This document shows positions 1-20,419 of a stretch of DNA of 20,419 nucleotides, one piece after another. Positions within the stretch are counted from its first letter, which is position 1. Every line of letters begins with the position of its first letter. The stretch covers positions 1-20,419 of IMG/VR virus record IMGVR_UViG_3300032668_000165, one strand, 5' to 3'. This stretch comes from a virus. Made by a program: the position numbers and the translations under genes. The notes beneath the pieces are model-generated. The model had not been told where the DNA came from, did not search any database, and was given only the letters and a program-made list of their open reading frames with translations.

Positions 1-597
1 AATAGGATTGTCGTTGCCCACAGGAATTGATCTACTTGACCAGTTGACATCAGTCAAGTTCAACACAGTTAGACTGGTCCAGTCGATATAACTGTCAGTG
101 CTTTGTATTTCTAAACTAGGATTAAACAAGACTAAAATTTGTTCTAGCAACTGCATTTTTTGATTGGTATTACTGGTCCAAATATCTAATTTAATAGTGG
201 CTACATAAGGTACTGGCATTAATCGATCGATAGTAAATGCATTGCCTTGTGTGGTTTCGTAAGTACCTGTTTCTGAATCGTATGTGCGTTGACGAACTGC
301 AATGGTACTAACAAATGTAGGATCTTGAATTCTTGGACGATCGTATTTTAATGCACTGATGTAAAAGCTCATTAACGGAGTAGCCGGCATGTCGTTGGCC
401 GAATTGTTTTGTAGTATAGTCTGAGCCTGACGACTAGCATCACCGTAGCGTACAGGCACACGGATTAAAGTATCTACATTGCTGCCAGGACCTTGTCCTG
501 CTTCGTTAGCGCCGTATTCAACTTGGAAATTACTAAAAATTCTAGCAAACTGTAACAAGAAGCGGCGTAGCTGTTCATCATAAAAAAATTGTGCCAT
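1..597 (-). CDS. 15: Tail terminator / sheath stabiliser gp15, 3' part beyond window
   Basis: The first 199 residues are visible; the frame is open to the window edge and the C-terminus lies outside. The N-terminus (MAQFFYDEQLRRFL, then IFSNFQVEYG, then TLIRVPVRYG) follows the pattern I recall for T4 gp15, with YFYNSSFRRY, LFSNIQI and IRVPITYAS at matching places. In T4, gp15 caps the tail after the tube and sheath are complete, and joins the tail to the neck. A second segment around residues 120-145 (YVATIKLDIWTSN, then QKMQLLEQILVLFNP) matches the gp15 stretch that precedes QIVEQILPYFQP. The ATG at 595-597 overlaps the stop codon of the upstream gp14 gene (TAATG), so the two are probably translationally coupled. 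The identification is from recalled similarity, not a search. Confidence 0.85.
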   Translation of the reverse strand, partial: MAQFFYDEQLRRFLLQFARIFSNFQVEYGANEAGQGPGSNVDTLIRVPVRYGDASRQAQTILQNNSANDMPATPLMSFYISALKYDRPRIQDPTFVSTIAVRQRTYDSETGTYETTQGNAFTIDRLMPVPYVATIKLDIWTSNTNQKMQLLEQILVLFNPSLEIQSTDSYIDWTSLTVLNLTDVNWSSRSIPVGNDNPI

Positions 598-1970
598 TAT
601 CGTCCTGGTGGTCTTGGATTAGGTGGTAAGTTGCCACCTTGATTACCGTTGTCAGCATTGGGTTTCAAGGCCTGACTCAAGCTCTGACGACTTGGAATAT
701 TGCCTTGATCGGTAGTACTTACAGTGTATGTATTGTTTACAAAACTGGCTCGTTGAGTTAATGCACCTGTGGCCAAATCAAGATCAGTGCGAACATTATC
801 GCTGATAGCCTTCCACATGGTACCACTGTAACGGAACAAGCGGTTAGGATAGTAATCTAAGCGTAAGCAGTAGTCACCTAGGCTAGGATTAGGAGGAAAC
901 TGAACTCCCGGAGTTACAGGCAATCCGTTTGGTGCTTCTGTTGATCCTGTTAGGTAACCTTGTACATAACCCCAACCGTTAGGACTAATTCCTTCGCCTG
1001 GCTCAGTGCCGTCTACAGTTGGTCCAGTTTGATCAGCGGTCAGTCCAGAGCCAGCTGGTTGCCCAGTTGGAGTAGTGGGTAGTATGTAAAATTTAACATT
1101 ATCGTAACCACTTAGTGGAACATCATTGTAGGCCTGTGTAAGGATAGCATCATTAATCTGCAAATCTTTAGGACGAGTACTTTGTATATCGCCTACTGTG
1201 GTTGGATTAGTGATTAAATTCCAGTAAGGTTGTCCAGTATCAGGATTGGTATCTGTAATACCAGCTCCAGGCGGAACATTGCCGTTGGCCTGATAATAAG
1301 TGTTGCCGTCATTGACAATGGTACCGTTGGGATAAAAATTTCCGTTGTCCCAAATATTTTCTGGTTCAAATGGTTGGTTAATGATTTGACTAAATTCTTG
1401 TGCATTGACCATTGGAGTGGCTTTGACACGCCATAAGTGTGGTAACCAAGTTTGACTAAAACCTTCACTTGCAAATGCGGCGTCTTGGATAACATAGTAC
1501 TTAGGCAAGGCTTTTGGAATACTGGTATCCAAAGGATTGTAATCTTTTAAGTTTGGCACTTCGATAACATCACCTGACATTAACTTACGGCCAAAAGTGT
1601 CAATCATATTATTGTAGTGGAATGTAATAAACAAGGTATCGTTGTTTAAGAACAGGCCAAATTGACTTAGATCAAAGTCAATGTCAGTAACACGATAAAC
1701 ACCACGCATGATAAAAATATCATTGTCGTAAACACGATCGCGGTTTTCTAACAATAGCAAATCTTCGATAAACAAAGGATTGGTACTATCGTAATTTGGA
1801 ATAGTAGCATCATTATTTCCGTTGTCAGTTCCTGCACCCTGCGGTCCAAGATATTTGTGTACATAAATGTCCAAGCCACCAACGGTGTACATTTCGTAGA
1901 TAACTTTATCTAAATATTGGTAATCGTTGGTGCGATTTGGGCGGTATAGCGATAAGCGTGGCATAGTCAT
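597..1970 (-). CDS. 14: Neck protein gp14-like (head-tail connector), enlarged
   Basis: This 457-residue protein is the likely counterpart of T4 gp14 (256 residues), which with gp13 forms the neck that joins the filled head to the tail. The N-terminal third (GGLDIYVHKY, then IFMRGVYRVTDIDFDLSQFG, then MSGDVIEVPN) follows the gp14 layout, with the 'GDxIxxP' segment around residues 133-139. Residues about 205-252 look like an inserted aromatic-rich module of CBM5/12 type (IWDNGNFYPNG, TYYQANG, PYWNLI). The C-terminal part has GDYCLRLDYYPNRLFRYSG followed by DNVRTDL, and ends in a Pro/Gly-rich tail. Neighbour gp15 supports the call. Two in-frame ATGs exist, at 1968-1970 and 1962-1964. A late-promoter-like box at 1972-1979 would start transcription near 1966, which favours the second ATG (MPRLSLYRPN). 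The gene number is inference by family layout and context. Confidence 0.75.
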   Translation of the reverse strand: MTMPRLSLYRPNRTNDYQYLDKVIYEMYTVGGLDIYVHKYLGPQGAGTDNGNNDATIPNYDSTNPLFIEDLLLLENRDRVYDNDIFIMRGVYRVTDIDFDLSQFGLFLNNDTLFITFHYNNMIDTFGRKLMSGDVIEVPNLKDYNPLDTSIPKALPKYYVIQDAAFASEGFSQTWLPHLWRVKATPMVNAQEFSQIINQPFEPENIWDNGNFYPNGTIVNDGNTYYQANGNVPPGAGITDTNPDTGQPYWNLITNPTTVGDIQSTRPKDLQINDAILTQAYNDVPLSGYDNVKFYILPTTPTGQPAGSGLTADQTGPTVDGTEPGEGISPNGWGYVQGYLTGSTEAPNGLPVTPGVQFPPNPSLGDYCLRLDYYPNRLFRYSGTMWKAISDNVRTDLDLATGALTQRASFVNNTYTVSTTDQGNIPSRQSLSQALKPNADNGNQGGNLPPNPRPPGR

Positions 1971-1971
1971 G

Positions 1972-1979
1972 TATTTATG
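1972..1979 (-). promoter_or_regulatory. Late promoter-like box CATAAATA before gp14
   Basis: Read on the minus strand the box is CATAAATA, one base from the T4 late promoter TATAAATA. With T4 spacing, transcription would begin near 1966, between the two candidate gp14 start codons. No Shine-Dalgarno sequence precedes either ATG. Confidence 0.6.
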
Positions 1980-1986
1980 GGTTCAG

Positions 1987-2015
1987 TTGACCTAAAACTC
2001 AAAAGGTCGTATAAT
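1987..2015 (+). promoter_or_regulatory. Sigma70-type promoter, leaderless, for the 83-residue gene
   Basis: A TTGACC -35 box (1987-1992), a 17-base spacer and a perfect TATAAT -10 box (2010-2015) lie upstream of the ATG at 2023. Only seven bases separate the -10 box from the ATG, so the predicted start site falls at or within two bases of the start codon. A TAAGG at 2016-2020 is too close to act as a ribosome-binding site. It faces away from the gp14 promoter, making this a 52-base divergent control region. Confidence 0.75.
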
Positions 2016-2022
2016 TAAGGTT

Positions 2023-2274
2023 ATGGATGAGTTATACGAACGCTTAGATCTAGCTATACCGCAAATAAACGCCTTAAAAAGTAAGGTAGCTAAACGCGAT
2101 CTAATTAAAATGGTCCGTACTATTGATTCAGCAATGACAGCGGCAGATCAGGCCCTGGTAGAATGCCGTAGACTCAAAAGAGAAACTTTGCAGTACAAAG
2201 AAGCAGTGGCCAAAGCCAAAGACTTGATAGATAATTTGGAAAGATATATTACCTTTGCGGCATTGATTGGTTGA
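2023..2274 (+). CDS. Small coiled-coil protein of unknown function
   Basis: This 83-residue protein is rich in Lys, Glu, Ala and Leu, with heptad-like spacing of Leu/Ile/Val over almost its whole length (for example INALKSKVAKRDLIKMV and LVECRRLKRETLQYKEAVAKA), so it is probably an all-helical coiled coil or helical bundle. It has no Cys pair, signal peptide or membrane segment. The ATG is set by a strong sigma70-type promoter whose -10 box ends seven bases upstream, so the message should be leaderless. It ends 31 bases before the next gene, which has its own promoter overlapping this gene's last codons. That arrangement suggests an early or middle expression class rather than a structural gene. 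I do not recognise the family. Confidence 0.7.
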   Translation: MDELYERLDLAIPQINALKSKVAKRDLIKMVRTIDSAMTAADQALVECRRLKRETLQYKEAVAKAKDLIDNLERYITFAALIG

Positions 2275-2298
2275 CATTCTTAACTTTTACATTATAAT
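2271..2298 (+). promoter_or_regulatory. Sigma70-type promoter, leaderless, for the 381-residue gene
   Basis: A perfect TTGACA -35 box (2271-2276) and a perfect TATAAT -10 box (2293-2298) are separated by 16 bases. The -35 box overlaps the end of the upstream gene. The ATG at 2306 begins seven bases after the -10 box, so the predicted start site coincides with the start codon. Confidence 0.8.
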
Positions 2299-2305
2299 AA
2301 ACATT

Positions 2306-3451
2306 ATGGCAAAACAACTGAACGAAATTAAACGACTAAACCCCAAGGGTGCTGAAACCAAATATGTAGGTTTTGAACCTGAATGGCATATACAACCAGA
2401 CGAAACTAATCGTGTGTCTCGATTGAGTCAGGCATTCAATTGGTACAATTACCACTATGGCAAAAAAGAAGCCAAGGATATGTTGTGTCATTATTTAGAA
2501 CATAACCATCGACCCAAAGACGCCAAACTGATGCGAGGTATTCCTGACGGTCAAATTCGTATTACTCCGGCTTGGGTAGCTCGTATGACTTTGATGGGTC
2601 TCGTGCTTAATGAACACGAGCAATGTATTCTTGATGAGCAAATTAGTCTCATGCTCAAAATTAAACAAGAAGCAAAAAAAGAAAAGTCCGAAGTTGAAGC
2701 AGAGTCTGCGGTTGCAAGACTTACTATTCAAGACCATCTGCGTGAAAAGGTCAGCGAGTGCTGTGGTGAATTAGAAGGCATGTTTGATGACTTTGTGGTA
2801 GCTGGCGCAAAAATGTCAGCAGACTTTAGTCCTATCAAACTCATGCGTGGTATGAACATTAGCCCTAACATGGTCAATACAGTATCAGCTGTATGGGAAC
2901 TACGCCTACAAGAATTTACAGAAGTACTGGGCGGTGAAGATGCTGACCTTGTTGAAGGTTATAGCCACCTGACCAAAAATCAACTAAAGCAATGTGTTAA
3001 GTTTTGTGAAACAGTAATTAACGACTGCAACAGTTATGTACAGCTCAAAAAGGTAGAGCGTAAACCTCGTGCCAAGAAAGCTGTCAGTCCAGAAAAACTC
3101 ACACGCAATTTTAAATTCCTTAGAGAATTTCCAGAATTCAATCTTAAATCTATTGCCCCAGCGCAGTTGGTTGGATCATCTGAAGCATGGCTGTATGACA
3201 CAGCCAAACGCAAGTTGATTCATGTGGTAGCTGATAGCCATATTGGAACTTTTACAGTCAAAGGATCTGCTATAGTTGGTTTTGATGCACTACAAACTGT
3301 ACAAAAAACCTTACGCAAACCTGCTGAACAACTAAAGGCAGTATTGTCTGGTGGCAAACCAGCGGCTCGCAAAGAGTTTGGTGCTATCAAAGCAACAGAA
3401 ACTAAATTTACAGGACGAGGAAACGAAAACCTGATCATACTTAAAGCATAA
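2306..3451 (+). CDS. Conserved-looking phage protein of unknown function, 381 residues
   Basis: A soluble, mixed-charge protein with no signal peptide or membrane segment. Residues about 1-110 are rich in aromatics (FNWYNYHYG, ITPAWVARMTLMG). About 115-150 is a strongly charged helix (EAKKEKSEVEAESAVARL). A basic linker (KKVERKPRAKKAVSPEKL, around 255-272) leads to a C-terminal domain of about 110 residues containing AWLYDTAKRKL, IVGFDALQTVQKTLRKP and NENLIILKA. From memory, the 'AVSPEKL ... TLRKPxEQLK' C-terminal layout recurs in uncharacterised proteins of large T4-like phages; I know of no assigned function. The ATG at 2306 is preferred over an in-frame TTG at 2267, because that TTG lies inside the -35 region of the promoter. 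The strong leaderless promoter points to early or middle expression. Confidence 0.75.
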   Translation: MAKQLNEIKRLNPKGAETKYVGFEPEWHIQPDETNRVSRLSQAFNWYNYHYGKKEAKDMLCHYLEHNHRPKDAKLMRGIPDGQIRITPAWVARMTLMGLVLNEHEQCILDEQISLMLKIKQEAKKEKSEVEAESAVARLTIQDHLREKVSECCGELEGMFDDFVVAGAKMSADFSPIKLMRGMNISPNMVNTVSAVWELRLQEFTEVLGGEDADLVEGYSHLTKNQLKQCVKFCETVINDCNSYVQLKKVERKPRAKKAVSPEKLTRNFKFLREFPEFNLKSIAPAQLVGSSEAWLYDTAKRKLIHVVADSHIGTFTVKGSAIVGFDALQTVQKTLRKPAEQLKAVLSGGKPAARKEFGAIKATETKFTGRGNENLIILKA

Positions 3452-3454
3452 GTA
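3447..3454 (+). promoter_or_regulatory. Late promoter-like box CATAAGTA
   Basis: CATAAGTA differs from T4 TATAAATA at two positions. With T4 spacing the start site would be 3460, exactly the A of the radical SAM gene's ATG. The box overlaps the stop codon of the preceding gene. No Shine-Dalgarno sequence precedes the ATG. Confidence 0.4.
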
Positions 3455-3459
3455 TGTAG

Positions 3460-4338
3460 ATGTCCAGAATTACTCTTGATAAAATAGAATTCTACATCAC
3501 CAATGTTTGTAATTTAGCCTGTTCTCACTGCAATAGATTTAACGATTATCATTTTACCGGTTGGCAACGCTGGTCTGACTATGCTGATGATTATGCGTTA
3601 TGGTCTAAGTATATTGACTTCAAAAAAATAACAATCCTAGGTGGTGAGCCATTGCTTAATCCTACCATTACTGAATGGATCAAAGGTATTAATCAACTAT
3701 GGCCTGATGCTATTGTGCAAGTACTGACCAATGGCACACGCCTCAACAATGTAGACGGATTGTATGAACTGATGCCAACGGGCACAAGAAATTGGTTGGG
3801 TATAAGTTTACACAATGAATACAATGAAGAAGAAATTTTTACAGAAGTAAAAAGTTTTTTAAAAGGACAAGTCACAGTCCTTGAAGGCAAAAATTCAAAC
3901 TCAGCCGGAGCAGACTGGCTGTATCGAGATGAAAATGGAGTACAAATTGGTATCTGGCGCCAGGATACTTTTGCTCGAGCCGCACTGACCTATACCGCTG
4001 ATAATAAACTAACACTACACAACAGTGATCCGTATCTGGCACATCGTAGTTGTGGATTTGCCACTTGGAAAAATTATCATCTAATTCGCGGAAAATTGTA
4101 CAAGTGTGGACCGGTAGCACTTTTCCCAGAGTTTGACCAGCAACATCCTTTAGAACTATCTCCAGAGGACAGGCAGTTGATCAACAGTTACCAACCATTA
4201 TCCGCCCAGGAGTTTGAAACTCGCGGTGCAGAGTTTTTGGCTAATATAGATAATCCCTTAGCACAGTGCAAATTTTGCCCAGAACGCTATGAAACTGAAA
4301 AGATCTTTGCTATACGCAAAGGTAGCAAAAAACCATAA
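3460..4338 (+). CDS. Radical SAM protein with C-terminal auxiliary-cluster cysteines
   Basis: The 292-residue protein carries the radical SAM signature CNLACSHC (Cys17, Cys21, Cys24, the CX3CX2C ligands of a 4Fe-4S cluster), the GGEP SAM-binding motif at 61-64 (ILGGEPLLNP), and later strand motifs VLTNGT and GISLHN. Four further cysteines (198, 216, 270 and 273, the last pair as CKFC) could hold a second, SPASM/twitch-like cluster. The expected chemistry is reductive cleavage of S-adenosylmethionine to make a 5'-deoxyadenosyl radical; the substrate cannot be inferred. Proteins with this 'CxRFNxYxFTGxQRW' segment are, as I recall, present in T4-like phages of aquatic bacteria without a known role. 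The ATG lies nine bases after the previous stop and has no Shine-Dalgarno sequence. The gene ends inside the promoter of the gp13 gene. Confidence 0.85.
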   Translation: MSRITLDKIEFYITNVCNLACSHCNRFNDYHFTGWQRWSDYADDYALWSKYIDFKKITILGGEPLLNPTITEWIKGINQLWPDAIVQVLTNGTRLNNVDGLYELMPTGTRNWLGISLHNEYNEEEIFTEVKSFLKGQVTVLEGKNSNSAGADWLYRDENGVQIGIWRQDTFARAALTYTADNKLTLHNSDPYLAHRSCGFATWKNYHLIRGKLYKCGPVALFPEFDQQHPLELSPEDRQLINSYQPLSAQEFETRGAEFLANIDNPLAQCKFCPERYETEKIFAIRKGSKKP

Positions 4339-4341
4339 ATA
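4334..4341 (+). promoter_or_regulatory. Late promoter-like box CATAAATA before gp13
   Basis: CATAAATA overlaps the last codon and stop of the radical SAM gene. With T4 spacing transcription starts near 4347, giving a leader of about 15 bases that contains AGGAG (4350-4354), seven bases before the ATG at 4362. Confidence 0.65.
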
Positions 4342-4361
4342 TATCTAACAGGAGTGCTTAA

Positions 4362-5132
4362 ATGGCAGATATATCTCAAAATACACTTGAAGAACTAAAA
4401 CAAGATCTTATACAGTATGTTCGACTACAGTTGGGCGATCAGATTGTTGATGTCGAATTAGATGCCGCACATTATGAGTCGGCATACCAAGCCACTATAG
4501 GCACTTACCGTCAACGAGCAGAAAATGCCTACGAGGAAAGCTACACCTTTATGGAGTTGGTAACCAATGTTAACATTTATACCCTTCCAGAAGAAGTAAT
4601 TCAAGTTAGACAGATTTATCGTAGAACATTTGGCGACAGTACTGGACCATTTGCCAGTAACTTTGATCCATTTAGTCAGGCCAGTATGAATGTGTACCTG
4701 ATGAATTTTAATGTGTCTGGTGGTCTTGCAACTTACGATTTTTATAGTCAGTATGTTGAATTAGCCGGTCGTATGTTTGGCGCTTACATGAACTACACTT
4801 GGAATCCTGTAACTAAAAAATTACAATTGATCCGTGATCCAAAAGGCACAGGCGAAAATGTTTTACTATGGACATACAATTTGAAACCAGAAGTAAACCT
4901 ACTGCAAGATTTCCAAATTCGCCAATGGATTCGTGACTACATGGTTGCCAACTGCAAATTAATTATTGGCGAAGCTCGTGAAAAATTTGCCAGTATTGCT
5001 GGTCCACAAGGTGGCACAAGTCTAAACGGTGCGGCAATGAAAGCCGAAGCCAAAGAAAGTATGCAGTCGCTAATCGAAGATCTACGCAGGTATGTGGATG
5101 GCAGCCAGCCGTTATCCTGGGTAATTGGTTAA
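4362..5132 (+). CDS. 13: Neck protein gp13-like
   Basis: This 256-residue protein resembles the gp13 neck proteins of T4-like phages (309 residues in T4). The N-terminus has the family pattern LKQDLIQYVRLQLGDQIVDV, followed by AAHYESAYQATIGTYRQRAEN, and then the strand-turn YTLPEEVIQVRQIYRRTFG, which corresponds to the 'ITLPEDIIGV' segment I recall from gp13. The middle is aromatic-rich, and the C-terminus is helical (KAEAKESMQSLIEDLRRYV). In T4, gp13 and gp14 assemble on the portal after packaging. Here gp13 lies on the opposite strand from gp14 and gp15, about 2.4 kb away. A strong AGGAG site and a late promoter box define the start. A weak hairpin plus T-tract follows the stop. Confidence 0.7.
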   Translation: MADISQNTLEELKQDLIQYVRLQLGDQIVDVELDAAHYESAYQATIGTYRQRAENAYEESYTFMELVTNVNIYTLPEEVIQVRQIYRRTFGDSTGPFASNFDPFSQASMNVYLMNFNVSGGLATYDFYSQYVELAGRMFGAYMNYTWNPVTKKLQLIRDPKGTGENVLLWTYNLKPEVNLLQDFQIRQWIRDYMVANCKLIIGEAREKFASIAGPQGGTSLNGAAMKAEAKESMQSLIEDLRRYVDGSQPLSWVIG

Positions 5133-5150
5133 CACCCACTAGCTTTTTTC
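5118..5150 (+). terminator. Weak candidate terminator after gp13
   Basis: A five-base-pair stem TGGGT/ACCCA (5118-5122 with 5134-5138) spans the gp13 stop. After five bases it is followed by CTTTTTTC and more T-rich sequence. The stem is short and the T-run is offset, so this is only a candidate; the T-rich stretch may instead belong to the next promoter. Confidence 0.25.
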
Positions 5151-5156
5151 TTTATT

Positions 5157-5178
5157 TCATGCTATACTTGTGGCATGA
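5157..5178 (+). promoter_or_regulatory. -10 box inside an inverted repeat over the exonuclease start
   Basis: TATACT (5163-5168) is a good -10 box, ending six bases before the ATG at 5175, but the -35 region is poor. The box lies in the loop of a perfect six-base inverted repeat, TCATGC at 5157-5162 and GCATGA at 5173-5178, whose right arm contains the ATG. This could be an operator or a chance repeat. Confidence 0.4.
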
Positions 5179-5696
5179 GTTCATTAATGATAGATATTGA
5201 AGGTTTAGGAACAGGTCCTGATGCGACCATTTTGACCATTGCGGCACAAAGTTTTGACCCATTAGGAACAGGGTATTTTGATCGCCAATATTATGCCCGA
5301 ATCACCCTTGAAAGCCAACCCGACAGATCCATACAACAAGAAACTATAGATTGGTGGGCGACTCAACCCGAAGCACAGGCTGAAGCATTTATGGAAGAAG
5401 GTCGTATAGATTTAGATCAGGCCTTGGACAGTCTTTATAAAATTGCCTGGCAACATGACCTTATCTGGGCCAATGGTCCTACTTACGATATGAATATCCT
5501 TGAACACGCATTTAAATCCTACGGAAAACCTTTGCCTTGGCAGTTTTATAAAGTACGCGATGCCCGTACTGTTTATAGCCTATGGCCAGACTGTCCTCGT
5601 CCACCTACTAGCCACCATGCGCTAGAAGACTGCCGCCGTCAGATCGATATGCTACAGGCTACTCTAAAGCATTTACGAGTTGAGCGAGTAAAATGA
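5175..5696 (+). CDS. dexA: DEDDh 3'-5' exonuclease, DexA-like
   Basis: A 173-residue DnaQ-fold exonuclease. The Exo I motif is MIDIEGLGT (Asp7, Glu9), Exo II lies in GPTYDMNIL (Asp105), and Exo III is HHALED (His147, Asp152), the DEDDh form. TIDWWATQPEAQ after Exo I matches 'TIEWWKNQSPEAR' of T4 DexA as I recall it, and DARTVYSL matches the DexA 'DIRT' segment. T4 DexA has 227 residues, so this copy is shorter. It should remove nucleotides from 3' ends of single-stranded DNA or RNA using two metal ions; all four acidic ligands and the histidine are present. An RNase relative (the Rv2179c type) is an alternative reading. The ATG is six bases after a -10 box and has no Shine-Dalgarno sequence. 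The stop overlaps the next ATG (ATGA). Confidence 0.8.
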   Translation: MSSLMIDIEGLGTGPDATILTIAAQSFDPLGTGYFDRQYYARITLESQPDRSIQQETIDWWATQPEAQAEAFMEEGRIDLDQALDSLYKIAWQHDLIWANGPTYDMNILEHAFKSYGKPLPWQFYKVRDARTVYSLWPDCPRPPTSHHALEDCRRQIDMLQATLKHLRVERVK

Positions 5697-6673
5697 TTGT
5701 TGGCATCCTAGGCTGTTCAGGGTGCGGTGGTACATTTTTAGATTGGACTGTACATTACCTACGGGGTGATATAGATCATTGGACCCTGCAATCTAACTAT
5801 TCAGCTAGAATCCGTAACAATGATTTTATAACCAACACTGATCGTTGGAACACCTATGCTAGATTAGTGACCATACCTGACGATCCTCTAAATAAAAATA
5901 CTGCTCACAATCACGGAAAAAGCCATCCTACCACAGAAACTTTACCTTATGTTGTTGATGAGTTTAGGCAACAGCCGCAAGATCGTGTTTACACTTTTTA
6001 TTATATGGACAGTATGACCAGGGATCAAGGTAGCACTATTCATAATGATATTGTTGCAAGATTTGACGATGTAAAATTTATTGCCTACACCTACTCCACC
6101 TCTAGTGTTGACGCTATTTGCTATTTGCAATTAGACAAGTTACCACAGATGATCGTTAGATATGCAGAAACACTTGATTTAGATTTTACTGCAATGCCAG
6201 TTTGGGAACAAAGAGAAATACTAAGCATTAGCTATCCAAAAATTATTTCAGGTCAGACTTTAAATGAAACTATGCAGGAACATTCAAATTGTTTTTTATT
6301 AGACTTTGACAATTTTTTTGTTGACCTACCCAGCAAAATACAAAAGATATTTGAATTTTTAAATTTTACAATAGATCGCACTAGGTGGAATCATTGGCTA
6401 TCAGTTTATCAAAAATGGCAACAGTCTAGTGGTTATCAATTTTATCAAGATATTGATCGCATTGTAGATGCTATTGTATCTGGTCAGTCCGTGGACTTAA
6501 CCAAATACTCAATTACTTTTGGTAAAGAAGTTGTAATTGCTAGTAAACTGTTATACAATTACAACTTAGCATTGAAGTCTGCTGGTGTTGCTGATTTAAC
6601 ACAGAACACACAGCAGTGGCATTCGATTCTTGAACCGAATGTGTATCATAACTTAGAACAGGACAACATATGA
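5693..6673 (+). CDS. P-loop protein, sulfotransferase-like
   Basis: A 326-residue protein starting with a glycine-rich phosphate-binding loop directly after the first strand (ILGCSGCGGTFL, residues 5-16), as in sulfotransferase-fold proteins that bind PAPS. Other features fit that fold loosely: VYTFYYMDSMT around 98-108, VKFIAYTYS, the helix WEQREILSIS, and LLDFDNFFVDLPSKIQKIFEFL near 215-235, which resembles the 'hydrophobic strand, D-x-L, then helix' end of sulfotransferases. The loop has no Lys, so it is not a classical Walker A. The ATG overlaps the exonuclease stop by four bases and the stop overlaps the next ATG by four, so the three genes form a coupled unit. Substrate and role are unknown; the sulfotransferase label is an inference. 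Confidence 0.55.
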   Translation: MIVGILGCSGCGGTFLDWTVHYLRGDIDHWTLQSNYSARIRNNDFITNTDRWNTYARLVTIPDDPLNKNTAHNHGKSHPTTETLPYVVDEFRQQPQDRVYTFYYMDSMTRDQGSTIHNDIVARFDDVKFIAYTYSTSSVDAICYLQLDKLPQMIVRYAETLDLDFTAMPVWEQREILSISYPKIISGQTLNETMQEHSNCFLLDFDNFFVDLPSKIQKIFEFLNFTIDRTRWNHWLSVYQKWQQSSGYQFYQDIDRIVDAIVSGQSVDLTKYSITFGKEVVIASKLLYNYNLALKSAGVADLTQNTQQWHSILEPNVYHNLEQDNI

Positions 6674-7338
6674 TCATTGGAATTTGTGGATTAATTGGCT
6701 CAGGCAAGGACACTATCGCTGACTACTTACAAAACATACACCAGTTCCGACGAGAATCATTTGCCCATACACTTAAAGATGCTGTAGCCGCCATTTTTGG
6801 TTGGGACCGCGAGCTATTGGAAGGACGCACCAAAGAAAGTCGTGCCTGGCGTGAGCAAGTAGATCCATGGTGGGCTGAACGCCTGGGCATGCCGCACTTA
6901 ACTCCACGCTGGGTGCTACAGTATTGGGGTACAGAAGTAGCTCGTAAAAGTTTTCACGACGATATGTGGATTGCTGCCTTAGAAAACAAACTACGCAAAA
7001 CTAAAGACGATATTGTTATTAGTGACTGTCGTTTTCCTAACGAAATTGCCGCTATAAAATCAGCTGGCGGAATAGTAATTCGTGTGGTCCGTGGGCCAGA
7101 ACCTGAATGGTTTCCATTTGCTGAAGCGGTAAATCGTGGTCCAGATCACAATCTACACTGGAGTTGGAGTAAAACTCAGCTGGCTAAATTCAATATTCAC
7201 GCTTCTGAAACTGCTTGGATTGGCACTAAATTTGACTATATTGTAGACAATAATGCTGATGGGTTAGATAACTTATACAGTCAGGTTAAGCATCTGGTAG
7301 AAGATCTCCAGGCTTCCACGGAAGATCAGCTTTCTTAA
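6670..7338 (+). CDS. 1: Deoxynucleoside monophosphate kinase (T4 gp1-like)
   Basis: A 222-residue P-loop kinase. The Walker A motif is GLIGSGKDT (residues 7-15), followed by the lid and nucleotide-binding segments KDAVAAIFGWDRELLEG, WVLQYWGTEVARKSFHDDMW and the Walker B-like strand DIVISDCRFPNE. This combination (GSGKDT, then F-A-xx-LK-D-AV, then R-x-x-LQ-x-x-GTE-x-R, then D-x-RF-x-NE) is characteristic of the T4 gene 1 family, which phosphorylates deoxynucleoside monophosphates to diphosphates for phage DNA synthesis. Length is close to T4 gp1 (241). The ATG overlaps the upstream stop as ATGA. The last 53 bases overlap, tail to tail, the end of a gene on the other strand. Confidence 0.9.
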   Translation: MIIGICGLIGSGKDTIADYLQNIHQFRRESFAHTLKDAVAAIFGWDRELLEGRTKESRAWREQVDPWWAERLGMPHLTPRWVLQYWGTEVARKSFHDDMWIAALENKLRKTKDDIVISDCRFPNEIAAIKSAGGIVIRVVRGPEPEWFPFAEAVNRGPDHNLHWSWSKTQLAKFNIHASETAWIGTKFDYIVDNNADGLDNLYSQVKHLVEDLQASTEDQLS

Positions 7339-7693
7339 CATCAACAACACAGTTTAGGCATATTGTTTTTAAATTGCGTAAACCAGTGTTGTTTAAATTT
7401 CCGTCAATGTGAAATACTAACAGCTGAGCTGAATACTTAGCTCTAAATCCACAGCGGTCACAGGCCGCTTTTTTCTTGTACCCAGCCTTGACCCAACGAG
7501 CTTCTGGCGGCTTTTGTTTGCGCCCTCGTTTGATACAGTGTTCACACCTACTACGATAGTGAGTAACTCCGTCTTTGTGATAGTTTACAGCGCAAAAACG
7601 CTGTGTACAAGCGGTGCATAAGGGTCTGTCCATGGTATATTTACCATTAAACCTTGGCCAAAGGGATGGTATATCGTAATATTTTTGTCGCAT
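7286..7693 (-). CDS. Small zinc-cluster, HNH-like protein
   Basis: A 135-residue basic protein with nine cysteines, eight of them in CxxC pairs: Cys26/29, Cys50/53, Cys78/81 and Cys112/115. The C-terminal part, VFHIDGNLNNTGLRNLKTIC then CLNC, has the shape of an HNH/endonuclease VII-type core (His95, Asn102, Asn107, and a CxxC zinc pair). The residue after the last pair is Val where many HNH proteins have His, so activity is uncertain. The N-terminus (LWPRFNGKYTMDRPLCTAC) and GYKKKAACDRCGFRAKYSAQ look familiar from uncharacterised proteins of T4-like cyanophages. The gene is inserted on the opposite strand between gp1 and the tail sheath, overlapping gp1 by 53 bases. Its ATG is seven bases downstream of a TAATAT box and has no Shine-Dalgarno sequence. 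It may be a DNA-binding or homing-type protein. Confidence 0.75.
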   Translation of the reverse strand: MRQKYYDIPSLWPRFNGKYTMDRPLCTACTQRFCAVNYHKDGVTHYRSRCEHCIKRGRKQKPPEARWVKAGYKKKAACDRCGFRAKYSAQLLVFHIDGNLNNTGLRNLKTICLNCVVDVKKADLPWKPGDLLPDA

Positions 7694-7695
7694 TC

Positions 7696-7703
7696 GCTAA
7701 ATA
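7696..7703 (+). promoter_or_regulatory. Late promoter-like box GCTAAATA before tail sheath
   Basis: GCTAAATA matches the late box in its TAAATA core. The predicted start near 7709 gives a leader of about 21 bases with AAGGA (7718-7722), seven bases before the ATG at 7730. It lies in a 36-base divergent interval shared with the HNH-like gene. Confidence 0.5.
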
Positions 7704-7706
7704 TTA
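7701..7706 (-). promoter_or_regulatory. -10-like box for the HNH-like gene
   Basis: On the minus strand TAATAT ends seven bases before the ATG at 7691-7693. There is no convincing -35 box. The distance matches the leaderless promoters at 2010 and 2293, which is the main support. Confidence 0.3.
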
Positions 7707-7729
7707 CTATTAATAAAAAGGATTTAACC

Positions 7730-10700
7730 ATGACTTTACTATCGCCTGGCGTCCAAGTTACTGTAGTTGACCAAAGCAATTACTTACCTGCACCAACTAA
7801 TTCAGTGCCATACATCTTGTTGGCAACAGCTTCAAATAAAGTATCCGGAGTCGGAACTGGTATTGCTCCTGGCACACTAGCCGCGAATGCAAACCAATTA
7901 TATTTAATCACTAGTCAGCGTGATTTGGCTTCTGTATACGGCGTACCATTCTTTTATCAGACAAGCAACGGTACTCCAATCAATGGATATGAGCTTAATG
8001 AATACGGATTGTTAGCAGCCTACAGTGCTTTAGGTGTAACTAACCAGTGCTATGTACAGCGTGTCGATATTGACTTGGCAGCGTTGACAGCTACTTTGGT
8101 TCGTCCTACAGGCACTCCACCTAACGGAACTTATTGGTTAAACACAAATACAACAAAATGGGGAATCTTCCAGTGGAATCAAGTTACAGGCGCATTCACT
8201 AATCAAACTCCTATTGTTATTACAAATACAGATCAAATTAGTGGTGGTATCCCAGCACAGACAGTTGGTAGTATTGGTCAATATGCTGTTAATGCTACCA
8301 GCATTTATAATCCAATTTATTTTAAAACTGGTGCGGCTAACAGCACACAAACTACTGCGACTTATCTAAGTAATCTTTACAACACTTGGGTACAGATTGG
8401 TAGTGCAGATTGGGAGCTTAGTTTCCCAACAGTGCAAGGCACATTGACACCAACATCCTTGACAGCCGGTAATACATTTATTATCAATGGCACAACAATT
8501 ACAGTACCAGCCGGTCCAAATAACACCGTTGCTGGAGTAGCTGCCGCTATTAACAGTGGAAGTATTAGTAATGTCTATGCGGCCGCTATTAATGGCGCAC
8601 TACAAATTTTTGCTACTACAACTGCACTTAATGGCACAGTAGTTATTGCCAATGGCGCAGGTACAGCTCTAACACAGTTGGGCATTACTGCTGGCACATA
8701 CAATCCACCAGCTTATCAAGCTAGTCCTAGTTATGTAGTTCCAAACTGGAACACTTACAGTACCAGTCCAGCCGGCGGATCACCTACAGGTTCTGTTTGG
8801 ATTAAAACATCCAATGTTAACCTAGGCAGTGATTTCAACATTAGCAAATGGAATTCTACATTAGGTGTATGGGTTCCACAGTCATGCCCAGTATATGCTA
8901 GTGATGCACAGGCAATTTATGCCTTGGATCCAAGCGGTGGCGGTCAATTAATTCCTGTAGGCACAACTTATGCTCAGGTCAATTCTAATACAGGATATCA
9001 AGCAGACTTCCGTATTTTTGAACGCTATGCAACTGGACCAACTATTATTACTGGTACAACAACTAGTCCAACATTCCCTCCTATCACAGGTACACCTACT
9101 AGTTTCTACTTGAGTGCAACACAACCAGAAACAGCAACAGTAACCGCACAAGTAAATGTTCCAGTGTTAGCACAAGGTAGTACTACTGGTACACCTACTG
9201 CCGCCGACTTTGTGGCTGCCGTTAGTGCTGCCGCAGTTCCTTATGTAACAGCTTCTGTAAGTAGTACAGGTGCATTAGTATTGACACACTCATTGGGTGG
9301 CGATATCTATGTAACTAACCATGTAGGTAGCCCAATTACTGCCGCTGGTTTCAATACAAATTGTGTTGGCGCTATTCAGAATCAAACAGCTACTGGATTG
9401 ATTTTAAGTAACTGGGCTACTGCTCCAACATTTACATACTCAGCTAGTGATGTTGCTCCAGATCAAGATCCAGCAACAGGTACATACTGGTATTACAGCG
9501 ATCCTACACAGGCGGACATTATGATTCAAAATAATGGTCAATGGGTAGGTTATCAGACAGTTAGTACAGATGTTCGCGGATACAATTTAACATTGTGTAA
9601 CGCTACAGGTCCTATTATTTCAACCACAGCTCCTACAACACAGACTAACACTAGTAAGAGTCCATTGGTTTATGGAGATTTGTGGATTGACACTAGCGAT
9701 TTAGAAAATTATCCAATGATCAATCGTTGGCAGAATGTCAATGGAGTTGATCAATGGGTTGCAATTACTAACACAGATCAAACTACAAGTAATGGTGTAT
9801 TGTTTGCAGATGCTCGTTGGGCACCAAATGGTACAACAGATCCAGTAGCTGATCCAATTCCAACTATTCAAAGTTTGTTAACAAGTAATTATTTAGATCC
9901 AGATGCACCAAGTCCAGATCTATATCCAGATGGAATGTTGCTTTGGAATACTCGTCGTAGTGGTTTCAATGTTAAAACATATCAAGCTAACTATTTTAAC
10001 AACCAAGCATATCCTGCTTACACATGGTCAGCAAGTACATCATACGCTATTGGCGCATTAGTTACTTACGGTGATCCTGCTATTGTTTATATCTGCTTAC
10101 AAGCAAATACTAATCAAGAGCCAGATACACAAACTGCATATTGGAGCCCAATCACTGTTACTAGTACATGGTTAACAGCTAGTGGTAATAGAGCTGACGG
10201 TAGTCCATATATGGGTCGTCAAGCTCAAAGAGCAATTATTGTTAAAGCTCTTAAAGCTGGTATCAGTACAAATAGTCAAATTCTTGAAGAACAGAATCAG
10301 TTTAACTTGATTGCCTGCCCACAATATCCAGAATTGGCACCAGACATGGTAGCATTGAACAATCAGCGTAACAATACTGCATTTAGTATTGTTGATACAC
10401 CATTGCGTTTAAGCCCAGCTAATGTAGTTGAGTGGGCCACAAACAATAATGGCTTAGGTTTACCAACAGGCGATGGTCTGTTAGTTGGTGACGAGTACGC
10501 TGGAGCATTCTACCCAAGTTGCCAAACTAATGATTTAAGTGGTAACACAGTTGTTACAGCACCTAGTCATATGATGGTTCGTACTATTATCCGTAGTGAT
10601 GCTGTTGGTTATCCATGGTTAGCACCTGCTGGTGTAAACCGCGGTGTAGTTGACAATGCTAGTGCAATTGGTTACCTAAACGAAACAACAGGCGAATTTG

Positions 10701-11158
10701 TTCAGTTAGGCGTAAATCAAGCTCTGCGTGATGTATTGTACGAAAACGATGTAAACCCAATTACATTTATTCCTGGCGTTGGTATTACTAACTTTGGTAA
10801 TAAGACAACAACTAGTGTAACAACACTATTGGATCGTATCAATGTAGCTCGTTTAGTAGCATTTGTTCGTGGTCGTTTGTCAGTAATTGCTAAACAGTAC
10901 CTGTTTGAACCAAACGATCAAATTACTCGTAATTCTATTGCTAGTGCAATTACAAGTTTGATGATTGATCTTGTGGCAAAACGCGGTATCTATGACTACT
11001 TGGTAGTTTGCGATACATCAAATAACACACCAGCAACCATTGATGCTAATGAATTGTTTGTAGATGTTGCTATTGAACCAGTAACAGCAGTTGAGTTTAT
11101 CTACATTCCAGTCATTATTGAAAATACTGGAGCGATAGCGGGTAGCCAAACAGCGTAA
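7730..11158 (+). CDS. 18: Tail sheath protein gp18, with large insertions
   Basis: A 1142-residue contractile tail sheath subunit. The N-terminus MTLLSPGV matches that of T4 gp18 (MTLLSPGI), and residues about 740-1142 form the conserved sheath body and C-terminal domain (GNRADGSPYMGRQAQRAI, GDEYAGAFYPS, PWLAPAG, then VARLVAFVRGRL). T4 gp18 has 659 residues, so roughly 450 are extra. The extra part holds two flagellin-IN-like beta modules (about 237-325 and 456-542), four Trp-centred repeats around Trp136, Trp357, Trp587 and Trp652 (pattern G-x-x-W-x-x-T/D then W), and a CBM5/12-like module at about 763-808. The ATG at 7730 is chosen over an in-frame TTG at 7685 because AAGGA sits seven bases upstream and the protein then begins as gp18 does. 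Sheath subunits stack around the tube and contract to drive infection. Confidence 0.93.
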   Translation: MTLLSPGVQVTVVDQSNYLPAPTNSVPYILLATASNKVSGVGTGIAPGTLAANANQLYLITSQRDLASVYGVPFFYQTSNGTPINGYELNEYGLLAAYSALGVTNQCYVQRVDIDLAALTATLVRPTGTPPNGTYWLNTNTTKWGIFQWNQVTGAFTNQTPIVITNTDQISGGIPAQTVGSIGQYAVNATSIYNPIYFKTGAANSTQTTATYLSNLYNTWVQIGSADWELSFPTVQGTLTPTSLTAGNTFIINGTTITVPAGPNNTVAGVAAAINSGSISNVYAAAINGALQIFATTTALNGTVVIANGAGTALTQLGITAGTYNPPAYQASPSYVVPNWNTYSTSPAGGSPTGSVWIKTSNVNLGSDFNISKWNSTLGVWVPQSCPVYASDAQAIYALDPSGGGQLIPVGTTYAQVNSNTGYQADFRIFERYATGPTIITGTTTSPTFPPITGTPTSFYLSATQPETATVTAQVNVPVLAQGSTTGTPTAADFVAAVSAAAVPYVTASVSSTGALVLTHSLGGDIYVTNHVGSPITAAGFNTNCVGAIQNQTATGLILSNWATAPTFTYSASDVAPDQDPATGTYWYYSDPTQADIMIQNNGQWVGYQTVSTDVRGYNLTLCNATGPIISTTAPTTQTNTSKSPLVYGDLWIDTSDLENYPMINRWQNVNGVDQWVAITNTDQTTSNGVLFADARWAPNGTTDPVADPIPTIQSLLTSNYLDPDAPSPDLYPDGMLLWNTRRSGFNVKTYQANYFNNQAYPAYTWSASTSYAIGALVTYGDPAIVYICLQANTNQEPDTQTAYWSPITVTSTWLTASGNRADGSPYMGRQAQRAIIVKALKAGISTNSQILEEQNQFNLIACPQYPELAPDMVALNNQRNNTAFSIVDTPLRLSPANVVEWATNNNGLGLPTGDGLLVGDEYAGAFYPSCQTNDLSGNTVVTAPSHMMVRTIIRSDAVGYPWLAPAGVNRGVVDNASAIGYLNETTGEFVQLGVNQALRDVLYENDVNPITFIPGVGITNFGNKTTTSVTTLLDRINVARLVAFVRGRLSVIAKQYLFEPNDQITRNSIASAITSLMIDLVAKRGIYDYLVVCDTSNNTPATIDANELFVDVAIEPVTAVEFIYIPVIIENTGAIAGSQTA

Positions 11159-11161
11159 TAA

Positions 11162-11183
11162 GAGGGGGAGATTTTTCCCCTTC
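11162..11183 (+). terminator. GC-rich hairpin between sheath and tube genes
   Basis: GGGG (11164-11167) can pair with CCCC (11177-11180), extended by an A-T and a G-T pair. The T-run (TTTTT) lies in the loop rather than after the stem, so it is not a normal intrinsic terminator on this strand. It may dampen read-through or protect the abundant sheath message from 3' decay. Confidence 0.3.
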
Positions 11184-11190
11184 CGATTGC

Positions 11191-11198
11191 CATAAATA
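11191..11198 (+). promoter_or_regulatory. Late promoter-like box CATAAATA before tail tube
   Basis: CATAAATA gives a predicted start near 11204 and a 17-base leader carrying AGGAG (11208-11212), eight bases before the ATG at 11221. The box follows the hairpin after the sheath gene, as expected for a separately initiated abundant transcript. Confidence 0.65.
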
Positions 11199-11220
11199 AA
11201 GTATATCAGGAGATTAAGTA

Positions 11221-11862
11221 ATGAGTACAACGTCAGGAGCATCATCACTCTTAAACATGACAGTTCCGTTGGGAAGCGATCAGAGCGCACCAACGCAAGG
11301 TTTGTTAATGCCAAAGTTACAGTATCGCTTTCGCGTTACTTTTATTAACCTTGGCACAAGTCAACCAACAACAGAATTAACTAAACAAGTGATGGAATTT
11401 TCTCGTCCTCATGTTGAATTCGCAGAAATTGCACTTCCAATATATAACTCAACTGTTAAAGTTGCTGGCAAATACAAGTGGAATAATGTTACTTGTAAAG
11501 TTCGTGACGATGCAGGTGGCAATGTAAGTCAATTAGTTGGCGAGCAAATTCAGAAGCAGTTAGACTTTATGGAACAGTCTAGTGCGGCAGCTGGTATTGA
11601 CTACAAGTTTACAATTTTGTATGAAGTACTTGACGGTGGTAACGGAACAAACACACCAATTACACTTGAAAGTTGGGAATTGTATGGTTGCTATCTAAGT
11701 GATATTAACTACGACGCTTCTAACTATGCTACTAGTGAGCCAATGACAGTTACTATGACTATCACTTACGATAACGCATTGCAATTGCCACAAGGTAATC
11801 AAACAAACGCCGCTGGTATTGGTGCTCAAATTACCAGAACAGTTGGCGACGTCGCAACCTAA
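11221..11862 (+). CDS. 19: Tail tube protein gp19-like
   Basis: A 213-residue protein directly after the sheath gene, the T4 order 18-19. The body begins LMPKLQYRFRVTFINLG, the strand that opens tube-fold proteins. It continues with RPHVEFAEIALPIYNSTVKVAGKYKW, which matches 'GFMNRKINVAGDRTFDDW' of T4 gp19 in layout (basic or polar, then VAG, then aromatic). It ends with WELYGCYLSDINYD and PMTVTMTITYDNAL, equivalent to the gp19 'GLWPTNVGELQLD ... FEVTLALDYW' end. About 30 extra N-terminal residues and extra C-terminal residues explain the length over T4's 163. Hexamers of this protein stack to form the inner tube through which DNA and internal proteins pass. It has a strong AGGAG site and its own late promoter box. 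Confidence 0.88.
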   Translation: MSTTSGASSLLNMTVPLGSDQSAPTQGLLMPKLQYRFRVTFINLGTSQPTTELTKQVMEFSRPHVEFAEIALPIYNSTVKVAGKYKWNNVTCKVRDDAGGNVSQLVGEQIQKQLDFMEQSSAAAGIDYKFTILYEVLDGGNGTNTPITLESWELYGCYLSDINYDASNYATSEPMTVTMTITYDNALQLPQGNQTNAAGIGAQITRTVGDVAT

Positions 11863-11871
11863 GGATAAATC

Positions 11872-13035
11872 ATGGCCGTAGGCTATTTTGGCCAAAACTT
11901 CCTCCAAGGAGCCGCAGAAGGGTTTTTTGGAGGACAAAATCTTCGTGATTACACTCACGCATCAAAAACTTTTACGACTAACGGGTACGGATTACTACCT
12001 CGTCAAAAGTTTTTATTTCATGTATATTTTAATATCAACACTGGTCAAATTCCAGCATTAAACGCCGCATATAGTAACGGCGTTGGAGCCACTATTGGTC
12101 TAATGGTTAAAACAGTTGAGCTACCTAGCTACTCAATTGATGTACAAACATTAAATCAATACAATCGTAAGCGTTTGATGCAGACCAAGATTAACTATCA
12201 GCCGGTACAGATTACATTCCATGATGATAACAGTGATTTAATTCGCAACCTGTGGTATCAATATTATAGTTACTACTATAAGGATCCTACCTATCCTTAT
12301 AATAATATACCTAATCAAAATGGAACATTAGGTCAAGTTGCTAATGAATCAAACGGCTTTGGTTACAATGTTGATGATATCTACAGTGCTAGTCGTCCTA
12401 ATGCCGACTGGGGATACATTGGCGAAAGCTATCAAGACGGTACAGCCGCAGGTCCTACACGCGGCGAAACTACAGGCAAACCAAATTTCTTTACAGACAT
12501 TCAAATTTATGGTCTAGCACAGAAAAAATATGCTGAGTACACACTGATCAATCCTATGATCACAGATTGGAAATCTGAACCATACGACTATTCATCTGAC
12601 AACGGCACTATGTCACATACCATGACTATTCGTTACGAAACAGTCAAGTACTATGCTGGTGCAGTTGGCGGTACTAATCCAAGTACAACAGTTAATGGCT
12701 TTGCTGATCCTAGTCACTATGACACAGCACCAAGTCCGTTGGCCCGTCCAGGTTCTCAATCTACTGTATTTGGACAAGGCGGACTTGTTGATGCAGTTGC
12801 AGGATTTGCCACTGACTTACAGGCAGGCAATGTACAAGGTATTATTGGTGCGGCACAAATTGCTGGTACTACATACAACACATTTAAAAATAAGAGCATT
12901 GGCAATATTGCACAAGCTGACGTCTTGGCTGCCGCTCCTGGTGTTATTCAAAATTCATTGCCAGGCGCTACAAGACAAGCATTGGCAGCGGCCAATGGTA
13001 TGTTGTTTCCAAAAGCTCCTGTAAACGGTGGATAA
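11872..13035 (+). CDS. Second tube-fold protein, probable gp54-like tail-tube initiator
   Basis: A 387-residue protein nine bases after the tube gene, with AAGGA for ribosome binding. The central part has tube-fold layout: FLFHVYFNINTG, MVKTVELPSYSIDVQTLNQYN, QPVQITFHDDNSDLIRNLWYQY, and finally MITDWKSEPYDYSSDNGTMS with IRYETVKYYAGA. T4 gp54, the baseplate protein on which the tube polymerises, has the same sequence of elements as I recall it (VKMPENRLSYETN, LDPLVISFRMDSEACNYRAMQDW, FAYRVMQAGA). The C-terminal 100 residues are rich in Ala, Gly and Asn, also as in gp54. The first 40 residues are Gly/Phe-rich (GYFGQNFLQGAAEGFFGG). gp48, which shares the fold, is an alternative. It may also be a plain tube paralogue. 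Confidence 0.6.
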   Translation: MAVGYFGQNFLQGAAEGFFGGQNLRDYTHASKTFTTNGYGLLPRQKFLFHVYFNINTGQIPALNAAYSNGVGATIGLMVKTVELPSYSIDVQTLNQYNRKRLMQTKINYQPVQITFHDDNSDLIRNLWYQYYSYYYKDPTYPYNNIPNQNGTLGQVANESNGFGYNVDDIYSASRPNADWGYIGESYQDGTAAGPTRGETTGKPNFFTDIQIYGLAQKKYAEYTLINPMITDWKSEPYDYSSDNGTMSHTMTIRYETVKYYAGAVGGTNPSTTVNGFADPSHYDTAPSPLARPGSQSTVFGQGGLVDAVAGFATDLQAGNVQGIIGAAQIAGTTYNTFKNKSIGNIAQADVLAAAPGVIQNSLPGATRQALAAANGMLFPKAPVNGG

Positions 13036-13038
13036 TCG

Positions 13039-13398
13039 ATGGGCTCAGTTAACAATACTAATACCAATATTGATCAATCAGTTCAAATATTTGATAACTT
13101 TTACAAATATGAAGACTTTGTTCCACAGCTCGAGTATGATGCTGTTTACAGTTTTTTTGCCAGCGTTTTTGGCACAACAGAAGCCGCGGCTAATTTTACT
13201 GTAACTTTATTTCGAGTCGCACAACAAAGTCAAATTTCGGTGTTAACATTGTTACAGCAGATTGAAGGACTCAACGGACTTGAATTAAACTTAACACTGG
13301 CATATTATCTAAATAATATTCGTAGCCCTAGTACACTGTTGGGAGTAAATGTACCTACTGCTCCTAATTACTATGCGGCAAGAAATGTAAAAGCATGA
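13039..13398 (+). CDS. Small protein of unknown function in the tail/head block
   Basis: A 119-residue, mostly helical protein. It starts with a polar N-terminus rich in Asn and Thr, followed by FDNFYKYEDFVPQLEYDAVYSFFASVFG, then AAANFTVTLFRVAQQSQISVLTLLQQI, and a final LNLTLAYYLNNIRSPSTLLG. I believe similar short proteins ('EYDAVYSFF ... NFTxTLFRVAQ') occur near tail genes of T4-like cyanophages, where they are labelled structural or hypothetical. A virion component or a tail-assembly chaperone is plausible. It begins four bases after the preceding stop, and its own stop overlaps the next ATG as ATGA, so it is translated with gp4 and the tube proteins. No function is assigned. Confidence 0.75.
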   Translation: MGSVNNTNTNIDQSVQIFDNFYKYEDFVPQLEYDAVYSFFASVFGTTEAAANFTVTLFRVAQQSQISVLTLLQQIEGLNGLELNLTLAYYLNNIRSPSTLLGVNVPTAPNYYAARNVKA

Positions 13399-13826
13399 GT
13401 CATTTTGCCCAGGGTGTCTACACTGTAAAAAACAGAGAGAAGTATGTAGGAAATGGACTTCCTAGATACCGTTCTGGTTGGGAACAGGCATTTATGCGCT
13501 TTTGCGATAACAACGAACACATTCTACAGTGGGCCAGCGAAAGCCTACGCATACCTTATCGTAATCCTATCACTGGAAAAGAAAGCATTTATGTTCCAGA
13601 TTTTTTAATTACCTATCGCACTCGCAACAACACTATGGTTGCCGAAGTAATTGAAATTAAACCAAAAAAACAAAGCGTTATTGAAAGTAAAGCATCTAAT
13701 CGAGATCGTGCGGTAGTGGCTGTTAACTACGCCAAATGGGATGCCGCTACTAAATGGTGTGCCCGTAATGGACTTAAATTTCGGGTAGTAACTGAAGACG
13801 AGTTATTTAAGAACGGCACCAAATAA
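13395..13826 (+). CDS. 4: Head completion protein gp4, PD-(D/E)XK nuclease fold
   Basis: A 143-residue protein close in length to T4 gp4 (150). It carries YRSGWE (25-30; 'YRSNWE' in T4), ILQWASESLRIPY (43-55; 'IIAWGSETAVIPY' in T4), and a restriction-endonuclease-like core: VPDFLI with Asp69, then EVIEIKPKK with Glu87 and Lys89. It ends GLKFRVVTEDEL, matching 'GIKFRILTEDGL'. In T4, gp4 acts with gp2 after packaging to finish the head before the tail attaches; the nuclease-like core suggests trimming or holding the DNA end. The start is coupled to the preceding gene by an ATGA overlap. The gene is followed at once by the small terminase, placing two packaging-stage functions together. Confidence 0.92.
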   Translation: MSHFAQGVYTVKNREKYVGNGLPRYRSGWEQAFMRFCDNNEHILQWASESLRIPYRNPITGKESIYVPDFLITYRTRNNTMVAEVIEIKPKKQSVIESKASNRDRAVVAVNYAKWDAATKWCARNGLKFRVVTEDELFKNGTK

Positions 13827-13844
13827 TACCGGTAAATACGGTAT
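13826..13844 (+). promoter_or_regulatory. Late-type box in the loop of an inverted repeat over the gp16 start
   Basis: GGTAAATA (13831-13838) resembles the late box in its TAAATA core. It sits within a perfect six-base inverted repeat, ATACCG (13826-13831) and CGGTAT (13839-13844), with GTAAATA as the loop. The right arm includes the first two bases of the gp16 ATG, and the left arm begins at the last base of the gp4 stop. With T4 spacing the start site would be about 13844, essentially at the ATG. There is no Shine-Dalgarno sequence. Confidence 0.4.
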
Positions 13845-14334
13845 GACTAAAAAATTAGAAGAACTTTTTAATTTGCCGCCATCTGACACAGATGAGCCAG
13901 AAGATACTCCATTGACAACAGCGGAAACCAAGGCCGCTATAGTTGAAATTGATGCAACTATAGATAAAATTGACGCCGCACTACCGGCAGTGCGTGATTT
14001 AGATTCCAGCGATGTTGAGCTAGATGATATAGCCGCTAAAGCTACAGAAACCTTTGAAAACTTAACTGATTTAGGGTTCAATGTGGACAGTCGTTATGCC
14101 GCCGAATTATTTGCTGTAGCTAGTACCATGTTAGGCCATGCATTAACAGCAAAAACTACCAAATTAAACAAAAAATTAAAAATAATTGACCTGCAGATGA
14201 AAAAACTCAAGTTAGCTCAGGATGCCGCCCGCTTTGCGCCACCTGAAGAAGAGCATCAGACTGCACATGGACAATTATTAAGTCGCAACGATTTACTGGA
14301 ATTGGTTAAAGCATCCAGGGACCAAAAAGACTAA
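13843..14334 (+). CDS. 16: Small terminase subunit gp16-like
   Basis: A 163-residue protein, almost the length of T4 gp16 (164). It has an acidic N-terminal third (PPSDTDEPEDTPL), then a helical central region with SRYAAELFAVASTMLGHALTA, the counterpart of '[21 protein letters not shown]' in T4. A Lys/Leu helix KLNKKLKIIDLQMKKLKLAQ follows, and a C-terminus with LLSRNDLLELVKA resembling the T4 'FMGSPTELMDEI' part. The small terminase forms a ring that recognises phage DNA and stimulates the large subunit gp17. In T4 genes 16 and 17 overlap; here gp17 begins about 5.6 kb downstream. The ATG lies at the end of an inverted repeat holding a late-type box and lacks a Shine-Dalgarno sequence. Confidence 0.8.
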   Translation: MTKKLEELFNLPPSDTDEPEDTPLTTAETKAAIVEIDATIDKIDAALPAVRDLDSSDVELDDIAAKATETFENLTDLGFNVDSRYAAELFAVASTMLGHALTAKTTKLNKKLKIIDLQMKKLKLAQDAARFAPPEEEHQTAHGQLLSRNDLLELVKASRDQKD

Positions 14335-14338
14335 CAAG

Positions 14339-14346
14339 CATAAATA
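14339..14346 (+). promoter_or_regulatory. Late promoter-like box CATAAATA before the head-protein block
   Basis: CATAAATA four bases after the gp16 stop predicts a start near 14352. The 12-base leader contains AGGGA (14353-14357) before the ATG at 14364. It is the only clear promoter box I see for the run of genes from 14364 to 18829, so it may serve all of them. Confidence 0.65.
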
Positions 14347-14363
14347 TCATATAGGGAAATATT

Positions 14364-14972
14364 ATGAAACATTTCAGACAATACTTGGCAGAATCAGAAA
14401 AAACCTACAATTATCGTATCAAAATTGTAGGTGAGGTTGATGCAGGCTGGCTCAAGCAGTTAGAAGCCAAATGTCAACAGTTTGACATTGTTAGTTTTGG
14501 TAAACCAAAAACTACTCCTGTGCAATTAGCACCTCAGGATTTTCCAAATCACAAAAACGATTCAGTAACATCAATTGATGTTGAATTCCGTTATCCAGCC
14601 ATCGAGCCACAGATCAAACAACTAGCACAGTTATTGTTTATTGATCCAAATCGTATTATCATGTTGACTACTCCACATGAGAACAGTATGGATGCTGAGC
14701 GCGAAAAGATTGCTACACAGAATAAAGATTTGTTAAAAGACACAGACTATCCAGCTGATGATGCAGAACAACAAGCATTGAAGAAAGATTATTCAGCACC
14801 CTATGATGAACACGCTGTTCTACAAAATGCATATCGCAGTGATTTCACTGTGGCAGGTGGCAAGACTCCGCCAGCAAGAACTACCAATGACGAGCCAATG
14901 GGCAACAAGAGTCCAATGACTAAGATGACTCGCACACCTAAGCCAGCTACTGGCGCACAACCAAGAGGATAA
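14364..14972 (+). CDS. Candidate internal head protein with capsid-targeting-like N-terminus
   Basis: A 202-residue protein. Its first ten residues, MKHFRQYLAE, followed by Ser, match in length and pattern the capsid targeting sequence of T4 internal protein III (MKTYQEFIAE, then Ala, as I recall it), which directs proteins into the prohead and is removed by protease gp21 after L/I-x-E. Next comes a compact alpha/beta domain (YNYRIKIVGEVDAGWLKQLEAKC, VTSIDVEFRYP, IKQLAQLLFIDPNRIIMLTT). From about residue 110 it is a low-complexity charged and then Pro/Thr/Lys-rich tail (TKMTRTPKPATG). Late promoter, Shine-Dalgarno site and position after gp16 mark it as a late gene. The targeting claim is inference from the motif; the domain itself is unknown to me. 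Confidence 0.75.
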   Translation: MKHFRQYLAESEKTYNYRIKIVGEVDAGWLKQLEAKCQQFDIVSFGKPKTTPVQLAPQDFPNHKNDSVTSIDVEFRYPAIEPQIKQLAQLLFIDPNRIIMLTTPHENSMDAEREKIATQNKDLLKDTDYPADDAEQQALKKDYSAPYDEHAVLQNAYRSDFTVAGGKTPPARTTNDEPMGNKSPMTKMTRTPKPATGAQPRG

Positions 14973-14976
14973 TAGC

Positions 14977-16851
14977 ATGACATTTTTTTACGATTTAAAC
15001 AAGAAGTTAGTAGCGTTAGAAGCTAAACATAAAGATGAACAGTTAGCTGAAAGTGCTCCTGCTACTGAAAGTAAATTCTCTAAGTTGGCCAAAGAAATTG
15101 GCAAGAATCCAAAAGTAAAAAATCCAGCGGCAGTAGCGGCTACTATTGGTCGTGAAAAATATGGCCAGAAGGCAATGACAGCTAAAAGCGTTGCTGGTAA
15201 GAAAAAGGCACACGAAGAGCTAGATGAAAAATTTGAACAGCCTGTAAAAATTAATCCTGAAAAGAAAGGCATGTTCAAAGGCAAAACCAACGCTGAACTA
15301 ATGAAACAGTTAAGTCACCTTAAGGCAACTGGTCCACATGAAAAAGGATCTGAGGCGTATACCAAGATGAAAGAATTGCAGTTTGCTATCCGTGCTAAAT
15401 CAGGTTGGGGCAAAGTTAGCGAAGGCACATGCCCAAGTTGCCATTGCAATCCATGCGAGTGTGTAGAAGAAGGTAACGCATTTACTGGAAAGTTAGCACA
15501 CACACCTAAAGGCGGCAAGTTTAAATTAGGTAACAAAGAATTTACAGATACTAGTAGTCTTGAAGAAGCTGATGTAGTAAGTCTTGAAGATAAAAAAGCT
15601 AAACCAGACTATATCGATCTTGACGGCGATGGTGACCGTAAAGAGTCAATGAAGAAGGCAGCCGCTGATAAGAAAAAATCTAGAAGTGCTGGTACAGCAT
15701 TTGATCCAGAAGTGGCCAAATCAATGTTTGCTCACAAAGATGAGCACCCACGTCACGATGTTAAAGATACTGGATACAGTAAGCGTTATACTCGCAAGCA
15801 TGATCAGGACATGGATAAAGACGACGAAGTTAAGAGCAATGAGCCAAAGAAAAAAGGCCGCCCAAACGGACCAGCCAAGGGACCTGAGCGTACTACCAAA
15901 CATGCTTACAAGCACAAAGGTGAACGCAAGGTTAAAGAAGATGAAGAGTATGATGCCGAAGGCGATATGGCCAAAGGCGACATGCACACAGTTATTCGTC
16001 ATGCTCGTGAATTAGAAAAGCATCTTAGAGATAATGATAATTTGCCAACTTGGGTAATTGAAAAATTAGGTCAAATCAAAGGCATGATGACTAGTGTTTC
16101 CGACTATATCATGAGTGAAAAAGAGCGTGGTATTGAAAAAGCCACTGGCGAAGAAGGTATTGCTATTGGTGAAAAAATCACTAAGAAAACTCCAGCAGGC
16201 GAAATCATCAGTGACTTTGAAAAAAGCAAGAACAAAAAGTTTGCAGGTAAGAGTAAAGAAGAACGCAAAAACCAAGCTCTAGGTGCTTACTATGGTATGC
16301 ATCCAGAAAAGTCTAAGAAGAAAAAAGAAGTTGAAGAAACAACTACCGCCGGTAGTGTTGCAACTGCTCCAGCCGCTCCTGCCAAGTCTGGTGGTATGCA
16401 ATTTGGTAAAGGTGTTTACGAAAGTTTAGATCGCCAATTTAAACAAGCACTAACAGAAAGTATTCAAGTACAAGAAAATGTTGAAGAGTGTGGTATGGAA
16501 ATGTCCGCTCCTAGTGCTCCTAGCGTTACAGTAACAGCAGATGGTGAAGAAGCTATCAAGTTAATGGCCTTGTTAAAGTTGGCAGGACTCACTGGCGAAC
16601 AAGCAGTTGAAGAAGCCTACGGCGACACAGACGAAACTAAAAATGAACCAGATTGGCCAACAGACAAAGAAACTACCGGTAACAATGACGAGCATTTACG
16701 CCGTTGGTCCGCTGGCCTAAACGGTCCTAAGAGCACTGGTCAAACAACTATTCCTGTTGTGGCAAGTCAGTTACGCCGTCAAACTAGCATGGAAGAAAAT
16801 GTAGAACTTGAGCGTTCATTGTTCAAGACCTGGAAAAATTATAAAGGTTAA
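14977..16851 (+). CDS. Large highly charged protein with Ca-loop and Cys cluster, probable internal or structural protein
   Basis: A 624-residue, very Lys/Glu/Asp-rich protein with little hydrophobic content, probably largely disordered or helical. Visible elements in order: the N-terminus with LAE-Ser at 23-26 (a gp21-type cleavage pattern); KNPAAVAATIGREKYG at about 48-63; a cysteine cluster CPSCHCNPCEC at 152-162; LEE-Ala at 195-198 (another cleavage pattern); the acidic loop DLDGDGD at 214-220, the DxDxDG calcium-binding pattern; a basic stretch to about 320; a helix HTVIRHARELEKHLRD at about 337-352; KNQALGAYYGMHPEK near 431-445; LTE-Ser at 492-495; and an acidic C-terminal part ending TWKNYKG. 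A site AGAGGA precedes the ATG. Location among capsid-targeted candidates and possible cleavage sites suggest a scaffold or internal head protein. The function is not established. Confidence 0.75.
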   Translation: MTFFYDLNKKLVALEAKHKDEQLAESAPATESKFSKLAKEIGKNPKVKNPAAVAATIGREKYGQKAMTAKSVAGKKKAHEELDEKFEQPVKINPEKKGMFKGKTNAELMKQLSHLKATGPHEKGSEAYTKMKELQFAIRAKSGWGKVSEGTCPSCHCNPCECVEEGNAFTGKLAHTPKGGKFKLGNKEFTDTSSLEEADVVSLEDKKAKPDYIDLDGDGDRKESMKKAAADKKKSRSAGTAFDPEVAKSMFAHKDEHPRHDVKDTGYSKRYTRKHDQDMDKDDEVKSNEPKKKGRPNGPAKGPERTTKHAYKHKGERKVKEDEEYDAEGDMAKGDMHTVIRHARELEKHLRDNDNLPTWVIEKLGQIKGMMTSVSDYIMSEKERGIEKATGEEGIAIGEKITKKTPAGEIISDFEKSKNKKFAGKSKEERKNQALGAYYGMHPEKSKKKKEVEETTTAGSVATAPAAPAKSGGMQFGKGVYESLDRQFKQALTESIQVQENVEECGMEMSAPSAPSVTVTADGEEAIKLMALLKLAGLTGEQAVEEAYGDTDETKNEPDWPTDKETTGNNDEHLRRWSAGLNGPKSTGQTTIPVVASQLRRQTSMEENVELERSLFKTWKNYKG

Positions 16852-16856
16852 TTAAA

Positions 16857-17366
16857 ATGAGTGAGGCAAATGTCTACACATCAGTATCAAATGCAGTTTG
16901 GTATACTGACAAATGTGAAATAGTAACAGAAACTGCTGTAAGCTATAATGTTTACTTGGTAAATGTAGCACAACCGATCGTATTTGGTGGTTATGTAGCC
17001 AACGGTAGTGCCAATCTTACTACCTCACTACAAACTACTGCCAATATTGTTGGTGCTAGTTTTAAAGTTGGCAATGGTATTGCGGCAAATACAACAGTAT
17101 CATCGGTTACTTATAATCCGCAAGGACAAATTACCACAATCACTTTAAGTGCAAATGCTACAGCCAATGTTGGTAATGCTACATCTTATGCTCAGTATAC
17201 ATTAACACTGCCAGCTCCAGGAAATCTTTATAGTGGACCTGTGCAAGTTGCTGCCAATAGCCGTCAACAGATTTATGTTGGTGCTGGCAATTATTTGACA
17301 ATCACTGGCAATGGATTTAGTGCTAGAGAATTAGGTACAGCAAGTTCGGCAACCGCAGGATTCTAA
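16857..17366 (+). CDS. Beta-rich virion protein candidate
   Basis: A 169-residue protein with many Ala, Asn, Thr, Val and Gly residues in alternating strands, with one Cys and few charges. Residues about 48-100 contain the pattern FKVGNGIAANTTVSSVTY, then ITTITLSANATANV, a repeat type common in phage tail and capsid-surface proteins (glycine, 'GI-x-x-x-TTV', then 'ITLS-x-x-AT'). The N-terminus ANVYTSVSNAVWYTD and the C-terminus RQQIYVGAGNYLTITGNGFSARELG are also strand-rich. It is preceded by AAAGG at 16843-16847 and starts three bases after the previous stop. It has no capsid-targeting-like N-terminus, unlike its neighbours, so an outer head decoration or fibre-type role is as likely as an internal one. 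No family is recognised. Confidence 0.7.
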   Translation: MSEANVYTSVSNAVWYTDKCEIVTETAVSYNVYLVNVAQPIVFGGYVANGSANLTTSLQTTANIVGASFKVGNGIAANTTVSSVTYNPQGQITTITLSANATANVGNATSYAQYTLTLPAPGNLYSGPVQVAANSRQQIYVGAGNYLTITGNGFSARELGTASSATAGF

Positions 17367-17368
17367 TC

Positions 17369-17725
17369 ATGCGAGCTCGCGAGTTCATTACCGAAGCTAA
17401 TTTTGATAAAGATCATCAATTAGCTATTCCAGGTGCAGAAAAATATATGGGATTAGATAATTCTAATCCATACCATATGTGGAGATACATTGTAGCTACT
17501 GGTGCCAGAGACGGCAAAGGCAACGGTTACAAATTACCACTTGAAGGTCCAACCGGGCAAAAATTAACAACGGTCGCATACAGCAAAGAGGATGAAGAAA
17601 TACTTCATGACACTGCTAAGATGCTTGGATTTAAACCTACCAAAATGAGCAATCGAGACTCTAAAGAGCCAGACGAAATTCATCGTGTTAGCCCAGTTAA
17701 AGGATTCAAAGGGTATGCAAGATGA
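17369..17725 (+). CDS. Capsid-targeted paralogue 1 (internal head protein candidate)
   Basis: A 118-residue protein, first of four tandem paralogues. The N-terminus MRAREFITE followed by Ala fits the T4 capsid targeting sequence (M-K/R ... F-I-x-E, then a small residue), with cleavage expected after Glu9. The body has LDNSNPYHMWRYIVATGA, GPTGQKLTTVAYSKEDEEIL and AKMLGF, and it ends SPVKGFKGYAR. Paralogue 3 shares LDNSNPY, GPTGQK and VAYSK, so these two are the closest pair. AGGA at 17357-17360 lies eight bases before the ATG. The stop overlaps the next start as ATGA, and AAAGGG inside the codons of the C-terminal motif stands eight bases before that start. A role as an injected protein comparable to T4 internal proteins is inference. 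Confidence 0.8.
   Translation: MRAREFITEANFDKDHQLAIPGAEKYMGLDNSNPYHMWRYIVATGARDGKGNGYKLPLEGPTGQKLTTVAYSKEDEEILHDTAKMLGFKPTKMSNRDSKEPDEIHRVSPVKGFKGYAR
17708..17713 (+). promoter_or_regulatory. Ribosome-binding site inside the paralogue 1 C-terminal motif
   Basis: AAAGGG encodes part of FKG in the conserved C-terminus and sits eight bases before the ATG of paralogue 2. The equivalent AAAGG at 18429-18433 serves paralogue 4. Paralogue 3 has only ACGGA at 18077-18081. Confidence 0.6.
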
Positions 17726-18096
17726 GAGCCCGAGAGTTTATAGCTGAACAAGTTGGTGTAATGACCGACTATCAAAGTTCTCCTATGAAAGGGGCCGAGA
17801 TGGTACGAGATGGTGACAACATTGATCGCACCTATCACATGAATCGATTAATGATGGCCATGGCCATGGCTGATGGTAAAGATCGCAAACCGGTTAAAAT
17901 GGATGATTCTGGTTGGACTGAAAAGTTTAATACTGTTCACCCATATACCGAAGAAGAACACAATATGTTGCACCAGGCTATGGGTGCAATTAGTACAGAA
18001 CATGTATCAGGTTTTAAAAATCATCACTCAACTGAACCTAAAGATGTGCATAAAATAAGTCCAGTCACTGGATTCAACGGATATGCACGAAAATGA
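17722..18096 (+). CDS. Capsid-targeted paralogue 2 (internal head protein candidate)
   Basis: A 124-residue protein starting MRAREFIAE followed by Gln, with the same capsid-targeting-like N-terminus (IAE is identical to the last three residues of the T4 IPIII signal). The body is the most divergent of the set: RTYHMNRLMMAMAMADGKD, DSGWTEKFNTVHPYTEEEHN, then LHQAMGAI. It ends HKISPVTGFNGYARK, keeping the family C-terminus. His is frequent. It overlaps paralogue 1 by four bases and its stop overlaps paralogue 3 by four. I recall proteins with 'MAMAxxDG ... HPYTxEE' bodies among unannotated T4-like phage proteins, which suggests this copy belongs to a wider family; a search would settle it. Confidence 0.8.
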   Translation: MRAREFIAEQVGVMTDYQSSPMKGAEMVRDGDNIDRTYHMNRLMMAMAMADGKDRKPVKMDDSGWTEKFNTVHPYTEEEHNMLHQAMGAISTEHVSGFKNHHSTEPKDVHKISPVTGFNGYARK

Positions 18097-18446
18097 GAGC
18101 TCGCGAATTTATCACTGAAGGTTTTGAAGAAAAACTAAGTCAATCCGCTATTGAGGCAATACCGGGAATGGAAAGATTTAATGCCTTAGACAACAGTAAT
18201 CCTTATATGATGTGGAGATTCATTGTTGCGGCAGCAGGCGAACCAGATTTTCCAATGGACCGTTCGGGCCCAACTGGACAAAAATTTGTTACTGTAGCCT
18301 ACTCTAAAGCTGATAAAGAAATTATTGATGCCACCGCAAAGACAATGGGAGTGACTGGAACGCAAATTAGCACAGCGGCTTCTGAAGAACAACCTGGAAC
18401 TGGAATAACCAGCCCTATAAAAGGCTTTAAAGGCTACCCAAGATGA
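18093..18446 (+). CDS. Capsid-targeted paralogue 3 (internal head protein candidate)
   Basis: A 117-residue protein starting MRAREFITE followed by Gly, the gp21-type cleavage pattern. The body has IPGMERFNALDNSNPYMMWR, FIVAAAGEPDFPMDRSGPTG, VTVAYSKADKEIIDATAKTM, and the ending ITSPIKGFKGYPR. It is closest to paralogue 1. The upstream site is weak (ACGGA at 18077-18081), so translation probably depends on coupling to paralogue 2 through the ATGA overlap. AAAGG at 18429-18433, within its own C-terminal codons, is nine bases before the next start. Synonymous codon differences from paralogue 1 in the shared N-terminal motif show that the protein sequence, not just the DNA, is conserved. Confidence 0.8.
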   Translation: MRAREFITEGFEEKLSQSAIEAIPGMERFNALDNSNPYMMWRFIVAAAGEPDFPMDRSGPTGQKFVTVAYSKADKEIIDATAKTMGVTGTQISTAASEEQPGTGITSPIKGFKGYPR

Positions 18447-18829
18447 GAGCTAGCGAATTTATCACTGAGGCCAAGCGTGGAAAATTAAGCGCAGATGAAT
18501 CAAGACCAATGCGCGATACATTTTTCCTTCCTGGCATCCGTAATAACGATGCTTACAAAAGTTATAGATTAAGTTTAGCATTTGCTCGAGCTCGTGTTGA
18601 CAATGCAGGATATGGAGATGAGCTTCCAGAATGGAACGAGCAAGGAGCATTAGGACCATATGCTGTAGTATCAGTAGTAGGAACCAATGGAGAGGACCTA
18701 GTCGATCAGGCATTAAAAATGACCGGGGTTCCGGGTGGAAAAATTAATGTAGCTGGTAACAGTAGTTCGGAGCCAGCTGATGTAAATAAATCTAGCCCAG
18801 TTGCAGGATTTAAGGGCTACGCAAGATAA
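18443..18829 (+). CDS. Capsid-targeted paralogue 4 (internal head protein candidate)
   Basis: A 128-residue protein starting MRASEFITE followed by Ala, the fourth copy of the capsid-targeting-like N-terminus. The body contains PGIRNNDAYKSYRLSLAFAR, LPEWNEQGALGPYAVVSVVG, NGEDLVDQALKMTGVPGGK, and it ends VNKSSPVAGFKGYAR. The central segment aligns with the others at the 'PG-x(6-9)-N-x-x-Y-x-x-x-R' and 'D-x-A-x-K-M/T-G' positions. It is the last of the tandem set; its stop (TAA) does not overlap the next gene, yet the C-terminal GFKGYAR is still present. That argues that the motif is kept for the protein and not only as a ribosome-binding site for a downstream copy. Confidence 0.8.
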   Translation: MRASEFITEAKRGKLSADESRPMRDTFFLPGIRNNDAYKSYRLSLAFARARVDNAGYGDELPEWNEQGALGPYAVVSVVGTNGEDLVDQALKMTGVPGGKINVAGNSSSEPADVNKSSPVAGFKGYAR

Positions 18830-18843
18830 CAAAGGAAAATAAA

Positions 18844-19668
18844 ATGAAAAAAATTATAACAGGGCTATTATTAGTTCTAGCAACAAGTACTGTATTTGCC
18901 TGGACACAACGTCAACCGTTTCCTCCAGCACAATGTCAAGCACACGCACCATACGGATTCCCAGAATCAGCTAAACCAATTCAACCATTATGCCAACAAG
19001 CATATTTGGTAGGGTACGATGCACAGGCAAAATTACCAGAATTTGTTATGTATGAGTTAACTCCTCCTAATGCAATAGGTTGTGTTGCCCGTACTAATGC
19101 ATTTGCCGCTAACCAGTTTGTTCAAAATGGAGCAACACCAGCTGACTATGCTGGCACAGGCTACGACAAAGGACACATGGCACCAGATGGTGACTTGTCA
19201 TGGAACACACAAGTTGAGTTTGAAAGTTTTTTGATGACAAACATGAGTCCACAAGCAGGTTCTTTAAATCGTGGCATCTGGAAATTACTAGAGACCAGTG
19301 TTCGTGGTTGGGCTGTACAACGCAACCAGTCGTACACAGTTATCGCGGGTGGTTTGTATGGTCCTGGTGATAAGACAATCGGTAAAGGTGTAGTTGTACC
19401 ACATGGCTTTTACAAGATTGTAATCAACAATCAAACTAAAGAAGTAGCTGGTTGGGGATTCCCACATACAGCACCATATCCAAACTTAGGCAATGACTTA
19501 ACTAAGTTCCGTGTACCTGTTGCTACTATTATGGCAGACGCACAAGTTAAGTATGCATTACCACAAGGCTATGTTGAATTAGCACCAGGTAAAGAATGGC
19601 CAGTTGATTTTGGTGCATTGACTAATGCTAAACGAGCTAAGTGTGGTGCTAACGCATCAGATGACTAA
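18844..19668 (+). CDS. Secreted DNA/RNA non-specific endonuclease (NUC family)
   Basis: A 274-residue protein with a clear Sec signal peptide: MKK, a hydrophobic core (IITGLLLVLAT), then VFA with cleavage expected after Ala19. The mature part is a beta-beta-alpha-metal nuclease of the Serratia/NucA family. The DRGH box appears as DKGHMAPDGD, with catalytic His111. Asn142 (LNRGIWKLLE) is the metal ligand, and Glu150 and Arg154 keep the +8 and +12 spacing of Serratia nuclease Asn119, Glu127 and Arg131. Four cysteines (31, 50, 80 and one near the C-terminus) could form disulfides in the periplasm. AAAGGA (18831-18836) is seven bases before the ATG. It should cleave DNA and RNA outside the cytoplasm, which would keep it off phage DNA during packaging. 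A signal-peptide nuclease within a T4-like head/packaging block is unusual. Its role (host or rival DNA breakdown, or lowering lysate viscosity) is unknown. Confidence 0.9.
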   Translation: MKKIITGLLLVLATSTVFAWTQRQPFPPAQCQAHAPYGFPESAKPIQPLCQQAYLVGYDAQAKLPEFVMYELTPPNAIGCVARTNAFAANQFVQNGATPADYAGTGYDKGHMAPDGDLSWNTQVEFESFLMTNMSPQAGSLNRGIWKLLETSVRGWAVQRNQSYTVIAGGLYGPGDKTIGKGVVVPHGFYKIVINNQTKEVAGWGFPHTAPYPNLGNDLTKFRVPVATIMADAQVKYALPQGYVELAPGKEWPVDFGALTNAKRAKCGANASDD

Positions 19669-19921
19669 GCAGTATAGAATTACTACACAAAACATACACC
19701 CTCAAGATGAGGGTGATTGTTTTTTAGATCCCTTAGATCCCGTTAACGGGCTGAAGGCAACTAGCATTATGGGCGGTCTAGGCACAATCAATCGCCTAGC
19801 CGAATATAATTTAAAAACTCAAGAAGATCAAATTAAAAAAATACTTGACCAAAGACAACAAGCAGAAACACTCGGCATTCGTCCTGGCAGTCCTGCTTGG
19901 TTGGCTATGTTTTCTAAATAA
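19661..19921 (+). CDS. Small protein of unknown function before the large terminase
   Basis: An 86-residue protein starting at the ATG that overlaps the nuclease stop by eight bases; an in-frame ATG-less extension upstream lies within the nuclease gene and is less likely. Visible parts: NIHPQDEGDCFLDPLDPVNG, IMGGLGTINRLAEYNLKTQE, a charged helix (DQIKKILDQRQQAETLG), and IRPGSPAWLAMFSK at the end. I believe short proteins with the 'NIHPQDxGDCFL' start and 'GIRPGSPAW' end occur in T4-like cyanophages, so it is probably real. It lacks a good Shine-Dalgarno site, suggesting coupling to the nuclease. A strong intrinsic-terminator structure lies within codons 13-22, so expression and termination may compete. 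The function is unknown. Confidence 0.65.
   Translation: MTKQYRITTQNIHPQDEGDCFLDPLDPVNGLKATSIMGGLGTINRLAEYNLKTQEDQIKKILDQRQQAETLGIRPGSPAWLAMFSK
19697..19725 (+). terminator. Intrinsic terminator inside the 86-residue gene
   Basis: CACCCTC (19697-19703) and GAGGGTG (19709-19715) form a perfect seven-base-pair stem with a five-base loop, followed by ATTGTTTTTT (19716-19725). This is the best intrinsic terminator in the window. It lies 29 bases after the nuclease stop and would end the head-protein/nuclease transcript unless ribosomes translating the overlapping gene disrupt it. Confidence 0.75.
19724..19741 (+). repeat. Tandem 9-base repeat
   Basis: Two exact copies of TTAGATCCC lie head to tail and encode Leu-Asp-Pro twice. 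A 12-base perfect palindrome CCCGTTAACGGG (19739-19750) overlaps the second copy. The repeat directly follows the terminator T-tract. Confidence 0.7.
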
Positions 19922-19935
19922 CTCTTTCAAATTAC

Positions 19936-19943
19936 CATAAATT
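19936..19943 (+). promoter_or_regulatory. Late promoter-like box CATAAATT before large terminase
   Basis: CATAAATT has one change from the CATAAATA form. With T4 spacing the start site is 19949, the A of the gp17 ATG, so the message should be leaderless; there is no Shine-Dalgarno sequence. A second weaker candidate, TCTAAATA at 19913-19920, overlaps the stop of the preceding gene. Confidence 0.5.
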
Positions 19944-19948
19944 AATAT

Positions 19949-20419
19949 ATGGCCGCAGAAGGAAACCTAATAAAAACGCCGCATAAGCGTACGGCGTATA
20001 CAGCACAACAATTAGAAGAATTTATGAAATGTGCGGATCCTATCACGGGTCCAGAATATTTCATGGATAACTTTTTCTACATACAGCATCCAACTAAAGG
20101 AAAGATGTTGTATCATCCATACGACTATCAAAAGAGGTTAATAAAAACTTACCATAATTATCGTTACAGTATTTCAATGATGCCACGACAAACTGGTAAG
20201 TCTACCAGTGCCGCTGGTTATCTATTATGGTACGCTATGTTTGTTCCAGATTCAACGATTCTTATTGCCGCACACAAGTACACAGGCTCACAAGAAATTA
20301 TGCAACGCATTCGCTACGCTTACGAACTGTGTCCAGATCATATTCGTGCTGGTGTGATCAGTTACAACAAAGGCAACCTGGACTTTGAAAATGGAAGCCG
20401 TATTGTGTCAGCAACAACT
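19949..20419 (+). CDS. 17: Large terminase subunit gp17, 5' part only
   Basis: The first 157 residues are present; the frame runs off the window. YDYQKRLIKTYHNYR is followed by the Walker A loop MPRQTGKST ('SRQLGKTT' in T4 gp17). Then come ILIAAHKYTGSQEIMQRIRY, AYELCPDHIRAGVISYNKGN and LDFENGSRIVSATT, matching the T4 order 'ILAHKGSMSAEVLDR', '[20 protein letters not shown]', 'IELDNGSSIGAYAS'. The protein is the packaging ATPase, with a C-terminal nuclease expected beyond the window. The start ATG has no Shine-Dalgarno site and lies six bases after a late-type box. It is separated from the small terminase by the head-protein and nuclease block. Confidence 0.95.
   Translation, partial: MAAEGNLIKTPHKRTAYTAQQLEEFMKCADPITGPEYFMDNFFYIQHPTKGKMLYHPYDYQKRLIKTYHNYRYSISMMPRQTGKSTSAAGYLLWYAMFVPDSTILIAAHKYTGSQEIMQRIRYAYELCPDHIRAGVISYNKGNLDFENGSRIVSATT

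Follow-up and report, generated by a model that had tools for sequence, protein, structure and literature searches.

Tandem genes with a capsid-targeting-like start probably encode internal proteins packed into the head of a large T4-like phage

Results

The window analysed here is a stretch of viral DNA of 20,419 nucleotides (positions 1–20,419 of IMG/VR record IMGVR_UViG_3300032668_000165). It contains a cassette of four consecutive genes (Table 1) joined head-to-tail by ATGA overlaps, an arrangement seen in 148 of 167 adjacent pairs of relatives. A sequence-only reading had described these four tandem genes, and its coordinates, lengths, starts and residues following the start were all correct. 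Each protein opens with MRA(R/S)EFI(T/A)E (hereafter the tag), with I-T-E or I-A-E at residues 7–9. The bodies following the tag had been described as strongly diverged, and this description needs correction: they retain 31–50% pairwise identity (Z = 5.8–21.5 for alignment versus shuffles) and have in common a second conserved stretch, the C-terminal SP(V/I)xGFxGY (SPVxGFKGY in short form), which had been overlooked. The four bodies are homologous to each other. Their predicted mature pI values are 8.8, 6.5, 5.1 and 8.2 for genes 1–4, and the family median is 7.4, near neutral.

Table 1. Positions of the cassette, its neighbours and related fusion genes. Slashes mark predicted cleavage positions; CTS, capsid-targeting sequence.
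Feature	Position	Strand	Remarks
292-aa frame, CxxxCxxC-type start NVCNLACSHC	3460-4338	+	Resembles a radical SAM protein; structural-region genes on both sides
Head-closure (T4 gp4-like) gene	13395-13826	+	PHROG 218, E = 4.8e-41; syntenic anchor upstream of the cassette
202-aa neighbour	14364-14972	+	CTS-like start MKHFRQYLAE/S; homologue of PA5oct gp282
Cassette gene 1, 118 aa, subfamily B	17369-17725	+	Tag MRAREFITE/A; predicted cut after residue 9
Nine-residue tag codons, gene 1	17369-17395	+	In the other three genes, bases 1–27
Cassette gene 2, 124 aa, subfamily A	17722-18096	+	Tag MRAREFIAE/Q; placed via an identical copy in locus L001
Cassette gene 3, 117 aa, subfamily B	18093-18446	+	Tag MRAREFITE/G
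Cassette gene 4, 128 aa, subfamily B, second type	18443-18829	+	Tag MRASEFITE/A; end SPVAGFKGYAR; placed via the L001 copy
DNA/RNA non-specific endonuclease	18844-19668	+	PF01223, E = 4e-38; directly after the cassette
In-frame cytidylyltransferase-like/family fusions	Loci L343, L349, L350, L358, L359, L376, L385, L386, L394, L404 and others		Tag internal

In genes 1 and 3, the codons of the C-terminal K-G (AAR GGN; window positions 17700-17725 and 18420-18446) lie ~9 bases before the next ATG and could also provide the ribosome-binding site of the copy that follows. A role of the C-terminal FKGY solely as the ribosome-binding site of the next gene was ruled out, because FKGY persists in 101 of the 153 copies that have no overlapping copy after them. 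The start of the endonuclease that follows the cassette resembles a secretion signal peptide (MKKIITGLLLVLATSTVFA), which is unusual for a phage nuclease.

Six tag residues besides Met (R2, A3, E5, F6, I7 and E9) are invariant in the four copies, and each is encoded by at least two different codons; the similarity therefore does not come from recent DNA copying. Purifying selection was found throughout (pN/pS 0.18 for the tag, 0.275 for the body and 0.19 for the C-terminus, with pS near saturation), and the tag ratio, obtained with pS = 0.69 over 1,461 pairs of relatives, shows that the protein sequence is constrained. The earlier claim that the shared start is under selection at the protein level is thus upheld. 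Among 261 distinct family members, which were taken in via a loose form of the tag, residue 9 was Glu in 258 and residue 7 was I, V or L in 257; the Phe was invariant among family members, and position 10 was mainly G, A, Q, S or D. The loose form was present in 345 of 379 complete profile matches, the other 34 being mostly fusions or shifted forms. CTS-like starts numbered 3, 4 and 6 in three large relatives versus 0.07–0.12 expected, and thus do not reflect chance.

The start had been likened to the T4 CTS, and the likeness held in part. The T4 IPIII tag is MKTYQEFIAE. The window tag keeps its Phe, Ile and Glu, and with them the I-x-E end, but it is one residue shorter, so that F6 and E9 stand in place of F7 and E10, and it has R-A in place of K-T-Y, leaving Tyr4 without a counterpart. 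Targeting of IPIII depends chiefly on residues 4 and 7 and its processing on residues 8 and 10, and the cleavage motif of gp21 is L/I-X-E (PMC9026906). No description of an MRAxEF-type motif was found in the open-access literature searched.

A profile search identified 246 copies of the family in 107 fetched IMG/VR loci (1–4 per locus, usually 2–4). Loci fetched solely through the neighbouring head-closure gene also hold the family at the same place, ~4–5 kb downstream; therefore, the synteny is not an artefact of locus choice. The tree has two old halves, subfamilies A and B, which lie side by side in most genomes. Median identity between phages was 62% for B bodies and 49% for A bodies, compared with 62% for the neighbour at 13843, 74% for head closure and 71% for the tail tube. 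In conservation, the family bodies thus come close to the structural genes around them, B being equal to one neighbour and A somewhat less conserved.

Searches for known relatives returned little. Three members used as tblastn queries found no copy of the family among 50,697 isolate phage records, the four window proteins had no credible match in Pfam, PHROGs, PADLOC or, by sequence, the PDB, and no sequence match between cassette proteins and T4 proteins was found. PDB profile matches to an S-layer protein (E = 0.0037) and to Myb/SANT domains (E = 0.12–0.25) were weak and short and were dismissed. Two AlphaFold models had mean pLDDT values of 86 and 83 with pTM of only 0.53, and contained few helices and long coil. 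The subfamily B model had no PDB fold match (Foldseek, VIA-align), and its one BFVD match was another uncharacterised phage protein. Mature T4 IPI* showed no credible likeness to the family by sequence, nor by fold to the subfamily B model (PDB).

These data bear on the function proposed in the sequence-only reading, in which the cassette encodes injected inhibitors of host defence of the T4 IPI kind, with bodies made variable by an arms race. The resemblance of the tag, the tandem copies and the precedent of IPI*, which inhibits a restriction enzyme (PMC3012670), would all fit such inhibitors. However, the subfamilies are old, ordered, syntenic and shared between phages, the body pN/pS ratio is that of purifying selection, and B bodies equal a neighbouring structural-region gene in identity, A bodies being somewhat less conserved; divergence through host-specific targets is not supported. 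The lack of a PADLOC match also counts against this alternative, with the qualification that PADLOC models cover defence rather than counter-defence. We consider it unlikely, and inhibition of host defence by the cassette proteins is unproven.

The S77 (gp21-type) protease and gp23 were sought in two sets of large records (14 and 13) carrying the family or the tag. S77 was present in 18 of 18 records with a full-size gp23, 15 of which carry the family and the rest the tag on other bodies, and in 0 of the 9 remaining records, which have no gp23 or just a short piece of it; two of these nine (L336 and L367) are chance pattern matches. The association of the family with a gp21-type protease anticipated in the sequence-only reading was therefore found in all 15 family-bearing large records of relatives with a full-size gp23; the window itself, a 20-kb fragment without S77, is too short to be informative on its genome. 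These results place the tag in T4-like phages that possess a gp21-type protease, co-occurrence alone being no proof that the protease cuts the tag. At the place of T4's cleavage site, gp23 of these large records reads KYLKE/NASAG, KQLLAE/SSAG or KYLAE/AATAG, resembling the tag end EFITE/A and the YLAE/S of the 202-aa neighbour. Cutting of the tag by S77 is supported by this similarity of the gp23 sites. One gp23 match (L446, record G010, 193317-194306) contains an in-frame TAA stop, for which a sequencing error, an intron or recoding is conceivable.

Those proteins entering the prohead that have to remain whole are expected to avoid L/I-x-E inside their bodies. In 173 non-redundant family bodies we counted 25 L/I-x-E sites versus 89 expected, a depletion whose size is inflated because relatives share ancestry but whose direction is the same in both family halves; in each half, L/I-x-E was the most depleted of the motifs tested. 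Across 570 long reading frames of three such genomes, nearly all untagged, there were 1759 sites versus 1430 expected. The 58 other tagged bodies among the matches listed had 89 versus 97 expected, below general frames and not clearly depleted.

This measure bears on a further alternative, that the family consists of prohead core (scaffold-type) proteins like T4 gp67 and gp68, the start of which binds the core and which shape the head rather than act as ejected effectors. Such a role would suit bodies that are conserved about equally with the head and neck genes with which they are syntenic, and that always form a small set. Core proteins, however, get cut into several fragments (PMC9026906), and the one gp22 scaffold checked is rich in L/I-x-E (17 sites versus 6.9 expected), whereas the family bodies are poor in it. 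We regard a core-protein role as quite unlikely. Neither this alternative nor the inhibitor alternative excludes packaging; both are variants of the possible role of a packaged protein. Near the family, proteins with an MKSLxEYLxE start (e.g. L113, 11320 onward) are rich in L/I-x-E (89 versus 42 expected) and may be core proteins that are cut into pieces.

For the 202-aa neighbour, 66 distinct relatives with a CTS-like start were found in 87 loci. The closest isolate by gene order is Pseudomonas phage PA5oct, a jumbo phage whose record marks proteins detected by mass spectrometry (MS). Its head region has the same gene order around the tail tube and head closure as the window, and its gp23 site is FLVE/N; unlike the window, it yielded no member of the four-gene family by tblastn with three members. 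PA5oct gp282, a 31% homologue of the neighbour, is marked as MS-detected, its own start (MKSFRDYYDAS) being without the Glu. CTS-like starts were not measurably enriched among MS-marked PA5oct proteins (2/90 versus 4/308 unmarked), numbers too small for a direct test of the tag, and this use of the MS marks was dropped.

A DNA-pattern scan of IMG/VR for MRAxEF and, directly after it, one hydrophobic residue, one free position and Glu gave at least 156 matches, of which at least 154 are plausible protein starts. The tag starts fall into at least 64 body clusters, at least 61 of them outside the four-gene family. Pfam names on tagged bodies included, among the matches listed, class I chitinase, LysM, tail lysozyme, GNAT acetyltransferase, ADP-ribosyltransferase (PF03496, in L311), ParB_N and polyvalent-protein kinase. 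In L209 (6855-10903; record G006, about 266.9–270.9 kb), a second run of tagged genes in direct succession encodes unrelated bodies, one of them a two-domain GNAT acetyltransferase. Several adjoining tagged genes are also found in L314 (1405-5690, – strand), their bodies being mutually unrelated and without a Pfam match. The same pattern with Lys at residue 9 was not a clean negative control, because in many of its matches the tag is present and its Glu has merely moved a few residues on, and was used to examine spacing instead: in these Lys9 forms, [LIVM]-x-E was regained within residues 7–16 in 26 of 57, versus 2–4 in later intervals of the proteins.

In-frame fusions between a cytidylyltransferase-like protein (PHROG 3041) and a family body occur at about a dozen loci, and they keep MRAQEFMRKQLAEG or a close variant of it mid-protein (Table 1). 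A retained cleavage motif explains the internal tag better than a translation-start feature does, but translation might also begin internally, at the Met retained there. The fusions are possibly polyproteins cut in the prohead. The ATGA overlaps and the position of the tag at the very start might suggest that it serves translation initiation, or is some other N-terminal property of genes that overlap tightly, and is not a protease tag; this is very unlikely given its protein-level conservation with synonymous change, its presence on some genes only, a Glu that is nearly invariant or, where shifted, often followed by [LIVM]-x-E, and its persistence inside fusions.

Discussion

We conclude that the cassette proteins are likely to be capsid-targeted internal proteins that a large T4-like phage packs into its head. 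The tag, homology, synteny, protease co-occurrence, similar gp23 site, internal-site depletion and modularity were computed. Prohead packing and trimming after residue 9, as predicted in the sequence-only reading, are well supported by inference from the motif, S77, the gp23 site, the loss of internal sites and the unrelated tagged bodies. The motif regained in Lys9 forms, the tag inside fusions, the tagged ADP-ribosyltransferase and the MS-detected homologue of the 202-aa neighbour also speak for this conclusion, whereas the missing Tyr4, the near-neutral mature pI, the almost expected number of L/I-x-E sites in the other tagged bodies and the PA5oct counts speak against it. For the cassette proteins we infer core binding, cleavage, virion location and ejection in the following way. 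Residues 1–9 would be a capsid-targeting propeptide that retains the protein within the scaffold core while the prohead assembles. S77 would then cut after Glu9 and free a body of about 108–119 residues, which would stay with the packaged DNA and probably be ejected along with it. Phages of this kind attach the tag to many further proteins of unrelated sequence. Analogy with T4 makes delivery into the host plausible, and the bodies most likely perform some conserved task in the head or early in infection rather than acting as host-specific decoys.

T4 internal proteins are typically basic. IPI, IPII and IPIII resemble the cassette proteins in their short N-terminal start ending in F-I-x-E, their small bodies, the gp21-type protease and the use of the tag on differing bodies. 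In contrast, the cassette bodies belong to a single family whose C-terminus is conserved; their pI is near neutral, and their sequence is conserved from phage to phage. Basicity does not define the class of CTS-bearing head proteins, because Alt, an ejected ADP-ribosyltransferase of T4 (PMC9026906), also enters the head. The enzyme class of Alt is matched by the tagged L311 protein, whereas the four window proteins belong to no recognised enzyme family.

The breadth of the tag is the more interesting point than the four genes alone, the cassette being a variation on the known T4 type of capsid-targeted proteins. MRAxEF(I/L/V)xE may serve a large, mostly uncultured group of T4-like phages as a general tag for packaging. 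It would bring a large and interchangeable cargo into the head, among it acetyltransferases, ADP-ribosyltransferases, ParB-like nucleases, kinases and wall hydrolases, in a way comparable to the marking of bacterial effectors by secretion signals; we consider the case for this general-tag proposal, including its cargo, to be evenly balanced. If it is true, the tag alone would list injected proteins from sequence. If the packaging of the cassette proteins is right, the capsid-targeting idea of T4, worked out in one coliphage, would extend to a large environmental phage group with a testable cleavage site, and a nine-residue start would read the head-carried, delivered proteins of large phages, most of them of unknown function, from raw metagenomes.

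Follow-up and report, generated by a model that had tools for sequence, protein, structure and literature searches.

Why do four neighbouring phage genes keep nearly the same C-terminal peptide around divergent middles, and is that peptide held by the protein or by the next gene, whose ribosome-binding site it can supply? The genes lie in an IMG/VR virus record of 20,419 bases, a single fragment of ~20 kb that is called the window below. A structural block of a T4-like, jumbo-phage-like genome was read in it, comprising a head-tail adaptor, a tail sheath, two tube proteins, head closure and the start of the terminase large subunit; the best-scoring named relatives of the tail sheath were those of Atu_ph07, PA5oct and Phosso. 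The four tandem paralogues (117–128 aa) occupy positions 17369–18829 and are flanked upstream by 14977–16851 and 16857–17366 and downstream by an endonuclease gene at 18844–19668. The genes of this region are as follows.

14364..14972, + strand: head-cluster gene starting MKHFRQYLAE and then S, a second leader resembling a capsid-targeting sequence (CTS); homologous to a PA5oct 'structural protein' (ESI-MS/MS)
14977..16851, + strand: large charged protein, upstream of the array; found upstream in 75 of 186 family loci and downstream in 2
16857..17366, + strand: gene directly upstream of the array, no function assigned; homologue upstream in 83 of 186 family loci
17369..17725, + strand: copy 1, 118 aa (ORF and alignment; homologues at 48–92% identity)
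17722..18096, + strand: copy 2, 124 aa (ORF and alignment; ATGA overlap with copy 1)
18093..18446, + strand: copy 3, 117 aa (ORF and alignment; ATGA overlap with copy 2)
18443..18829, + strand: copy 4, 128 aa, TAA stop (ORF and alignment; ATGA overlap with copy 3)
18844..19668, + strand: DNA/RNA non-specific endonuclease gene downstream of copy 4 (Pfam match, PF01223)

Within the four copies, the following elements were assigned.

17369..17395, + strand: leader MRAREFITE of copy 1, putatively capsid-targeting and cut after E9 (invariance of E9; likeness to T4 ipII/ipIII)
17722..17748, + strand: putative leader MRAREFIAE of copy 2 (sequence)
18093..18119, + strand: putative leader MRAREFITE of copy 3 (sequence)
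18443..18469, + strand: putative leader MRASEFITE of copy 4 (sequence)
17690..17722, + strand: tag SPVKGFKGYAR of copy 1 (DNA pattern match)
18058..18093, + strand: tag SPVTGFNGYARK of copy 2 (DNA pattern match)
18411..18443, + strand: tag SPIKGFKGYPR of copy 3 (DNA pattern match)
18794..18826, + strand: tag SPVAGFKGYAR of copy 4 (DNA pattern match)
17708..17712, + strand: AAAGG within tag 1, spaced 9 bases ahead of the copy 2 ATG (family-wide codon tuning)
18429..18433, + strand: AAAGG within tag 3, spaced 9 bases ahead of the copy 4 ATG
18831..18836, + strand: AAAGGA downstream of copy 4 and ahead of the nuclease gene, outside the tag

The alignment of copies 2–4 with copy 1 showed 34–54% identity overall, with an N-terminus MRA[RS]EFI[TA]E and a C-terminus SP[VI]xGFxGY[AP]R shared by all four and one extra K in the tag of copy 2. 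A degenerate DNA pattern of the tag had exactly 4 matches in the window and none in 100 shuffles, and the near-identical tags on paralogues with divergent middles were located as the preliminary description had them. Its ATGA stop/start pairs were likewise found, joining copies 1 and 2, 2 and 3, and 3 and 4, and in copies 1 and 3 the AAAGG, which it set eight or nine bases ahead of the following ATG, lies at 9 bases in both; copy 2 carries AACGG, 12 bases before the next ATG. The last copy, as had also been stated, is tagged without an overlapping downstream gene: it ends in TAA, and its tag has no part in starting the next gene, which has its own AAAGGA. Copy 4 was matched at 100% identity in two loci (L135 and L136). 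The preliminary account dealt with the tag without mention of the N-terminal leader shared by all four copies.

Viral contigs were searched for SPVxGFKGY with the N-terminus ignored, and the figures cover the matches listed (120 stretches). At least 133 matches were obtained; all 133 listed were 9–17 residues from a stop codon, and a MRAxEFIxE-type leader was present 90–140 residues upstream in 122 of the 124 listed matches with a visible start. A profile made from tag-bearing ORFs recovered at least 354 ORFs in the collected loci, which overlap; wherever a scan covered the window, its four copies are among them. These corresponded to 277 unique proteins with an assigned start, of which 18 at contig edges were excluded from the context counts, leaving 259. 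When 129 diverse members were aligned, M1, A3, E9, E100 and S108 were invariant, F6 was found in 127 rows, and position 7 was I, V or L in all 129 (V in 15); the leader expression, ending in L/I-x-E, was present in 258 of the 277 unique members. Where both flanks were visible, the copies occurred as 45 singles, 70 pairs, 6 triples and 3 quadruples, and the overlap was exactly 4 bases at 103 of 113 tandem junctions. The position of the family relative to neighbouring genes was constant over 186 family loci, many of them too short to show neighbours: the homologue of the 16857 gene was downstream in none, and the head closure gene was upstream in 46 and downstream in none. From its gene position, the product of 14977–16851 may be a core or structural protein.

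No Pfam or PHROGs family matched more than 1 of the 129 members. Neither tblastn of five different members against 50,697 phage records nor comparison of the family with phage records by DNA and by protein gave a match, and the tag pattern had 0 matches in bacterial and archaeal genomes. The best PDB hit by sequence (E 0.0097) was judged to be chance, and fold searches with an AF2 model of a member (pLDDT 87, pTM 0.58) found no match. Family peptides were not found in the open-licence literature, where string matches were unrelated by title; capsid targeting combined with metagenomes was not found there either. One to three copies were nevertheless detected by profile in 14 of 14 large contigs, which had been chosen for tag or leader matches. 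A family present in every large contig searched, yet without a Pfam or PHROG family or a phage-record match, would count as a frequent constituent of environmental T4-like phages that still lacks a name.

The tag or a variant of it was kept in 105 of 113 members with a paralogue next, in 65 of 71 with another gene starting at the stop, in 58 of 69 with a start 7–60 nt on, and in 6 of 6 with no start following (259 members). Loss of the tag whenever no paralogue follows, which the preliminary description had named as the outcome that would make it only a ribosome-binding site by-product, was not observed: among 46 stand-alone copies, 38 ended in FxG[YFLW], and the other 8 had basic tails, mostly after SPV. 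The tag is not such a by-product, since stand-alone copies retain it. A role in the protein is supported by this pattern, in which the tag is kept with a paralogue next, with another gene next or in a copy alone.

The codons of the tag were compared with their synonymous expectation in 226 of the 259 members, those with FxGY no more than 3 residues from the end and, for paralogue junctions, an offset of −4. The anti-SD energy, observed minus expected, was −0.58 kcal/mol with a paralogue at the stop (n = 99), −0.62 kcal/mol with another gene at the stop (n = 64) and +0.21 with a start 7–60 nt on (n = 57); at control sites 12 or 24 codons upstream, SD-like pairing was avoided in all three classes. 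The Gly codon of FxGY ended in a purine (GGR) in 100 of 163 members with a start at the stop versus 10 of 57 without (odds ratio, 7.5), and all other Gly codons of the same proteins showed no difference (GGR, 400/1457 versus 129/488). Within arrays, the purine was present in the inner copy only in 26 pairs and in the last copy only in 3, with no difference in 17. In the window, copy 1 (GGG) fits this rule, as does copy 4, which has GGC and no start at its stop; copy 3 (GGC) does not, and copy 2 reads AAC GGA.

The choice of Lys codon in the tag showed no effect. Its AAA:AAG ratio of 71:20 versus 92:25, which had suggested no tuning, came from a grouping in which members with another gene at the stop were counted among the non-followers; splitting them off reversed that reading. 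When no synonymous null was applied, the two groups compared differed only at p 0.07. The earlier proposal that the tag doubles as a ribosome-binding site thus gained from a synonymous shift towards SD pairing that is found only with a start at the stop, and less from phylogenetically independent pairs on a tree of the middles, which agreed 8.1 to 1.8 (about 8:2; median p 0.09) in a test with only about 10 informative pairs and a poorly resolved tree. After phylogenetic correction, the codon statistics are no more than suggestive of a tag read as ribosome-binding site where the next start sits at the stop. The dual use is both protein and ribosome-binding site, with evidence of differing strength, and the idea survived testing better than expected.

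The further suggestion that gene copies are gained or lost as interchangeable units is supported only circumstantially, by arrays of one to four copies, by at least 23 switches between first and last position on the poorly resolved tree and by 9 of the 69 unrelated proteins with the leader, whose genes likewise join a further leader start through an ATGA. Ends that are fixed at both the protein and the DNA level would allow copies to be gained or lost in frame together with their translation signals.

The leader is the best explanation of the genes. T4 ipII and ipIII begin MKTYQEFIAE (public record), and the part of PMC9026906 on the T4 leader gives the first 10 residues of IPIII as sufficient for packaging, residues 4 and 7 as serving targeting and residues 8 and 10 processing, with gp21 cleaving after L/I-x-E; the same source has T4 injecting the ADP-ribosyltransferase Alt. 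Judged by its sequence, the EFIxE leader of the family is probably a T4-type CTS. A leader-only scan of viral contigs was performed, whose figures cover the matches listed (120 stretches) and exclude loci already taken by the tag scan; 56 of its 115 complete new matches belonged to the tag family, 40 with FxG[YFLW]. The same leader was found on at least 69 non-family proteins of 65–503 aa in the collected loci. These were mutually dissimilar, and their alignment was conserved only in the leader, which is thus common to proteins with unrelated mature parts; as the 69 were selected by the leader pattern, some short ones may be chance. An informative Pfam name was obtained for only a minority, namely an ADP-ribosyltransferase domain (E 9.5e-13), GNAT domains, class I chitinase (6), LysM, ParB_N and DUF6321 (4), and PHROGs added endolysins (6) and the host-transcription-inhibiting kinase family phrog_15752 (4). 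Six of the 69 resembled chitinases or endolysins, a class that would not be expected among injected cargo. The 69 were net basic (mean, +5.9 versus −5.2 for background ORFs).

In the large contigs, 15 non-family leader proteins were found, some identical to members of the 69 and three with a GNAT match; one contig (G015) combined two genes of the tag family with four further genes that carry the leader. A gp21-type protease (PF03420, Peptidase_S77) was encoded in 11 of 17 large contigs and in 0 of 14 control genomes. It was not found in the other 6 of the 17 by Pfam, nor by protein query, and these contigs may all be fragments. L/I-x-E motifs, potential cleavage sites as motifs only, occurred among the 50 N-terminal residues of all 3 phrog_138 major head proteins read, from three of these genomes.

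The charge of the family members is unevenly distributed. From the conserved Ser on, the tail was net positive in 250 of 255 members and negative in none, and the body was net negative in 196 of 255. FxGY was absent in 20 of 258 members, all 20 of which had a positive end. The mature proteins had a mean net charge of +0.45 (body −2.5, tail +2.9) and a median pI of 7.1; a basic mature protein is a trait of T4-type internal head proteins, and the family is near neutral overall. The best guess from these sequences is that the tag may act as a charge-based docking tail. A tag-like string was found in 286 ORFs, none outside the family, in loci chosen by tag, leader or similarity. Its absence from the 69 other leader-bearing proteins ruled out a general head signal. 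A gp21-type C-terminal cut at the conserved S98-x-E100 was rejected, the residue two before Glu being Ser and not Leu or Ile, and a tail in common with the T4 internal proteins (IPs) was rejected because their C-termini differ.

Three other accounts of the tag were weighed. The peptide might be conserved because the next gene needs its nucleotides, and the codons are indeed biased to SD pairing, with AARGG 9 bases before the next ATG at 82 of 109 array junctions and 12 bases before it at 21. The stand-alone copies already refute this, S108 is present in 129 of 129 rows, GGR and GGY, AAA and AAG, and TAT and TAC are all used for the same residues, and members with no start at the stop retain the peptide but not the codon bias to SD pairing; we regard the account as practically eliminated. 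The ends might instead be alike through recent gene conversion and not selection, as head-to-tail tandem copies with divergent middles would allow, but like ends recur in many copies at about 25–40% overall identity across different contigs, and synonymous codons differ even between neighbours in the window, which makes conversion very improbable. The chief rival is that the tag is the last segment of a folded domain, packed against its core, conserved for folding and docking nothing. It would fit a tag seen in this family but on none of the 69 further leader-bearing proteins, the invariance of E100 and S108 and the confidence of 77–84 in the tag region of the AF2 model; no helix or strand is predicted there, however, and the 20 members that lack FxGY carry unrelated, merely positive sequences in its place, unlike a packed core segment. 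We consider this account a serious contender that falls short of an even chance.

For the leader, the alternative to a cleaved CTS is an adaptor to another virion part, such as tail or neck, or an uncleaved recruitment peptide. The array lies among tail tube, head closure and terminase genes, six contigs lack a PF03420 protease, and the residue after E9 varies, with Q, G or D often standing in for A, all of which would suit an adaptor. Against it, EFIxE is the same as in T4 IPII/IPIII at equal spacing to the Glu, E9 is invariant, and the proteins sharing the leader include host-takeover enzyme classes, so that an adaptor appears unlikely.

From the observed anatomy, conservation, leader sharing, charge pattern and codon bias, we infer targeting, cutting, virion presence, delivery and a docking role of the tail. 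With a probability of roughly 0.6, the four genes encode capsid-targeted internal head proteins of a T4-like phage, with retention by a basic tail and use of the tag as ribosome-binding site. The 9-residue leader MRAxEFIxE would direct each protein into the prohead core, where a gp21-type protease would cut it after E9, as in T4 IPII/IPIII. The mature protein would have ~110–120 residues, an acidic body followed by the basic tail SPVxGFKGYxR; the tail would keep it in the head, most likely by contact with DNA or the acidic core, and the protein would be delivered together with the genome. Where the next gene starts at the stop, the statistics of synonymous positions point to the FKG codons of the tag as its probable SD site. 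A broader and tentative extension, which we rate as possible rather than probable, is that many uncultured T4-like and jumbo phages pack a family of head proteins with two addresses, a cleaved N-terminal CTS and a permanent basic docking tail, and that the leader is a general zip code for replaceable injected host-takeover enzymes. On that reading, a search of metagenomes for MRAxEFIxE would yield a list of the effectors that phages inject. Provided that the leader is a capsid address, injected proteins, which are otherwise hard to recognise, could be picked out of metagenomic data directly by a short sequence motif.

Among known systems, the structural block of PA5oct has the same order as the window around the sheath, tubes, head closure and the homologue of the 14364 gene (31% identity, E 2e-16), and a large structural protein is followed there by a gene whose start resembles the window terminase by eye. 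Over the stretch that was read, PA5oct lacks the array family of the window. Its homologue of the 14364 gene keeps a similar start and lacks the LxE motif; PA5oct itself therefore lends no support to cleavage at a leader of the 14364 type.

ATGA overlaps with an SD sequence within the upstream gene are general features of prokaryotes, as parts of PMC6728339 and PMC2784483 describe, and overlapping ribosome-binding sites and ATGA coupling are accordingly not new. The junctions here are alike in their 4-base overlap and in an SD inside the upstream coding end. They are unlike the general systems in that this coding end is a conserved peptide, so that codon choice is the main freedom, and in that codon choice shifts with context. 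They offer a natural case of a single stretch that encodes a conserved peptide and also holds a ribosome-binding site dependent on context, and the stand-alone copies serve as its internal controls.

The closest comparison is with the T4 IPs and Alt. In both systems a short leader places EFIxE at equal spacing, the proteins are small and occur in several copies, and the leader is also carried by otherwise unrelated proteins that include an ADP-ribosyltransferase domain; a protease of the L/I-x-E family is encoded by T4 and in 11 of the 17 large contigs here. The differences lie in the leader, which at 9 residues (MRAxEFIxE) is one residue shorter than the shortest of T4 (about 10–19); in the mature protein, as T4 IPs are basic proteins, basic throughout, and the family has an acidic body and a basic tail; and in the conserved C-terminal tag of a family that no Pfam or PHROG family covers. 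The genes also lie in the structural block here, and their T4 counterparts near e and tRNA genes; T4 ipI, which begins MKTFKEFTST, lacks the motif at that place. The four genes represent a new family of a known kind of protein, with a possibly new C-terminal element; the leader places them beside the T4 internal proteins and suggests an address by which the proteins that uncultured phages inject could be read from sequence.

Several dissimilar genes, each starting with an MRAxEF[IL]xE-type leader, were found together in each of five IMG/VR viral stretches:

L220:5135-7946, minus strand, leader-gene cluster
L222:1405-5690, minus strand, leader-gene cluster
L178:1303-3199, plus strand, leader-gene cluster
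L151:2414-4901, plus strand, leader-gene cluster
L152:10569-12193, minus strand, leader-gene cluster

Part of the genes in these clusters are linked by ATGA junctions, and one cluster (L220) carries an ADP-ribosyltransferase domain. The clusters look like cassettes of putative head-delivered proteins. A leader-bearing basic protein with a AMADMLAGKYIKIYG-type C-terminal end also recurred in three stretches:

L162:4362-5099, minus strand
L239:3133-3846, minus strand
L202:3825-4529, plus strand

Pfam pairs it weakly with a metallopeptidase-like family (E 0.012), a match that is probably without real meaning.

A DNA/RNA non-specific endonuclease (PF01223) is encoded 3' of the array of four paralogues (window 18844-19668). 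Of 186 family loci, 50 have a homologue of it downstream of the array, and 5 have one on the opposite strand. The N-terminal start of the endonuclease resembles a signal peptide.

Two ORFs adjoining the major head protein gene (L278:1577-2557 and L279:827-1615) look by eye like putative homing-endonuclease-type genes. Inside the structural block, the product of window 3460-4338 has spaced cysteines near its N-terminus and looks like a putative radical SAM enzyme.

The tail sheath protein (window 7685-11158) is unusually long at 1157 aa, and its Pfam sheath domain is confined to the C-terminal end. Its best-listed homologues from named jumbo phages span 63-69% of this protein.

Follow-up and report, generated by a model that had tools for sequence, protein, structure and literature searches.

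The window, i.e. the whole stretch of viral DNA that was analysed (20,419 nucleotides, IMG/VR record IMGVR_UViG_3300032668_000165), carries genes for a tail sheath, tail tubes, a head-tail adaptor, a gp4-like head closure protein and a T4-type terminase (terL, Terminase_6N). The source is a large T4-like phage that is uncultivated. An ORF for a putative exported nuclease, here called NUC, is located shortly before terL and follows four overlapping ORFs (Table 1). The N-terminal motif of these tandem ORFs presumably corresponds to the capsid-targeting sequence of T4 internal head proteins. The function of this sequence in T4 internal proteins has been reviewed (PMC9026906). The four ORFs have N-termini of the type MRAREFITE↓ and common C-termini (GFKGYAR), and judged by their sequences they probably arose by duplication and encode internal head proteins that are packaged. 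The tag (MRAxEFxxE) is also found on other, unrelated ORFs in relatives, and capsid-tagged proteins adjoin NUC in the window as well as in several relatives. The small ORF overlapping the end of NUC gave no family match in a profile search.

Table 1 Features around the nuclease gene, with positions in the window
Feature	Position	Strand	Remarks
Four overlapping ORFs (118, 124, 117, 128 aa)	17369..18829	+	MRA(R/S)EFI(T/A)E starts; directly upstream of NUC
NUC ORF	18844..19668	+	274 aa; ATG at 18844, stop ends 19668
Predicted Sec signal peptide	18844..18900	+	Residues 1-19; cleavage after VFA
DKGH catalytic motif	19165..19176	+	D108-H111
Metal-binding/catalytic helix	19267..19305	+	Carries N142, E150, R154
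Small ORF, 86 aa	19661..19921	+	Overlaps NUC end
TAAATA late-promoter-type element	19915..19920	+	35 nt before terL
terL start (T4-type large terminase)	19949..20419	+	Runs off the window

Residues 36-237 of NUC match Pfam family Endonuclease_NS (PF01223, E 4.3e-38) over the whole domain, with a score of 131.6 bits compared to a curated cut-off of 23. The protein also matches PHROG 14168 (nuclease, 5.8e-34) and no structural-protein family. The first-pass annotation had described this ORF as a NUC-family endonuclease with a beta-beta-alpha-metal active site in the spacing of the Serratia enzyme. Its coordinates were exact and the residues lie where it had placed them: the catalytic places are filled by D108-K109-G110-H111, N142, E150 and R154. 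The closest solved structures by sequence are Anabaena NucA (1zm8, E 7.5e-14) and EndoG/EXOG, while Serratia nuclease is found at ~2e-9. No gap interrupts the alignment with NucA on the stretch that links the GH motif with the N/E helix, so that the active site has the spacing typical of the family. In a set of 50 sequences from phages and cells, H111, N142 and E150 are invariant and R154 is present in at least 90%.

The predicted structure (pLDDT 92.5, pTM 0.89) superimposes on worm EndoG, NucA and Serratia nuclease with Z scores of 29, 28 and 26, respectively, over 214-219 residues; the rmsd of the best matches is 1.6-2.5. NUC thus resembles the Serratia nuclease/NucA/EndoG/EXOG group in fold (Z 26-29 over ~215 residues) and in the H/N/E/R active site. 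Nevertheless, it is only 21-27% identical to EndoG/NucA/Serratia-type enzymes in structure alignments, it has DKGH in place of the ARGH type of NucA, and it possesses a conserved C-terminal stretch ending in KCG, unlike the members of that group. The Serratia and Anabaena nucleases are secreted proteins. A search for inhibitors of the NuiA type gave 0 matches in 16 phage contigs, with the control genomes likewise at 0. Taken from sequence and structural model, the assignment of NUC as a Sec-exported, non-specific DNA/RNA endonuclease of the EndoG/NucA/Serratia fold with an intact active site is well supported, and nuclease activity would be expected.

For comparison, 368 relatives of NUC were collected by one pattern scan of IMG/VR. 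Eighty of them (74-100% identical) were kept, comprising 56 distinct proteins, which share 125 invariant positions, all catalytic residues among them. Cys31, Cys50, Cys80 and Cys267 are also invariant in this set and may form disulphides. The approximate dN/dS was highest in the signal peptide (0.27) and lower in the mature part (0.10) and near the active site (0.06), all rough values because synonymous changes are near saturation. NUC is present as a single copy in each of 14 long contigs. With 368 relatives found in that one scan, we rejected the idea of a stray moron gene.

The signal peptide reads MKKIITGLLLVLATSTVFA and is followed by W, giving a putative cleavage site of the A-x-A↓W type. 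A basic start and a hydrophobic core are kept in 56/56 distinct orthologues, residue -1 is Ala in 53, Ser in 2 and Gly in 1, and the mature protein begins with W(T/N)QR. Length varies between 18 and 25 residues, and the signal-peptide stretch belongs to the least conserved regions of the protein. Its sequence thus drifts with the Sec design retained, which argues for selection on its function; judged from these comparisons, the signal peptide is under selection. A simple signal-peptide rule was passed by 72/78 NUC proteins compared to 50/1161 other ORFs of the same loci. The textbook Sec signal recognised in the first reading was therefore confirmed by the n/h/c pattern and the rule-based test. 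Export and cleavage of NUC would follow from these features. All 56 distinct orthologues carry a Sec signal and none a capsid-targeting tag. As a consequence we rejected a T4-type internal, capsid-packaged protein as the main reading of NUC.

The homology search proposed in the first-pass annotation revealed relatives in phages (in addition to the 368 from IMG/VR, 37 of 50,697 phage records at 1e-3) as well as in cells. The phage matches include YerA41/GN1, RaK2-like Klebsiella phages, XaC1, Phosso, Flavobacterium immuto phages and Campylobacter CJIE4, and all six homologue copies that were read have a signal-peptide-like N-terminus. The view that an exported nuclease is unusual for phages is thus only partly true, as exported relatives occur in several unrelated phages. 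The family had exported members in phages before, in Campylobacter CJIE4 and, by annotation, in RaK2-like Klebsiella phages and YerA41, and NUC is a new, widespread one. Cellular best matches, with Bacteroidales at the top, reach no more than 42% identity in one genome scan, and the phage clade of NUC is single and long-branched in the tree. A recent host origin was rejected on these grounds, although a short-pattern scan could miss nearer relatives.

The endonucleases of Yersinia phages YerA41 and GN1 are the top phage-database matches (34-36%) and carry a signal peptide, but their neighbourhood is unlike that of NUC, with annotated sigma-70-type promoters nearby instead of a T4-type late promoter. 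The periplasmic-type DNA/RNA endonucleases of the large phages Muenster and K64-1 (RaK2-like Klebsiella phages), XaC1 and Phosso also belong to the family and have signal peptides; they are 30-36% identical to NUC on separate branches, and their genes lie in small-gene or tRNA regions, not in late head, tail or lysis regions. CJE1441 of the Campylobacter prophage CJIE4 is likewise a phage-encoded family member with a signal peptide. It differs in belonging to a temperate prophage, is ~27% identical to NUC over part of its length and groups with cellular genes of Campylobacterota. CJE1441 is reported to act outside the cell, and its disruption restored biofilm formation and abolished the degradation of existing biofilms; according to the same authors, expressing such nuclease genes in the cytoplasm can be lethal (PMC4372405). 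The enzyme is also reported to counteract natural transformation (PMC3995785).

A T4-like head/packaging block, as originally described, is indeed present in the window, with terL, tail, adaptor and head closure genes, but most relatives carry NUC elsewhere. At least seven gene neighbourhoods were found, the terL-adjacent block being one of them; others contain AlgH-like, HNH and DUF454 genes (context B), the spanin region (context C) or further arrangements (contexts D-G). A fixed location in the head block was accordingly rejected. On the NUC tree the terL-adjacent label changes 7 times, and 23 changes are counted for eight labels in total, one label being a mixed 'other' class. The gene was thus often moved or exchanged, which makes the head-block setting incidental. 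Among the neighbours, an ORF of another radical-SAM-like family adjoins NUC in L005 and L072. A lysozyme function for neighbour family 1 was rejected, as the SLT domain is present in some members only and the cluster is mixed.

A nuclease gene lies up to 4.5 kb upstream of terL on the same strand in 13 of the 49 terL relatives whose upstream sequence was long enough. Five of these 13 genes belong to the subfamily of the window and eight to a second subfamily, which is 32-39% identical to NUC and has DRGH, a Sec-type signal and at least four cysteines. DRGH-type nucleases were seen in this slot in L092, L098, L100, L102, L103, L107, L120, L127, L147 and L151. Both subfamilies form separate, fully supported clades in the tree, and long branches meet where they join, which bears on a shared phage ancestry. 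A PF01223 gene is present in 6/7 terL-related contigs >100 kb.

Regarding the time of expression, we considered TAAATA preceded by one base (NTAAATA), which we take to be the T4 late-promoter type. Of 54 distinct upstream regions, 38 have this element at a distance of 27-40 nt from NUC, compared to a mean of 3.7 and a maximum of 12 in shuffles of the same 54 stretches; the contexts are related, so that the 54 regions do not represent 54 independent events. The 16 regions without NTAAATA are mostly of the terL-adjacent type, including the window. Here no late-type element is found 20-60 nt before NUC, and the nearest one, at -61, falls within the last of the tagged ORFs. Such elements do precede structural genes of the window by 23-35 nt, namely Ad2 (4336), sheath (7698), tube1 (11193), g202 (14341) and terL (19915). 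Because a late promoter directly before NUC is lacking, late expression in the window rests on the run of head genes and terL, and terL-adjacent NUC genes are probably read through from preceding late genes. From late-type promoters and late neighbours, synthesis of NUC late in infection is predicted. With its changing contexts, NUC looks like a mobile late-expressed cassette.

In three relatives of context C (L043, L077, L079) o- and i-spanin genes are directly convergent with NUC, in L025 of the same context the spanin genes are 2-4 kb away, and a lipoprotein of the spanin-cassette type lies ~1-5 kb from NUC in several other arrangements. When 18 whole contigs were searched with i-spanin and lipoprotein profiles, i-spanin was detected in 6, at a distance of up to 5 kb from NUC in G009 only, at ~10 kb in G007 and at >50 kb in G001, G004 and G028. 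A general link between NUC and lysis genes was rejected on these 18 contigs, since it is present in some arrangements only. In the spanin operons of L079 (3380-4819, minus strand) and L025 (4364-6057, minus strand), the i- and o-spanin genes are accompanied by an extra lipoprotein gene and an ORF of 85 aa; for this lipoprotein no clear family match was found. As relatives carry spanins, the host is presumably Gram-negative. The spanin adjacency seen in some relatives supports a function of NUC in connection with lysis.

Late-type promoters, late neighbours and spanin adjacency in some relatives together favour action at or around lysis. According to the model we prefer, NUC would be made late in infection as a non-specific DNA/RNA endonuclease and carried by the Sec system to the periplasm, where the signal peptide would be cut at A-x-A↓W. 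The protein would probably fold there with the help of the four invariant cysteines and use a bound metal, kept apart from the phage DNA that is being replicated and packaged in the cytoplasm. Upon envelope failure at lysis, the enzyme would meet the chromosome of the host, phage DNA left unpackaged and RNA and degrade them, while genomes protected by capsids would survive. The gain would be a freer release and spread of virions, with less DNA for them to stick to. To a late periplasmic nuclease acting when the cell lyses we assign about an even chance; lysis as the moment of action is suggested by the gene context.

The first reading had named a block to superinfection, feeding on extracellular DNA and thinning of the lysate as possible roles, with no preference among them; action around lysis gains from the promoters, neighbours and spanins, but early superinfection exclusion is weakened. 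T4 DNA that is excluded is broken down in the periplasm by endonuclease I of the host. NUC might replace or supplement this enzyme and destroy the DNA of a second phage there, in agreement with its predicted periplasmic location and non-specific activity and with its place among variable accessory genes, as is often the case for anti-competitor genes. We consider this unlikely and weight it lower because of the late timing: NUC would arrive after most of the superinfection risk. Furthermore, the tail of a T4-like phage usually carries DNA past the inner membrane as long as no Imm-like protein stands in the way, and a search of the available literature for superinfection exclusion by a phage periplasmic nuclease found no such mechanism.

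Secreted nucleases feed some bacteria. One example is cited in PMC4372405. NUC could similarly cut periplasmic or extracellular nucleic acid and supply nucleotides or phosphate for phage DNA synthesis, and the window does encode a deoxynucleotide monophosphate kinase. Late synthesis is poorly suited for feeding replication, however, and no transporter or nucleotidase linked to NUC was seen in the neighbourhoods, so that we regard scavenging as improbable.

Equally improbable is a nuclease that is associated with the virion and whose site of action would be the entry step or the surface of the next host. The hint comes from YerA41 only, whose homologue is annotated as 'phage particle associated protein'; the capsid-tagged neighbours described above would also fit. 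On the other hand, every orthologue has a Sec signal instead of a capsid-targeting tag, and NUC itself has no structural-protein family match. The 63 particle-associated proteins of YerA41 detected by LC-MS/MS include polymerases and helicases (PMC7354516), which makes carry-over plausible. An effect on the host or its community, either removal of biofilm eDNA or blocked uptake of free DNA, is known for the homologous prophage enzyme CJE1441 (PMC4372405; PMC3995785) but appears very improbable here, because the phages look large and of lytic type, with neither an integrase nor a repressor noted in the window, and because an advantage of blocked transformation is not evident once the cell is dying.

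A broader version of the lysis model is possible but doubtful: a dedicated late clean-up nuclease, exported ahead of lysis, may be a standard extra exit element of widespread uncultivated T4-like phages, beside the proteins breaking cell wall and outer membrane, encoded by a cassette with its own late promoter that moves between late loci and is filled from two nuclease subfamilies. If this is right, large phages would routinely handle nucleic acid spilled at lysis, a little-studied step of phage exit, with their own exported enzyme. Consequences would then be expected for the spread of virions, for environmental free DNA and for gene transfer.

Some further genes of the window deserve mention. 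A radical SAM protein (PF04055) is encoded between structural genes at 3460-4338. A Cys-rich, HNH-like ORF without Pfam match (7286-7693) lies on the opposite strand and overlaps the end of the upstream gene. The gp4-like head closure protein (13395-13826) also matches the N-terminal domain of TnsA endonuclease. The tail sheath (7685-11158) is very long with 1157 aa and is closest to those of the jumbo phages Atu_ph07, Phosso and PA5oct.
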